Assembly: GCA_024687125.1 (NCBI GenBank)
Contig: JAILFA010000081.1
Span: forward strand, 23,632 to 87,631
Direction of reading: 5' to 3'
Length of the DNA: 64,000 bases
DNA from: Lachnospiraceae bacterium
Lineage (GTDB): Bacteria; Bacillota; Clostridia; Lachnospirales; Lachnospiraceae
Shown here: one piece after another, positions 1 through 64,000 of the stretch
How positions within the stretch are numbered: the stretch's first letter is position 1
Layout: each line of letters begins with the position of its first letter
Made by a program: the position numbers and the translations under genes
Notes under the pieces: generated by a model
Told to the model about the DNA's origin: nothing
Databases searched by the model: none
Seen by the model: the letters and a program-made list of their open reading frames with translations, nothing else

Positions 1-2
1 TG

Positions 3-260
3 CTGCAGGACCGCGATATCACCGTGCAGAAGGTCGAAGGGGATGAGGCTCTTTCCGCAAAGCTGACCTACCCGGCCTACAGGATCATCTGGACGAGCGG
101 CTCCAACGAGGACAGCCGGCAGGGCGTCGGCGTCGTCATCCTGACTGACGGACTGAGCTTCTATTGCGGCTATGACTGTTCTCTGGATGATTATGAGGAC
201 TTGGGCAAGGGATTTGAAACTATACTCAGTGACACAGAAATGACTATGGAGGCGAGATGA
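3..260 (+). CDS. 3' end of a gene starting upstream of the window (hypothetical, partial)
   Basis: Frame is open back to the window edge (LQDRDITVQKVEGDEALSAK...); stop at 258-260. Confidence 0.6.
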   Translation: MQDRDITVQKVEGDEALSAKLTYPAYRIIWTSGSNEDSRQGVGVVILTDGLSFYCGYDCSLDDYEDLGKGFETILSDTEMTMEAR

Positions 261-1093
261 TCATGAAAAAGAAGATTTTGATGATGCTGCTTGCGTGTGT
301 TCTTGGGACTTCTCTGCTTGCGGGATGCGGCGAGAGCTCTGAGAAAAAGGATAAGAAGGCTGCCGAAGAGACAGAAGACGAAGAGGACGAAGAAGAACCC
401 GAGGAGGAGAGCGATCCGGAAGAAGAGGAAGAAGAGCCGCAGGGTCTCGTGCAGGAGCTGGTGGAGGTCACCGGGGACGAGGCGGACGAAGAGCCCTTCA
501 CGGACAATTCGGCATATGCCGGCTACTGGGTCAACGAGGAGGAGAACATTCTCCTGTCGATCGGTTTCAATGACGATCTGTGGATGATGATGGAAAACTC
601 CGCCGACGGTCAGATCATCGCGAGCGGCAACTACGATTTCACCAGAGAATCCGTCAATCTGTGGGACACCGACGGGAATTTCTATATGACGCTGGATCTG
701 TCCACGAGCGGAGATCTGCTGGACTCCAAGACGATGACCGTTTACAAACCTGCGATGGATGGAAGCGACAGCAGGGGGGATATGCGGGAGATCAGCTTCA
801 TGGAAGGCCTCTGGGTGCTTGACGGTGACACGAATGATACGCTTCAGATCATCGGGGATGTGGCAGACCTTTACAGCGGGACTTTCGTCCACACGTCTTC
901 CGACGGGACTGTGGTCGAAGGCACCGTGAAATTTGAGACGGAAAAGAATCCCGATGATACGGAGACGTACTGGTACAATTTCTACACATCGGACGGAGCG
1001 TTCTGGGAGGGATACTGCCTTCCCGACGGTCCCGTAGGCGACGATATGTATTTCGGACAGTCCGGAGAACCGCACTACAAGCGTGCATCGTAA
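257..1093 (+). CDS. Lipoprotein with acidic low-complexity linker, hypothetical
   Basis: Signal peptide with lipobox LLAGC followed by a long D/E/K-rich segment and a beta-rich C-terminal part. Confidence 0.75.
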   Translation: MIMKKKILMMLLACVLGTSLLAGCGESSEKKDKKAAEETEDEEDEEEPEEESDPEEEEEEPQGLVQELVEVTGDEADEEPFTDNSAYAGYWVNEEENILLSIGFNDDLWMMMENSADGQIIASGNYDFTRESVNLWDTDGNFYMTLDLSTSGDLLDSKTMTVYKPAMDGSDSRGDMREISFMEGLWVLDGDTNDTLQIIGDVADLYSGTFVHTSSDGTVVEGTVKFETEKNPDDTETYWYNFYTSDGAFWEGYCLPDGPVGDDMYFGQSGEPHYKRAS

Positions 1094-1168
1094 TACCGGA
1101 CACTATGGAAAAAGCAAAGGCTGTTTGCTATACTGCAGGATGAACCTTTACAGTATGGGAGGTATCCT

Positions 1169-3319
1169 GTGAACGAAAAGAAACACCGATTTTCCGGACT
1201 GATCGAGCTGATCGTGCCCAGAGGCAGCGATATCCAGGCGGCTGCGTTCAATATCCTGGCCTGCTGCGGGATTGCTGTCAGTATCCTTACCGCGTTCTAT
1301 AATCTCTGGATCGGGCTGGGGATCGAAACGGTCCTGGAGTGTATGGCGGGCGTTGTGTTTTCAGTGTGTCTGCTGGCTTACACCAGACACACCGGAAATT
1401 ACCGGCTCGCGATGATCCTGACGGTACTGGGCATTTTCATCGGTCTGTTCAGCCTGCTGTTTTTCTCCGGAGGCGGCTACCACAGCGGGATCCCATACTT
1501 CTTTATCTTTGGCGTGGTCTTTACGGCATTCCTGCTGGAGGGCCGGATCGCCTGGATCCTGATCACTCTGGAACTTCTGTGGTATGCGGGACTGTGCATC
1601 TACACCTGGCTGTATCCGCAGCCGTCCGCTACGATGCACGATGAAGAGACCTTCATGCTGGATGTCGTGGTATGCGAGACGATCGTATCCATCAGTCTGG
1701 CGGTCACGATGTATCTGCAGATCCGCGTATATCGGAACAAACAGAAGGAACTGAATGCCGCGATCCATGCCGCCGAAGAGGCGAACCGGGCCAAGAGCGA
1801 TTTCCTGGCCAAGATGAGCCACGATATCCGGACGCCTCTCAACACGATCATGGCCACGAATGAACTCGTGGTCGCCAACACCTCCTCGGCACGGATCCGT
1901 GAATGGGTCAATGACAGTAATATATCCGCCCGGATCCTGCTCTCCCTGATCGATGATATGCTGGACCTGACCAGGATCGAGGCCGGGCGCATGGAACTGC
2001 TGGAGGAACCGTGGGATACAAAGCGTCTGTTTGAGGAGACGGTCAGGCTCTGGAAGTCGCAGGCGGATAAAGCGGGTCTGACATTTTCCTGTGAGGTGCC
2101 TTCCTCCCTGCCTTCGTTCCTGGTCGGCGATGAAGGTGTGATCCGCAAGATCACCAACAACCTGCTGAGCAACTCCGTCAAGTATACCAAGAGCGGGACG
2201 ATCTGGCTGCGCGTCGGCTGGGACAGGGATCTTACGATCGAGGTCGAGGATACCGGCATCGGTATCGCACCGGAATATCTTGAGACGATCTTCAAACCCT
2301 TTGCCAGAGGCGTGCAGGAGGTCTACCGGGAGACCAGCGGAAGCGGCCTGGGACTTGCGATCGTCAAGGAACTGGTGGACGCGATGGGCGGCAGTATCGA
2401 GTGCCAGAGCACACCAGGTACCGGAACAAAGTTCAGCGTCCGGCTGCCACAGAAGATCTATGACGGAACCAAGCGCCTGCTTCCCAGGAAACAGGCAGAG
2501 AATACGACAGGAAGGCCTTCCAAGCAGTTTATCGCTCCGGAGGCTCGTATCCTCGTGGTAGATGACAATCCGCACAACCGCAAGGTCGTCGAGGGCTTCC
2601 TGGAGCCGGCGCTCATCCAGACGGATGACGTGGAGAGCGGTTTTGAAGCGCTCGAGATGATCGATATCAAGGAGTATGACCTCGTCCTCATGGACCTCAG
2701 AATGCCCAAGATGGACGGTGCGGAGACGCTGGAACGGATCCGCAGGGAATACCCGGATTTCCATACGCCGGTCGTGGCGCTCACAGCGGATATCATGAAC
2801 GGGATCGAAGAAAAGCTTCTTTCTCAGGGGTTTGCCGCTTTTCTGTCCAAGCCGGTCAGTTCGGCCAGACTTTTTGAGATGATCGCGCGGTTCATCCCGG
2901 ACAAGGTCGTATGGCTCGAAACCGGTGAGAAGGAAGGGCTGACACTCGCACAGGTTGAGGCGAGTCAGGATCTGATGATGCCTTACGGGATCGATCTGAA
3001 GCTGGCACTGGAGTACAACGCCGGCGACACCGGAGAGTTCCTGACCAGAGCGGGGCTTTTTGATGAGTACGCCGATGAGACGATCGACGGACTGTCTCAC
3101 GCGGATCCTTTTGAAAATTATTATCTGCAGGCACATTCCCTGAAATCCATCGCCAAGGGTGTCGGTGCTTATCTGCTGGCGGAGCTTGCGGAAGCTGTGG
3201 AATTCAGACATGACGATGCGTTCACAAGATCGCTCCATCCAGCGATCGTAGAGGAATACCAGCGGGTGAGGAGAGGACTGTCCAGACTCAGGGAGGAGGT
3301 TGTGTATCGGAATGAGTAA
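1169..3319 (+). CDS. Hybrid sensor histidine kinase (TM sensor, HisKA, HATPase, REC, HPt)
   Basis: N-terminal TM helices; H-box MSHDIRTPLNTI; N-box NNLLSNSVKYT; DTGIGI and GSGLGLAIVKEL; REC ILVVDDNPHNRKVV...LVLMDLRMPKMDG; C-terminal HPt AHSLKSIAKGVGA. GTG start with GGGAGG RBS. Confidence 0.93.
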   Translation: MNEKKHRFSGLIELIVPRGSDIQAAAFNILACCGIAVSILTAFYNLWIGLGIETVLECMAGVVFSVCLLAYTRHTGNYRLAMILTVLGIFIGLFSLLFFSGGGYHSGIPYFFIFGVVFTAFLLEGRIAWILITLELLWYAGLCIYTWLYPQPSATMHDEETFMLDVVVCETIVSISLAVTMYLQIRVYRNKQKELNAAIHAAEEANRAKSDFLAKMSHDIRTPLNTIMATNELVVANTSSARIREWVNDSNISARILLSLIDDMLDLTRIEAGRMELLEEPWDTKRLFEETVRLWKSQADKAGLTFSCEVPSSLPSFLVGDEGVIRKITNNLLSNSVKYTKSGTIWLRVGWDRDLTIEVEDTGIGIAPEYLETIFKPFARGVQEVYRETSGSGLGLAIVKELVDAMGGSIECQSTPGTGTKFSVRLPQKIYDGTKRLLPRKQAENTTGRPSKQFIAPEARILVVDDNPHNRKVVEGFLEPALIQTDDVESGFEALEMIDIKEYDLVLMDLRMPKMDGAETLERIRREYPDFHTPVVALTADIMNGIEEKLLSQGFAAFLSKPVSSARLFEMIARFIPDKVVWLETGEKEGLTLAQVEASQDLMMPYGIDLKLALEYNAGDTGEFLTRAGLFDEYADETIDGLSHADPFENYYLQAHSLKSIAKGVGAYLLAELAEAVEFRHDDAFTRSLHPAIVEEYQRVRRGLSRLREEVVYRNE

Positions 3320-3917
3320 TAAACGGGTGATGATCATCGATGATGACGCCGAAGTGCTGCGCCTGATGAAGGGGCAGCTCGGCGCGCTTTACGATGTGAA
3401 GGGCTTTCTCTCCGGTGCGGACGCACTCGCGTCCCTTGCGGAAGGAAGCAGCGCGCCGCAGCTGATCCTGCTGGACATCGCCATGCACGGGATGGACGGT
3501 TATGAAGTGCTCAGCCGTCTGAAAGCCGATGAAAAGTTCAAGCGTATCCCTGTCGTCTTTCTGACCGGCATGACGGATGAGTTTTCCGAGTGCAAGGGTC
3601 TGGAAATGGACGTGGTCGATTATCTGAAAAAACCGGTGGCCGGCAAGGTGCTGCTCGCGCGGGTCCAGCACTATCTGGATCTGTACTCCACGACCACGGA
3701 GATGGGCAAGCTCGATGAGAGCAGGCTCACATCTCTTGTCGAGCCGCTGACCGAGCGCGAACTGGAGGTGGCGCGCCTCATGGCGGAGTTCCGCTCGGAC
3801 CGCGAGATCTGTGACATTCTGTATATTTCCATGCCCTATACCAAAAAACTCGTTGCGGCGGTCAAGGAAAAACTCGGTCTGGAAAAGCGCGGCGACATCA
3901 GGCGATATCTTGTATGA
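3312..3917 (+). CDS. Response regulator, REC plus LuxR-type HTH
   Basis: REC VMIIDDDAEVLRL...LILLDIAMHGMDGYEVL...KKP; C-terminal LTERELEVARLMAEFRSDREICDILYIS HTH. ORF begins 3300; an internal ATG at 3312 (MSNKRVMIIDDD) is the more likely start. Confidence 0.88.
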   Translation: MSNKRVMIIDDDAEVLRLMKGQLGALYDVKGFLSGADALASLAEGSSAPQLILLDIAMHGMDGYEVLSRLKADEKFKRIPVVFLTGMTDEFSECKGLEMDVVDYLKKPVAGKVLLARVQHYLDLYSTTTEMGKLDESRLTSLVEPLTERELEVARLMAEFRSDREICDILYISMPYTKKLVAAVKEKLGLEKRGDIRRYLV

Positions 3918-4033
3918 ACATGAAAGTATACTTTTGGTATCTATGACAGATCTTCAGATTTGCTTATTATTTACAGGTATGCTTTTTCTTTGGGGACTCT
4001 GTTGACCGGAACATTTCTGCCGGAGAGGATCGT

Positions 4034-4552
4034 ATGATGGGTGACGTGGAACTGAAAAACAGCAGCAGCGAGGAGACCGCGGCTCTGTTTGTTTCTGCGC
4101 AGAAAAAAGTGGCAGCTCAGGAGGAAGCAAGAAAACAGGCCGAAGAGGAACGGATCAGACAGGAAGCCGTCCAGGCGGAGGTCCGCCGGATGGAGGCTGA
4201 GATTGAAGCGCGCCGGATCATCGCCGAAAGAGAGCGCAAAGCGCTTGAGGCGGCCGGCCAGGCTGAGGATCAGGAAGAGAAAGCTGCCGATAAAGCTCCC
4301 GTCAGCAAGCAGAAGACTGCTGATCCCGGCGTTATGCGGTGGATCGATACGCACCGCAGATGGCTGCCGCTGATGGTCATTCTCGGTGTCGGCATCGTCG
4401 CTTTTCTTGTGGTATTTTTGCTGCTTAAGATCTTTGGCGCAGACACACCGCCGGTTCAGCCCGAAACGAAGTCTGTCGGTGCTTATGTGATCTATGATAC
4501 TGCATATTGTGAGAATTCTGACTGCATGCTCACGGAGCCTGCGGAGATTTAA
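4034..4552 (+). CDS. T7SS-associated coiled-coil/TM protein, paralog A (short ectodomain)
   Basis: N-terminal EETAALFVSAQKK plus charged heptad-like region, one TM helix, short extracellular tail; same motif as the next two ORFs. Confidence 0.75.
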   Translation: MMGDVELKNSSSEETAALFVSAQKKVAAQEEARKQAEEERIRQEAVQAEVRRMEAEIEARRIIAERERKALEAAGQAEDQEEKAADKAPVSKQKTADPGVMRWIDTHRRWLPLMVILGVGIVAFLVVFLLLKIFGADTPPVQPETKSVGAYVIYDTAYCENSDCMLTEPAEI

Positions 4553-4569
4553 AGGAGGAACAGACAGTC

Positions 4570-5643
4570 ATGAGCGACGATCTCAGAAACAACGGCGGCG
4601 AGGAGACAGCGGCACTGTTTGTCTCTGCCCAGAAGAAGAAACAGGCGGAGGAGGAAGCGCGGAAGAAGGCCGAAGAAGAAAGGGCCAGACGCGAAGCCGC
4701 GGAGGAGGAAGTCCGTCGCATGGAGGCCGAGGTTGAAGAAAGAAGACGCAGGGCCGAAGAGAAGCAGAGAGCTCTCCAGGAAGCGGAGAAGAATCAGCAA
4801 AGGGAGTTTGAGCGCCTGAAGAAAAAGAAGACCGAGATGGATGGGATGACCGGCGGAGCGCAGGGACAAAAGGGTGCCGGCGCAGCGTCGTTTATTGATA
4901 CCATAAGGAGCAGGCTCACGCCGAAGATGCTGATCATCATCGGCAGTGCGATCGCCGCGTTCGCGGTCGTTCTGATCATAGTGATCGTCCTCGTCGGCGG
5001 AAGCGGAAAAGACGAAGACAGCAAGAAAAAGTCACGTAAGGCTGATATTGATGATGTCGTCGATGAATATGAAGAAAAAGTTGATGCCATGATCGATGAA
5101 AATGTAGAAGATGATGACGACGTGCATTCGTACGGGGACATCTGGATCGATGATATCCATATGTATATCGATGTTCCGGAGGGCATGTTCGAAGAAGACG
5201 AGCCGGTCGAAACGTCGCGTGTATGGACGGACGGCAGCGGCGCGGCGATCTATGTGGAATTTGCGGACGGCAGTTCTGCCGCGCAGGGGCTCTCGGAGTA
5301 CGGTGATGATTACAAGGAGATCCTCCAGGCGATCTTCGCTGATACCGCGGACAACGAAAATCTCGGCGTTCCGGCCTATCTGAGAAAACAGGGCAGGGAT
5401 GTGTCCAATATACAGGAGACCGGTGCGGAGTTCCTGGAAGGCTGGACCTGTGCACTCAATTCGAGATACGATCTTGAGATCGACGGCGAAAGCTACTGGG
5501 AGACCATGACGCAGTGCCTCTGGCATGACAGAACGACGGATCAGTGGTTCATGGTCACGGTTACCGGTCTGGTACCCAGCGAATATCTGGGCGATTACGA
5601 GTCGATCATGGGAAACCTGCATGAGAGAATGCAGGATATGTGA
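4570..5643 (+). CDS. T7SS-associated coiled-coil/TM protein, paralog B
   Basis: EETAALFVSAQKKKQAEEEARKKAEEERARREAAEEEVRRMEAEVEERRRRAEE, TM helix ~aa 115-140, acidic linker, extracellular domain. Confidence 0.8.
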   Translation: MSDDLRNNGGEETAALFVSAQKKKQAEEEARKKAEEERARREAAEEEVRRMEAEVEERRRRAEEKQRALQEAEKNQQREFERLKKKKTEMDGMTGGAQGQKGAGAASFIDTIRSRLTPKMLIIIGSAIAAFAVVLIIVIVLVGGSGKDEDSKKKSRKADIDDVVDEYEEKVDAMIDENVEDDDDVHSYGDIWIDDIHMYIDVPEGMFEEDEPVETSRVWTDGSGAAIYVEFADGSSAAQGLSEYGDDYKEILQAIFADTADNENLGVPAYLRKQGRDVSNIQETGAEFLEGWTCALNSRYDLEIDGESYWETMTQCLWHDRTTDQWFMVTVTGLVPSEYLGDYESIMGNLHERMQDM

Positions 5644-5676
5644 CAGCAGGCAATGTTTTAAGGAAAGGAAAGAGCG

Positions 5677-7308
5677 ATGAGCGAGGACAACAGATTCGAA
5701 GCAGGCCAGGAGGAAACCGCTGCACTCTTTGTTTCCGCGGCCAAGAAGAAGAAAGCCGAGGAAGAGGCCCGTAGAAAGGCTGAGGAAGAGCAGGCCAGAC
5801 GGGCAGCTGAGGAGGCTGAGGTCCGCCGGATGGAGGCCGAGGTCGAGGAGCGCAAGCGCAAGGCCGAGGAAGAACGGCTGGCACTCGAGGAAGCGGAAAA
5901 AGCGCAGCAGGCCGAGATGCAGCGCCTCAAGGCGGAAAAAGAAAGAGAGGCTGCCAGGATCGAGGCGGAGGCGCGGGCCAAAGCCAGAGCCAAAACCAAG
6001 GCCAAGGAGGAACGTGCGGCCAAGGTTGCAAACGGTGCTTCCTCCATCGCGGAAAAACTGAAGAACCCCAAGGTTCTTGCGATCATCGGCGGCGCCGCCG
6101 CACTGATCATCGTACTGGTCGTTGTACTTGTTGTCGTGCTCGGCGGCAAGAGCGATGATGAGGATGATGGCAAGAAATCCCGCGCCAAGAAGGAGATCGA
6201 AGAGATCGAGGACGAGGATTCCGGGGATGAGAATCCGGAGGACGAATATCCTGAAGAAGGCGGCGAACTTGGCGGCTGGGAGGAATACCTGTGCAGCAAG
6301 CAGGATCTGCAGGTGCCGGTAAGCTATCCTGCGTCTTCGTATTCGGCGCCTGAGGAGGTGTCGGATCCTTCCGATCCTTCCGATATCACCCTTCGCTTTA
6401 CACCGCTTGACGAGAGCGCGCCTAAGATGGATGTACTCCTGTCAGGACTTCTGTATGCAAACAACAAATCGATCGACAAAGGATCGCGCGGATTCATGCC
6501 GCTCTCCGACGTGAATTCTTCCCATGAGAAGGGAACAAAGGCGAGCCTGGAAAGTGTCTATGGCCAGATCGAGATCGTCGATGAGTGGCACGGAGAAGAG
6601 AGCGAAATATACTACGGCGGGGTGTTTAATGCGAATGGGATCGGCTATGCCATGTTCGAATCCTGGTATGAGCTTGCCAATAACGGCGAATACAAAGTCA
6701 TGACACTTGTCTGCTACACCGACAGTTCAGAAGATGTCGAATCGGTCAGCCCGACAGTGAACGAATGGAAGAACGCCAACATGAGGCAGCCGATCGTGAT
6801 CCCTGGCACAAACACACCGGAGAGTGCCGAAACGAATGATGCCCTGGCTGTTCAGATGTGTCATATGGGTGTCCCGGTGCCGTCCGGACAGTTTACCAAG
6901 AATATTTATGAGGATGACACGTACTATATGTGGTCCGACGATAACGGCGCCTGCATTTTCATACAGCCGTATGCGGTGAACGGCATGACCACAGAGGATG
7001 TCATCGCATCCTATCCGAGCCTGTCGGAACAGGGTGTGGACAAGTATCTGGCAAACGGTGTTTCCAAAGTCTCCAGCCGCGAGAAGATCAGCGAAGGCAT
7101 CGATGAAAAGAATGGCTATACAGGCTATTTCAACGATGTATACGGCGGTGTTGAGTATTGGGAAGGTTTCCGCGCCACCATGTGGCTGGATGAAACGACC
7201 AAACAGTATTACTGCACTGTCATCATATATTTTGCACCGGCCAAGGATCAGGCGGTGTATGAGGAGATGTTCAATAATGCCGTGGCAGGGCTGTATGATC
7301 TGCCGTAA
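5677..7308 (+). CDS. T7SS-associated coiled-coil/TM protein, paralog C
   Basis: EETAALFVSAAKKKKAEEEARRKAEEEQARRAAEEAEVRRMEAEVEERKRKAEEE, TM LIIVLVVVLVVVLGG, acidic linker and a larger ectodomain; 28 bp upstream of essC. Confidence 0.8.
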   Translation: MSEDNRFEAGQEETAALFVSAAKKKKAEEEARRKAEEEQARRAAEEAEVRRMEAEVEERKRKAEEERLALEEAEKAQQAEMQRLKAEKEREAARIEAEARAKARAKTKAKEERAAKVANGASSIAEKLKNPKVLAIIGGAAALIIVLVVVLVVVLGGKSDDEDDGKKSRAKKEIEEIEDEDSGDENPEDEYPEEGGELGGWEEYLCSKQDLQVPVSYPASSYSAPEEVSDPSDPSDITLRFTPLDESAPKMDVLLSGLLYANNKSIDKGSRGFMPLSDVNSSHEKGTKASLESVYGQIEIVDEWHGEESEIYYGGVFNANGIGYAMFESWYELANNGEYKVMTLVCYTDSSEDVESVSPTVNEWKNANMRQPIVIPGTNTPESAETNDALAVQMCHMGVPVPSGQFTKNIYEDDTYYMWSDDNGACIFIQPYAVNGMTTEDVIASYPSLSEQGVDKYLANGVSKVSSREKISEGIDEKNGYTGYFNDVYGGVEYWEGFRATMWLDETTKQYYCTVIIYFAPAKDQAVYEEMFNNAVAGLYDLP

Positions 7309-7336
7309 CCGATGAATCAGGAAAAGGAGTGAGGGA

Positions 7337-10300
7337 ATGAGTTATCTGCTGACTGCTGTATTTGAAAACGGATTCTGTGAACTCTATCTGCCCAGTGTGG
7401 ACAACAAAAAGGTCCCGCTGGAGATCAAGCCCTACATCACAGGCAGAGATGATGATGTCATCCTGCCGGTCGAGGTATGGGACGGCGTATGGACACTGTC
7501 CGGCCAGGGACGGTTCGTGATCACCCAGAACGAACAGCCGGTCGAGACGGTTGCGTTAAAGGAGGGACTGTTTGTCAACTGCGAGCTGCCGGACGGCCAG
7601 GTCTTTTCCCTGACCTGCGAGGAGGTGACGAACGGCAACACGCAGTTCCGCAAGTTCCTGATCAACGCGAATGCGCATTCCACGATCAGCATTGGCAATG
7701 ATGCGTCCAACGCGATCTGCTATGCCAACAAGTTTGTCTCCCCGAAGCACGCGGAGATCCAGATCGAGGGGGACAAGGCGGTCCTGCGCGATCTCAACAG
7801 CATGAACGGCACCTTCGTGAACGGCAAGATGATCGAGGGAGATCATCCACTTTCCTTCGGCGATATCATCTATATCATCGGTCTGAAGATCATCTATCTG
7901 GGCAGCACGCTCGCGATCAACAATCCCAAGGAAGCCTGCAAGGTCACGTATCTCAAGGAGATCAACATCAGCTCCGCGGGCAGCGGGGACGGAGATGAGG
8001 ATGAGGAAGCCGGCGAGGAGAGCTACTTCATGCGCACGCCCCGAAAGCTGGAGGTGCTTGACACGGAGACCTTTACGCTGGAAAAGTGCCCGCCGAAGCA
8101 GAAGCAGGAGAAGCAGCCGCTGATCCTGACGATCGGACCGTCCTTTACGATGGTCATTCCGATGGCGGTCGGCGCCATGATGACGATGGACTCCGGTTCC
8201 GGCTTCGGTATGGCCGGCCTCGTGATGAGCCTTGGCGCAGCGATCATCGGCGCGCTCTGGGCGATCATCAACACCGTTTATCAGGACAAGGTATACACGA
8301 AACAGGAAAAGAACCGCGTCGCGATGTACCAGGAATATGCCGTCAAGATGACCGGCCAGATCCGCGAAAAGATGAAACTGAACGCGGAGATCCTGGACAG
8401 AACCTATCCTTCCGCCGAGGAAGCTGCGGAGATCGGCATCAGGACAACCTCACGTCTTTGGGAGAAGAGCTCTGTGCATGACGACTTCCTGGATGTCCGT
8501 CTTGGCAAAGGCGATATCCCGTCGCTGAACCCCATTGAGACGCCCAAGGAGCAGGTCATGCAGGTGCATGATCCGATGAACAACAAGACCGAGGAGATCA
8601 AGGCGGCCATGTCCGTGCTGAAGGATGTGCCGGTCTCCGTCTCCCTCTATAAGAACCGTTTCGCCGGCATCGTATCCTCCAGCCGTGAAAAGGCGCTGAA
8701 CATCGCGAGGATCATCACCGTACAGCTTGCCAGTGCGCATCCCTACACGGATCTGAGGATGTGTGTGATCTTCCCGCCCAAGGAAAGAGCGGAGTGGGAG
8801 TACATGCGGTATCTTCCTCATGTGTGGTCGCCTGACGGCAAGACTCGTCTGATGTGCTGCGACAAGAACAGCGTCGGTGATGTCATGTTCGTCCTGTCCG
8901 ATATCATCCGCGAGCGGATGGAAAAGACCGGCCGCGAAGGAGCCAAGGCCGAGGAGGGCAAGAAGGTCCTTCCGCACTATGTGTTCATGGTCGCAGATCC
9001 CGCGCTGCTCGAGGAAGAAGCGATTTCCAAGTACCTGCTCAATCCGACCGAGGATATGGCGATCTCCGTTGTGATGCTCGCCGATTCGCCGGATAAGCTG
9101 CCGAGCAGCTGCCAGACGATCATCACGGATGACGGAGACGTTCACGGCTTCCTGTCGACGGTCAACGCTTTCCCGGCAAGAGACAATGTGAAGTTTGATA
9201 CGCTTTCCCTGAGCAAGGCGGATGCCTTCGCACGGACCCTTTCCGGTGTCCATCTGCGTGAGACCGGCGTATCCGCGGGTATCCCAGATGTACTTACTTT
9301 CCTTGACATGTACAAGACCTCCCGCGTGGAGACACTGGATATCTACCATCGCTGGCTGGAGAACCGCACCTATGAGAGCATGCGCGCCATGGTCGGTTAC
9401 AAGTCCGGAAACCAGCCGCTGTTCCTGGATATCCATGAAAAGTACCACGGACCGCACGGTCTGGTCGCAGGTACTACCGGATCCGGTAAATCCGAGACGC
9501 TGCAGAGCTATATCCTGTCTCTGGCGATCAACTACCATCCCGATGAGGTCGCGTTCATTCTGATCGATTACAAGGGCGGCGGTATGGCGCAGAGCTTTGA
9601 GGGCCTGCCGCATGTGTCCGGCGTGATCACGAACCTGGGCGGCAACGCAACGAACCGCGCGCTGCTTTCCATCAACGCGGAGATCAAGCACCGCCAGAAG
9701 CTGTTCAACGATTTCAAGGTCAAGCACATCGACGCATACATCGAACTGTACCGTTCGGGTGTCGCAACAGAGCCGATGCCGCACCTGCTCATCATCGCCG
9801 ACGAGTTCGCCGAGCTGAAAAAGGAACAGCCCGAGTTCGTGCGCTCCCTGGTTTCGGCAGCACGTGTCGGCCGTTCACTCGGTGTCAACCTGATCCTGGC
9901 GACGCAGAAGCCTTCCGGCGTTGTGGATGATGAGATCTGGTCCAACACGAGATTCCGCCTGTGCCTGCGTGTCGCGGACAAGTCGGATTCCAATGAAATG
10001 CTCAAGAAACCGGATGCCGCCTACATCACCGGAACCGGCCGCGGATACTTCCAGGTCGGCAGCGACGAAATCTTTGAGGAGTTCCAGTCCGGATGGTCAG
10101 GCGCCGCGTATGAGCCGGAGGTCGAATACACCGATGAAAAGAACGCCAAGGTCGAACTGATCAACCTGATCGGCCGCAGCGGTGTTCCGAAGAAGAAGGA
10201 CAAGAACAAGAAGAGCGACAATATCCAGAAGGTGACGCAGCTCGACGCGATCGTGAAGTACGCGTCAAAGATCGCCCAGGAGCACAGCATTCCCGCTGTA

Positions 10301-11941
10301 CGTCAGATCTGGCTTCCCGCGCTTGCCAAGAGGATCTTCCTCGACGAGGTCGCTTCGGAGAGGCAGGAGGGATACTCCCTGCGTCTGCCGATCGGTATCG
10401 CGGACAATCCGGAGATCCAGAGCCAGTATCCCGCGTATGTGGATTTCCTGGCGGACGGCAACCTGCTGATCTGCGGCCCTTCCGGTTCCGGCAAGACGAC
10501 GCTCCTGCAGACGATCCTGTATGGCACGGTGACGACGTATCAGCCGTCGGATGTGAATATCTATATCCTCGACTTCTCGTCTCGGACGATGACCGTATTT
10601 GCATCCATGCCGCATATCGGCAGCGTGTGCTTCGACGGCGACGACGACAAGCTGGACGACACCTTCTCGTTCTTCTCCACAGAGCTCACGGAGAGAAAGA
10701 AAAAGTTCGCCGGCATGGGCATCGGTTCCTTCAAGGAGTATGTGCAGCATAATTCCGACTGCCCGGCGCTCCTGCTGGTGATCGACAACTTCACCGCTTT
10801 CTATGAGAACTATGACAAGTACGATGACGATCTGGCGACGCTGACCAGAGAAGGCGTCAGCTACGGTATCTACACGGTGATCACGGCCAATGCTTCCGGA
10901 GATCTCAGGAGCCGCCTGCGCCAGAACTTCACAGCCGGTATCGCGATGCAGATGCCCGACCGCTTCGAATACGAGGCAGTCATCGGCGATCACACGGAGA
11001 TCGTGCCCGAGGGCAGAACACCCGGTCGCGGCCTGATCAAGGCACCTGTCCCGGTAGAGTTCCAGGTCGCGCTGCCTGTGCATGAGATCGACGGTCTCTC
11101 ACAGGCACAGAGCATCAAGAAGAGCCTCGGCAATGTTTCGGTCGATCCCGCGTCCAAGGGCGCCAAGAAGCCCGGCCAGGTACTTGAATCTCTGGGGATC
11201 AAGGAAGTACTCGGTGATGTAAAGGCGCTTTCCGAGAATCAGTTCGCCCTCGGCAGAACCATGGACGGAGAGACGCTCATAACGCTGGATATGGACAGCG
11301 AATACTGCGTCAGCATCGTGGGCTTCGGCAAGACAGGCAAGACCAACCTGCTCAAGGCGCTGGCTCTGCAGGCGATTCAGAAGGGCGATGATGTCATCCT
11401 CTTTGACGGAAAGAGCGAAGAGCTTAAGGAATTCGCGGCCGCAAACAAGATTGGCAGATATGTGACCGATGACGCCGGGCTGTTCCAGCTCATGCAGGAT
11501 GAGATCGTACCGCAGTTCGGCGAGCGCAACGCCCTTGTGAACGGCGCGAGGGAAGCGGGAACATCTCCTGTCGACGCCCTTAAGGATCATAAGAGGATCC
11601 TGTTCCTCATCAATGATTACACATCCTTTATCGAAACGGTCTACTCCGAGGATTACGGCATGAACGGATTCTTTGAGACGGCGCTCGAAAAGGGCAGAGA
11701 TCACAAGATCCAGTTTGTCGCGGCGATGACCGGCGACGATGTTTCGGACTGCGGCAGATATCAGGTATCCCGTCAGTTCACGACAATGGAGAGCGGCGTA
11801 TGCCTGGGCGGCATGTTCGACCAGCAGAATGTCCTTCACTGGGAGATGTCCTCGGCCGATGCCGTACGGCAGCTTCCTGCGGGCTTCGGATACGCGCTTC
11901 TCGGCGGAGCACCGGTGAAGATGCTCACACCGCTTGTTTAA
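7337..11941 (+). CDS. essC: Type VII secretion FtsK/SpoIIIE-family ATPase EssC with N-terminal FHA domain
   Basis: 1534 aa; FHA-like NKFVSPKHAEIQIEGDKAVLRDLNSMNGTFVNG; hydrophobic pair near aa 260-310; P-loops GTTGSGKSE, GPSGSGKTT and GFGKTGKTN of three tandem ATPase domains. Confidence 0.95.
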   Translation: MSYLLTAVFENGFCELYLPSVDNKKVPLEIKPYITGRDDDVILPVEVWDGVWTLSGQGRFVITQNEQPVETVALKEGLFVNCELPDGQVFSLTCEEVTNGNTQFRKFLINANAHSTISIGNDASNAICYANKFVSPKHAEIQIEGDKAVLRDLNSMNGTFVNGKMIEGDHPLSFGDIIYIIGLKIIYLGSTLAINNPKEACKVTYLKEINISSAGSGDGDEDEEAGEESYFMRTPRKLEVLDTETFTLEKCPPKQKQEKQPLILTIGPSFTMVIPMAVGAMMTMDSGSGFGMAGLVMSLGAAIIGALWAIINTVYQDKVYTKQEKNRVAMYQEYAVKMTGQIREKMKLNAEILDRTYPSAEEAAEIGIRTTSRLWEKSSVHDDFLDVRLGKGDIPSLNPIETPKEQVMQVHDPMNNKTEEIKAAMSVLKDVPVSVSLYKNRFAGIVSSSREKALNIARIITVQLASAHPYTDLRMCVIFPPKERAEWEYMRYLPHVWSPDGKTRLMCCDKNSVGDVMFVLSDIIRERMEKTGREGAKAEEGKKVLPHYVFMVADPALLEEEAISKYLLNPTEDMAISVVMLADSPDKLPSSCQTIITDDGDVHGFLSTVNAFPARDNVKFDTLSLSKADAFARTLSGVHLRETGVSAGIPDVLTFLDMYKTSRVETLDIYHRWLENRTYESMRAMVGYKSGNQPLFLDIHEKYHGPHGLVAGTTGSGKSETLQSYILSLAINYHPDEVAFILIDYKGGGMAQSFEGLPHVSGVITNLGGNATNRALLSINAEIKHRQKLFNDFKVKHIDAYIELYRSGVATEPMPHLLIIADEFAELKKEQPEFVRSLVSAARVGRSLGVNLILATQKPSGVVDDEIWSNTRFRLCLRVADKSDSNEMLKKPDAAYITGTGRGYFQVGSDEIFEEFQSGWSGAAYEPEVEYTDEKNAKVELINLIGRSGVPKKKDKNKKSDNIQKVTQLDAIVKYASKIAQEHSIPAVRQIWLPALAKRIFLDEVASERQEGYSLRLPIGIADNPEIQSQYPAYVDFLADGNLLICGPSGSGKTTLLQTILYGTVTTYQPSDVNIYILDFSSRTMTVFASMPHIGSVCFDGDDDKLDDTFSFFSTELTERKKKFAGMGIGSFKEYVQHNSDCPALLLVIDNFTAFYENYDKYDDDLATLTREGVSYGIYTVITANASGDLRSRLRQNFTAGIAMQMPDRFEYEAVIGDHTEIVPEGRTPGRGLIKAPVPVEFQVALPVHEIDGLSQAQSIKKSLGNVSVDPASKGAKKPGQVLESLGIKEVLGDVKALSENQFALGRTMDGETLITLDMDSEYCVSIVGFGKTGKTNLLKALALQAIQKGDDVILFDGKSEELKEFAAANKIGRYVTDDAGLFQLMQDEIVPQFGERNALVNGAREAGTSPVDALKDHKRILFLINDYTSFIETVYSEDYGMNGFFETALEKGRDHKIQFVAAMTGDDVSDCGRYQVSRQFTTMESGVCLGGMFDQQNVLHWEMSSADAVRQLPAGFGYALLGGAPVKMLTPLV

Positions 11942-11972
11942 CTGTTGTGCGATCATGTGGAGGTGATGAATT

Positions 11973-12227
11973 ATGAGTAAAGTATTTCTTGAGACCAAGG
12001 TTCCCGGGATCGCTAAGACCTATGAGTTTTCGGCGGATTCCATGATGAAGGTGGGAACGGTAAAACGGGCGATGATCGAGCAGATCAGCGCGGTGGAAAA
12101 CATGACGGTCTTTCAGGATCCCGATAAGGTGCTGTTCTGCAGCATCGATATGCAGGGACTCCTGCAGGACGGAGAGACGCTGGGCAATGTCGGCGTTAAG
12201 AGCGGCGATCAGATCATGCTGATCTGA
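11973..12227 (+). CDS. YukD/EsaB-like ubiquitin-fold T7SS protein
   Basis: 84 aa beta-grasp-like protein between essC and the WXG100 genes; position and C-terminal 'GVKSGDQIMLI' fit the YukD/EsaB family. Confidence 0.75.
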   Translation: MSKVFLETKVPGIAKTYEFSADSMMKVGTVKRAMIEQISAVENMTVFQDPDKVLFCSIDMQGLLQDGETLGNVGVKSGDQIMLI

Positions 12228-12269
12228 ACGGATTCATAGGTATTGTGTGTACTCACGAAAGGAGGCGCC

Positions 12270-12575
12270 ATGGCGGATATGACAAATGTTGATGCCGATA
12301 AGCTCAGGCAGACAGCGCAGAGGATCGGCAGTCTCGCGGCAGAACTGAACGGAAATGTAGCCAAGATCAGTGATGCCCTGAACAGCCTTGCAAAGGGCTG
12401 GCAGTCACAGGTGGCTACGCAGTTTATGCAGAACTGGCAGGCGGATCAGGATGCCCTCCACGAGATGGTGGATCAGTACCTGGAGGTTCAGGACATCATG
12501 GTCGCGCTGGCGCAGGACTTTGACGCATCCGACAATGAGGCCGGGAGCCTGGTCGGCAAACTGCAGATCAGGTAA
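12270..12575 (+). CDS. WXG100-family protein (variant WQS turn)
   Basis: ~100 aa helical hairpin; central 'GWQSQVATQFMQNW'; in a run of like-sized genes. ATG 12270 with GGAGG RBS. Confidence 0.8.
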   Translation: MADMTNVDADKLRQTAQRIGSLAAELNGNVAKISDALNSLAKGWQSQVATQFMQNWQADQDALHEMVDQYLEVQDIMVALAQDFDASDNEAGSLVGKLQIR

Positions 12576-12587
12576 TAAGGAGGGATT

Positions 12588-12911
12588 ATGGCGGCAGGAA
12601 ATGATACCAAGGTTGATACCGCGCTACTGCTCAACACGGCGGAGACACTCACACCTCTGATCAAGGGCCTGGAAAATGTCTTTGAGCAGTTCCAGCAGGA
12701 AGTCAAGAACTCCCGCGGAGAGTGGCAGGGCGATACTTCCGATGACATCAGGAATACCGCGGCGCAGCTCAAGGAGAGCTCCGCGGAGATCATCAAGGTT
12801 CTCAGTGCATATGTAACAGGGCTTAAGGAAATGGCCGGTATCTATGACAAGGCGGAGACCAACGTGTCGAATACCAGCAAGACGTTAAGCTTTGACAAGA
12901 CTTTCAAGTGA
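12588..12911 (+). CDS. WXG100-family protein
   Basis: 'SRGEWQGDTSDDIRN' WxG turn in a ~107 aa helical protein. Confidence 0.85.
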   Translation: MAAGNDTKVDTALLLNTAETLTPLIKGLENVFEQFQQEVKNSRGEWQGDTSDDIRNTAAQLKESSAEIIKVLSAYVTGLKEMAGIYDKAETNVSNTSKTLSFDKTFK

Positions 12912-12922
12912 GGTAAAGGTTC

Positions 12923-13219
12923 ATGGCGATCAAATTTAATTACCAGCAGACAATGCAGCAGGCGCAGAATCTGGAACGCATGGCATCCGATCTCACCGGT
13001 AAGACGAAGACAAGGCTGACGGGTGTCAAGGATACGCTGACAGCGGCCTGGACCGGAAGCAGCGGAAAAGCGTTTGTCAAGTTCCTGGCGGACGCGGAAG
13101 CGGATCTGGACGCGAAAGCAAGGTATCTCAAGGGTGTTGCCGATTATCTGAAGAAATCGGCCAACAAGATCAAGCAGGCGGAGGATGCCGCGAAGTCTTC
13201 TGCGGCAGGCATCTCATAG
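12923..13219 (+). CDS. WXG100-family protein
   Basis: 'LTAAWTGSSGKAFVKF' WxG turn, 98 aa. Confidence 0.88.
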   Translation: MAIKFNYQQTMQQAQNLERMASDLTGKTKTRLTGVKDTLTAAWTGSSGKAFVKFLADAEADLDAKARYLKGVADYLKKSANKIKQAEDAAKSSAAGIS

Positions 13220-13232
13220 AAAAGAGGGCATG

Positions 13233-13541
13233 ATGGCAGCAAAAAATACCGTAAATATCCAAAGAATGAGGACGGCCGCTTCCGAGCTCGATCGGATCTA
13301 TACGTCCATGTCAAATCAGATCAAGAAACTCGAGGAGACGATCGCCGCTGTCAAACAGAACTGGCACGGCGATGCCGCGAACACCTATCTGAAGCAGTAT
13401 GAAAAGAATCAGAAGGCTTTTCAGAACATGGCAAATGCCATCAGATCAGCTTCGCAGGCGCTCACACAGTCAAGCAACACATATGATCAGGCGGACAACA
13501 GCGCAATGGATGTTGTTCAGAAGATCGGCAAGAGGGGGTAA
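13233..13541 (+). CDS. WXG100-family protein
   Basis: 'VKQNWHGDAANTYLKQY' WxG turn; start set at ATG 13233 (alternative 13230) after AAAGAGGG. Confidence 0.88.
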   Translation: MAAKNTVNIQRMRTAASELDRIYTSMSNQIKKLEETIAAVKQNWHGDAANTYLKQYEKNQKAFQNMANAIRSASQALTQSSNTYDQADNSAMDVVQKIGKRG

Positions 13542-13552
13542 GGGGGTAGACT

Positions 13553-13882
13553 ATGGCAACTGATGTAAATTTACAGGTTGACGCACCAAAACTCAGATCC
13601 CTTGCCGAATCGGTCGACAAGGTACAGACCGGTCTCAAAGAATCCTGCTACGCCGCCAAGGGACAGATCGACGGTCTGAAGAATATCTGGACCGGTGAAG
13701 CCGCGACGTCCTATCAGACGAGCTTTCAGAAGCTGATGGACAAGTGCAGCGAAGCGCTGACCACGCTGGGCAAGATGGTAAACTCTCTCTATGAGACAGC
13801 GGACCGGTATGACAAGAACTTCAAGTCTGTCAAGGACGATGTGAAAAACATTCCGAAGCTTCCAACAAACCTTTTCAAGTGA
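13553..13882 (+). CDS. WXG100-family protein
   Basis: 'LKNIWTGEAATSYQTSF' WxG turn, 109 aa. Confidence 0.88.
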   Translation: MATDVNLQVDAPKLRSLAESVDKVQTGLKESCYAAKGQIDGLKNIWTGEAATSYQTSFQKLMDKCSEALTTLGKMVNSLYETADRYDKNFKSVKDDVKNIPKLPTNLFK

Positions 13883-13903
13883 TCCGAAGGGCGGGGAAAG
13901 ATT

Positions 13904-14758
13904 ATGGCTTATAAAGTATCGTACAAGGTTGTCTCCGAGCAGGGAGAACAGCTCAAGAACATCGCAAAGGATATGGAGAACTATATCTCCCAGATCAATC
14001 AGATCGTGCCGAAGCTCGGCAATGACGAACTGCTGCAGTCCGTCCGGACGGATCTCGGTAAATTCAGACAGCAGCTCGAAGAGGAAAAGACCATCCTCAA
14101 CCTGGCGGGGCAGGTCATCGTGGATGTACTGCAGACCTACACAGGTACAGAGAAAAAGAACGTGCAGAGGGTTGACCGGGCCAAGGCGCACAACCGTGAT
14201 TTCTACAAGCGCCCCGTAGTTGTGGCATCCGCGGGGGGCGGTGCGGCAGCTGCGGCGACTGCTACGGCAAGAGCGACCGCGACGGCAACAGCGACAGCGA
14301 CCAGCACATCGACCTCCACCGTTTCAAATTCGAGCTCGAGCAATACCACCGTCAATTACAATGTAACGGTCAATGAGGCGGCGCCGGCTGCAGCGGCCGC
14401 TCCGAATCCTGCTCCGGCAGCTTCCGCGGCGCCTGTGAACACAGCAGCATCGTATGCTTCGGAACCGGCCGCAGCGACAGCTTCGTTTGACTCCGCACCG
14501 GTCGAGACAGCGTCTTTTGACTCCGCGCCTGTCGAAACATCGTTTTCTTCCGCGCCGATGGATGCCATGGCATCCGCTGCGGGTGATTATGCAGCGGGAT
14601 TTGCTGATACCATCGCGGATACGGCTTCGAGTGCCGCCGGCATGTCGGCAGCCGGAGTTGCCGGGATCGCCGCGGCAGGCGCTATGGCGGCGGCAGGCGG
14701 CGGTGTCGCGGGATACGCGGTGTTGGACGCCAAAAAGCATAAGAACGAAGAAGAATAG
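13904..14758 (+). CDS. T7SS-linked protein: WXG100-like helical N-terminus, Ala/Thr/Ser-rich repeats, hydrophobic C-terminus
   Basis: ~90 aa helical N-terminus without WxG; ATATATATSTSTST tract; repeats ASFDSAPVET; hydrophobic Ala/Gly segment then KKHKNEEE. Confidence 0.7.
   Translation: MAYKVSYKVVSEQGEQLKNIAKDMENYISQINQIVPKLGNDELLQSVRTDLGKFRQQLEEEKTILNLAGQVIVDVLQTYTGTEKKNVQRVDRAKAHNRDFYKRPVVVASAGGGAAAAATATARATATATATATSTSTSTVSNSSSSNTTVNYNVTVNEAAPAAAAAPNPAPAASAAPVNTAASYASEPAAATASFDSAPVETASFDSAPVETSFSSAPMDAMASAAGDYAAGFADTIADTASSAAGMSAAGVAGIAAAGAMAAAGGGVAGYAVLDAKKHKNEEE
14480..14539 (+). repeat. Two tandem 30-bp direct repeats (10-aa unit ASFDSAPVET) with a partial third copy
   Basis: gcttcgtttgactccgcaccggtcgagaca / gcgtcttttgactccgcgcctgtcgaaaca, then tcgttttcttccgcgccg. 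Confidence 0.8.
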
Positions 14759-14778
14759 ACTGTTTATCCCAAAGGATG

Positions 14779-14840
14779 AAAAAGAACCTTTTCCACAGCG
14801 CTTTCTGCTGAAAAGCCGCTTTGGAAAGGTTCTTTTTTAT
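14779..14840 (+). terminator. Rho-independent terminator closing the T7SS island
   Basis: aaaagaaccttttcca ... tggaaaggttctttttt: long stem with U-tract. Confidence 0.85.
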
Positions 14841-14868
14841 TGCTTTTTCAGAGGAGCTCGTATATAAT
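14840..14868 (+). promoter_or_regulatory. Sigma-A-like promoter for ilvN
   Basis: TTGCTT - 17 nt - TATAAT. Confidence 0.7.
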
Positions 14869-14909
14869 ATTGGACTGATAGGCTTTTCATTTAAGGAGCA
14901 TATACATCC

Positions 14910-15416
14910 ATGCGAAAAAAGGTACTTCAGCTGCTGGTTGACAACACCTCTGGTGTGCTTTCCCGCATTTCCGGGCTGTTTTCCAGGCGCGGCTACAATA
15001 TTGAGAGCATCACGGCCGGCGTGACCGCGGATCCCAGATATACGCGCATCACGATCGTGACGAGCGGTGATGACGAGATCCTCGATCAGATCGAAAAGCA
15101 GGTTGCCAAGCTCGTTGATGTGCGGGACATTCATGAACTGAAACCCGATGAGAGCGTCTACCGCGAGCTCTGCCTTGTCAAGGTGCGCGCGGATGCTCAG
15201 ACCCGCGTGGATATCACGATGATCGTCACCAACATGTTCCGCGGCAAGATCGTCGATGTCGGACCCGAGAGTCTGATCGTCGAGATCACCGGAACGCAGG
15301 CCAAGATCGACGCGTTCCTCAGGATGCTGGATAACTATGAGATCCTGGAGCTGGCCCGCACGGGTATTGCGGGACTGGGACGCGGCGTGGATAAAGTGAT
15401 CTATCTTAACGATTAA
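14910..15416 (+). CDS. ilvN: Acetolactate synthase small (regulatory) subunit
   Basis: ACT domain LQLLVDNTSGVLSRISGLFSRRGYNIESITAG; followed by ilvC. Confidence 0.95.
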   Translation: MRKKVLQLLVDNTSGVLSRISGLFSRRGYNIESITAGVTADPRYTRITIVTSGDDEILDQIEKQVAKLVDVRDIHELKPDESVYRELCLVKVRADAQTRVDITMIVTNMFRGKIVDVGPESLIVEITGTQAKIDAFLRMLDNYEILELARTGIAGLGRGVDKVIYLND

Positions 15417-15422
15417 TCATAA

Positions 15423-16478
<1,056 letters not shown>

Positions 16479-16481
16479 GTT

Positions 16482-19028
16482 TTGGGAAACAATACATCAA
16501 CAAACAAAAAAATGATCGGAGGGAAAACGCTCCTTGTAGCGTTTTCCCTCGGATTCGTTTTGTATCTTCTCTGTGTTCTGCCGATCATTCAGCATCACGG
16601 GGGCCTGTTTTTTTATTACGGTGACTACAATGTCCAGCAGGTTCCGTTTTATGTGCAGGCACATCGCGCCGTACGAAGCGGCAATTTCCACTGGAACTGG
16701 AATCTGGATCTGGGCGGATCCATGGTCGGAGATTTCGCGTTTTATCTGTGGGGGAGTCCCTTTTTCTGGCTGACGGTTCCGTTTCCGGAATCGGCGATCC
16801 CGTACCTGCTGCCGTTCCTTATGGCGCTCAAATTCGGCACAGCCACGCTTACATCGGCTCTTTATATGCGCAGATATGTACGCACCGGGGCGGCGCTTCT
16901 TTCGGGATCCCTTCTTTATGCTTTCTCCGGGTTCCAGGCGTGCAACATCGTCTTTCAGCATTTTGCCGATGTGATCGCCTTTTTCCCGCTGCTTCTCCTT
17001 GCGTTTGACAGCCTGATGTTCCTGGACCACCGCAAGGGTGAACGGCCGTATGAACCGGCTGGATGGACGCTGATCAGATTCTCTCTGATCACCGCGCTGA
17101 TGGCTGTCGTTAATTACTATTTCTTCTTCGGACAGGTCATCTTTCTGCTGCTGTACTTTGTCATCCGATACGCCATGAGCAATCCCTGGCGCGTATGGCT
17201 TCGGATGTTTCTCAGGGCACTCGCGGGAGGAGTGCTCGGCGTGCTGCTCGCGTCCTTTTTCCTGCTTCCGGCTTTCTTCGGCGTCAGCGGCAACAGCCGT
17301 CTGAGTGATGTCGTGACCGGTTACAATCTGCTTGTGTACGAGAGCATGAAGCTGCCGTACGCCATCGTCAAGAGCTTTGTCATGATCCCCGATATCATCG
17401 GCAAGGGGACTCTGTTCTATACCGAAGCGATCCGGAATTCCTCACTGGCGGCATATCTGCCGATGTTCGGCGTTTCCGGTGTGGCGGCCTTTTTCTTTGC
17501 TGTACGCAAAAAAAAGGACTGGCGTAAAACACTTCTGATCGTCTGCGCGCTGATCGCCTTTGTGCCGGTGCTCAACTCGATGTTCTCGCTGTTCAATAAT
17601 CAGTATTATGCGCGCTGGTTCTATATGCCGCTGTTCTTTATGACACTCATTACCGCGCAGCAGCTCGATCACGGCAGGGAAGAGGACTGGAAGGCCGGCG
17701 TGCTGGTGACTGTCATCCTGTTCCTGTTCATGCTGGCAGTGGCACTCCTGCCTTCACGCGATGACAGCGGCACGATCGTCTATCTGAATATGACAGACAA
17801 TCCGGATCTGTTCTGGCGGCAGGTCAAGGGTACCGCGATCATGATCTTTATCCTGGTCGGTGTCATCTGGTTCGTGCGGATGCGCATTCTGCGGCGTCTG
17901 ATCCTGTTCGCCGCCACGATCCTGGCCTGTTTTATCACAACCAATACCGTGCTGACCAACGGGGCGAGTCTGATCAACGATTTCGGCATGAAGGAGTGGA
18001 AGAAGCAGATGATCGATACAAGGCCTGAGCTGAAAAAGGTCGGCTTCTATCGGATCGAGACGGATTCTACATCCACAAACTACGAGATGTATTGGAATAT
18101 CCCCACGATCCACTGCTTTTTAAGTACGGTTCCCGGGGAGATCTTTGATTTCTATGAAGGGACAGCCGGAATCTACCGGACGGTCGAATCGGACGCGGCG
18201 ATCTCCCGGGTGGGACTGAGGGCGATCCTCTCGGCAGGTTATTATCTGGAAAACTCCATCATCAATACAAACGGTGATTTCAGCCAGGGACGCGGGGTTG
18301 AGGGGTATCGTTTTGTGGAGGAGCAGAATGATTTCTCGATCTATGAAAACGAGAACTTTATTCCCATGGGGTTCACCTATCGCTATTTTGTCCGGGAGTC
18401 CGTTTTTGATAAGGTCAATAAGGCGGATGCCGACCAGGCGCTCGTGCGTGTGCTGATCCTGTCAGACGAGGACGCGGACAGATACGGAGAGAACATGAAG
18501 GAACTGCCGGCAGACGAGCTCACACAGCCGGTGTCGGCGGAGGATTTTGCGCTTGCCTGCATGGAACGCAGGGAAAGCGCCTGCACCGATTTTCTGACGG
18601 ATGACCGCGGTTTCTTTGCGGAGACTGCGGATCTGCCGGTGGATTCCCTGGTGTTCTTCTCTGTGCCGGCCGTCAGGGGCTTTACGGCAACGGTTGACGG
18701 CGAGAGTGCCGAGATCGTCAAGGCGGATTACGGCCTGATGGCAGTCCCTGTATCCGCGGGAATACACCGGATCCGGGTAACATATGAGACGCCGGGCAGG
18801 ATCCCCGGCATCCTGCTGACGCTCCTGGGGATTGCCGGCGCCGCGGGATATCTTTTCTGGAACCGCAGAAGGAGGCTCGCCCTGGAGGACGATGAGGATG
18901 CCGGTCCGGAAGCCGAATGGGAGGATGCGGTCGGAAGAGAGAATAAAGACAGTGAGGATGAGCCTTCGGAGATCATGCCTGAGGAAGACGATACCGGAGA
19001 TGCAGAAGAAACGGAGGAGGAAACATGA
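16482..19028 (+). CDS. YfhO-family multi-TM membrane protein
   Basis: 848 aa, many TM helices, early '[45 protein letters not shown]' typical of YfhO; TTG start. Confidence 0.85.
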
Positions 19029-20296
19029 GTGCAATGACAATGAGCCAGAAGATACTGGCAAAGCATGCGGGGCTTCCCGAAGTCCACGCGGGAGATCTGA
19101 TCGAAGCGCGGCTCGATCTGGTGCTTGGCAATGACATTACCAGCCCTGTCGCCATCAAGGAAATGGAGAAGTTCACCAAAAAGGGCGTTTTCGACAAATC
19201 CAAAATCGCGCTGGTGCCGGATCATTTTGTTCCGAACAAGGACATCAAATCCGCTGAGGGCTGCAAATGTGTCCGTGAATTTGCCAGAGCCAATGAAATA
19301 GAAAACTACTTTGAGGTCGGTGAGATGGGGATCGAGCATGCGCTGCTGCCGGAGAGCGGACTGACGCTTCCCGGAGACGTGATCATCGGCGCGGACTCGC
19401 ATACCTGCACCTATGGAGCGCTGGGAGCGTTTTCCACCGGCGTCGGATCAACGGATATGGCAGCCGGCATGGCCATGGGCAAAACCTGGTTCAAAGTTCC
19501 CGGCGCCATTAAGGTGGTCCTTACCGGAAAACCCGCCCCCTGGGTCTCGGGCAAGGATGTGATCCTCCACCTGATCGGCAGAATCGGCGTGGACGGAGCG
19601 CTCTACAAGTCTCTCGAATTCTCCGGGGAAGGCGTGCAGAACCTCTCCATGGATGACCGCTTTACGATCGCGAACATGGCGATCGAAGCCGGTGCCAAAA
19701 ACGGTATCTTTCCCGTGGATGACAGAACGGTCGCTTATCTCGACGAGCACGCGCCGGGCAAGACCTGGGAGGTGTTCACCGCGGATCCTGACGCGGATTA
19801 CGAGGAGACGGTCACGATCGACTTGGGCAGTCTGAAGCCGACCGTAGCGTTTCCGCATCTTCCGGAAAACGCAAAGACGGTTGATGAGGCAGGAGAGATC
19901 GCGATCGATCAGGTCGTGATCGGTTCCTGTACCAACGGCAGACTTGATGACCTGCGCGTTGCCGCAAGAGTCCTCAAGGGCCGCCATATAGCCAAAGGCC
20001 TTCGCTGTATTGTAATCCCGGCAACGCAAAAGATTTACCTGAAGGCCATGGAGGAGGGACTTCTTAAGACCTTTATCGAAGCGGGCGCCGTGGTATCGAC
20101 CCCGACCTGCGGACCATGTCTCGGCGGTTATATGGGAATTCTGGCCTCCGGTGAGAAATGCGTATCTACGACCAACCGGAACTTTGTCGGCCGCATGGGA
20201 GCGGTGGATTCCGAGATCTATCTCGCGTCTCCCGCGGTTGCCGCCGCGAGCGCTGTGGCGGGCAGGATCGCATCACCGCAGATGATCGGACTTTGA
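19025..20296 (+). CDS. leuC: 3-isopropylmalate dehydratase large subunit
   Basis: [49 protein letters not shown]. Confidence 0.96.
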
Positions 20297-20329
20297 TGCT
20301 GCAGGATAAGGCAGCGGAAGGAGAGTAAA

Positions 20330-20824
20330 ATGGAAAAAGCCAGAGGTACGGTACATAAATACGGCGACAATGTGGATACGGATGTCATCATCCCCGCCAG
20401 ATATCTGAACACGGCGGATCCCAAAGAGCTTGCGTCGCACTGCATGGAGGATATCGACAGGGAGTTCGTGAACAAGGTGCACAGCGGCGACATCATGGTG
20501 GCTGATAAGAACTTCGGCTGCGGTTCCTCCCGGGAGCACGCGCCGATCGCGATCAAGGAATCCGGGATCGCATGCGTGATCGCGGAGACCTTTGCGCGGA
20601 TCTTTTATCGCAACAGCATCAATATCGGGCTCGCGATCATTGAGTGCCCGGAAGCTGTACGGGAGATCAGTGACGGGGATACCGTCTCCGTCGATTTCGA
20701 CAGCGGAATGATCACGGATGAGACCACAGGAAAGTCCTGGAAGGGACAGTCGTTCCCGCCGTTCATGCAGAAGATCATCGACTGCGGCGGTCTGATCGGG
20801 TATATCAATCATGAGGCAGATTAA
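20330..20824 (+). CDS. leuD: 3-isopropylmalate dehydratase small subunit
   Basis: [35 protein letters not shown]. Confidence 0.96.
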
Positions 20825-21806
20825 CAATCGTCTGTTTATGGTCCTCCCGTGCTACAACGAGGAGGAAGTGCTTCCGGAGACATCCAGGCGTCTTTCTGAA
20901 AAGATCAGGGGGATGATCTCAGACGGTACGATCGCGGAAAACAGCCGTATTCTTTTTGTCGATGACGGCTCCCGCGACACTACCTGGCAGCTGATCTCGG
21001 CGCTCTGTAAAGACGATCCGCTCTTTCAGGGAGTGCGGCTCGCTGCGAACCGCGGTCATCAGAACGCGCTTCTGGCGGGACTGATGGTTGCTTCCGGGAT
21101 CTGCGATATGGCGATCTCGATGGATGCGGACCTGCAGGATGACATCGGGGTGATCGATGCCATGGTGGAAAAATACACGGCTGGCGCGGATATTGTCTAC
21201 GGCGTACGCAGCGACCGGAAAACGGACTCCTTTTTCAAACGAACGACCGCGCGCAGCTTTTATAAGCTGATGCACGGCATGGGCGCGGAGACGGTGTATG
21301 ATCATGCTGATTTCCGGCTGATGAGTCAGAGGGCACTCAAGGCCCTTGCGCAGTACGGCGAAGTCAATCTGTTCCTGCGCGGCATTGTGCCGATGCTGGG
21401 CTTTGAAACTCAGATCGTGGAGTACAGCCGAGCAAAGCGCTTTGCGGGTGAGAGCAAGTATCCGCTCAGGAAGATGCTTTCCTTTGCACTGGAGGGGATC
21501 ACCTCGCTTTCGGTCAAGCCGATCCGGATGATCACGGGACTGGGATTCGGCATTTTTATGGTGAGCATCGTCGTCCTCATCTATTCGCTTGTTCGGTATT
21601 TCACCGGTCATACGATCCCCGGCTGGACGACCACGGTGCTTTCCGTCTGGGCGATCGGCGGTCTGATGATGATCTCGCTGGGCGTGATCGGGGAGTATAT
21701 CGGAAAGATCTATCTGGAGAGCAAGGCAAGGCCCAGATATCTCATTGAGGAATATCTGGGAGATGATACAGAGGTCGATCTGATCGACAGAAAGGGTATG
21801 AGCTGA
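20811..21806 (+). CDS. GT2 polyprenyl-phosphate glycosyltransferase (CsbB/GtrB-like)
   Basis: [13 protein letters not shown]...[13 protein letters not shown]...DADLQD; two C-terminal TM helices ending [24 protein letters not shown]. Confidence 0.9.
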
Positions 21807-21808
21807 AG

Positions 21809-22702
21809 ATGCATGAGGTTGAGGAAAAAGACGACTATATCGTAGTCGACGGTCATAAGATCCGCAGGACCAAGCCCGCCGAGGAGGAACAGCCGCAAAA
21901 CGCTGATCAGAAGAACACGCAGGGTGCGCCTGCCAGGGAACCCGCCAACGAGCATTCGCATATCGGCAGGGTGATCGGTGTGGTATCCGGAAAAGGCGGT
22001 GTCGGCAAGAGCTTTGTCACCGCTGCAGCAGCGGTCATGTTAAACCGCAGAGGGCTCAGAACTGCCATTCTGGATGCGGATATCACCGGGCCGTCGATCC
22101 CCAGGATGTTCGGGATCAGCCGGGGCGGCGGCGCTGACGCGGCGAGCGAGACGGAGATCCTGCCCGGAACGACCGGGACCGGAATAAAGCTCATGAGTCT
22201 CAATCTTCTGATGCCAAATGAGACGGATCCGGTGATCTGGCGCGGCCCCGTGATCGCGGGCGTCGTCAAGCAGTTCTGGAAGGATGTCCGGTGGGGCGAT
22301 ATTGATGTGATGCTGGTGGATATGCCGCCCGGGACCGGCGATGTGCCGCTCACGGTGTTTCAGTCTCTCCCGGTGGACGGTATCGTTGTTGTGTCCACCC
22401 CGCAGGAGCTTGTCTCCATGATCGTCGAAAAGGCGATCAACATGGCACAGCTGATGGAGATCCCGGTGATCGGCCTGGTGGAGAATATGAGTTATCTGAC
22501 CTGTCCGCACTGCGGCGAGCCGATCTATCTGTTCGGTGACGAGCATGATGCCGGTGCCATCAGACGGGGGATCGATATCGTAGCCCGCCTTCCGATGAAT
22601 CCGGGATTCGCGCAGATCGCGGACCAGGGAAGAATCGAGGAACTGCAGACCGCGGATTTCGACGTGCTTGTTGAAAAACTGGATGTACTGGTCCGGGCAT
22701 AA
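21809..22702 (+). CDS. mrp: Mrp/NBP35-type ATP-binding protein
   Basis: VVSGKGGVGKSFVTAAAA; DMPPGTGDVPLTVFQS; C-terminal CPHC. Confidence 0.93.
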   Translation: MHEVEEKDDYIVVDGHKIRRTKPAEEEQPQNADQKNTQGAPAREPANEHSHIGRVIGVVSGKGGVGKSFVTAAAAVMLNRRGLRTAILDADITGPSIPRMFGISRGGGADAASETEILPGTTGTGIKLMSLNLLMPNETDPVIWRGPVIAGVVKQFWKDVRWGDIDVMLVDMPPGTGDVPLTVFQSLPVDGIVVVSTPQELVSMIVEKAINMAQLMEIPVIGLVENMSYLTCPHCGEPIYLFGDEHDAGAIRRGIDIVARLPMNPGFAQIADQGRIEELQTADFDVLVEKLDVLVRA

Positions 22703-22716
22703 GAGGGCAGGAACGG

Positions 22717-24147
22717 ATGAAATGGAAACCGGATAAAAACCAGATCCGATGGGGAGTCACGATCTTCCTGACAGCGGCAGCCATTATGCTGCTGTATTAT
22801 CTGCTGTTCCAGGGAAGCAGATTCACGGGCGGTATCAGCCGTTTCCTCGGTGTCATGGCACCCTTACTCTACGGGATCGTCATCGCGTATATCCTGTCCC
22901 CGGTTCTGCATTTTGTAGAAAAAAGGATCTTTGCGCCCATCTACAGAAAGCGCGGTATCGATCTGCGCACGCCTGAAGCGGAGAAATACAGGAAGAGGGT
23001 ACGCGGCTGGTCGGTCACCATCACCATGACGTTTTTCCTCCTGGCGCTCGGACTGCTCCTGATGATCATCCTGCCGCAGCTGATCTCCAATCTGCGGGAT
23101 TTTATCTACATGACGCCCGTGTATTTCGGCAATGTTGCCAACGCTGCGGTCGATCTGATCAAAAAACTGCCGCTGCAGGACAGCGAGACGTTTTTCAGAA
23201 ACACGGATATCGTGGAACTGATCAAGAGCATCGCGCAGTCCGCCGCTTCCCTGATCGAGCGTATCCAGCCGCACATCCAGACGCTTCTGCACATCTTTTC
23301 CGTGAGCATCACATCGACCTTTAACGTGATCTTCAGCTTTGCGGTCGGCCTGGTCGTGGCGGTCTATCTACTCCTGAGCAAGGAAAAACTGAAGTCACAG
23401 TGGAAAAAGATCATGTACGCGGTCTTTAAGGAGGAGACGGCCAATGAGCTGATCTCGGGCGTCCGCTACACACACTATGTCTTTTCCGGGTTCCTGGGCG
23501 GCAAGATCATCGATTCGATCGTCGTCGCGATCCTATGCTACATCGGTGCGCTCGTTATGGGAACGCCGTACGCGATCATCATGGCGGTCATCGTGGGCGT
23601 GACCAATATGATCCCGTTCTTCGGACCGTATATCGGTGAGTTCATCACCTTTGTCCTGCTCGTGATGATCCATCCGTTCTCGGCAGTCACCTTTTTCCTG
23701 TTTCTATTTGTCCTGCAGCAGATCGACGGCAACATCATCGGCCCCAAGATCCTCGGTGATTCCACGGGACTGCCCGGTTTCTGGGTGATCGTTTCCGTCC
23801 TGCTTTTCGGCTACTTCTTCGGCGTCTACGGCTGGGTGCTCGGCGTGCCGCTGTTCGCGGTCCTCTACGCATTCATCCGCAGGGTCGTCAACCGCCGTCT
23901 GGAAAAAAGAGATCTGCCGACAGATACCGGACAGTACAGGGATGCCGCCTATGTGGAAAAGGGAAAGCTTGTTCAGAAGGCGGACGCGGATCTGGACCGT
24001 TATCATGTCCGCCATCCGATGTCTTTCTGGCGAAGGTTCTTCCGCATGCGTGATGAGATCGGGAACCATATCGGCGATACGCTGCACAAAAAAGACGATA
24101 CGGACACGAAACCGGAGGATCCCGGAGAAAAATCAGACGGGACTTGA
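22717..24147 (+). CDS. AI-2E family transporter
   Basis: Multi-TM; GVTNMIPFFGPYIGEF; GNIIGPKILGDSTGLPGFWVIVSVLLFGYFFGVYGWVLGVPLFAV. Confidence 0.9.
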   Translation: MKWKPDKNQIRWGVTIFLTAAAIMLLYYLLFQGSRFTGGISRFLGVMAPLLYGIVIAYILSPVLHFVEKRIFAPIYRKRGIDLRTPEAEKYRKRVRGWSVTITMTFFLLALGLLLMIILPQLISNLRDFIYMTPVYFGNVANAAVDLIKKLPLQDSETFFRNTDIVELIKSIAQSAASLIERIQPHIQTLLHIFSVSITSTFNVIFSFAVGLVVAVYLLLSKEKLKSQWKKIMYAVFKEETANELISGVRYTHYVFSGFLGGKIIDSIVVAILCYIGALVMGTPYAIIMAVIVGVTNMIPFFGPYIGEFITFVLLVMIHPFSAVTFFLFLFVLQQIDGNIIGPKILGDSTGLPGFWVIVSVLLFGYFFGVYGWVLGVPLFAVLYAFIRRVVNRRLEKRDLPTDTGQYRDAAYVEKGKLVQKADADLDRYHVRHPMSFWRRFFRMRDEIGNHIGDTLHKKDDTDTKPEDPGEKSDGT

Positions 24148-24226
24148 CTTTCCCGGGAACGCGTTTTTATAATGTTACGGATGTAAGAAGCTATTACGGA
24201 TGAGCATCAGACAGGAGGGCTTTTTC

Positions 24227-25258
24227 ATGAGCAAGAAGGAACTGGATTGGGGAAATCTCGGATTTAGCTACATCAAGACGGACAAGCGTTATGTCTCGAA
24301 TTTCAAGAACGGCGCCTGGGATGACGGAGCGATTACGGATGACTCCACCATTGTCATGAGCGAGGATGCGGGTGTTCTCCATTACGCCCAGGAGTGCTTC
24401 GAGGGACTGAAAGCCTATACGACAGCCGACGGACGGATCGTGACGTTCCGTGTAGATCAGAACGCAAAGCGCATGGTTGATTCCGCAAAGCGTCTGGAGA
24501 TGCCTCCTTTCCCGGAAGAGCGGTTCATCGATGCCGTGAAGCAGGTAGTGCGTGCCAACAGCGAGTGGGTGCCTCCGCATGGGAGCGGCGCGACGCTGTA
24601 TGTACGTCCTGTGATGTTTGCCACCGGCAATGTCATCGGTGTGAATCCCGCGGATGAGTATCAGTTCCGTATCTTTGTTACGCCTGTAGGTCCGTATTTC
24701 AAGGGCGGCGCAAAGCCGATCGTCATCAAGGTCAGTGATTTCGACCGCGCGGCACCGCACGGAACCGGCAATATCAAGGCCGGACTCAACTATGCGATGA
24801 GTCTGCACGCGATCGTTACGGCACATAAGGAGGGATTCGCCGAGAACCTTTATCTGGACGCGGCAACCCGCACTTATGTAGAGGAGACGGGCGGCGCCAA
24901 TCTGCTCTTTGTTGACAAGGACGGAAATCTTGTGGTACCGAAGTCTCATTCCGATTCGATCCTTCCTTCCATTACCCGCCGTTCCATCGTGGAGATGGCC
25001 CGCGATCATCTCCACATGAACGTTGAGGAACGGTTCGTGAAGCTCGACGAGCTTGATAACTTCACGGAGATGGGTCTGTGCGGCACCGCGGCGGTCATCT
25101 CGCCGGTCGGCAAGATCAACGACCATGGCCGTGAGATCTGCTTCGCGAGCGGCATGGAGAAGATGGGTCCGGTGATCCAGAAACTTTATGATACGCTGAC
25201 GGGTATGCAGATGGGAGATATCCCTGCACCCGAAGGATGGATCCATGTGATCGACTGA
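24227..25258 (+). CDS. ilvE: Branched-chain amino-acid aminotransferase
   Basis: HYAQECFEGLKAY; GTGNIKAGLNYAMSL; EETGGANLLFV. ATG 24227 after ACAGGAGGG. Confidence 0.95.
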   Translation: MSKKELDWGNLGFSYIKTDKRYVSNFKNGAWDDGAITDDSTIVMSEDAGVLHYAQECFEGLKAYTTADGRIVTFRVDQNAKRMVDSAKRLEMPPFPEERFIDAVKQVVRANSEWVPPHGSGATLYVRPVMFATGNVIGVNPADEYQFRIFVTPVGPYFKGGAKPIVIKVSDFDRAAPHGTGNIKAGLNYAMSLHAIVTAHKEGFAENLYLDAATRTYVEETGGANLLFVDKDGNLVVPKSHSDSILPSITRRSIVEMARDHLHMNVEERFVKLDELDNFTEMGLCGTAAVISPVGKINDHGREICFASGMEKMGPVIQKLYDTLTGMQMGDIPAPEGWIHVID

Positions 25259-25281
25259 TACGGATCGGGATCAGATATCAG

Positions 25282-25316
25282 AATCCCCGCTGCCGTAAAG
25301 CGCAGCGGGGATTTTT
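25282..25316 (+). terminator. Rho-independent terminator after ilvE
   Basis: aatccccgctgc-cgtaaag-cgcagcggggatttttg. Confidence 0.85.
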
Positions 25317-25350
25317 GTATTCCTGTGTCGTTGAAAACGCGGCTCACTTC

Positions 25351-27153
25351 TTATCCGTCGACGCTGATGAGCCCTTCGGTTCCTGGTTTGACGGCCATGG
25401 AGTAGTTCGTGTGGTAGATCACATATCCAGGATGAGCTCCGGCCGGCTTTTTGACTTCCTTTCTGCGGACGTAGTCCACCTCGACGAGCTGCTGTTCACT
25501 TCCCGCCGAATAGCAGGCGGCGAGGGAAGCGGCGATCTCGAAGATCCTGTCAGGCAGTTCCTCCTGCCTGCCCTGCGGAACCTTGAGGATGACATGGGAG
25601 CCCGGGATCTTTTTGGCGTGAAACCACCAATCGCCGCCGTTCGCGAACTGAAAGGTCAGTCGGTCGTTCTGCAGGTTGTTCCTTCCGACATAGAGATCAT
25701 AGGTCTCTTCCCGGCCGCTGTCCGTAATAACGGCGCGGTAGTGGAGCGGCGGGCTCTTTTCTTCTTTCTTTCTGCCTTTTGTTTTTCCACCCGCGGATGC
25801 GGGTTTTTTCAGATAACCGGAGATCGCCAGTTCCTCGCGGATCTCGGAGAGATCGCTTTCCGTACGGGCAAGGGTGATGGCTTCCTCGACGCTCATCAGA
25901 TGCTCGATGTCGAGACGGACGGCCTGTGTCTGCTCGGCGAGAGCTTCTGCTGTACGCTTGAGCTTCCGGTAGCGGTCAAAATACTTCCCGGCGTTTTCCT
26001 GGGCGGTGAGCTGCGGATCGAGCGGGATATCGATCTCCTGATCCGTGTGGTAATCCGTGACCGTCAGGTGCTTTGCTTTCGGCTCCGCCTGATAGCCGAA
26101 GGCCTGCAGGAGCTCGCCGTAGAGGCGGTACCGATCCATCTTTCCGGTGTCGGCCAGCTGCTTTTCCTGCAGATCCAGCTTTTTGCGGCTGCGCTCGAGG
26201 AGAGTCCCGACCAGGTGCCGGAGGTCCGCGGAGCGCTCATGCATTCGGTTCAGGAGCGCTTTTTCACGATAGTAGCAGGCGATCAGAGGGCTCATATCAG
26301 GATAGCTGACGAGCCTGGCATCCTGGGTGTGCTCATAGAGGGTGAGCGGTACGGCTGCGTACTCTGTCGGGATATCCCGCAGATAGGCTATGCAGGGAGA
26401 AAAAGCCCCGTTTTTCAGGTCCTGTGCAAATGTCAGAAAAGTATCGCAGAGACGGTCAAACTCCGCGTCCGTCAGCGAGATCGCCGAGCGGTCGGCGTCA
26501 ATACCGGCGCGGTAGCACAGTTCCTGGGAAAGGATCGTGGAGATGCCCTGTACGCAGGAGACGATCGCCTTGGCAAGGGGCATGCCCCTGCCGCGCAGAG
26601 AGGTCTGCAGATACTTTCTGTCCGCATCTGCCGGAGGGACCTTGCCCTGCTGGGCGGGGACAAAGTATGCCCGGCCTGGGAGGACCTCGCGGACAGAGCT
26701 CATCGCGGAGGATACCCGCCGGATGCTGTCAATGATCCGATCTTCTTCATCGGTCAGGATGATGTTCGAGTATTTGCCCATGAGTTCGATGAGCAGAATA
26801 TGACGCTTCCTGTCACCCATTTCGTCGAGACCTTCGATCGTGAACCTCAGGATCCGTTCGAAATCCGGTTGTTTCACGGAGAGGATGCGGCCGCCGGTCA
26901 GGTGCTTGCGCAGGAGCATGCAGAATGCGGGTGCCTGAGGCGGTGCGGGTTTGTTCTCGGTGGTCAGATAGACGAGCGGGAGAGAAGCGTTCGATGAAAG
27001 GACCAGGCGGACGGTGCCTTCCTGACCCTGCGGTTTGGCCGTGATATAGAGTTCGTCCCCTTCCGTCTGGGAGATCTTGTTGATCCTGGCACCGGCCAGG
27101 ACGGCTTCCAGCTCCCTGGACAGGGCGTAAACAGTGAGTCCGTCAAATGCCAT
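25351..27153 (-). CDS. rqcH: NFACT/Rqc2 homolog, ribosome quality control
   Basis: MAFDGLTVYALSRELEAVLAGARINKISQ; C-terminal YVGRNNLQNDRLTFQFANGGDWWFHAKKIPGSHVIL. Confidence 0.95.
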   Translation of the reverse strand: MAFDGLTVYALSRELEAVLAGARINKISQTEGDELYITAKPQGQEGTVRLVLSSNASLPLVYLTTENKPAPPQAPAFCMLLRKHLTGGRILSVKQPDFERILRFTIEGLDEMGDRKRHILLIELMGKYSNIILTDEEDRIIDSIRRVSSAMSSVREVLPGRAYFVPAQQGKVPPADADRKYLQTSLRGRGMPLAKAIVSCVQGISTILSQELCYRAGIDADRSAISLTDAEFDRLCDTFLTFAQDLKNGAFSPCIAYLRDIPTEYAAVPLTLYEHTQDARLVSYPDMSPLIACYYREKALLNRMHERSADLRHLVGTLLERSRKKLDLQEKQLADTGKMDRYRLYGELLQAFGYQAEPKAKHLTVTDYHTDQEIDIPLDPQLTAQENAGKYFDRYRKLKRTAEALAEQTQAVRLDIEHLMSVEEAITLARTESDLSEIREELAISGYLKKPASAGGKTKGRKKEEKSPPLHYRAVITDSGREETYDLYVGRNNLQNDRLTFQFANGGDWWFHAKKIPGSHVILKVPQGRQEELPDRIFEIAASLAACYSAGSEQQLVEVDYVRRKEVKKPAGAHPGYVIYHTNYSMAVKPGTEGLISVDG

Positions 27154-27165
27154 AGCAAAGGATAT

Positions 27166-27193
27166 AGTATATCTGTTCTTGTATAAATGTCAA
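27166..27193 (-). promoter_or_regulatory. Sigma-A-like promoter for rqcH
   Basis: On the minus strand: TTGACA - 16 nt - TATACT. Confidence 0.7.
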
Positions 27194-27272
27194 TCTTGTG
27201 CTACGATGATATAGCGTTTTTGCGGCGGTTTACCTGCGGCCGCGGGGGTCTGAAACAGGAGGGGACAGGCAT

Positions 27273-28769
27273 ATGGAAACACTGAATTATGCGGTTCTGG
27301 AGAAATCCGGTTACAAGGGGTTCATCCAGAAGGAAGCACCGATCCGTGTACTGCAGTTCGGCGAGGGCAATTTCATGCGTGCCTTTGTCGATTATTTTTT
27401 TGACGTCAGCAATGAAAAGGCGGGATGGAACGGCAAGGTCGCTCTGATCCAGCCGATCGCTCAGGGACTGACGAAGCTGATCAATGATCAGGAGGGCCTG
27501 TATACCCTGTACCTGCGTGGCAGCGAGAATGGAAACAAAGTCGACGAAAAGCGGGTGATCTCTTCCTGCGCCTGCTGTCTCAATCCTTATGACGCATCTG
27601 ATTATGACAGGATCATGGAGATCGCCGAGAGCGATGATCTTGACATTGTCGCGAGCAATACCACGGAAGCGGGCATCGCCTATGATCCGGCCTGTCAGTT
27701 TGCGGACCGGCCGGCAGCAAGCTTTCCCGGCAAGCTCACACAGGTTCTCTACAGACGTTTTCAGGCTGGAAAGAAGGGAATCGTTGTTCTTTCCTGCGAA
27801 CTCATCGACAACAACGGCAAGGAGCTTCTAAAGTGCGTCAATCAGTACATCGAGCAGTGGGGACTGTCCGCCGATTTCCGCAGGTGGATTAACGAGGAAA
27901 ACATCTTCTGTTCTACACTGGTCGACCGCATCGTGCCCGGCCGTATCCGCGACAAGGCCGAGGTCGAGGCTCTTGAAGCGGTAAACGGTTATCACGACGA
28001 ACTGATCGATGTAGGCGAGATCTTCGGCGTGTGGATCATCGAGGGTCCAGCTGGACTGGAGGACAGGCTGCCGTTCAAAAAGGCCGGCGTCAATGTCCAT
28101 GTGGTACCGGATGTCATGCCGTACAAGCACCGCAAGGTCAGGATCCTCAACGGCGCGCATACCGGCTTTGTCCTCGGGGCGTATCTGAGCGGCCAGGACA
28201 TTGTCCGCGACTGCATGCACAATGAGGCGATCTCCGGGTTTATGAACAGGATGCTCTATGATGAGGTGATCCCGACGCTCGACCTGGACCGGGACGATCT
28301 GATGGATTTTGCCGCGGCAGTCAAGGACCGTTTCAACAATCCCTTTGTCAATCATGAGCTAATGAGCATCTCCCTGAACTCGACGAGCAAGTGGAAGGCC
28401 AGGAACATGCCGTCCTTCCTCGAGTATATCCGAAAGACCGGGAAGCTTCCCGTCTGCCTGACGATGTCGCTGGCAGCCTATATCGCCTTTTACTCAAACG
28501 ATATCCAGGAGCTGACGGACGCGGGCCTTGTCTGCAGACGCCCTGCGGGCAATACCTACACGGTAAATGACGACCGCTGGGTGCTGGAGTTCTATTACGA
28601 ACACCGTGCGGATTCCGAGGAGAAGCTTGTCAAAGCGGTCCTTGGCAATACGAAGATGTGGGATCAGGATCTGGGTGCGATCGAGGGTCTTACGGAGCAG
28701 GTGATCGGTGATCTTAAGATGATCAGGACTGAGGGCGCCGAAAAGGCGTATGCCGGCGCTATCGCATAA
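27273..28769 (+). CDS. uxaB: Tagaturonate reductase / altronate oxidoreductase (mannitol dehydrogenase superfamily)
   Basis: VLQFGEGNFMRAFVDYFFDVSNE; RKVRILNGAHTGFVLGAYLSGQDIV. Confidence 0.88.
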   Translation: METLNYAVLEKSGYKGFIQKEAPIRVLQFGEGNFMRAFVDYFFDVSNEKAGWNGKVALIQPIAQGLTKLINDQEGLYTLYLRGSENGNKVDEKRVISSCACCLNPYDASDYDRIMEIAESDDLDIVASNTTEAGIAYDPACQFADRPAASFPGKLTQVLYRRFQAGKKGIVVLSCELIDNNGKELLKCVNQYIEQWGLSADFRRWINEENIFCSTLVDRIVPGRIRDKAEVEALEAVNGYHDELIDVGEIFGVWIIEGPAGLEDRLPFKKAGVNVHVVPDVMPYKHRKVRILNGAHTGFVLGAYLSGQDIVRDCMHNEAISGFMNRMLYDEVIPTLDLDRDDLMDFAAAVKDRFNNPFVNHELMSISLNSTSKWKARNMPSFLEYIRKTGKLPVCLTMSLAAYIAFYSNDIQELTDAGLVCRRPAGNTYTVNDDRWVLEFYYEHRADSEEKLVKAVLGNTKMWDQDLGAIEGLTEQVIGDLKMIRTEGAEKAYAGAIA

Positions 28770-28778
28770 CCAAACGGC

Positions 28779-28807
28779 TTGCGCAGAGACTTGATCAGTG
28801 GTATAAT
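28779..28807 (+). promoter_or_regulatory. Sigma-A-like promoter for the yicC-gmk-rpoZ-rimO-pgsA operon
   Basis: TTGCGC - 17 nt - TATAAT, 12 nt before the yicC ATG. Confidence 0.7.
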
Positions 28808-28818
28808 GCGAGGATGCT

Positions 28819-29706
28819 ATGGTTTACAGCATGACAGGCTTCGGCAGAGGCGAAGCGACAACAGAAGGATATCGAATAACCGCAGAGATCCGTTCAGTCA
28901 ACAACCGCTATCTTGATCTGAATCTCAAACTGCCAAGACGGCTGCTGTGCGCCGAAACAGAGGTCAGATCCCTCCTCAAGCGCTATATGAAGCGCGGCAA
29001 GGTGGATCTGTTCGTTTCGTACGTCAGCGACGAGGGAATCGGAGCGCAGGTCAGATACAACCATGAGATCGCCAGGGAATATCTGGAGAGCCTCAAGAGG
29101 ATGGCTATGGATTTCGGTCTCGAGGACGACGTTCATCTGACCAGCCTCGCGAGATTCCCGGATGTCTTTACGACCGAGGAGGAGGAACTCGACGAAAACG
29201 AGATGACTGCCGGTATCCTGCAGGCCGTGGAAGCTGCCTGCAGGCAGTTTGTCGAAGTCAGGAAAAAAGAGGGCGGATTCCTCAGGGATGACCTGATCGA
29301 GAAGCTTACGGTGATGGCGTCGGATGTGGATGCCATCCGGGAGCGCTCCCCGCAGATTATCGAAGAGTATAAGCAGTCACTCAGAGCCAAGGTGGCTGAT
29401 CTTCTTGAGGACAACAAGATCGATGAGGGACGGCTTTCCGCTGAGATCACACTCTACGCCGACAAGATCTGCGTTGATGAGGAACTGGTACGTCTGACCA
29501 GTCATATCGGGCAGATGAAGGATGCCCTCGAAAAGGGAGACGAGCGGGACGGCATCGGCCGCAAGCTTGATTTCATCGCACAGGAGATGAACCGCGAGGC
29601 CAACACGATCCTCTCCAAATCGACGGATCTTGAGATATCCGACAGAGGGATCGGCCTCAAGACCACGATCGAAAAGGTGAGGGAACAGATACAGAACGTA
29701 GAATAG
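28819..29706 (+). CDS. yicC: YicC family endoribonuclease
   Basis: MVYSMTGFGRGEATTEGYRITAEIRSVNNRYLDLNLKLPR; C-terminal EMNREANTILSKSTD. Confidence 0.96.
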   Translation: MVYSMTGFGRGEATTEGYRITAEIRSVNNRYLDLNLKLPRRLLCAETEVRSLLKRYMKRGKVDLFVSYVSDEGIGAQVRYNHEIAREYLESLKRMAMDFGLEDDVHLTSLARFPDVFTTEEEELDENEMTAGILQAVEAACRQFVEVRKKEGGFLRDDLIEKLTVMASDVDAIRERSPQIIEEYKQSLRAKVADLLEDNKIDEGRLSAEITLYADKICVDEELVRLTSHIGQMKDALEKGDERDGIGRKLDFIAQEMNREANTILSKSTDLEISDRGIGLKTTIEKVREQIQNVE

Positions 29707-29713
29707 GAGCTAT

Positions 29714-30331
29714 ATGAACCGAGGCATCGTTGTTGTCGTGAGCGGCTTTTCCGGAGCGGGAAAAGGCACCCTCATGAAGAAAATGATCACAGAGTATGAC
29801 GAGTACGCGCTCTCTGTGTCAATGACCACCAGACAGCCCAGAGAGGGCGAGGTGGACGGACGGGAATATTTCTTCACGACCCACGAGAACTTCGAGAGAC
29901 TGATCGGCGAGAACATGTTTATCGAGCACGCCAGGTACTGCGATAATTACTACGGGACGCCCCGTATGTTTGTCGATGAAAAGCTCGCTGAAGGCAGGAA
30001 CGTGCTGCTGGAGATCGAAGTACAGGGTGCTCTGCAGGTGCGCGACATGTATCCGGACGCGGCGTTATTGTTTGTCACACCGCCCAGTGTGGAGGAACTT
30101 GAAAACAGGCTCAGAAGCCGCGGCACCGAGACTGAGGAAAAGATTCAGCAGCGGCTTGCGAGAGCCAAAGAGGAAGCGAAGTTCATCGACCGTTATGATT
30201 ATCTGCTGATCAATGACGATCTGGACCGCTGCAAAGAGGAGATGCACCGGATCATCCGTGCGGCACACGCATCCCCGAAATACAATGCGGAGCTTGTCAG
30301 ATCGCTCACAACAGATCTTGAAAGATACTAA
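29714..30331 (+). CDS. gmk: Guanylate kinase
   Basis: VVSGFSGAGKGTLMKKM; SVSMTTRQPREGEVDGREYFF. Confidence 0.96.
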   Translation: MNRGIVVVVSGFSGAGKGTLMKKMITEYDEYALSVSMTTRQPREGEVDGREYFFTTHENFERLIGENMFIEHARYCDNYYGTPRMFVDEKLAEGRNVLLEIEVQGALQVRDMYPDAALLFVTPPSVEELENRLRSRGTETEEKIQQRLARAKEEAKFIDRYDYLLINDDLDRCKEEMHRIIRAAHASPKYNAELVRSLTTDLERY

Positions 30332-30363
30332 ACGAGGAAGAAGAAAGAGGAGGACACGAAACT

Positions 30364-30774
30364 ATGATACATCCGTCTTATGTTGATCTGATGAAGGTGG
30401 TCAATGAAGGGGTTGAAGAGGGCGAAGAGCCTGTCATCTCCAGCCGCTACTCGATCGTCATGGCGACGGCGCGCAGAGCCCGTCAGCTTGTGGCCGGCGA
30501 TGATCCGCTGACCGAGGATGCAGAGAACCGCAAGGCACTTTCCGTGGCTGTTGAGGAACTCAATGAAGGCAAGATCCGGATCCTGACGGACGAGGAGAAA
30601 GCCGAGATGGACGCACGCCGCGAAGAGGAAGCACGCAACGCCAAGAACCACGGCGGCAGGACGCAGGAAGAAGCCGGCGCGGAAGACGGCACATCAGATG
30701 CCGGCGAGACCGCGGAGGCAGAGGGATCCGCAGAAGCTCCCGCTGATGCCCAAGAGGATGAAGAGGACGCCTGA
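30364..30774 (+). CDS. rpoZ: RNA polymerase omega subunit with extended acidic C-terminal tail
   Basis: MIHPSYVDLMKV...SRYSIVMATARRARQLV...ALSVAVEEL; follows gmk. Confidence 0.9.
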   Translation: MIHPSYVDLMKVVNEGVEEGEEPVISSRYSIVMATARRARQLVAGDDPLTEDAENRKALSVAVEELNEGKIRILTDEEKAEMDARREEEARNAKNHGGRTQEEAGAEDGTSDAGETAEAEGSAEAPADAQEDEEDA

Positions 30775-30780
30775 GATCCG

Positions 30781-32157
30781 ATGAAGATCCTCCTTGTTTT
30801 ACTCGGCTGTGACAAAAACAGAGTCGATGCCGAGGTGATGCTGGGAAAACTCAGGGATCACGGGCACACATTTACCGATGATAAGGAGCAGGCGGAGGCG
30901 GTCATCGTCAACACCTGCTGCTTTATTGATGCGGCAAAAGAGGAGAGCATCAATGAGATCCTCTCCTATGCCGAAGAGAAAAAGAACGGCAGGATCCGCG
31001 CTCTCGTTGTTACAGGGTGTCTGGCGCAGCGCTACCGGGATGAGATCATCAGGGAGATCCCGCAGGTCGATGCTGTTGTCGGTGTGACCGCCGCGGACCA
31101 GATCGCCGAGGTGCTCGAGAAAGCCGCGCAGGCTGACAAGGCAGACGGCATGATCCTCATGGGACCGGTGGATCTGCCATGCGGCGGCGGAGACAGGGTC
31201 ATCACGACCGGAGGCTCCTATGAGTATCTCAAGATCGCTGAGGGATGCGACAAACACTGCACCTACTGTGTGATCCCGCAGATCCGCGGACGGTACAGAA
31301 GCCGCCCGATGGAGGAACTGGTTGCTGAGGCCGAAAAGCTGGCCGATGCCGGCGTGAGCGAACTGATCCTCGTGGCTCAGGAAACAACGCTCTACGGCGT
31401 GGATCTCTACGGGGAAAAGCGGCTGCCCATGCTTCTTGAAAAGCTCTGTGCTATCGAAGGGCTTCACTGGATCCGGCTTTTGTACTGCTATCCGGAAGAG
31501 ATCGACGAGGCGCTGATCGACGCGATCGCGGGTCAGGATAAGATCTGCAGATATCTGGATATACCGATCCAAAGCGGCTCGAACAGCGTTCTGAAGCGTA
31601 TGGGGAGAAGGATCGACCGGGAGGGGATCATCCGCCTGATACAGCACCTTCGCGAGAGGATTCCCGGGATCGCGGTCAGGACTTCCCTGATCAGCGGATT
31701 TCCAGGGGAGACGGCGGCAGATCACCGGGAGACCATGGAGCTTGTAAAGCAGCTTCGGTTCGAGAGACTCGGGGTCTTTACCTATTCCCAGGAGGAGGGC
31801 ACACCGGCCGCGAAGCTGCCGGACCAGGTGCCGGAGCCTCTGAAAAAGAGACGTCAGGGCCAGCTGATGCGCCTGCAGCAGACGATCACCGCAGAGCGCA
31901 GCGAAGTTCTGCAGGGGAGTGTTGTAGAGGCGGTCATCGAGGGCAGGATCACCGGAGATGACATGATCGAAGAAGACACAGCTGTCTATGCCGCAAGATG
32001 CGCGTTTGACATCCCGGAAGTAGACGGCTATCTGTTCATAGAGGGCGTCGATCCCTCTGTTGAACTCTATACAGGAAGCTTTGTCAGGGTGCGCATCACC
32101 GGCGCATCCGGATATGATCTGACAGGAGTACTTTATGAAGATGAATCTGGCCAATAA
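30781..32157 (+). CDS. rimO: Ribosomal protein S12 methylthiotransferase
   Basis: LGCDKNRVDAEVMLG; radical-SAM CDKHCTYCVIPQIRGRYRSRP; C-terminal TRAM-like domain. Confidence 0.95.
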   Translation: MKILLVLLGCDKNRVDAEVMLGKLRDHGHTFTDDKEQAEAVIVNTCCFIDAAKEESINEILSYAEEKKNGRIRALVVTGCLAQRYRDEIIREIPQVDAVVGVTAADQIAEVLEKAAQADKADGMILMGPVDLPCGGGDRVITTGGSYEYLKIAEGCDKHCTYCVIPQIRGRYRSRPMEELVAEAEKLADAGVSELILVAQETTLYGVDLYGEKRLPMLLEKLCAIEGLHWIRLLYCYPEEIDEALIDAIAGQDKICRYLDIPIQSGSNSVLKRMGRRIDREGIIRLIQHLRERIPGIAVRTSLISGFPGETAADHRETMELVKQLRFERLGVFTYSQEEGTPAAKLPDQVPEPLKKRRQGQLMRLQQTITAERSEVLQGSVVEAVIEGRITGDDMIEEDTAVYAARCAFDIPEVDGYLFIEGVDPSVELYTGSFVRVRITGASGYDLTGVLYEDESGQ

Positions 32158-32692
32158 AATCACGATGATGCGGGTTCTGCTCATCCCGCTCTTTGTCCTG
32201 TTCCTGCTGGTTGATATCACAGGGGAAGCGGACAAGTGGATCGCGCTTTCTTTATTTGTCATTGCTTCCCTGACAGATCTTGTGGACGGCCGGATCGCCA
32301 GGAAATATCATATGGTCACCGATTTCGGCAAATTCATGGATCCGCTCGCCGACAAGCTCCTCGTCGGTTCCGCGATGATCTGCCTGACAACGCCCGAGCT
32401 GCTTTCGGACAGCGCTATCCCTGCCTGGATCGTGGTCATCATCATCGCGCGAGAGTTCATCATCAGCGGTTTCCGCCTGATCGCTGCGGAAAAGGGCGTC
32501 GTGATCGCCGCCAGCTGGTGGGGCAAATGGAAGACAACCTTTCAGATGACCATGGTGATCATGAAGATCGCTGATATCCCGCAGCTCGTGATCCTTACCA
32601 ATATCGTCATGTATGTGGCCATGGCGCTCACCGTGATCTCGCTGATCGACTACATGGTCAAGAACAGATCTGTCATGGGCGGGGATATCTGA
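32135..32692 (+). CDS. pgsA: CDP-diacylglycerol-glycerol-3-phosphate 3-phosphatidyltransferase
   Basis: SLTDLVDGRIARKYHMVTDFGKFMDPLADKLLV (CDP-alcohol phosphotransferase motif). Confidence 0.93.
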   Translation: MKMNLANKITMMRVLLIPLFVLFLLVDITGEADKWIALSLFVIASLTDLVDGRIARKYHMVTDFGKFMDPLADKLLVGSAMICLTTPELLSDSAIPAWIVVIIIAREFIISGFRLIAAEKGVVIAASWWGKWKTTFQMTMVIMKIADIPQLVILTNIVMYVAMALTVISLIDYMVKNRSVMGGDI

Positions 32693-32693
32693 C

Positions 32694-33497
32694 ATGAAAA
32701 CGAAAGGGACCGCGGCAGTCCTGATGATCGCCCTGTCGGCATTCCTTGCGGGATGCCAGGGCGTCAGCGTGCTTCTTCCGTATTCGGAAAAGAACACCGT
32801 GCCGGCAGTCTCGGAGGAGACACCGGAGGAGTCAGCGCAGGCAGTCGCACCGGAACCCATTATCGAACCTGTTGCGCCGGAGGTGCCCGAGATCGTTGAG
32901 GAGATCCCGGAGGAAGAGCCGGAGCCGGTGTTCCGCGAGGTGGATCTGCCCGGCAATTTCGATCCCGGCACGGTGACGGGACAGACCTATGAGAATAAGA
33001 CCCTGGGATTCGGCCTGACGCTCGGCGATGACTGGACGTACCTGAGTCCGGAGGAGCTGTGCAAGCTCAACGAGATGAAAGAAGAAGCGACCCATGATAC
33101 CGTTACCGCCTATCTTGAGGAGCCGCAGGAATATACCGATATGGACGCCACCTCCGGCGGGATCGGCGATGAGATCACCGTCAGCGCGATCAAATATCTG
33201 TATCTGGGTACCGAGGATATGAGCGAGGTGGCTTCGGCGTGCTGCGTGACGATCGAAGAGCAGCTTTCCAAGGAAAAGATCGAAAACATGACCAGCGAAA
33301 CGCGTCAGGTGGAGTTCCTCGGGCAGATGCTGTATGCGAGCGTTGTTACCGGCGTCCTTGAGGGAAATCAGTACAATGTCATCTGGCTGCATGACCATAA
33401 GAACGGGTATTACTATTCTGTCCGAGTGATGTATTACGGGGAAAAGGGACCGGATGCGATCCTCGGAAGCTTCTACGCTCTGGAAGAGGCACTCTGA
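32694..33497 (+). CDS. Lipoprotein, hypothetical
   Basis: Lipobox FLAGC; Pro/Glu-rich linker; alpha/beta C-terminal domain. Confidence 0.75.
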   Translation: MKTKGTAAVLMIALSAFLAGCQGVSVLLPYSEKNTVPAVSEETPEESAQAVAPEPIIEPVAPEVPEIVEEIPEEEPEPVFREVDLPGNFDPGTVTGQTYENKTLGFGLTLGDDWTYLSPEELCKLNEMKEEATHDTVTAYLEEPQEYTDMDATSGGIGDEITVSAIKYLYLGTEDMSEVASACCVTIEEQLSKEKIENMTSETRQVEFLGQMLYASVVTGVLEGNQYNVIWLHDHKNGYYYSVRVMYYGEKGPDAILGSFYALEEAL

Positions 33498-34945
33498 TGA
33501 AGACAGATCATGATGTAATCATCATCGGCGGCGGTGTGACCGGATGCGCGGTCGCCCGCGAATTATCCCTGTGGGATCTGGATGTCCTGCTCATTGAACG
33601 CGGAGAGGATATCTGCAGCGGTACGTCCAAGGCAAACAGCGCGATCGTCCATGCGGGTTTTGACGCTAAGCCGGGGACGAAGAAGGCCAGGTTCAATGTC
33701 GAGGGAAGCCGCAGGATGAAGGAACTCGCCGTGGATCTGGATTTTGCCTGGAAGAACAACGGTGCGCTGGTTCTGTGCTTTTCCGAGGAGGAGAGAGCGG
33801 CTGTACAGGAGCTCTACGACCGCGGAATTGCCAACGGTCTGACCGGGGAGGAGCTTCGGATCCTTTCCGGAGAAGAAGCGAGGAAACTCGAGCCCGCCTT
33901 ATCCGAAGAAGTTGTATGCGCGCTGGAGGCAAAGAGCAGCGCGATCGTCTGTCCGTTTGAACTGACATGCGCCCTCGCGGAAAACGCCGCGGCAAACGGT
34001 GTTTCTTTCCGGTTTCTCTCTGAAGTGACCGGTGTAGAAAGATCAGAGGAGGGGTATATCGTACGCCTGTCCGATGCTTCTGTGCTGAAATCCCGCTATG
34101 TTGTCAACGCGGCGGGGATCTTCAGCGATTCCATCCATAATATGGTCAGCGGGCATAAGCTTGCCATCACGCCCCGGAGAGGGGATTATCTGCTGATGGA
34201 CAAGGAAGCGGGCGGCACGGTTTCTCACACGATCTTCCAGCTTCCCGGAAAATTCGGAAAAGGGGTCCTGGTCACACCTACGGTGCACGGAAATCTCCTT
34301 GCAGGTCCGACGGCCATAGATACGGCGGATAAGGAGGATACGGCGACCACGGCGGCCGCGCTTGCCGAGGTGCAGGAGAGAGCAGCGGTGAGTGTTCCCC
34401 GTATGCCTTTCAAGCAGGTCATCACTTCGTTTTCGGGGCTCCGAGCCCACGAAGCGGGCGGTGATTTCGTGATCGGCGAGTGCGAGGACGCACCCGGTTT
34501 CTTCGATGCCGCCGGTATCGAATCCCCTGGGCTTTCTGCGGCGCCTGCGATCGGACAGTATCTTGCCGGTCTGATCGCCGATAAGGCGGGAGCCCGTACA
34601 AAAGAAAACGCGGTCCTTACCAGGACCGGTATCCCGCATATGGCGCTTCTGTCCGACGAAGAACGGGCGGAACTGATCCTGAGGGATCCTGCCTACGGAC
34701 AGATCGTCTGCCGGTGCGAAAATGTGACGGAGGGTGAGATCCGTGAGGCGATCCGGCGTACGCCCGGTGCCCGGTCGATGGACGGGGTAAAGCGCAGAGT
34801 GCGTGCCGGCATGGGACGCTGTCAGGCGGGTTTCTGCACACCGCGGGTCATGGAGATCCTCTCGGAGGAGCTGGGGATCCCGATGGAAGAAGTATGTAAG
34901 AATGTGCCCGGATCTGAACTGCTGATCAGAGAGGAGGGGAAATGA
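33497..34945 (+). CDS. GlpA-like FAD-dependent oxidoreductase with C-terminal BFD-type [2Fe-2S] domain
   Basis: VIIIGGGVTGCAVARELS; ICRCENVTEGEI...GMGRCQAGFC. Confidence 0.88.
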   Translation: MKTDHDVIIIGGGVTGCAVARELSLWDLDVLLIERGEDICSGTSKANSAIVHAGFDAKPGTKKARFNVEGSRRMKELAVDLDFAWKNNGALVLCFSEEERAAVQELYDRGIANGLTGEELRILSGEEARKLEPALSEEVVCALEAKSSAIVCPFELTCALAENAAANGVSFRFLSEVTGVERSEEGYIVRLSDASVLKSRYVVNAAGIFSDSIHNMVSGHKLAITPRRGDYLLMDKEAGGTVSHTIFQLPGKFGKGVLVTPTVHGNLLAGPTAIDTADKEDTATTAAALAEVQERAAVSVPRMPFKQVITSFSGLRAHEAGGDFVIGECEDAPGFFDAAGIESPGLSAAPAIGQYLAGLIADKAGARTKENAVLTRTGIPHMALLSDEERAELILRDPAYGQIVCRCENVTEGEIREAIRRTPGARSMDGVKRRVRAGMGRCQAGFCTPRVMEILSEELGIPMEEVCKNVPGSELLIREEGK

Positions 34946-36237
34946 GCAGAACATCTTCTCCTGAAGCCGCGGAACACGTGGGTGTTCTCATCATCGGCGG
35001 AGGACCGGCGGGTCTTGCGGCGGCAGTGGCCGCCAGAAAAGCAGGTGCGCAGGATCTTCTGATCGTCGAGCGTGACAGGATGCTCGGCGGTATCCTGAAT
35101 CAGTGCATCCATAACGGTTTCGGACTCCACACGTTCAAGGAGGAACTCACCGGACCGGAATACGCTTCCCGATTCATTTCACAGGTTAAGGAGCTTGATA
35201 TCCCCTATCTGCTGAATACGATGGTCTTAAATCTTGACCGCGACAGGAATGTGACCCTGATGAGCCGGAAAGACGGTATCCGAAGGGTTAAGGCGGACGC
35301 GGTCATCCTTGCGATGGGCTGCAGAGAGAGGCCCAGAGGGGCGCTCTCCATCCCGGGATTTCGTCCGGCAGGCATCTATACCGCAGGAACGGCGCAGCGG
35401 CTGATGAACATCGAGGGCTATCAGGTCGGCAGACGTGTCGTGATCCTGGGATCCGGCGATATCGGCCTGATCATGGCGAGACGCATGACGCTCGAGGGCG
35501 CAAAAGTACTCACGGTCGCCGAACTCATGCCGTATTCGGGCGGTCTCAAGAGAAACATCGTCCAGTGTCTCAACGACTATGATATCCCGCTGCAGCTGTC
35601 CCATACGGTCGTGGATATCCATGGCAAAGACCGCGTGAGCGGTGTCACGATCGCCCAGGTGGATGAAAGGCGCAGCCCGATCCCCGGGACGGAGGTCACC
35701 TATGACTGCGATACGCTGCTTCTGTCCTGCGGGCTACTTCCGGAAAACGAGCTGACGCGGATGACAGGTGCCGAGATGAGTTCTGTCACGGGAGGCGCTT
35801 CCGTGGACGAGAGCCTGCAGACCAGCATCCCGGGCGTATTTGCCTGCGGCAACGTGCTGCATGTGCATGATCTGGTTGATTATGTATCCGAGGAAGCTTC
35901 CCACGCCGGGGAAAGTGCAGCACTTTACGCGGCTTCCAGTGAGGGTGAGCGCAGAGCGGATGCTGAGGCAGTAGAGATCGCTGTGGCGGGCGGCGTCAGA
36001 TACACCGTGCCGCAGCGGATCGATCCTGTCAGGATGCCGGATAAGGTGACGGTGCGATTTCGCGTGGCAGATGTTTATCGGGATAAGACCATTGCCGTCT
36101 ACCGTGGAGAAAAGCGCCTGTCCGCGAGAAAGACCCGCGTTCTGGCACCCGGTGAGATGGAGCAGGTGATCCTGAAAAAAGAGGAACTGTCGGGACTTAC
36201 GGCAGCCGAGGGGCTGCGTGTGGTCATTGAGGACTAA
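34942..36237 (+). CDS. NAD(P)/FAD-dependent oxidoreductase (GlpB-associated type)
   Basis: LIIGGGPAGLAAAVAARKAG; VVILGSGDIGLIMARRM; GVFACGNVLHVHDLVDYVSEEA. Confidence 0.88.
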   Translation: MSRTSSPEAAEHVGVLIIGGGPAGLAAAVAARKAGAQDLLIVERDRMLGGILNQCIHNGFGLHTFKEELTGPEYASRFISQVKELDIPYLLNTMVLNLDRDRNVTLMSRKDGIRRVKADAVILAMGCRERPRGALSIPGFRPAGIYTAGTAQRLMNIEGYQVGRRVVILGSGDIGLIMARRMTLEGAKVLTVAELMPYSGGLKRNIVQCLNDYDIPLQLSHTVVDIHGKDRVSGVTIAQVDERRSPIPGTEVTYDCDTLLLSCGLLPENELTRMTGAEMSSVTGGASVDESLQTSIPGVFACGNVLHVHDLVDYVSEEASHAGESAALYAASSEGERRADAEAVEIAVAGGVRYTVPQRIDPVRMPDKVTVRFRVADVYRDKTIAVYRGEKRLSARKTRVLAPGEMEQVILKKEELSGLTAAEGLRVVIED

Positions 36238-36258
36238 TGCTTGTCGGGAGGTACCGGG

Positions 36259-36630
36259 ATGTCTGAGACAAGAGAACTGACCTGTATCAACTGCCCGCTG
36301 GGTTGTGCGCTGACCGTGACCATAAGAGGTCAGGAGATCACCGTTACAGGCAATACCTGTCCGCGCGGCGAAGCTTACGGCAAAAAAGAGGTGACAGACC
36401 CGACGAGGATCGTGACTTCCACGGTTCCCGTGGAAGGCGGCGATATCGCAAGACTCCCTGTCAAGACCGCATCCGATATTCCTAAGGACAAGATCTTTTC
36501 GGTCATGGAGGAGATTCATGCAGCACGTGTCAAAGCACCGGTCCGGATCGGCGATGTCGTCATCAGAAATGTCGCCGGCACCGGCGCGGATATTGTTGCT
36601 GCCAGAAATGTCAACGAAATAGCAGTATAA
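36259..36630 (+). CDS. DUF1667 family Cys-rich protein
   Basis: LTCINCPLGCALTV...NTCPRGEAYGKKEVTDPTRIVTSTV; Cys pattern as in DUF1667. Confidence 0.88.
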   Translation: MSETRELTCINCPLGCALTVTIRGQEITVTGNTCPRGEAYGKKEVTDPTRIVTSTVPVEGGDIARLPVKTASDIPKDKIFSVMEEIHAARVKAPVRIGDVVIRNVAGTGADIVAARNVNEIAV

Positions 36631-36631
36631 A

Positions 36632-37543
36632 ATGGACAAAATAACGTTAATCAATCAAACGCAGCTTTTTGTTCTGGACATGGACGGCACCTATTATCTC
36701 GGTGACCGGATCCTCCCCGGGGCAAGAGCATTCCTGGATGCCGCCAGGCAGGCCGGGAAAGAGTATCTGTTCTTTACCAACAATTCTTCCCGTTCTCCAA
36801 AAGATTATGTAGACAAGCTCGCACGAATGGACACTGTGATCACGATGTCGCAGATCCTGACGAGCGGTGATGTGATGATCAGTTATCTGAAGAATCATCA
36901 CCCGAAAGCGTCAGTCTATCTTCTTGGAACCCCTGCGCTGTTCGAGAGCTTCCGGGAAGCGGGGATACACCTGGTCAACGAGCCGGTTTCCGATACCGGA
37001 GAGGATATCCGCGGCAATGTGTCGACTGCGCAGACAGGGGAAGGGGAACGTCCGGATCTGGTGGTCCTTGGATTTGACCAGACCCTCACTTTTGCGCGGC
37101 TGACGAAGGCATGCACCTATATCCGTGAGGGAGCCCCGTTTCTCGCGACACATCCCGATATCAACTGTCCGGTGGAAGGCGGCTTTATTCCCGACTGCGG
37201 AGCGATGATCGCGGCCATGTCCCTTTCAACAGGAGTTCAGCCGCGGGTAACGGGAAAGCCCTGGCCGGAGACCGTCGACGCTGTTCTGGAGCGTGTCAAT
37301 GAGGAGCGGACAAAGACAGGGAAAAAGACGCTCGACCGAAGTGATGTCACTTTTGTCGGAGACCGTCTCTACACGGATATCGCTGTCGGAGTAAACAACG
37401 GCGCACACGGAGCGCTGGTCATGACAGGGGAGACAACACAGGAGGACATCCCGAAAAGTGAAGTGCAGCCGGATGCTGTCTATGCGTCGCTTGGGGAAAT
37501 GGGAGAGATCCTGAGATCGAACGGAGGAAACAAAGGATGCTGA
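36632..37543 (+). CDS. HAD-IIA (NagD-like) phosphatase
   Basis: FVLDMDGTYYLGDRILPGARAFLDAAR; FFTNNSSRS; VGDRLYTDIAVGVNNG. Confidence 0.9.
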   Translation: MDKITLINQTQLFVLDMDGTYYLGDRILPGARAFLDAARQAGKEYLFFTNNSSRSPKDYVDKLARMDTVITMSQILTSGDVMISYLKNHHPKASVYLLGTPALFESFREAGIHLVNEPVSDTGEDIRGNVSTAQTGEGERPDLVVLGFDQTLTFARLTKACTYIREGAPFLATHPDINCPVEGGFIPDCGAMIAAMSLSTGVQPRVTGKPWPETVDAVLERVNEERTKTGKKTLDRSDVTFVGDRLYTDIAVGVNNGAHGALVMTGETTQEDIPKSEVQPDAVYASLGEMGEILRSNGGNKGC

Positions 37544-38970
37544 ATGTGAAACGCTCTGTCGCAAGAATTCTCATGATCCTGCTGCTTGGCGTGATGACCG
37601 CGGGCGCCGTGAGCGGATGCGGCGAACAGCAGAAGCAAGAGACTTCCGAGAAGAGCAAAAAGGATAAGAAAAAGAAGAGCGAAGATAAAGACAAAAACGA
37701 TCAGAAAGATAAGAAAGACGATGAGGACGGCGATGATGAAGACAAGGAAGGGGACGGACCTGTGATCAAATCCGGGATCGAATACTTTTACTTAAGCTAT
37801 TCCACGGGATCCTACGCGAATTCCGGCTATGCCTATGAGGCAGAACGCGCCTCCGACGGTTCGGTGGATGTGATGGTCAAGGTCGACGGGATGAGTCAGG
37901 ACGATGCGCCGCACTTTACGGAAGACGAAGCATTTCTGGACAGCATCGTCAGGATCCTTTCGGATAACCATGTAGAAAAATGGGACGGATTTGATGGCTC
38001 CGCGCAGGACGTGCTGGACGGGGACTCCTTTTCCATGAATGTCAGGCTGACGGACGGACAGACGATCGGCGCCCACGGCTACGAGAAATATCCCGAAGGC
38101 TACGGCAGTGTGTGCGGGGCACTCGACGCCCTGTTCATGGATCTGTATGAGTCCGAGTTTCCCAACAAAGAAAAGGCGCTCAAGGCTTACTATTCAGAGC
38201 AGTATCCCGATGTACCGTTTGCGGAAGAAGTGGAGGAAAATATCCGCTATTCTGCTCAAGGGGGAGGTTATTTTTCCTATATTGCGGATGATCAGGAGGA
38301 ACGGATCGTCTACCGCGTGGTCAGCGAGTTTAACAATCTCACGGAGGATCCGGGAAACTACGGATACGATGAAGACCGGGATATGCTGATCGTCCGGCTG
38401 TATCAGGAGGCGGACAGGGATAATCCGGAGGTTGTAAATACCGCTCTTGGATTTGATCTGTACACAGTCGATGACGGGGGACAGATCACCCTCTGCGGAA
38501 GTGACTGCGCGGATCCGGCGCTTTTCTGGAACGACGGACTGTACGGGTACTTTTTCCGCTGCTGGAGCGGGTCGGACCGTCTCATCGGGTATTTCGCGCA
38601 TCGCTCCTATCAGGCTTCGGGCGGCGGGGACGGTTATCAGCTGACGCTCTATAAGAGTGTGGACGGCAAACTGGAAAAGATTGCCGATGAAAGTGTGATC
38701 GTCCCGGCGGAGCATGAGAACTGGACGATCGACGATATCTCCGGATTCGTGAAGATCGCCGAGGAGCACGGCTTCGGCTATTCCCTCGATGACTGGAGAA
38801 AACATCCCGATCAGCCGTATCTGAGCAGAAAGAATGTCGAGGTGCTGGTCGATCTCTATACGAAGAACAACCTCGACGGCAAATTCTATGAGACTCTGAC
38901 GGCAACCCCGGGCGGCGAGTATGTCGGAGAATACGGAGTCTCCGGCAGTGTCAGCGGACGCGGGTGGTAA
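37537..38970 (+). CDS. Lipoprotein with long K/D/E linker, hypothetical
   Basis: Signal peptide with AVSGC lipobox, then KDKKKKSEDKDKNDQKDKKDDEDGDDEDKEGDG. Confidence 0.75.
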   Translation: MLNVKRSVARILMILLLGVMTAGAVSGCGEQQKQETSEKSKKDKKKKSEDKDKNDQKDKKDDEDGDDEDKEGDGPVIKSGIEYFYLSYSTGSYANSGYAYEAERASDGSVDVMVKVDGMSQDDAPHFTEDEAFLDSIVRILSDNHVEKWDGFDGSAQDVLDGDSFSMNVRLTDGQTIGAHGYEKYPEGYGSVCGALDALFMDLYESEFPNKEKALKAYYSEQYPDVPFAEEVEENIRYSAQGGGYFSYIADDQEERIVYRVVSEFNNLTEDPGNYGYDEDRDMLIVRLYQEADRDNPEVVNTALGFDLYTVDDGGQITLCGSDCADPALFWNDGLYGYFFRCWSGSDRLIGYFAHRSYQASGGGDGYQLTLYKSVDGKLEKIADESVIVPAEHENWTIDDISGFVKIAEEHGFGYSLDDWRKHPDQPYLSRKNVEVLVDLYTKNNLDGKFYETLTATPGGEYVGEYGVSGSVSGRGW

Positions 38971-38977
38971 GAGTAAT

Positions 38978-40195
38978 ATGAGAGCATATGAACGGCTGCT
39001 GAAATACGCAGTGATCCATACGACAAGCGATGATAACGCGGATACGACTCCGTCAACGAAACGTCAGTTTGATCTGGCATTGCTTCTGGCTGAGGAGATG
39101 AAGTCGCTTGGGATCACGGAAGTGACTGTGGATGAACACTGCTATGTCACCGGAAAGATCGAGGCGACAAAGGGGCTGGAAGACAGGCCATGTATCGGCT
39201 TTATCGCTCATCTCGATACCGCGCCGGACGCGTCCGGGGAAAATGTACATCCTCGGATCATCAACGACTACGACGGCGGAGATGTCACGCTGGAAAGCGG
39301 CCTCGTGCTTTCAGCCGGGCTTTTTCCGCACCTCGCTTCCCTGAAGGGACGGACCTTGATCACAACAGACGGAAGTACCCTCCTCGGAGCGGATGACAAG
39401 GCAGGTGTCGCGGAGATCCTGACTATGGCCGAGACCATCCTTAAAGAGGAGATCCCGCACGGCAGGATTGCGATCGCCTTTACGCCGGACGAGGAGATCG
39501 GACACGGCGCGCGGCTCCTGGATATCGACGCCTTCGGCGCGGCGTTTGCGTACACGGTCGACGGCGGCGCGGAAAACGAACTGGAGTATGAAAATTTCAA
39601 CGCAGCCAAGGCTGAATTTCGGATCAAAGGAGTCAGCGTACATCCCGGAGAAGCCAAGAACCGGATGGTCAACGCCGCACTGATCGCCTGTGAGATCTCT
39701 TCCATGCTCCCGCAGGCGGAGACGCCGGCGCATACTGAGGACAGAGAAGGGTTCTATCATCTGACGGACATTTCCGGGGATGTAGAAAAAGCCGAGATCG
39801 ACTACATCGTCCGCGATCATGACAGCAGTCTGTTTGAAGCGAAGCTCGCTACGCTGAGGATGATCGAAAAAATCCTGAACGAGCGCTATGGGGCAGGTAC
39901 CGTCACCCTGACGGTCAAAGAGCAGTACCGGAACATGATCGAGAAGATCCGTCCGCATATGCACATCGTGGATACGGCGAGGAAGTGCATCGCCGCACAG
40001 GGGATAGAGCCTGTGGTTACACCGGTGCGAGGCGGGACGGACGGCGCACAGCTCACCTTCCGCGGGCTGCCCTGCCCGAACCTCGGGACCGGCGGCTATG
40101 CTTTCCACGGTCCGTACGAACATATCTCGGCGGAGGGCATGGATACGGTCGTCAGTGTATTATGTGATATTGTGAGATCCTATGCCGGACAATGA
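38978..40195 (+). CDS. pepT: Peptidase T
   Basis: GFIAHLDTAPDASGENV; LLGADDKAGVAEI; TPDEEIGHGARLLD; GGTDGAQLTFRGLPCPNLGTGGYAFHGPYE. ATG at 38978. Confidence 0.95.
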   Translation: MRAYERLLKYAVIHTTSDDNADTTPSTKRQFDLALLLAEEMKSLGITEVTVDEHCYVTGKIEATKGLEDRPCIGFIAHLDTAPDASGENVHPRIINDYDGGDVTLESGLVLSAGLFPHLASLKGRTLITTDGSTLLGADDKAGVAEILTMAETILKEEIPHGRIAIAFTPDEEIGHGARLLDIDAFGAAFAYTVDGGAENELEYENFNAAKAEFRIKGVSVHPGEAKNRMVNAALIACEISSMLPQAETPAHTEDREGFYHLTDISGDVEKAEIDYIVRDHDSSLFEAKLATLRMIEKILNERYGAGTVTLTVKEQYRNMIEKIRPHMHIVDTARKCIAAQGIEPVVTPVRGGTDGAQLTFRGLPCPNLGTGGYAFHGPYEHISAEGMDTVVSVLCDIVRSYAGQ

Positions 40196-40272
40196 CCCGG
40201 TTTTGGACGAAAGCAGGGATCTGTGCGGAATATGGAACAGTTGATGCAAAGAAAGGACAGGAGGGTACCCAA

Positions 40273-40914
40273 ATGAGAATCGCATTGATCAATGAGAACA
40301 GCCAGGCAGCAAAAAATGCCGTGATTGAGAAAGCCCTGAAAAAGGTGGTCGAGCCGATGGGATACACGGTCGACAACTACGGGATGTACACCGCCGAGGA
40401 CGAAGCACAGCTCACCTATGTGCAGAACGGTATCCTGGCCTGCGTCCTGCTCAATTCCGGCGCGGCCGATTTTGTTGTGACCGGCTGCGGTACCGGGGAG
40501 GGCGCCATGCTGGCACTCAACAGCTTCCCGAACGTCATCTGCGGTCACGTCGCCACACCGCTGGACGCCTATACCTTTGCACAGATCAATGACGGCAACG
40601 CGATCGCGATCCCGTTTGCTCTCGGTTTCGGCTGGGGCGGTGATCTCAATCTTGAATATATCTTTGAAAAGCTTTTCTCCGAGCCATTCGGCGGCGGCTA
40701 TCCCAGGGAGCGTGTCGTGCCGGAGCAGCGCAACAAGAAGATCCTCGACGAAGTCCGCAAAGTGACGCTCAACCAGGACGTCTGTGAGATCCTTAAGGGG
40801 CTTGATCCGGAACTGGTGAAGGGCGCTTTCGCCGGTGAGCATTTTGCCGAGCTCTTTGAGAAGAACGCGAAGGATGAAGCGATCAAAGCCTGCGTAAAGG
40901 AATTCCTTAAGTAA
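40273..40914 (+). CDS. RpiB/LacA/LacB-family sugar-phosphate isomerase
   Basis: MRIALINENSQAAKNAVIEKAL; FVVTGCGTGEGAMLALNSFPNVICG. Start at ATG 40273 after GGACAGGAGGG. Confidence 0.85.
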   Translation: MRIALINENSQAAKNAVIEKALKKVVEPMGYTVDNYGMYTAEDEAQLTYVQNGILACVLLNSGAADFVVTGCGTGEGAMLALNSFPNVICGHVATPLDAYTFAQINDGNAIAIPFALGFGWGGDLNLEYIFEKLFSEPFGGGYPRERVVPEQRNKKILDEVRKVTLNQDVCEILKGLDPELVKGAFAGEHFAELFEKNAKDEAIKACVKEFLK

Positions 40915-40934
40915 AAGCCTGAAGAGGAAAGCGT

Positions 40935-42836
40935 ATGCCGGGACCGGGGGGAAGAGGGGGATTCGGACCCAGAGGATTTCTGACTGACGAGGAAAAGGAA
41001 AACCTGCCGAAAGTGGACGGGGCGCTCATAAAGCGCATCCTTGCGTATCTGAAGCCGTATCGTTTTCAGTTTGTATTTGTGTTTCTGGCGATCCTCCTGA
41101 GTGCCGTGGTGGGTCTCCTGCCGTCCATCATCACCGGAAAGATCGTCGATGAGGCCCTGATCAACAAGGATATGCAGCTGCTGGTCAGGCTTCTTTTTAT
41201 GGCCTTTGCCACGCTGGCGGCATCACAGATCGTCGGCGTGCTGGAAAACTACATCAATGCCTGGATCTCCCAGCGCATCATATTTGACATGAAGAACCAG
41301 ATGTATCACCATCTGCAGTACATGCCGCATTCCTTTTTTACGACCGAGAAGCAGGGCGACATCATCACACGCATGAACACAGATATCAGCGGCGTGAGCA
41401 GTGTCATCTCCGGAACACTCTCCAATGTTGTATCCAACGCGGCAACCGTGATCACGACGCTCGTTGCTCTCTTTACGATGAGCTGGCAGCTCGCGATCGT
41501 CGGCGTGATCATCATTCCGCTCCTCATTCTGCCGACAAAGAAGGTCGGCAAGAACCAGTGGGAGATCCGCTCGGATTCCCAGGCAAAGAACGACGAGATG
41601 AACCAGCTGATCAACGAGTCGCTGAGCGTCAGCGGATCGATGCTTGTCAAGCTTTTCACAAGAGAGGAAAAGGAGTATGGCCGGTTCGTCAGGGTCAATT
41701 CCGAGCTGACGGCACTGAATCTCAAGGAGCAGCGGAGCGGCAGCTGGTTTCGTGTCGTCATGGGCATGTTCACCCAGGTGGGACCGCTTCTCATCTATTT
41801 CGCGGGCGGATATCTCATCATCTCGAAGATGGATACCGGGCTGACCGTCGGAACCATCACCGCCATGGTTGCTCTTATCAACCGTCTGTACCGGCCGGTG
41901 CAGGAGCTTCTGAACCTGCAGGTCGAGTTTACCAGGAGCCTTGCGCTTTTTACCCGGATCTTTGACTACTTTGACATGAAGAGCAGCATCGTGAGCCCGG
42001 AAAACGGACAGAAGCCCGATGTTACCTGCAGGGATATCGTGTATGATCATGTGTCCTTTGCCTATGATCCCGAGATCCCTATTCTGAAGGATGTGAACTT
42101 CACCGTGCCCGGCGGGCGCATGTACGCGATCGTCGGTCCCTCCGGATCGGGCAAGTCCACGGTCGTCAATCTGATCCCGAGACTCTATGACGTGCTGTCA
42201 GGTGCCGTGCGGATCGGAGATACGGATGTCAGGGAATTTGACCTCGCCTATCTGCGCTCCGTGATCGGCGTGGTGACACAGGAGACCTATCTTTTCAACG
42301 GAACGATCCGGGAGAATCTTCTCTATGCAAAAGAGGATGCGACGGAGGAGGAACTGCAGGAGGCGTGCAGAAGCGCGAACATCCATGATTTCATTGTCAG
42401 CCAGCCGGACGGCTATGACACGATGGTCGGAAACCGCGGTCTCAAGCTTTCGGGCGGGGAAAAGCAGCGGCTTTCGATCGCCAGGGTGATCCTCAAGGAT
42501 CCCCGGATCCTGATCCTGGACGAGGCGACAAGCGCGCTGGATTCCATCTCCGAGAACGCGATCCAGGAGGCGCTGGAGCTCCTCATGAAGGGACGAACCA
42601 GTATCGTGATCGCTCATCGACTCTCCACGATCCTCAAGGCGGATTCAATCCTGGTGGTCAAGGACGGGGTGATCGCGGAACAGGGAGATCATGAATCCCT
42701 TCTCGCACTGGGCGGTGTCTATAAGGAACTGTATGAGACACAGTTCCGCCAGATCCTTACCATGGAAGGCGTGCAGGACGGCGCAGAGGGCACGGATTAC
42801 TGGGGCGTGGTCGAAGAGGAGACGAACGGTTTCTGA
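40935..42836 (+). CDS. ABC transporter, fused TM and ATPase (exporter type)
   Basis: Walker A GPSGSGKST, signature KLSGGEKQRLSIARVIL, Walker B ILILDEATSALD; six-TM N-terminal domain. Confidence 0.95.
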   Translation: MPGPGGRGGFGPRGFLTDEEKENLPKVDGALIKRILAYLKPYRFQFVFVFLAILLSAVVGLLPSIITGKIVDEALINKDMQLLVRLLFMAFATLAASQIVGVLENYINAWISQRIIFDMKNQMYHHLQYMPHSFFTTEKQGDIITRMNTDISGVSSVISGTLSNVVSNAATVITTLVALFTMSWQLAIVGVIIIPLLILPTKKVGKNQWEIRSDSQAKNDEMNQLINESLSVSGSMLVKLFTREEKEYGRFVRVNSELTALNLKEQRSGSWFRVVMGMFTQVGPLLIYFAGGYLIISKMDTGLTVGTITAMVALINRLYRPVQELLNLQVEFTRSLALFTRIFDYFDMKSSIVSPENGQKPDVTCRDIVYDHVSFAYDPEIPILKDVNFTVPGGRMYAIVGPSGSGKSTVVNLIPRLYDVLSGAVRIGDTDVREFDLAYLRSVIGVVTQETYLFNGTIRENLLYAKEDATEEELQEACRSANIHDFIVSQPDGYDTMVGNRGLKLSGGEKQRLSIARVILKDPRILILDEATSALDSISENAIQEALELLMKGRTSIVIAHRLSTILKADSILVVKDGVIAEQGDHESLLALGGVYKELYETQFRQILTMEGVQDGAEGTDYWGVVEEETNGF

Positions 42837-42842
42837 GCAGAC

Positions 42843-42871
42843 TTGCCATCTACCACTAAATGTTGTACAAT
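42843..42871 (+). promoter_or_regulatory. Sigma-A-like promoter for the FHA-GGDEF gene
   Basis: TTGCCA - 17 nt - TACAAT. Confidence 0.65.
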
Positions 42872-42921
42872 CATCGGATATTATTACTAAATGAGTACAG
42901 TTTTGTGGAGGCAACGATTCA

Positions 42922-43827
42922 GTGGAAGACACAACAACATTTCTGCATAATATCCCCGAAGGATACATCGGAAATACCGGGGCGCAGGCGATCAAGCCGC
43001 GTCTCTTCGTGTGCTGCGAGCATGAGATCATGGAGTTCGTACTGGAAGGGGATCAGCTGCTGGGGAGGCCCGCAGACGGTGTGACGCCGGATATCCCGGT
43101 GGCGAACCGGTATATTTCCAGACGCCATGGCACCTTTCATACAGAGGGCGGCATGATCACCTATACCGTCGGAAAGACAACCAATGGGACCATTTTCCGC
43201 CGCAGACGGCTTTCGCCGGGCGAGACCGTGGAGCTGTGGGACGGTGATGAACTGATCATTCCGGTCGCGGACAATGACAACGCGGTCGATATCCTGCTGG
43301 TGTGCGCGATCCTGGAGAACCGGATCAAGATCTGGCGCGACATGCGGCTGGCAGCGAGGGACGCGCTAACCGGTCTGTCCGGCAGAAATGCCTTCCGTAC
43401 GTGGTATCATCAGAAGCACCGCAAGTGGAAGGATGTTGCGGGCTGTCTGTTCATCATGGATATCGACTTTTTCAAGCGGATCAACGACGTCTACGGCCAC
43501 TCCGCCGGAGATCATGCGCTGAAGTTTCTGACGGAGCAGCTGCTGCTCGTCACGGGAAGCGACGGGTATGTCTGCCGCTGGGGGGGGGATGAGTTTGTCG
43601 GTGTGATTGTCGATACGGCGGATAATGTAAAGCGGGCTCTCGGAGAGATGGGAGAGCGTGTGTCCTCCACAAAGATCGACAACCTTTTTCCTATGACGGT
43701 CAGTGCAGGACTGGTGGATATCGGCAGGGTCCAGGATCCCGAGGACATCGACGCGATCGTCCTCCAGGCGGATCAGATGCTCTATCGGGCTAAGGAGAAC
43801 GGCAAGAACCGCATCGAACTCGGCTGA
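42922..43827 (+). CDS. FHA-GGDEF diguanylate cyclase
   Basis: FHA-like VANRYISRRHGTFHTEGG...TTNGTIFRRRRL; GGDEF domain ALTGLSGRNAF...FFKRINDVYGHSAGDHAL...CRWGGDEFVG. Confidence 0.9.
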   Translation: MEDTTTFLHNIPEGYIGNTGAQAIKPRLFVCCEHEIMEFVLEGDQLLGRPADGVTPDIPVANRYISRRHGTFHTEGGMITYTVGKTTNGTIFRRRRLSPGETVELWDGDELIIPVADNDNAVDILLVCAILENRIKIWRDMRLAARDALTGLSGRNAFRTWYHQKHRKWKDVAGCLFIMDIDFFKRINDVYGHSAGDHALKFLTEQLLLVTGSDGYVCRWGGDEFVGVIVDTADNVKRALGEMGERVSSTKIDNLFPMTVSAGLVDIGRVQDPEDIDAIVLQADQMLYRAKENGKNRIELG

Positions 43828-43842
43828 TGCGGGTGATTTTTC

Positions 43843-44244
43843 CTATTTTCTGATCAGTTCGCTCAGTCTCTTCCCATAAAAGAAATCTCTGGTGATGCCG
43901 TCAAACTCTTCCCACATGGGCAGTGTCTGGCATTTTTCCTTTCTGGGGCAGTCATAGTTCTTGTCGGCAAGGCATACGACAGGAGAGAGGGTTCCTTCCA
44001 TGAGCTCGAGGATCTCTCCGATCGTGTAGGCCTCAGGCCTGCGACTCAGGCGATAGCCGCCGTGCTTTCCACTGGAGCCGACGATCAGTCCGCCCGTGAC
44101 CATGTCCTTCGCGATGATCTCCAGGTACTTTTTGGAAAGTTCCTGGCGCTCGGCCACATCCTTAAGCGGAACAAAACTGTCCTCACCGTGCTCTGCAAGA
44201 TCGATCATGATACGGATCGCATAACGTCCTTTCGTTGAAAACAT
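43843..44244 (-). CDS. Rrf2-family transcriptional regulator
   Basis: MFSTKGRYAIRIMIDLAEHGEDSFVPLKDVAERQELSKKYLEIIAKDMVTGGLIVGSSGKHGGYRLSRRPEAYTIGEIL; Cys residues in the usual C-terminal region. Confidence 0.93.
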   Translation of the reverse strand: MFSTKGRYAIRIMIDLAEHGEDSFVPLKDVAERQELSKKYLEIIAKDMVTGGLIVGSSGKHGGYRLSRRPEAYTIGEILELMEGTLSPVVCLADKNYDCPRKEKCQTLPMWEEFDGITRDFFYGKRLSELIRK

Positions 44245-44400
44245 ATCTGTCACCTCATATTGTTACATGCCCTGTCTGACAATAACCTATTCTACTACAG
44301 GATAATTCCAAGATGCAAGTATATATGTAAAATCTAATAAAATCAATATTATTTGGCAGGAAAATCATTTTATTATATAAAAAAAGGCATTATAAACCTA

Positions 44401-44429
44401 TTGACATAGTAGATAGATAGTGATAATCT
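44401..44429 (+). promoter_or_regulatory. Sigma-A-like promoter for the sulfur/encapsulin operon, overlapped by a candidate Rrf2 operator
   Basis: TTGACA - 17 nt - TAATCT; cctattgacatagtagatag at 44397-44416 is inverted relative to cctattctactacagg at 44286-44301. Confidence 0.6.
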
Positions 44430-44457
44430 GTGGTCATTTACAGCACGGGAGAGAAGC

Positions 44458-45693
44458 ATGGAATTCAACACGAAACTCCTGCATGGCAGGGCCGTAAAAA
44501 AATACGCAGACGGAGCGACACTTCCGCAGATATCGCAGGTAAGTGCGTTTCAGTACGACTCTGCACAGGAGCAGGAGGATGTGTTTCATCACAAGGCGGC
44601 CGGTTTTGCCTATTCCAGGGTTGCGAATCCGACAGTGGCAGCCTTTGAACAGCGGATCAATGAGATCGAGGGCGGAAATGCCGCGATCGCCTGCTCCTCC
44701 GGTATGTTTGCGATCACGCTTTCTCTTCTCAACATGCTCTGCGCAGGTGATGAGATCATTGCGGGAATGGGACTTTACGGAGGCAGCATCGATCTTTTTG
44801 AAGACCTCACGAAGTTTGATATCCGGACACGCTATGTCGCGCACATGACCCCAGAGGAGATCGAGCCGCTGATCAATGAAAAAACCAGAGTGATCTACGG
44901 CGAGGTGATCAGCAATCCTTCTCTGGAGATCATGGACATCAGGGCGGTCGCAGATCTCGCTCATGAGCATGGCCTGCCGCTGATCGTCGACAGCACGACG
45001 GCATCGCCGTATCTGATCAATCCGATCACGCTGGGTGCAGACATTGTTGTGCATTCCACGACGAAATACATCAACGGGAGCGGCAATTCGATCGGCGGGA
45101 TCATCATAGACAGCGCGAAGTTCAAGTGGGATTTTGACAGGTTCCGTGCTCTTGACGGGTACCGGCAGTTTAAGAATCTGGCATATACCATCCGTCTCAG
45201 GACGGATATCTGGGAGAATATGGGTGGCTGTATGGCGCCGATGACAGCCTTTATGAATGTCATCGGACTTGAGACCCTGGGGCTGAGGATGCAGCGGATC
45301 TGCGACAATGCGGCAGAACTCGCGAAGAATCTCGCAGAACTGGATGGCGTAGAGGTGAACCACCCGTCGCTGACGGGATGCACAGGGTATGAACTGGCAA
45401 ACAGCCAGCTGCATGGGAAAGGCGGCGGGATCCTCACTTTCCGTGTGGGATCCAGAGAGCGGGCGTATGAGGTGATCAATTCCCTGAAGTACGCGGTAAG
45501 AGCGACATCACTTGGAGACACCAGGACGCTTGTAATCCATCCCGCATCTACGCTTTATATCAGGAGCACACAGGAGCAGAGGATCGCGGCAGGGGTGTAT
45601 GACGACCTGATCCGCGTGAGCGTCGGGATCGAGGATGTGTCGGATCTGATCGAAGATTTTACGAATGCCATAAGAACTGCAAAAACAGCATAG
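44458..45693 (+). CDS. Cys/Met metabolism PLP enzyme (MetY/O-acetylhomoserine sulfhydrylase-like)
   Basis: FAYSRVANPTVAAFEQRINEIEGGNAAIACSSGMFAI; PLP Lys in ADIVVHSTTKYINGSGNSIGG. Confidence 0.92.
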   Translation: MEFNTKLLHGRAVKKYADGATLPQISQVSAFQYDSAQEQEDVFHHKAAGFAYSRVANPTVAAFEQRINEIEGGNAAIACSSGMFAITLSLLNMLCAGDEIIAGMGLYGGSIDLFEDLTKFDIRTRYVAHMTPEEIEPLINEKTRVIYGEVISNPSLEIMDIRAVADLAHEHGLPLIVDSTTASPYLINPITLGADIVVHSTTKYINGSGNSIGGIIIDSAKFKWDFDRFRALDGYRQFKNLAYTIRLRTDIWENMGGCMAPMTAFMNVIGLETLGLRMQRICDNAAELAKNLAELDGVEVNHPSLTGCTGYELANSQLHGKGGGILTFRVGSRERAYEVINSLKYAVRATSLGDTRTLVIHPASTLYIRSTQEQRIAAGVYDDLIRVSVGIEDVSDLIEDFTNAIRTAKTA

Positions 45694-45707
45694 AACAGGA
45701 GGAAAAC

Positions 45708-45917
45708 ATGAAGATCACGGTAGGTGGAGAAACAAAGGAAGTTAAGGACGGGATCACGATCGCCGAACTGATCGAGACGGAAAATGTAGAAACACCGGAG
45801 TATGTCACGGTATCGGTCAATGAAGAGTTCGCGGACAAGGACAGCTATGCTTCGCAGGCTCTCTCCGAGGGTGACACGGTGGAATTTCTGTATTTCATGG
45901 GCGGAGGGCGTGCATAA
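45708..45917 (+). CDS. ThiS/HcyS-like sulfur carrier protein, C-terminus -GGGRA
   Basis: 69 aa beta-grasp protein; ends EFLYFMGGGRA, so the Gly-Gly is capped by extra residues. Confidence 0.9.
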   Translation: MKITVGGETKEVKDGITIAELIETENVETPEYVTVSVNEEFADKDSYASQALSEGDTVEFLYFMGGGRA

Positions 45918-46729
45918 TGGCTTTTACCAACGAACAGCTCGAACGCTATTCCAGGCATATCATCCTGAAAGAAGTCGGCGCGAAAGGACAGAAAAAGATC
46001 TGTGCCGCAAAGGTTCTGATCATCGGTGCGGGAGGCCTTGGGGCGCCGGCAGCGCTGTATCTCGCGGCGGCCGGGGTCGGGACGATCGGCATCGCGGACG
46101 CGGATGAGGTCGATCTTTCCAATCTGCAGAGACAGGTCATCCATACGACCCGTGATATCGGCAAGCCCAAGGTGGAATCCGCCAGGGAGACCATGAACGA
46201 CATCAATCCGGATGTTCAGGTGAATACCTACCATACTTTCGTGACGAGTGAAAACATCATGGATCTCATCGCAGACTATGATTTCATCCTGGACGGCACT
46301 GACAATTTCCCTGCGAAGTTCCTGATCAACGACGCTTGCGTCATGGCGAAAAAGCCGTTCTGCCACGCAGGGATCATACGATTCAGGGGGCAGCTCATGA
46401 CCTGGCTTCCCGATCAGGATCTGCCGTGTTATCGCTGTGTGTTCAAAGAGCCCCCGCCAAAGGATGCCGTGCCTACCTGCAAGCAGGCCGGCGTGATCGG
46501 TGCCATGGCCGGCGTGATCGGATGTCTTCAGGCAATGGAAGCCGTGAAGTACATCGTCGGAGCGGGAGATCTCCTGACAGGGCAGCTGCTCACCTTTGAC
46601 GCACTCAAGATGGATTTCCATAAGGTGGCTCTGCCGAAGAGAAGCATAAAATGTGCCGTCTGCGGTGATCATCCGACGATCACGCAGCTCATCGATTATG
46701 AGCAGGCGGTCTGTGAGTTAAAGCATTAG
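45917..46729 (+). CDS. ThiF/MoeB/HesA-family E1-like adenylyltransferase
   Basis: LERYSRHIILKEVGAKGQKKICAAKVLIIGAGGLGAPAALYLAAAGVGTIGIADADEVDLSNLQRQVIH. Confidence 0.95.
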   Translation: MAFTNEQLERYSRHIILKEVGAKGQKKICAAKVLIIGAGGLGAPAALYLAAAGVGTIGIADADEVDLSNLQRQVIHTTRDIGKPKVESARETMNDINPDVQVNTYHTFVTSENIMDLIADYDFILDGTDNFPAKFLINDACVMAKKPFCHAGIIRFRGQLMTWLPDQDLPCYRCVFKEPPPKDAVPTCKQAGVIGAMAGVIGCLQAMEAVKYIVGAGDLLTGQLLTFDALKMDFHKVALPKRSIKCAVCGDHPTITQLIDYEQAVCELKH

Positions 46730-46744
46730 ATCAGGTAGAAAACC

Positions 46745-47164
46745 ATGAAGATCACGATACGACAGGAAGACTATGACAGGATGCTCGCCCATGCGAGAAA
46801 AGAGCTGCCCAACGAGGCCTGCGGCCTGATCGCCGGAGAGGACACAGAGGACGGCGTACGGCAGATCCGCTTTGTCTATCTGCTGACGAACACGGACGCG
46901 TCCAATGAACACTTTACGCTGGATCCCAGGGAACAGCTGCAGGCAGTCAAGGATATGCGGGCCAACGGCTGGAAGCCGCTGGGCAACTGGCATTCCCATC
47001 CGGAGTCACCGAGCCGTCCGTCCGAAGAGGACAAGCGTCTGGCATATGACAGCAAGGCGAGCTATCTGATCCTGTCACTCATGGACAGGGAGAATCCTGT
47101 CCTGCATTCGTTCCATATTGAAAACGGTGTTTCGGAAGCGGAAGAACTGGAGGTCCTGCCGTAA
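46745..47164 (+). CDS. JAMM/MPN+ (Mov34) metallopeptidase
   Basis: NEACGLIAG ... NWHSHPESPSRPSEEDKRLA: HxHx7-10D-type JAMM motif. Confidence 0.93.
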   Translation: MKITIRQEDYDRMLAHARKELPNEACGLIAGEDTEDGVRQIRFVYLLTNTDASNEHFTLDPREQLQAVKDMRANGWKPLGNWHSHPESPSRPSEEDKRLAYDSKASYLILSLMDRENPVLHSFHIENGVSEAEELEVLP

Positions 47165-47196
47165 GAAGCGGCAGTTCCGCGGAGAGGAGGAAAAAC

Positions 47197-47451
47197 ATGG
47201 CTGTCAGTGATCACAATATCACAGATAAGATCGATATCACCGATGTCACCTGCCCGATCACCTTTGTCAAGGCCAAGGTGGCGATCGAGGAACTGGAAGA
47301 GGGAGAGATCCTGCAGATCCACTTAAACAGCGGGGAACCGCTTGAAAATGTGCCCCGAAGTCTCGGAGAAGAGGGCCATGAAGTGCTGGAAAAGATCGAT
47401 AACAACGACGGCACCTGGGAACTCATCGTAAAACGCGGACAAGAGGTGTAG
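47197..47451 (+). CDS. TusA/SirA-like sulfurtransferase family protein
   Basis: DITDVTCPITFVKAKVAIEELEEGEILQIHLNSGEPLENVPRSLGEEGHEVL, the TusA fold signature with CPIT in place of CPxP. Confidence 0.88.
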   Translation: MAVSDHNITDKIDITDVTCPITFVKAKVAIEELEEGEILQIHLNSGEPLENVPRSLGEEGHEVLEKIDNNDGTWELIVKRGQEV

Positions 47452-47453
47452 AA

Positions 47454-48914
47454 ATGGGCGTCAGGATCATCATCGCGGCGTCGCTCCGCACCTTTACGAA
47501 CCGGACGCCGGAAGTTGAAGTACAGGCAGATACTGTTTCCGCGGCGCTCAGCGCATTGACGGACGAGTACCCGGAGGCGGCCAGAGGTCTGTTTGATGAG
47601 AACGGCGATCTGCGGGGATTTGTCAGTATCTATGTGAATGACCGCGATATCCGGACGCTGAAAGGACTGGGCACAAAGCTTTCCGACGGGGACGAGATCT
47701 ATCTGCTCCCTGCCATCGCCGGAGGTGCCTGTGAGAGCGTGATCAGCACCGAACGGATGAAGGAAGTCAAAATTGAAGACAAGGAGATCCGGCGGTACAA
47801 CAACCATCTGCAGCTCAAGGAGATCAGCATCAAGGGGCAGAAACGGATCATGGCCGGACGCGTGCTCATTGCCGGGATCGGCGCCCTGGGCGGCGTTGTC
47901 GCGGAACGACTGGCTGCGGCCGGTGTCGGTACGATCGGTCTGGCGGACGACAGGGAGGTCCTGCTCGACGGGCTGCAGGTGCAGACCATCCACAGTTCAA
48001 GGGACATTGACCGTCCGAGGGCAGCCTCCGCCAGGGACCGTCTCAAAAAACTGAACCCGAATGTGACGACAGTCACGTATCAGGATAAGCTGTCCGCGGA
48101 TAACATCGAAGAGATCATCGAAGACTACGACATCGTCGTGGACGCAACGGACAGCTTCGTGACCAGATATCTGATCAGTGACGCGTGTGCACTGCACAAC
48201 AAGCCGGATGTATTCGGCGCGATGTATCAGTTCGAGGGATTTGTCACGGTGCTCTGCACCGGGGACGCTCCCTGCTATCGCTGCCTGTATCCGTCGCCTC
48301 CGCCGGCAGGGATCGTGCCTTCGTGTGCCGCTTCCGGTGTGATGAACGCACTGCCCGGGATCATCGGTTCGCTGATGGAGGCGGAGGTACTGAAGCTTCT
48401 CACGGGGAGCGGTGAGCCGCTGGTCGGCAAGGCGATCCGGCTGGATTCGTGGAATCTCCAGTACCGGATGATCCATACGGCCAGCGATCCGGGCTGTGCC
48501 GTCTGCGGCAGCGCTCCGTCGATCCGCACGGTACAGGATATCGACTACGAGGATTTCTGCGGGCTTCGTGAGGATCCGGACGAGGAACCGATCGAAGGGA
48601 TCGAGGCGGAGGAGCTTGCGAGACGGATCATGAGCGAGGAAAAGATCACGATCATCGATGTGCGGGAACCGCACGAGCGTGCAATCCGGCGATTCCCGGG
48701 AACGCTCGCCATCCCGATCGGCCAGTTGGCAAGAAGACAGAAGGAACTGGACCCTGAGGTCGATACGATCTTTGTATGTAAGGAGGGGAAGCGCAGCATC
48801 CTGGCGATCAGAACGCTGCGTGAAGCAGGGTATACGGGGCCCATGTACAACCTCAAAGGAGGACTTGAGAATGCGGCGCAGATCATCTTCCCGCATGAAG
48901 GGGCATGGTTGTAA
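47454..48914 (+). CDS. MoaD/ThiS - ThiF/MoeB - rhodanese triple-domain fusion
   Basis: N-terminal beta-grasp ending LPAIAGGA; E1-like VLIAGIGALGGVVAERLAAAGVGTIGLADD; C-terminal rhodanese IIDVREPHERAIRRFPG...VCKEGKRS. Confidence 0.92.
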   Translation: MGVRIIIAASLRTFTNRTPEVEVQADTVSAALSALTDEYPEAARGLFDENGDLRGFVSIYVNDRDIRTLKGLGTKLSDGDEIYLLPAIAGGACESVISTERMKEVKIEDKEIRRYNNHLQLKEISIKGQKRIMAGRVLIAGIGALGGVVAERLAAAGVGTIGLADDREVLLDGLQVQTIHSSRDIDRPRAASARDRLKKLNPNVTTVTYQDKLSADNIEEIIEDYDIVVDATDSFVTRYLISDACALHNKPDVFGAMYQFEGFVTVLCTGDAPCYRCLYPSPPPAGIVPSCAASGVMNALPGIIGSLMEAEVLKLLTGSGEPLVGKAIRLDSWNLQYRMIHTASDPGCAVCGSAPSIRTVQDIDYEDFCGLREDPDEEPIEGIEAEELARRIMSEEKITIIDVREPHERAIRRFPGTLAIPIGQLARRQKELDPEVDTIFVCKEGKRSILAIRTLREAGYTGPMYNLKGGLENAAQIIFPHEGAWL

Positions 48915-48972
48915 GAAGGCTTTTGCGCCTTTATCAACAAAGTAAACAGTTAAGAAAGGAAGGGAAAGAAAC

Positions 48973-49923
48973 ATGGCAAAAGACGTACAGGAAGGCATCA
49001 ACGCATTGGGGGCGCAGGCAGCATATAATCTTGCCAATGTCACCAAGACCAGACCGCAGTATGGGGCACTCACGCCGAAGTGGCTGCCCAGGCTTCTGGA
49101 GTTCAAAGGACTCGAAACAGGGATCTACCGTGTCAATCGTGTCGTGGAAGGCGATACACCTCTGGATGCACTCTGCTCCGCAACGAAGAAGAGCGATATC
49201 ATCCCGCAGGGTTACGTGGAGTATCAGACAGAGCCCAGAGAATACCGACTGAACTCTATTTCCGCGATCATCAATGTCAATACCGCGATCGAGGATGTCT
49301 ACAGCGCACCCTATGATCAGGTGCAGGAGCAGCTCGCTCTCGCGATCGACTCCCTGCGTGAGAGACAGGAGAGTCAGCTCATCAACAATGACGACTACGG
49401 TCTTTTGAAGAACGTACCCGATTCCCAGCGCATCGAGACGCTGAACGGAGCGCCGACCCCGGATGATCTGGACGAGCTGATCACCAAGGTCTGGAAGGAG
49501 CCCTCTTTCTTCCTGGCACATCCCAGAGCTATCGCGGCGTTTGAACGCGAGTGCACAAAGCGCGGAGTTCCGCCGATGACGACCAATATCGCGGGCGGCA
49601 CGTTCATTCTGTGGCGCGGTATCCCGATCATTCCCACAGACAAGCTGATGGTGGACGGCCAGAAGAATCCCAAGGCGAAGAGCGGCAAGACCAACATCCT
49701 GCTGATCCGTACGGGTGAAGCAAAGCGCGGAGTGGTCGGCCTTTATCAGGCGGGGCTTAAGAATGAAGAATCCCGCGGTCTGTCCGTCAGATTCCGGGGG
49801 ATCGACGACAAGGGCGTTGCTTCCTATCTGCTTTCCCTTTACTGCTCGGCAGCGATCCTCGCGGATGATGCCATTGCGTGCCTTGAGGATGTGGAGGTAG
49901 GAGAATACTATGATTACGATTGA
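48973..49923 (+). CDS. Family 2A encapsulin shell protein (SrpI-like)
   Basis: [107 protein letters not shown]-type block; [18 protein letters not shown]...[10 protein letters not shown]. Closely matches recalled SrpI. No cNMP-binding insertion, so 2A rather than 2B. Confidence 0.93.
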   Translation: [316 protein letters not shown]

Positions 49924-51451
49924 TAACGGACCGGAGAGCTTCGGGCTTCCGAGTGCGGAAAGCCTCGAAAAGCTGGCCAACTCCATGTGGGAGCCTGCTC
50001 CTGCCGTTGTCGCTGTGCCGGAAACGCCTTTTCAGGAGCCGGAGGCCTTTGCTTCCTGGCCCGGGCAGGCCGCATCCGTGACAAAACCCGTCGAGCATCT
50101 GCTTCCTGCCGATGAGGATGAAAAGAACACGATCCGTGTCGCTGTGCGTGACGCGAACACAGGAGGGGAGCAGGATTCTCTCTATGTGCTGTCCGATCGT
50201 GTAAACGGTGAGCATACCAGGAGAGAAGACGGGATCAACGTCGGCTCGAAAACGCTGGCACAGATCCGTGACGACTTCCCGATCCTCAGGGAGCAGGTCG
50301 GCGGTTTTCCGCTCGTCTGGCTCGACAACGGCGCAACAACGCAGAAGCCCAAGACGGTCATTGACAGGCTTTCGGAGTTCTACACACATGAAAATTCCAA
50401 TGTACACCGCGGCGCGCACGAGCTGGCAGCTCGTTCCACCGATGCCTATGAAAACGCCAGGCAGATCACGGCAGATTTCATCGGTGCGCCGGACAAGGAT
50501 GACATTGTCTTTGTCCGCGGAACGACAGAGGGAATCAATCTGGTCGCAAACGCCTATGTCAAACCGCTTCTTGCACCCGGCGACGAGATCATCCTGAGCA
50601 TCCTGGAGCATCATGCCAATATCGTGCCATGGCAGCTGGTGGCCGCAGAGACCGGTGCAGTGCTCAAGGTCATTCCCTGCGATGAGAGCGGGCAGCTGAT
50701 CCTTCCGGAATATGAAAAACTGTTCACACCATGCACGAAGTTTGTCTCTATCACGCAGGTCTCCAATGTACTGGGGACTGTGACACCTGTGGAGGAGATC
50801 ATCGCCATTGCGCACAGACACGGTGTGCCGATCCTGATCGACGGGGCACAGAGTGTCGCACACATGCCAGTGAATGTCAGTGCCATGGACGCGGATTTCT
50901 TTGTCTTTTCCGGACACAAGATCTTTGCTCCGACCGGGATCGGCGCGGTTTACGGCAAAAAAGCCCTGCTGGACGCAGCAAAACCGTATCACGGCGGCGG
51001 GAACATGATCAAGGACGTCACCTTTGAGCGGACGATCTACAATCCGGCACCGAACAAGTTTGAAGCGGGGACTGGATCCATCGCGGATGCTGTCGGACTC
51101 GGAGAAGCACTGTCCTATCTGACGAGTGTAGGTATGCCTGCGATCCATCAGTGGGAGCAGGAACTGGTTCAGTACGGCATGAAGGAACTGGGTACAGTAC
51201 CGGGACTTCATCTGGTCGGCACAGCACCCGGAAAATCAGGTGCGCTCTCATTTAAACTGGACGGCTATGAGGACGGCGCGGTAGGAGAGTATCTGAACCG
51301 CTACGGTATCGCAGTCCGGACGGGACACCACTGCGCCCAGCCGGTGCTCCGCAGGTTCGGCCTGGAAAGTGTCGTTCGTCCAACGCTGGCATTCTACAAT
51401 TCACACGGGGATATAGACGCTCTGGTCAGGGCCCTTCGCGGCCTGGCATAG
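49910..51451 (+). CDS. SufS-type cysteine desulfurase with ~115-130 aa N-terminal extension (predicted encapsulin cargo)
   Basis: Catalytic part from ~aa 117: IRDDFPILREQVGGFPLVWLDNGATTQKPKTVIDRL...NVHRGAHELAARSTDAYE...FVFSGHKIFAPTGIGAVYGKK...VRTGHHCAQP; upstream ~115 aa is low-complexity and acidic/Pro-rich. Overlaps the shell gene by 14 bp. Confidence 0.93.
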   Translation: MITIDNGPESFGLPSAESLEKLANSMWEPAPAVVAVPETPFQEPEAFASWPGQAASVTKPVEHLLPADEDEKNTIRVAVRDANTGGEQDSLYVLSDRVNGEHTRREDGINVGSKTLAQIRDDFPILREQVGGFPLVWLDNGATTQKPKTVIDRLSEFYTHENSNVHRGAHELAARSTDAYENARQITADFIGAPDKDDIVFVRGTTEGINLVANAYVKPLLAPGDEIILSILEHHANIVPWQLVAAETGAVLKVIPCDESGQLILPEYEKLFTPCTKFVSITQVSNVLGTVTPVEEIIAIAHRHGVPILIDGAQSVAHMPVNVSAMDADFFVFSGHKIFAPTGIGAVYGKKALLDAAKPYHGGGNMIKDVTFERTIYNPAPNKFEAGTGSIADAVGLGEALSYLTSVGMPAIHQWEQELVQYGMKELGTVPGLHLVGTAPGKSGALSFKLDGYEDGAVGEYLNRYGIAVRTGHHCAQPVLRRFGLESVVRPTLAFYNSHGDIDALVRALRGLA

Positions 51452-51476
51452 GCACTATACCGGAAAGAAGATGATG

Positions 51477-51520
51477 AAACCGTCTCAGGGTGCAGTTATA
51501 CGGCACTTTGGGACGGTTTT
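51477..51520 (+). terminator. Hairpin terminator at the end of the sulfur/encapsulin operon
   Basis: AAACCGTCTCAGGGTGC / GCACTTTGGGACGGTTT pair over 17 bp with G-U wobbles, followed by a short T-run. Confidence 0.7.
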
Positions 51521-51540
51521 GCTCTGCTGTAAGTTACCCT

Positions 51541-51569
51541 TTGCTAATTTTTCCAAAATGCGCTATCAT
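51541..51569 (+). promoter_or_regulatory. Sigma-A-like promoter for the GGDEF-EAL gene
   Basis: TTGCTA - 17 nt - TATCAT; implies the start is ATG 51611 rather than 51578. Confidence 0.6.
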
Positions 51570-51610
51570 CTATCAGGATGGTCGGTTTTCGGCGCGGGGG
51601 GCAGAGGCGT

Positions 51611-53416
51611 ATGTTCATCAACAGACTGAATCAGCTTTATAAACCGGAGAGGAGACTGTACTACAGGGAGGTTTCCGAACTGGAGACCGCGGAGTATCTG
51701 GACGGAGCGCCGGATGAGGCGATTGGCCCTTACAGGGGCGCGTTCGGCACGTACGATATCCCGGGCATCTTCTTTCTGCGGTCGCTTGATACGCCGGTGA
51801 TCGGTATTGAATACCGGACGGACGACGAAAGGGTGAAATACCCGGCAGATCTGCCTTCCGTCCTGCTGGAGGGGACGTTCTTCTATTCGATCGAGATCGA
51901 TCAGGAGATCGAGATCAGGACAGAATCGATCCGCCAGCTTTTTGCACAGATCGCACAGTCCGATGACGCGCACCGGCTGTACAGCGATCTGTCGATCAGC
52001 AGAGATCCGGATGTGATCGCTGTTTTTTCCAGCGGCAAAAAGCTGCGCATCCTCTATGAGTGCAGGCTTGACCGGGACTGGGCCGTGGATATCATCCGGG
52101 ATGATCATGAAAACCTGGATACGGAGATGCTCTACCAGAAGGCTTTTTATGATCCGATCACGGGGCATCCGACCTGGAACCACCTTGTTTCCTATCTGGA
52201 GATGCCGATGGACGGCGGTATCCGGGATTACGCGTTCGCTCATTTCGATGTCAAGGCGTTCCGCGTCATCAATGAGGTGTACGGACACATCGCGGCGAAC
52301 AAGGTGCTCACACGCATCGCGCAGGCCATGAATGATTCGGATATGGTCCTTGCGAGTGCCAGGTGCCACAACGACAACTTTGCAATGCTGATCAGGGATA
52401 TGCCGCCGGAAGAGATGACGGCCAGCCTGGAGGCGTTTTTTGAAGGACTCTCCGTATTGGAGGAGGATGACAACTACAGGATCCTGTACCGCTGCGGTGT
52501 TGTCCCGATGCAGCGGGCGATGCTCGCCGGAAACCGTGTCGCCGATGCGGCCAAGACAGCGCAGTCGCTGGGGAACAATCCCAACCGGACGGATATCATC
52601 GTCTACACCGACAGGATGCATGACGATATCCTCTGGAGCAACTATATCAAGGCCTATGTGGATACCGCGATCGCGGGAGATGAGTTCGTTGTGTATCTGC
52701 AGCCCAAGATGGATATCCGCACGGAGAGGATCAAGGGGGCGGAGGCGCTTGTCCGCTGGAATTACAGAAAGGAAGAACTGCTTTCACCGGCCCGCTTTGT
52801 TCCGTTTTTTGAAAAGGACGGAACGATCGGCAAGATCGATGAGATCGTGCTCGACAAGGTCTCCGGGGCGTTTGCAAAATGGAAGGAGCAGGGGCGGCCT
52901 CTTTTCCCGATCTCCGTCAACCTCTCGCGCAGCCAGCTGTATGACCGGAGTCTCGTCGGCCGTCTGACACAGATCGTGGATTCTCACGGCGTCAGCCATG
53001 ATCTGATCGATTTTGAACTGACGGAGAGTGCGACCTACGATAACATGGAACGGATGCTCGAGGTCTTAAATGACCTCCGGGCGCGGGGCTTTCGGATATC
53101 CATGGACGATTTCGGCACCGGCTATTCCTCACTTTCCCTGCTGACGCAGATGCCGCTCGACACCCTGAAGATCGACAAGAGCTTTGTCGACAAGGTGGGG
53201 ACCGGAAAGGACAGAGAGGGCGATACGATCGTGATCCGTCATATCATATCGCTTGCCAAAGAGCTGGGGATCGTGTGCCTCGCGGAAGGTGCGGAGAGCA
53301 GGACGCAGGTCGAACGGCTGCGCGAACTCGGCTGCGAGGCCATCCAGGGGTATTATTACAGCAGACCGATCCCGATCGATCTGTATGAAGATAAGTATCT
53401 GAAGAACATCAACTAA
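51611..53416 (+). CDS. GGDEF-EAL protein, degenerate GGDEF and largely intact EAL (probable c-di-GMP phosphodiesterase)
   Basis: GGDEF site reads ARCHNDNFAML; EAL signatures GAEALVRWNY, ISVNLSRSQLYD, FRISMDDFGTGYSSLSLL, LKIDKSFVDKV. Confidence 0.9.
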   Translation: MFINRLNQLYKPERRLYYREVSELETAEYLDGAPDEAIGPYRGAFGTYDIPGIFFLRSLDTPVIGIEYRTDDERVKYPADLPSVLLEGTFFYSIEIDQEIEIRTESIRQLFAQIAQSDDAHRLYSDLSISRDPDVIAVFSSGKKLRILYECRLDRDWAVDIIRDDHENLDTEMLYQKAFYDPITGHPTWNHLVSYLEMPMDGGIRDYAFAHFDVKAFRVINEVYGHIAANKVLTRIAQAMNDSDMVLASARCHNDNFAMLIRDMPPEEMTASLEAFFEGLSVLEEDDNYRILYRCGVVPMQRAMLAGNRVADAAKTAQSLGNNPNRTDIIVYTDRMHDDILWSNYIKAYVDTAIAGDEFVVYLQPKMDIRTERIKGAEALVRWNYRKEELLSPARFVPFFEKDGTIGKIDEIVLDKVSGAFAKWKEQGRPLFPISVNLSRSQLYDRSLVGRLTQIVDSHGVSHDLIDFELTESATYDNMERMLEVLNDLRARGFRISMDDFGTGYSSLSLLTQMPLDTLKIDKSFVDKVGTGKDREGDTIVIRHIISLAKELGIVCLAEGAESRTQVERLRELGCEAIQGYYYSRPIPIDLYEDKYLKNIN

Positions 53417-53434
53417 AAAAGAAAGGCGACAAAG

Positions 53435-54022
53435 ATGAGCAGCAAAAATGAAACGAACACGATGGGTCTGACAACAAAGATCGCGATCACCGCTGTACTT
53501 CTGGCGATCTGTATCGCAAGCCAGTTCCTGAAAAACTTAAGCGTCTATATCACCGGACCGATCGTCAATCTCTGTCTGGTGCTCGCTGTGATGACGGCGG
53601 GGCTCTGGTGGGGGCTGGCGCTTGCGGTCGTTACGCCGGTGACGGCATTTCTGATCGCGGCGAGTCCGGTCATGCAGATGGTTCCCGGGATCATCCCGCT
53701 GATCGCGGCAGGTAATGCCGTGCTTGTTGTGCTGGGGTATTTCCTGTTCCGGCCCGCGGTGCTGCAAAAGAAGGTGCTCATCAGCATCCCTTCGGTCGTC
53801 ATGGCGATCGTCTGCTCTGTTGCGAAGGCGGCGTTCATGGGGCTTACGATCTCGCTGTGGCTGCTGCCCACCTTTATTCCTCAGGAAAGCAAGCTGTACA
53901 ACAATATGCCGGTCTTCCAGATGACGTTTTCCGTGACGCAGGGCGTGACGGCTCTGATCGGGTTCGTATATTTCTTTATCGTGTGGGTGCCGCTGAGAAA
54001 GTCTTTCCTGCAGGGAGAATGA
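53435..54022 (+). CDS. ECF-transporter S-component-like membrane protein
   Basis: 195 aa, about six TM helices, KIAITAVLLAICIASQFLK...GPIVNLCLVLAVMTAGLWWGLALAVVTPVTAF. Confidence 0.75.
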   Translation: MSSKNETNTMGLTTKIAITAVLLAICIASQFLKNLSVYITGPIVNLCLVLAVMTAGLWWGLALAVVTPVTAFLIAASPVMQMVPGIIPLIAAGNAVLVVLGYFLFRPAVLQKKVLISIPSVVMAIVCSVAKAAFMGLTISLWLLPTFIPQESKLYNNMPVFQMTFSVTQGVTALIGFVYFFIVWVPLRKSFLQGE

Positions 54023-54129
54023 GAAGGATTGAAGAATTACCGATTGTCACAGCGCCGAATTTGTCGTATAATGTCGCGTTGGTCGAACGCACAAAATATG
54101 ACTTCATACGCGCAGCGGGAGGAAGAAGA

Positions 54130-55680
54130 ATGAAAGGTTATAAACCGACGTTACTGTTGATCATGGACGGCCTGGGGCTCAGAGAAGAGAGAGAGGCCAA
54201 TGCCGTGGCGCTCGCGAATACGCCGACGCTCGATATGCTTAAGGAAAAGTATCCCTTTGTCAAGGGCTACGCCTCCGGTCTGGCGGTAGGACTCCCGGAC
54301 GGACAGATGGGCAACTCCGAGGTCGGTCACATGAATATGGGTGCCGGCCGCATCGTGTACCAGGAGCTCACACGCATCACAAAGTCCATCCAGGACGGCG
54401 ATTTCTTCACAAATGAAGGCCTGATGGCCGCGATCAACAACTGCAAAAAGAACGACTCGGCGCTTCATATGTACGGCCTTGTGTCGGATGGCGGTGTTCA
54501 CAGCCACAACACGCATATCTACGGTCTGCTGGAGCTCGCGAAGAGAAACGGCCTCAAAAAGGTATATGTCCACTGCTTCATGGACGGCCGCGACACACCG
54601 CCGGAGAGCGGCATTGATTATATCCGCGAGCTTGAAGCAAAGATGAAGGAGATCGGTGTAGGCGAAATTGCGTCAATTTCTGGACGTTATTACGCTATGG
54701 ACCGTGACAATAACTATGACCGTGTACAGAAGGCCTATGTCGCGCTGACCAAAGGGGAAGGCAATACGGCCGCCAGCGCCGTCGAAGCGATGCAGGCGTC
54801 CTATGACGACGGCAAGAGCGATGAGTTCGTCGTACCGGTGATCATCTTAAAGGACGGCAAACCGACCGCGACGATCAAGGACGGCGATTCGATCATCTTT
54901 TACAATTTCCGCCCCGACAGGGCGCGTGAGATCACGCACTGCTTCTGCGACGACGAGTTCGACAGATTTGACCGCGGACCGCGCCCGCAGGTGACCTATG
55001 TGTGCTTCACCGACTATGATCCCACGATCCCGAACAAGGAGATCGCGTTCAAAAAGGTCCTGCTCACAAATACCTTTGGCGAGTGGCTCGCCGCAAAGGG
55101 CAAAAAACAGATCCGTATCGCGGAGACCGAAAAGTATGCACATGTCACCTTTTTCTTCAACGGCGGTGTGGAGACGCCCAACGAAAACGAGGACCGTGTG
55201 CTGGTGCCCAGTCCCAAGGAAGTGCCGACCTACGATCTGAAGCCCCAGATGAGCGCACCGGAAGTCTGTGACAAGGTGCTTGAGGCGATCGCGTCCGAAA
55301 AGTATGACGTTATCATCGTCAATTTTGCCAATCCCGACATGGTCGGTCATACGGGTGTGCTGGAAGCGGCGATCAAGGCGGTGGAGACGGTCGATACCTG
55401 TGTCGGCAAGATCGTGGATGCGGTTGTGGAGAAGAACGGCACCATGTTCATCTGCGCCGATCACGGCAACTGCGACTGCATGGTGGATCCTGCGACCGGG
55501 GAGCCGCACACGGCACATACGACCAATCCTGTTCCGTTTGTGCTCGTGAACTATGATCCGGCATATACGCTGGCGGAGAACGGGTGCCTTGCGGATATCA
55601 TCCCGACCCTGATCGAGTGCATGGGCGAGGAGCAGCCGGCGGAGATGACCGGAAAGAGTCTGCTGGTAAAGAAAGCCTAA
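54130..55680 (+). CDS. gpmI: 2,3-bisphosphoglycerate-independent phosphoglycerate mutase
   Basis: LLLIMDGLGLREEREANAV; LPDGQMGNSEVGHMNMGAGRIVYQEL; ADHGNCDCMVDP. ATG 54130 within a longer ORF. Confidence 0.96.
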   Translation: MKGYKPTLLLIMDGLGLREEREANAVALANTPTLDMLKEKYPFVKGYASGLAVGLPDGQMGNSEVGHMNMGAGRIVYQELTRITKSIQDGDFFTNEGLMAAINNCKKNDSALHMYGLVSDGGVHSHNTHIYGLLELAKRNGLKKVYVHCFMDGRDTPPESGIDYIRELEAKMKEIGVGEIASISGRYYAMDRDNNYDRVQKAYVALTKGEGNTAASAVEAMQASYDDGKSDEFVVPVIILKDGKPTATIKDGDSIIFYNFRPDRAREITHCFCDDEFDRFDRGPRPQVTYVCFTDYDPTIPNKEIAFKKVLLTNTFGEWLAAKGKKQIRIAETEKYAHVTFFFNGGVETPNENEDRVLVPSPKEVPTYDLKPQMSAPEVCDKVLEAIASEKYDVIIVNFANPDMVGHTGVLEAAIKAVETVDTCVGKIVDAVVEKNGTMFICADHGNCDCMVDPATGEPHTAHTTNPVPFVLVNYDPAYTLAENGCLADIIPTLIECMGEEQPAEMTGKSLLVKKA

Positions 55681-55699
55681 GGGAAATCTGATTTTTCTC

Positions 55700-55728
55700 T
55701 TGCGTTTGCGCGCAGGCTGTGCTATGAT
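55700..55728 (+). promoter_or_regulatory. Sigma-A-like promoter for secG
   Basis: TTGCGT - 17 nt - TATGAT. Confidence 0.65.
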
Positions 55729-55766
55729 ATGCAGGCTTTGTGATTTTTACAGGAGATGATTTATTT

Positions 55767-56012
55767 ATGAGCGCACTTTCGGTATTTGTGGGAATTGTTT
55801 ATATTCTTGTATGTCTCGTCCTGGTGGTGATCGTGCTTTCCCAGGAGGGCAAGGAACAGGGACTCGGTGCCATCGGCGGCGGCTATACGCCGGACACCTA
55901 CTGGAACAAGATCAAGGGACATTCCCGTGAAGGCGTGTTAAAGAAAGCGACGGTAGTATTGACGGTTTTCTTTGTAGTCGTTTCAATACTGCTCAATACG
56001 AGATTCCTGTAA
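55767..56012 (+). CDS. secG: Preprotein translocase subunit SecG
   Basis: Two TM helices; VVIVLSQEGKEQGLGAIGGG; located upstream of smpB. Confidence 0.92.
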   Translation: MSALSVFVGIVYILVCLVLVVIVLSQEGKEQGLGAIGGGYTPDTYWNKIKGHSREGVLKKATVVLTVFFVVVSILLNTRFL

Positions 56013-56036
56013 GCGGGAACTTCTGAGAGAGTTTTA

Positions 56037-56072
56037 GACCGTCGTACTTGTCAAGGTACGGCGGTCTTTTTT
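56037..56072 (+). terminator. Rho-independent terminator after secG
   Basis: gaccgtcgtac-ttgtcaag-gtacggcggtctttttt. Confidence 0.8.
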
Positions 56073-56083
56073 CGGAGAGGATT

Positions 56084-56551
56084 ATGGCTAAGGATGCGGG
56101 CGAGAAGCTGATCGCCAACAACAAAAAAGCCTGGCATGAATACTTTATCGATGAACAGATCGAGGCCGGGATCGAACTGTTCGGTACGGAGGTCAAATCG
56201 ATCCGGCTGGGACAGTGCTCGATCAAGGAAGCCTATGTGCAGTTCAAGAGCGGTGAGGCACTGATCCTGGGCATGAATGTGAGTCCCTATGAAAAGGGCA
56301 ACATCTTCAACAGGGATCCGCTCAGAGTCCGCAGGCTCCTGCTGCACAGGTCGGAGATCCGCAAGCTCGAGGCCCGTGTGAAGACGGACGGCTACACGGT
56401 CGTGCCGCTCAGAGTCTATTTAAAGAAGGGGCTTGTCAAGGTCGTGATCGGGCTCGCGCGCGGCAAAAAGCTCTATGACAAGCGTGCGGTGATCGCAAAG
56501 AAGGATCAGGCCCGCAGCGCGGAGCGCGATTACAAGGTGAAACTGCGGTAA
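56084..56551 (+). CDS. smpB: SsrA-binding protein
   Basis: NNKKAWHEYFIDEQIEAGIELFGTEVKSIRLGQCSIKEAYV; precedes the tmRNA. Confidence 0.97.
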   Translation: MAKDAGEKLIANNKKAWHEYFIDEQIEAGIELFGTEVKSIRLGQCSIKEAYVQFKSGEALILGMNVSPYEKGNIFNRDPLRVRRLLLHRSEIRKLEARVKTDGYTVVPLRVYLKKGLVKVVIGLARGKKLYDKRAVIAKKDQARSAERDYKVKLR

Positions 56552-56637
56552 TTCGCCGGACATGAAAGTTCGTGTTGCATCTGCCGATCATGAAGTAGTA
56601 AGATAGATATAAGGAACGCACCTTTCCAATCGCATAT

Positions 56638-57036
56638 GGGTCAGTAAAGGTTTCGACAGGTCTGGTTGAAGTAGAGAAGCACGCGGAGCATGGTGGTGGT
56701 CTCCTGAATCCGACACCAACTCAATAGATGCCGACTATGAGGCACCTGTTGCTATGGCTGCTTAATCCTTAGGGATTTTTTAGTATCCTTAGCGACGCCC
56801 GGGCTGAAATGCCCGGGTTTCATCCCACGGAAGTAACGCCGCTATAGCTTTCGGGGTTCAAAGAAAGCGGCTGCGCGTCAGTAAGTGAGCTGCGGAGAGC
56901 TGGCGCCAAGTAATCTCCTGAGCCGTCCGGGAAGGACTTTGTTCGTCCGGTCACCCGGGGCGTATGAAGACGGACTAAGCGTGTAGAAGGATGCCGAGAG
57001 CAGGTTTGGACGCGGGTTCGACTCCCGCCTGATCCA
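56638..57036 (+). ncRNA. ssrA: tmRNA
   Basis: 5' gggtcag pairs with 3' ctgatcc; TψC arm GACGCGGGTTCGACTCCCGCC; tag frame ...NSIDADYEAPVAMAA* (gac tat gag gca cct gtt gct atg gct gct taa); adjacent to smpB. Confidence 0.93.
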
Positions 57037-57042
57037 TTCGAG

Positions 57043-57073
57043 AAAAACAGGATCCCCGGGGGTCCTGTTTTTT
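57043..57073 (+). terminator. Rho-independent terminator after ssrA
   Basis: aaaacaggatccccgggggtcctgtttttt. Confidence 0.8.
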
Positions 57074-57100
57074 AACTCCATATAGGACATGCAAACAAAT

Positions 57101-57129
57101 TTGTATGGCATCCGTAAGGTCTTTATAGT
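57101..57129 (+). promoter_or_regulatory. Sigma-A-like promoter for the second hybrid kinase
   Basis: TTGTAT - 17 nt - TATAGT. Confidence 0.5.
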
Positions 57130-57143
57130 ATCATTGATATGCT

Positions 57144-59933
57144 ATGGGCAGATCAATATCCGATCATTCAGATGAAAAACCGTTGGGCAAGGTGATCCTG
57201 GCTGTCAAGGTCATCTTCTTTGTCGTACTGTTTATTTCCCTGGCCGGCCTTCTGTATTTCAGCAGCATTGACCGTTTCTCCTCCATTTCATACGGTGAGC
57301 CGACTTTTATCGAGGAATGGACGATGACGACGCCGGATGGTCAAGAGATCAGGGCAGCGAGTTCGTACAGGAACGAGGCAACCACCAGGGGAATCTTTAC
57401 GCTGCGTGCGCGTCTTCCGGAGAAGATCAAAGAGAATTCCTGGTTCTGCTTTATCGTCGGCGGGGATGTATCCGTTTATGTGAATGATGAGCTGCGGTCG
57501 GATTTTGTCGCTGCCAGGGATGTCGTGGTCCCCGGGGGATGCGTAAAGAGGTTTTATATGCGCGTCCCGCTGACATCTGAAGATGCCGGGGCCGAGATCA
57601 GGATCGACCGGATCGTTTCCACCAGATCGGGATATGTGTATCAGAACACGTTCATCGCAGACGATGCGGAGTTCTTCAAATTCATGATGTCGCACTACGG
57701 TCTGTCTTTCCTGCTGGAAGCGCTTCTTCTGATCTTTTCTGTTATTATCGTGCTCGTCAGTCTGGTCATGATGCTCCTTTACAGAAGACGGATCGAGATG
57801 CTGTACGGAGCAATGTCCATCCTTGTGATCGCAGGATGGCTGATCACGAATTCCTATCTGTATCCGTTCCTGTTCGGACATTATCATGTGGACGGTGTTA
57901 TGAACTATATGCTCTGCCTCATGATGCCGTTCTGCCTGGTGTTTTATCTGGATGCTCTCCAGCACGGAAGATACCGCAATATCATGCGTGTCGTCCTGTG
58001 TGTGGCGGCTCTCAATCTGCTTGTGTGGCCGGCGCTTCATTTTACCTCGGTGTTTCCGTTCCCGTCCGCGCTGCTCTATATCGATCTGTTCCTGGGCGTC
58101 GAACTGCTGATCGTTGCCGGGATCCTGATCGTGGATCTGATCCGCGGCGGCATGAAGGAGTATAAATATACCGCTGTCGGTCTTTCCGGATTCCTCATCT
58201 GCGGGGTCGGGGAGATCATCGTGCTCAATTTCCTCCCCGTGATCAACGGGGATGTCCTGATGCTCACGGGACTTGCCTTTATGCTGGCGCTGGCGGTGGT
58301 CCAGCAGATGTCTGATCTGCGCAGGGTACGCGAGGAAGGCCTTCGGGCGGTCGACCTGTCGGAAGCAAAGACGAAGTTCCTTGCCAGCATGTCCCATGAG
58401 ATCCGCACCCCGATCAACGCTGTTCTGGGCATGAACGAGATGATCCTGCGCGAAAACAAGGATCCCGTGATCGGGGAGTACGCGAGCAGCGTCAGGAGTT
58501 CTGGTCAGATGCTTCTGATGCTGGTGAACGATGTGCTGGATTTCTCCAAGATCGAAGCGGGCAAGATGGAGATCAACAGCGCGGCATTCCATTTTTCGTC
58601 GCTTCTTCGCGACATCATGCCGATGCTTCAGGAGAGAGCGTATGAAAAGAATCTGGATCTCAGGGTGGAACTTGTGAACGAGGTACCGGACGGACAGATC
58701 TCCGACGAATTCCGTATCCGGCAGATCCTGATCAATCTCATCAACAATGCGATCAAGTATACCGATGCCGGATCGGTGAGACTTCTGCTCGGCGGAGCTT
58801 ACACGAGCGAAGACTCGTATCGCCTTAGGATGAGTGTCAAAGACACCGGACGCGGGATCCGCGAGGAGGATCAGAAGCACCTCTTCGAAGCATTTACCCG
58901 CGCCGATGTCAAGAAGAACAGGAGCATAGAGGGGACCGGCCTGGGCCTTGCGATCGTTAAGAGCATCGTCGACTCCATGGGCGGAGAGATCTCTGTCGTC
59001 AGCAGATACGGTGAGGGTTCTGAGTTTATCGTTGAGCTTCCGGTAAAGGTCTCCGACAGAACGCCGCTCACCGAGGATTATGAGAAGAATTCTCAGAAAA
59101 CGTCTTCCGGCACCGGTGAATGCGATTATCTGGCACCGGATGCTTCGATCCTTGCCGTGGATGATAATCATTCGAATCTGAAGATCGTAAAGCTCTTCCT
59201 GAAACGTGTCGGCATCGTGCCTGAGCTGTGCGACAACGGAACCAAGGCGATCGAGCTCTGCAAACAAAAGAAGTATGACCTGATCCTGCTGGATCATATG
59301 ATGCCTGACCCGGACGGGATCAAGACGCTCGGGATCATCCGGAGCGAGGAGGATTCGATGAACAGGGACACGCCTGTCGTCGTCCTGACAGCCAATGCCA
59401 TCGCAGGGATCCGTCAGACATACACGGATGCGGGATTTGCGGATTATCTGACAAAGCCGATCGATTCGTCGCTCCTGGAGCAGACCATCAAGAAGTATCT
59501 TCCCGCGGAGAAGATCCTGCCGGCAGAGAAAGAGGAGCCTGCGGACCCGGATGTGATGATCTTTGAACCCCCAACGCTGCGGGAGTCGCTCGAGATGATC
59601 GACGGTCTGGATTATGAGGCGGCGCTGAACTATGCCGGCGGCGATGAAGAACTGCTCCGGGATGTCATCAGGATCATCGTCTCGGAATGTGATGAAAAGA
59701 TCAGCAATCTGCGCGAGAGCATCGCGTCAGAGGACTGGGAGAGATACAGCATTGAAACACACGCGGTCAAGGGGCTCCTCGCGTCGATCGGGTTAAAGAG
59801 CTTGAGCGACAGGGCAAGAAAGCATGAGTATGCCGGGAAAGACCGGGATGCCGGTTTTATCCTGTCGGACAGCGAAGGATTTATCAGTGCCTACAGGGAG
59901 GTCTGCGACCGGCTGAAGAGCATCCCGGCTTAG
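57144..59933 (+). CDS. Hybrid sensor histidine kinase (extracellular/TM sensor, HisKA, HATPase, REC, HPt)
   Basis: Multiple TM helices; MSHEIRTPINAVLGMNEMIL; NLINNAIKYTD; GTGLGLAIVKSIVDSMGG; REC ILAVDDNHSNLKIVKLFL...LILLDHMMPDPDG; HPt THAVKGLLASIG. Confidence 0.93.
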   Translation: MGRSISDHSDEKPLGKVILAVKVIFFVVLFISLAGLLYFSSIDRFSSISYGEPTFIEEWTMTTPDGQEIRAASSYRNEATTRGIFTLRARLPEKIKENSWFCFIVGGDVSVYVNDELRSDFVAARDVVVPGGCVKRFYMRVPLTSEDAGAEIRIDRIVSTRSGYVYQNTFIADDAEFFKFMMSHYGLSFLLEALLLIFSVIIVLVSLVMMLLYRRRIEMLYGAMSILVIAGWLITNSYLYPFLFGHYHVDGVMNYMLCLMMPFCLVFYLDALQHGRYRNIMRVVLCVAALNLLVWPALHFTSVFPFPSALLYIDLFLGVELLIVAGILIVDLIRGGMKEYKYTAVGLSGFLICGVGEIIVLNFLPVINGDVLMLTGLAFMLALAVVQQMSDLRRVREEGLRAVDLSEAKTKFLASMSHEIRTPINAVLGMNEMILRENKDPVIGEYASSVRSSGQMLLMLVNDVLDFSKIEAGKMEINSAAFHFSSLLRDIMPMLQERAYEKNLDLRVELVNEVPDGQISDEFRIRQILINLINNAIKYTDAGSVRLLLGGAYTSEDSYRLRMSVKDTGRGIREEDQKHLFEAFTRADVKKNRSIEGTGLGLAIVKSIVDSMGGEISVVSRYGEGSEFIVELPVKVSDRTPLTEDYEKNSQKTSSGTGECDYLAPDASILAVDDNHSNLKIVKLFLKRVGIVPELCDNGTKAIELCKQKKYDLILLDHMMPDPDGIKTLGIIRSEEDSMNRDTPVVVLTANAIAGIRQTYTDAGFADYLTKPIDSSLLEQTIKKYLPAEKILPAEKEEPADPDVMIFEPPTLRESLEMIDGLDYEAALNYAGGDEELLRDVIRIIVSECDEKISNLRESIASEDWERYSIETHAVKGLLASIGLKSLSDRARKHEYAGKDRDAGFILSDSEGFISAYREVCDRLKSIPA

Positions 59934-60790
59934 ACAAGCAGATATTTGATCGTCTCCAGGATGCTGCGGATCTGATATTTGACAAGAAAAGCGACATCGC
60001 TGTATTCCGCGTGATCGTTCTTGAGCTTTTCCGCAAGAGGCAGGACGTACTTTTCGGTCTCCGTGATGTACGCCTGCATCTTTTCTTTACTGAAGCATCT
60101 CGCCATCGTCGACACATTGTTGCAGCGGTCGATGATCTTGACTACACAGGCCTTCGGATTCTCAATGATGCCTGCGTAATACTTTTCTTTGGACTCTACA
60201 TGCGTCAGTCCGGGCTGCTCGGAAAAACTGACGAGAGAGACGATCTGTCTTACTTCATCGGAAAACGGCAGCTCCTCCGCGCTCACGCCGGTGTCCTCGA
60301 TGACATCGTGGAGCAGGATCGCGGAGAGGAGAGCGTCGTCGCGGATCCCCAGGGCATGCGCGTGGCAGGCCATCAGGAGCGGGTGGTTGATATAGAGAAT
60401 CTGTTCGGTCTGATATTTTCCCGGCTTGCGGAACTGACCGACATGTCGCTCGCGCATATAGTGAAGGGCACGGTATGTCTCTTCCAGGTTTTCGGTCAGC
60501 GCAAAGGAGCGCATGCGGGTATACATGTTCTCTTCGTGAAAGAGTCGGTCTCTGATGACGAGCCCGGATACACCGCCTGCCGGTTCATCCTCCGAGAGGA
60601 TCCTGGCGTAAGGGGTGTTGGTGATCTCCGCGATGCGGAGGAGGTTTTCCAGATCAGGCAGATTGCGGCCGGTCTCCCATTTGCCGACGGCCTGTACGCT
60701 GACACCGACTGCTTCCGCGAGCGATTCACGGGTGAGTCCCGCTTTTTTCCGGACTTCTGCGATGTGATTGCCGATGATCGTAAGATCCAT
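59930..60790 (-). CDS. XRE-family HTH fused to a SpoT/MESH1-like HD domain
   Basis: HTH IAEVRKKAGLTRESLAEAVGVSVQAVGKWETGRNLPDLENL; HD part HPLLMACHAHALGIRDDALLSAILLHDVIEDTGV and CVVKIIDRCNNVSTMA. Confidence 0.85.
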   Translation of the reverse strand: MDLTIIGNHIAEVRKKAGLTRESLAEAVGVSVQAVGKWETGRNLPDLENLLRIAEITNTPYARILSEDEPAGGVSGLVIRDRLFHEENMYTRMRSFALTENLEETYRALHYMRERHVGQFRKPGKYQTEQILYINHPLLMACHAHALGIRDDALLSAILLHDVIEDTGVSAEELPFSDEVRQIVSLVSFSEQPGLTHVESKEKYYAGIIENPKACVVKIIDRCNNVSTMARCFSKEKMQAYITETEKYVLPLAEKLKNDHAEYSDVAFLVKYQIRSILETIKYLLV

Positions 60791-61027
60791 GGTGTTTCAC
60801 CTCCCTGAAGAAAGCTGACGGATTACATCTACAGCATAGCATAGAGGGTGCCGGGGTAAAGCAACTGCCGGTTGCGCGGAGTGTAGCATTGGTTGTCCGA
60901 TGCGCATCATCAGTATAACATGGTTTCAGGAGGAATGGATACAGCGGATTTGCTGAAATTGACAATCTTCCGTAAACGTCATAAGATTTACTGTATCAGA
61001 GATTCCATAGGCGAAGGGAGAGCATTC

Positions 61028-61549
61028 ATGGGCAAGGTCGTTACCATAAAATGTCCCAGCTGCGGCGGTAAGGTTGAGCGCACGAACAATGAGTTTTTTG
61101 CGCGGTGTCCGTACTGCGACAACGAGGTTGCGTTCGACGAGATCCGTGAGGAGGCCCAGCTTGGGGAATACCGGGAAAAGCTCGACGCCTTCGAACGCGA
61201 TAATGACCGTGATCAGGCGAACCGACAGAACCTGAAGAACTGGCTCATGAAACGCAACATCATCTTAGGTGTCATGGGTGTCTGCAACTGCGCCGGTTTC
61301 AGTATTGTCGGATTTCATTCGGAATCCGTATCAGGGGTCGGTGCTTTTCTCGTCTTCATCGCTCTGTCCCTGTTCGTCGCTGCGCCCCCGCTTCTGGGAT
61401 CCTCTTATCCTGCGTACAACATCCTGTATGATAGAAAGGAAAGGGGCGGCAAGATCGTAATGTGGGTCAAAATGATCGCGATTTCCATTGCGGTCCTTCT
61501 TCTGTCAGCGTTTCTCGCATATATCATTTGCGAGGTGATCCTGAAATAG
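61028..61549 (+). CDS. Zinc-ribbon membrane protein, hypothetical
   Basis: KCPSCGGKVERTNNEFFARCPYCDNEVAF (two CxxC) and two to three TM helices; ATG 61028 inside a TTG ORF. Confidence 0.75.
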   Translation: MGKVVTIKCPSCGGKVERTNNEFFARCPYCDNEVAFDEIREEAQLGEYREKLDAFERDNDRDQANRQNLKNWLMKRNIILGVMGVCNCAGFSIVGFHSESVSGVGAFLVFIALSLFVAAPPLLGSSYPAYNILYDRKERGGKIVMWVKMIAISIAVLLLSAFLAYIICEVILK

Positions 61550-61565
61550 GAAAAAGGGGCGGATC

Positions 61566-61805
61566 ATGACCATTACAAAGCAGTATGAAAAAGAGGGTGA
61601 CAGATACTGGACGGTGGAGATCGCCGATGACCGCTTTGTCGATGTCAGAAGGAGCGATGCTACCGGCAATCTGTACATCATCAGAAACGATGACGGCCTG
61701 ACCGTGCATGACAGTGCCGGGAACTATTTCAGAGGTCATTCCTATGACGCCTATGAGCCGATCGGGCTCATCAACGAGATCCTTCTTAACGAAGTCGGGC
61801 AGTAG
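61566..61805 (+). CDS. Hypothetical protein
   Basis: 79 aa ORF with GGGGCGG-like RBS region; terminator overlaps its stop. Confidence 0.5.
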   Translation: MTITKQYEKEGDRYWTVEIADDRFVDVRRSDATGNLYIIRNDDGLTVHDSAGNYFRGHSYDAYEPIGLINEILLNEVGQ

Positions 61806-61829
61806 AGCTGCCTGACTTCGCCTGTTTTT
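61790..61829 (+). terminator. Rho-independent terminator overlapping the stop of the 61566 ORF
   Basis: CGAAGTCGGGCAG-tagag-CTGCCTGACTTCG followed by cctgttttt. Confidence 0.75.
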
Positions 61830-61867
61830 GTCTGGCTTCCCACATCTGTATCGAGGAGGTAACTGGT

Positions 61868-62779
61868 ATGGATTATTGTACGAAATGCGGAGCTCCGCTT
61901 AAGGAAGGTGCGGCATTCTGCTCGAAATGCGGCAATTCTGCCGCTGTTCAAAACACTCCTCGAAAAAAGTCTCATGCCTGGAGCGTGTTTCTGCTTTTGG
62001 GCTTGATCATTGGTGCTGCCGCAACAAGTATTGTCTGGAAGTTTTTCTTTTCAGCGCCTTCAAAAAATTATCACATCGATGATCAGATCGAAGGGAACGG
62101 ATATGACTCTTCGGAGGAAGCCGTAAAAGCTTATGTAGAGTATCTGAAAGCGGGAGATTTAAAGGGCGCGCTGTCTGTCTTTGCCGTTGAGTCATATGCG
62201 GAACACTTTGATCTTGAAGCGTATTATGAAAATTTAATGGCATATCAGCCATATGATTATGAGGGATACAGGATTCCATTGGCGGCAAGAACGGATCTGT
62301 CCAAACAGCTCAATAAGGAGAGCCGCAGAGGATATCTTGTAAAACAGATGTACATGCAGTATATGAATGCATTGGTCTCTGAATATGTTGACGATGAGAA
62401 GAAAAGCCAGTTTGATAACACGATGATCAGACTTTCTGACAAACGCGATGTAGATGATGTGCTGAGCTTCATAGAAATAGATCCGGGGCTCAAAAGCATT
62501 GAAATAAAGGCATCCCTTTCACCGGGTGACCTGGGTGTTTCTTCCCGGGATTCCCAAAAAACGTTTGCCCAGAATCGTGAGAAGACATGGGGTGCTGAAC
62601 AAGTGGATAGTGTCTCTCTGGATATTATGATAAATGAAAAAGAATACATATTGTTTATGACTACGGTATGTTACAACGGTAAGTGGTATGTCGCGGATTT
62701 CAATAATGCTGTCGGGTACAGCATGGGCGCATCAGCATTGCATGCCGGATTGGAATTCAAAGGAAGACCTTTGAGATGA
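61868..62779 (+). CDS. Zinc-ribbon plus single-TM protein, hypothetical
   Basis: YCTKCGAPLKEGAAFCSKCGNS zinc ribbon, TM, then an extracellular alpha/beta domain. Confidence 0.8.
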   Translation: MDYCTKCGAPLKEGAAFCSKCGNSAAVQNTPRKKSHAWSVFLLLGLIIGAAATSIVWKFFFSAPSKNYHIDDQIEGNGYDSSEEAVKAYVEYLKAGDLKGALSVFAVESYAEHFDLEAYYENLMAYQPYDYEGYRIPLAARTDLSKQLNKESRRGYLVKQMYMQYMNALVSEYVDDEKKSQFDNTMIRLSDKRDVDDVLSFIEIDPGLKSIEIKASLSPGDLGVSSRDSQKTFAQNREKTWGAEQVDSVSLDIMINEKEYILFMTTVCYNGKWYVADFNNAVGYSMGASALHAGLEFKGRPLR

Positions 62780-63903
62780 GACCATCTGACCAGAGAAAAG
62801 GGACGATCGGATGTCATTTGTTAGTGACTGTTTTTCTTGTTGTTCTTCTTGGGGCATGCGGTGTGACCGAACAGGATCATCAGGCTGGTGATGACAACAA
62901 GCTCTTTCATGAAAAAGAGGCACAGGATGACCAGACGATCTTTGGGAAAAGCAATACTGATACCAGTATTTTCAGTGGTTCAGCGTTCGATGGATACGAC
63001 GATAGTTTTGACGTATATAAGGATTATGAACCGGACAGCCGTATCATGAATCTGTCGCTGGCCGATGGCGCTTATGTTCAGATCGGCAATCATGTATTGG
63101 AACTCGGAAAATCGACTGTAAGAGATTTTATGAATGCCGGAGCAGATTTTTACAACTCAAAAGCCGAGTTCGGCAGTTATTATGGGCATCCGTCGCGCGA
63201 TCGGGAACTCAATGAGAAATGCCTGCAGGATTATCTGAATGAGTATAAGAAGGATGGAACAGTGATATTTCCCTGTTTTCTTTCCGGCTGGATCAGACTG
63301 GACCTTTCGAGTTTTGGACGAACTCTGATCGATGAAGATCCAGAAGATCCGATCGTAGACAGTGTAATGTTCGAGAACTATGCAGGAAATATAGAGAATC
63401 CGGAAACCTACCTGTACGGAGAGCCTGATTACAAGGATATTCGATCAATTTATGTGACCGGAGGGATCCGCTTTACCGGTCCGGTATCCACAATCCCGGA
63501 GACTTACGGAAAAGCGGAAATTGATGAGCATGGTGAGAAGGATGGGCATCAGTCTTGGAGTCGTGTATTTACAGCCGATTCACCTGATCCGGACTATACC
63601 TATTATTGTCAGGTGTTATCAAGGAATGATCATTGCTCCAGCCTTTATCTCAAGCTGAAAGACAGTCCGAACAGACCGATCGTAAGAGATGATACCATAC
63701 TGGACATCTTGAAGTCACATACCATTTTTAAGCTTTCTGAGATGGGAGACACAAATCCGTCCGAGACTGTAGATGATTATTTCTCTTATCAGATCGTTCG
63801 CTCGCAAAAGGAAACGGAGGAAGGGAACAGAAGATATCTTTATTATGCAAACATTTATGTAGTGTTTGCTCAACAACCCGCCCAACAAACAAGGTTGTTG
63901 TAG
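62776..63903 (+). CDS. Lipoprotein, hypothetical
   Basis: Signal peptide with LLGAC lipobox; overlaps the preceding gene by 4 bp. Confidence 0.75.
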   Translation: MRPSDQRKGTIGCHLLVTVFLVVLLGACGVTEQDHQAGDDNKLFHEKEAQDDQTIFGKSNTDTSIFSGSAFDGYDDSFDVYKDYEPDSRIMNLSLADGAYVQIGNHVLELGKSTVRDFMNAGADFYNSKAEFGSYYGHPSRDRELNEKCLQDYLNEYKKDGTVIFPCFLSGWIRLDLSSFGRTLIDEDPEDPIVDSVMFENYAGNIENPETYLYGEPDYKDIRSIYVTGGIRFTGPVSTIPETYGKAEIDEHGEKDGHQSWSRVFTADSPDPDYTYYCQVLSRNDHCSSLYLKLKDSPNRPIVRDDTILDILKSHTIFKLSEMGDTNPSETVDDYFSYQIVRSQKETEEGNRRYLYYANIYVVFAQQPAQQTRLL

Positions 63904-64000
63904 AATAAGTTTTTCGGCAGTTTAATCCGCCGTGTGCACCTTGACAAGATCGAAATCATAATAGAGAACAAAAAGCCATCTGCAAGGCGGTCAACGTTCA

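Follow-up and report, generated by a model that had tools for sequence, protein, structure and literature searches.

The fate of the sulfur that an encapsulated cysteine desulfurase removes from cysteine is a question for which downstream carriers and storage have been named as alternative answers (PMC8049743); a role of the encapsulated desulfurase as a sulfur store is attributed to Benisch 2024 in PMC10960027. An operon in which such a desulfurase and its virus-shaped shell adjoin potential sulfur acceptors is located at positions 44458–51451 of a stretch of 64,000 nucleotides from a Lachnospiraceae bacterium of the rumen (hereafter, the window). The window genome is a MAG with a completeness of 86%, and all absences from it are therefore provisional. 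The initial annotation described a co-directional operon of eight genes with gaps of −14 to 58 bp, which is borne out by the open reading frames and profile matches: all eight genes are present with the assigned identities, in the order MetY-like enzyme, ThiS-like carrier, E1, JAMM protease, TusA, MoaD–E1–rhodanese fusion (MER), Family 2A encapsulin and cysteine desulfurase, with successive gaps of 14, −1, 15, 32, 2, 58 and −14 bp. Since genes for ThiS, two E1-type proteins, JAMM, TusA, MetY and desulfurase adjoin one another and are linked in dozens of species, the arrangement is not due to chance.

The shell is represented by a gene (48973–49923, + strand) encoding a Family 2A encapsulin of 316 aa, with 479 bits against NF041162 (cut-off 380 bits; model positions 1–295 covered) and 310 bits against PF19307. 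A cNMP domain is absent, in agreement with membership in Family 2A, and the nearest solved structures are 8t6r and 6x8m (SrpI). The shell gene is overlapped by the gene of the cargo cysteine desulfurase of the SufS type (49910–51451, + strand), whose best model, NF041166, is matched from position 188 with 752.9 bits, below the cut-off of 800 bits because the N-terminal part is short; the score against the SufS model TIGR01979, 520 bits, is above the cut-off. The catalytic motif GHHCAQP is present in 83 of 84 desulfurases. The disordered N-terminus contains the cargo-targeting motif LEKLANSMW (49964–49990, + strand), which resembles the published motif LARLANEFFS (PMC8049743), and the pattern LxxLAN-x-(L/M)-(F/W) recurs across the desulfurase family. 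The other published cargo motif, AASPYYFLDG, is absent from the desulfurase of the window, and (Y/F)(Y/F)FL was found in 1 of 84 N-termini. Shell assembly and cargo uptake are putative, as judged from the family and the motif. The targeting motif is carried by the desulfurase alone, and the remaining operon enzymes begin at their catalytic domains, so that synthesis is predicted to proceed outside the shell, contrary to the encapsulated synthesis initially proposed. The shell family, the adjacent SufS-type desulfurase with its disordered N-terminus and LxxLAN motif, and the nearby Rrf2 gene are shared with the SrpI/CyD locus of Synechococcus elongatus. The known Family 2A loci examined contain serine acetyltransferase, CysK or a small rhodanese only, whereas the window operon includes the full carrier/E1/JAMM/MetY relay.

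The first gene of the operon (44458–45693, + strand) encodes a MetY-like O-acetylhomoserine/O-acetylserine sulfhydrylase of a carrier-linked subfamily. Its MetY-like identity is upheld by PF01053 (365 bits) but not by the curated cut-off of TIGR01326 (393 vs. 495 bits), a model spanning O-acetylhomoserine and O-acetylserine enzymes alike; the two other MetY proteins of the genome are canonical and score 633 and 553 bits. The PLP lysine was read directly from the sequence. Almost all MetY proteins linked to HcyS or MER group with the operon MetY in a single clade (100/99), and both canonical paralogues fall outside it; on the strength of clade membership, the use of carrier thiocarboxylate by this enzyme is putative. 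The Wolinella enzyme was rejected as the closest MetY by sequence: the canonical structures 8sf5 and 7kb0 outscore 3ri6, and carrier use is thus not proven by sequence alone.

MetY is followed by genes of the HcyS-like sulfur carrier of the ThiS family (45708–45917, + strand; TIGR01683, 64 bits), the HcyF-like E1 adenylyltransferase devoid of a rhodanese domain (45917–46729, + strand; PF00899, 284 bits) and the HcyD-like JAMM/MPN+ metalloprotease (46745–47164, + strand; PF14464, 95 bits; nearest solved structure 2kks). The carrier ends in EFLYFMGGG-RA and is capped, as are all 60 carriers examined, each with at least one residue beyond MGGG. The nucleotide-binding GxGG(L/I)G and CxxC..CxxC motifs of HcyF and the E..HSHPx6SxxD motif of HcyD are intact in 57 of 57 proteins each. 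Wolinella succinogenes reportedly has a HcyS/HcyF/HcyD–MetY methionine route, which is said to have been described by Krishnamoorthy and Begley in 2011. A rhodanese-free E1, a JAMM protease with an intact motif and MetY occur in one operon in the window, as expected of this route, and the resemblance seen by the initial annotation stands: in its architecture the carrier/E1/JAMM/MetY part matches the HcyS system of Wolinella, down to the capped carrier, for which processing by JAMM is predicted to be required. The capped ThiS-like carrier, rhodanese-free E1, JAMM, MetY and TusA/SirA are also features in common with the row 4e operons of Iyer 2006, which comprise a ThiS-like carrier, E1, JAMM, MetY and TusA/SirA (PMC1779556). 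In contrast to the Wolinella route, the window operon lacks genes of sulfite reductase and sulfate assimilation and is joined to encapsulin, desulfurase and MER.

Sulfur transfer proteins are represented by a TusA-like sulfurtransferase (47197–47451, + strand; PF01206, 66 bits), the Cys-Pro of which is kept in 56 of 56 proteins, and by MER (47454–48914, + strand; PF02597, PF00899 and PF00581). MER consists of MoaD (residues 1–91), E1 (about 115–349) and rhodanese (about 385–473) domains; a PDB fold search matched it to Uba4, MoeB and ThiF relatives, and the Cys loop of the rhodanese is intact in 86 of 86 proteins. The MoaD part ends in Gly-Gly (G90-G91, codons 47721–47726, + strand), the predicted JAMM cut site, followed by a variable linker; both glycines are invariant in A1, and residues 88–91 (pLDDT < 50) would be flexible according to the structure model. 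The internal Gly-Gly was found in all 82 fusions, with linkers of 20–36 residues, and unfused MoaD proteins of relatives end in AGG-RV, AGG-CL or AGG-I. JAMM of Deinococcus radiodurans (DRJAMM) cleaves a MoaD–MoaE fusion and leaves a C-terminal Gly (PMC8832034). MER shares with this case the carrier masked by fusion and the C-terminal Gly to be freed by JAMM, but its partner is the carrier’s own E1-rhodanese, and the cutting is predicted. Given the capping of HcyS in 60 of 60 cases and the retention of the MoaD Gly-Gly in 82 of 82 fusions, it is predicted that JAMM must unmask both carriers. The capping of every HcyS and the conserved MoaD Gly-Gly inside the fusions are new here.

The initial annotation proposed a neighborhood survey and would have been refuted by a lack of conserved linkage of these genes with encapsulins in relatives; the linkage is conserved. 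MER is present in all 45 well-flanked encapsulin loci, the majority of them from rumen Lachnospiraceae, directly beside the shell gene, and HcyS, HcyF and HcyD all occur within about 10 kb in 31 of the 45. Encapsulin and HcyF are found together in 8 of 61 relatives, while one and three relatives contain just one of them (Fisher p 4.8e-7, kinship not corrected for). Among 393 Clostridia genomes each is rare, and they coincide in three (G000, G325 and G398); the linkage is therefore clade-specific rather than general, and a class-wide association was rejected.

Judged from its sequence, the locus is a merger of two modules, the Wolinella-type MetY–HcyS–HcyF–HcyD module and a CysO–Mec–CysM-like encapsulin module. 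The latter, comparable to the mycobacterial CysO–Mec–CysM, comprises JAMM, MoaD, E1-rhodanese, encapsulin, desulfurase and serine acetyltransferase; this MER-containing module of the CysO/Mec type is the commoner partner of encapsulin. The CysO–MoeZ–Mec–CysM system of Mycobacterium tuberculosis and the row 4c operons of Iyer 2006 likewise include a MoaD-like carrier, E1-rhodanese, JAMM and a PLP synthase; the first three are represented in the window by MER and HcyD. In the window operon, however, the MoaD carrier and E1-rhodanese form one protein, in which Gly-Gly is internal, a CysM-type PLP synthase beside the carrier is absent, its place being taken by MetY, and the dedicated second JAMM, present in 61 of 80 loci, is missing. 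Instead of the single relay initially suggested, two are thus indicated, with MER and its own carrier belonging to the CysO/Mec-type module and the HcyS module existing free of encapsulin in relatives. A search of the openly licensed literature found no work linking encapsulin with homocysteine and a sulfur carrier protein, or with MoaD.

Beyond the operon proper, a divergent gene (43843–44253, − strand) and an operator-like site are counted as parts of the locus. The gene encodes an IscR/CymR-like regulator of the Rrf2 family (PF02082, 102 bits; TIGR00738 above the cut-off), copies of which, 70–77% identical, are found near the operon in close relatives. The near-palindrome CCTATTGACATAGTAG (44397–44412, + strand), located between the Rrf2 gene and MetY and overlapping the −35 element TTGACA (44401–44406), has one exact match in the window. 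It occurs exactly in 25 of 195 loci, mostly upstream of operon MetY, Rrf2–MetY, canonical MetY or CysK, and is common to canonical MetY, CysK and a MetNIQ-type transporter, which suggests control of the operon by Rrf2. Riboswitch control, such as by an S-box, was rejected, the Rfam matches being tmRNA alone in the window and one tRNA alone in seven related loci.

The operon may represent a sulfur bank plus a withdrawal arm, leading from cysteine sulfur to homocysteine, a reading for which the case is evenly balanced. The cargo desulfurase, targeted by LxxLAN into the Family 2A shell, would strip cysteine of sulfur; kept as sulfane sulfur in or at the shell, this would be collected outside by the rhodanese domain of MER and by TusA. 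The carriers would be made masked, HcyS by the C-terminal Arg-Ala and MoaD by fusion to E1; the JAMM protease would expose both by cleaving after the glycines, and the E1 enzymes would adenylate them, with sulfur transfer yielding thiocarboxylates. MetY would then join the HcyS thiocarboxylate to O-acetylhomoserine, and JAMM would cleave the carrier–homocysteine, freeing homocysteine; in sum, cysteine sulfur would reach homocysteine via neither cystathionine nor free sulfide. The Rrf2/CymR-like regulator would switch on the operon together with an uptake system of the cystine/methionine type. MetA, supplying the acceptor, is present in the window genome, and no cystathionine gamma-synthase was found there beyond the three MetY-type enzymes. 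Two canonical MetY proteins and CysK are encoded as well, so the carrier route is not the only one. The full scheme, a compartment-coupled, cystathionine-free and sulfide-free transsulfuration in which encapsulin-stored cysteine sulfur is withdrawn as thiocarboxylate on JAMM-unmasked carriers to form homocysteine, one carrier being cut from its own E1-rhodanese at Gly-Gly, is advanced tentatively.

Other assignments of the carriers have little to recommend them. HcyS is above the cut-off of the ThiS equivalog (64 vs. 37 bits), as an ordinary thiamine or molybdenum-cofactor carrier lying by encapsulin by chance might be. However, HcyS and the MoaD of MER are the only two ThiS/MoaD proteins above the cut-off in the window genome, where MoaE was not found and ThiG has one partial match (25.7 bits, one internal stop), and thi and moa genes are absent from the operon and from the recurring neighbors of relatives; thiamine or Moco roles are therefore unlikely, and this identity was rejected as improbable in the extreme. 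It is also highly improbable that the carriers are SAMP/Urm1-like protein modifiers marking the shell, cargo or enzymes, with JAMM as deconjugase: the MoaD part is similar to SAMP1 and JAMM to desampylase, but both miss the curated cut-offs (58 vs. 60 and 77 vs. 130 bits), and the linkage is throughout to enzymes of sulfur amino acids.

A somewhat unlikely alternative is that two chemically separate systems are co-regulated, the shell and desulfurase dealing with excess cysteine or Fe-S sulfur and the HcyS module assimilating sulfide, the operon being shared because both respond to sulfur limitation. The shared operator-like site fits this, as do HcyS modules lacking encapsulin (G008, G041, G056) or lying on separate contigs (G030, G040, G044) and encapsulin with desulfurase but neither module (G049, G249, G257, G349). 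Sulfite reductase (PF01077) belongs to the HcyS module in G008, G030 and G056, and since the module occurs by itself with this enzyme in relatives, it does not depend on the shell. Against separation, MER, with its rhodanese and carrier, is the immediate neighbor of the shell gene at every well-flanked locus, and the merged operon no longer contains sulfite reductase; a search for PF01077 found none in G000 and G034, although the close relatives G015 and G018 encode such a protein elsewhere in their genomes, on other contigs, and sulfide may therefore nonetheless be the donor. Homocysteine as the product is likewise putative, and in at least some relatives serine acetyltransferase and CysM-type enzymes point to cysteine. 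Serine acetyltransferase lies beside the desulfurase in 38 of 45 well-flanked loci and is linked to it also in Azospirillum, S. elongatus and Aliarcobacter; the usual place of MetY is occupied by a CysM-type synthase in G040, G044 and Aliarcobacter; and TIGR01326 includes O-acetylserine enzymes. Sulfur could then be banked at times of plentiful cysteine, and cysteine rebuilt from O-acetylserine when it is scarce, with the MetY-like enzyme acting as O-acetylserine sulfhydrylase. For the window this is unlikely: its operon contains neither serine acetyltransferase nor CysM, MetY adjoins HcyS as in the homocysteine route, and the genome already has CysK.

For the bank with a withdrawal arm, the locus names acceptors in the same operon, with active sites kept and with conservation in cultured rumen strains, among them the Lachnospiraceae AB2028, XBB2008 and KH1P17, and so makes the question of sulfur fate directly testable. 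MER adds a carrier–E1 fusion with a conserved internal Gly-Gly, which is likely the zymogen of a ubiquitin-like sulfur carrier. The linkage suggests a way for shell-handled sulfur to re-enter homocysteine or cysteine.

The operon at 44458-51451 consists of eight genes, all on the plus strand and with gaps of 14, -1, 15, 32, 2, 58 and -14 bp. Domain searches identified genes for a MetY-like enzyme, a ThiS-like carrier (HcyS), a ThiF/MoeB-type E1 without rhodanese (HcyF), a JAMM protease (HcyD), TusA, a MoaD-E1-rhodanese fusion (MER; ThiS/MoaD-ThiF-rhodanese domains), an SrpI-like shell and a SufS-type desulfurase, in agreement with the initial annotation in position, strand and gene identity. 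The shell protein is a Family 2A encapsulin (curated model, 479 bits against a cut-off of 380); the top-scoring model for the desulfurase is the Family 2A cargo desulfurase, but the score is below its cut-off because the disordered N-terminus is short.

A shell-protein search of a one-genome-per-species collection yielded 80 loci, mostly from rumen Lachnospiraceae. Genes of MER and desulfurase were present in 45/45 loci flanked by 7.5 kb or more upstream and 6.5 kb or more downstream, HcyS, HcyF and HcyD together in 31, a second JAMM gene (JAMM2) and likewise serine acetyltransferase (SAT) in 38, and all eight gene kinds in 27. The expected neighbourhood of sulfur-relay genes with encapsulin is thus conserved, more widely than the initial annotation could know. 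Most frequently, a full set runs MetY-JAMM2-MER-encapsulin-desulfurase-SAT-HcyS-HcyF-HcyD-TusA; in the window and its closest kin the arrangement is compact, lacking both JAMM2 and SAT. Among 61 relatives, encapsulin is encoded in 9, close HcyF in 11 and both in 8 (Fisher p 4.8e-7, kinship between genomes ignored). Both coincide in 3 of 393 Clostridia; the linkage is therefore a clade feature, not general to Family 2A encapsulins. The encapsulin loci inspected in Azospirillum, S. elongatus and Variovorax contain only SAT, CysK or small rhodaneses, in agreement with published surveys (PMC8346489, PMC8049743).

The same gene set was found on a contig filed as Fibrobacter succinogenes (L055; shell 82% identical), reflecting either inter-phylum transfer or misbinning. 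Three Lachnospiraceae MAGs each contain two Family 2A loci on separate contigs (L043/L049, L047/L075, L082/L083), so that either one cell has two shells or the bins are mixed. Treponema genomes (L037, L077) contain JAMM2-MER-encapsulin-desulfurase-SAT, while the HcyS module is absent.

The sulfur relay joined to encapsulin in the initial annotation is right in outline; a second relay was missed, as two modules are separate in relatives. The HcyS-HcyF-HcyD-TusA module, which is also the operon type of the Wolinella homocysteine route, is present without encapsulin in G008, G041 and G056. In G030, G040 and G044 it occurs with a sulfite reductase-like gene, on a different contig from encapsulin. 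The module corresponds to the operon type of row 4e of Iyer et al. 2006 (PMC1779556). The second module is JAMM2-MER-encapsulin-desulfurase-SAT. The window operon is read as a merger of both, with JAMM2, SAT and sulfite reductase lost from it. One main rival to the mechanism set out below, a sulfur store with withdrawal to homocysteine, is two separate systems under a shared regulator. The sulfite reductase family PF01077 is present in G015 and G018 and was not found in G034 or in the window's genome.

The other main rival is that the product is cysteine. In G040, G044 and the Aliarcobacter cibarius plasmid pACIB the encapsulin module starts with a CysM-type synthase and MoaD is separate, resembling the CysO-Mec-CysM route. 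The pACIB cluster (L179, 5493-9955; CysM-JAMM-MoaD-E1-rhodanese-encapsulin) contains IS110 and IS5 elements, the latter between E1 and the rhodanese domain. The operon MetY groups with almost every other carrier-linked MetY protein in one clade (support 100/99), which leaves out the two canonical MetY enzymes encoded, together with CysK, elsewhere in the window's genome. Also outside it are two odd Cys/Met-family PLP enzymes preceding MER (L066 1191, L072 2351; 383 aa, 33% identical to MetY); operon-type MetY precedes HcyS in these loci. MetA is present in the window's genome, MoaE was not found and ThiG gave only a partial 25.7-bit match, these absences, like that of PF01077, being provisional because the MAG is 86% complete. 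A tmRNA gene (tag ADYEAPVAMAA) is located at 56638-57036.

The Rrf2 gene (43843-44253) is divergent from the operon, upstream of MetY. The operator-like near-palindrome CCTATTGACATAGTAG (44397-44412), overlapping the -35 element upstream of MetY, probably serves this neighbouring regulator. The 16-mer pattern is exact in 25/195 fetched loci, some of which overlap, and mainly precedes genes of operon MetY, Rrf2-MetY, canonical MetY and CysK. The sole other near match in the window's genome (one mismatch) precedes a transporter operon (L198, 617-5922, contig C57) encoding MetN and MetI plus a binding protein in which a family-3 domain is joined to a MetQ/NlpA domain. Judged by sequence, the shared site points to an Rrf2/CymR-like sulfur regulon.

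Both carriers, the only ThiS/MoaD proteins over the cut-off in the window's genome, appear masked. HcyS ends in MGGG plus at least one further residue in 60/60 proteins (R, RA, Q, C, AR and others), and separate MoaD proteins of relatives end in AGG-RV, AGG-CL and AGG-I. The MoaD part of MER ends in Gly-Gly in 82/82 fusions; between it and E1 lies a linker of variable length (20-36 residues) and variable sequence. A 29-sequence alignment shows no variation at G90 or G91, and the AlphaFold model (mean pLDDT 81, from a shallow alignment) places both residues in a segment of low confidence that is probably flexible. Gly-Gly inside MER would have no obvious use unless exposed; a JAMM protease cleaves a MoaD-MoaE fusion, leaving C-terminal Gly (PMC8832034). 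The operon of the window's clade has one JAMM, which is predicted to process both carriers.

The targeting motif, LEKLANSMW, resembling published LARLANEFFS (PMC8049743), was found in the desulfurase only, and synthesis is therefore predicted outside the shell, contrary to the encapsulated synthesis proposed initially. An encapsulated desulfurase is reported as an elemental sulfur store (Benisch et al. 2024, as cited in PMC10960027). In the simplest reading, all steps of which we infer, the operon would work as a sulfur store with withdrawal: cysteine sulfur would enter the shell, exit via rhodanese/TusA onto unmasked carriers and, through MetY and JAMM release, end as homocysteine.
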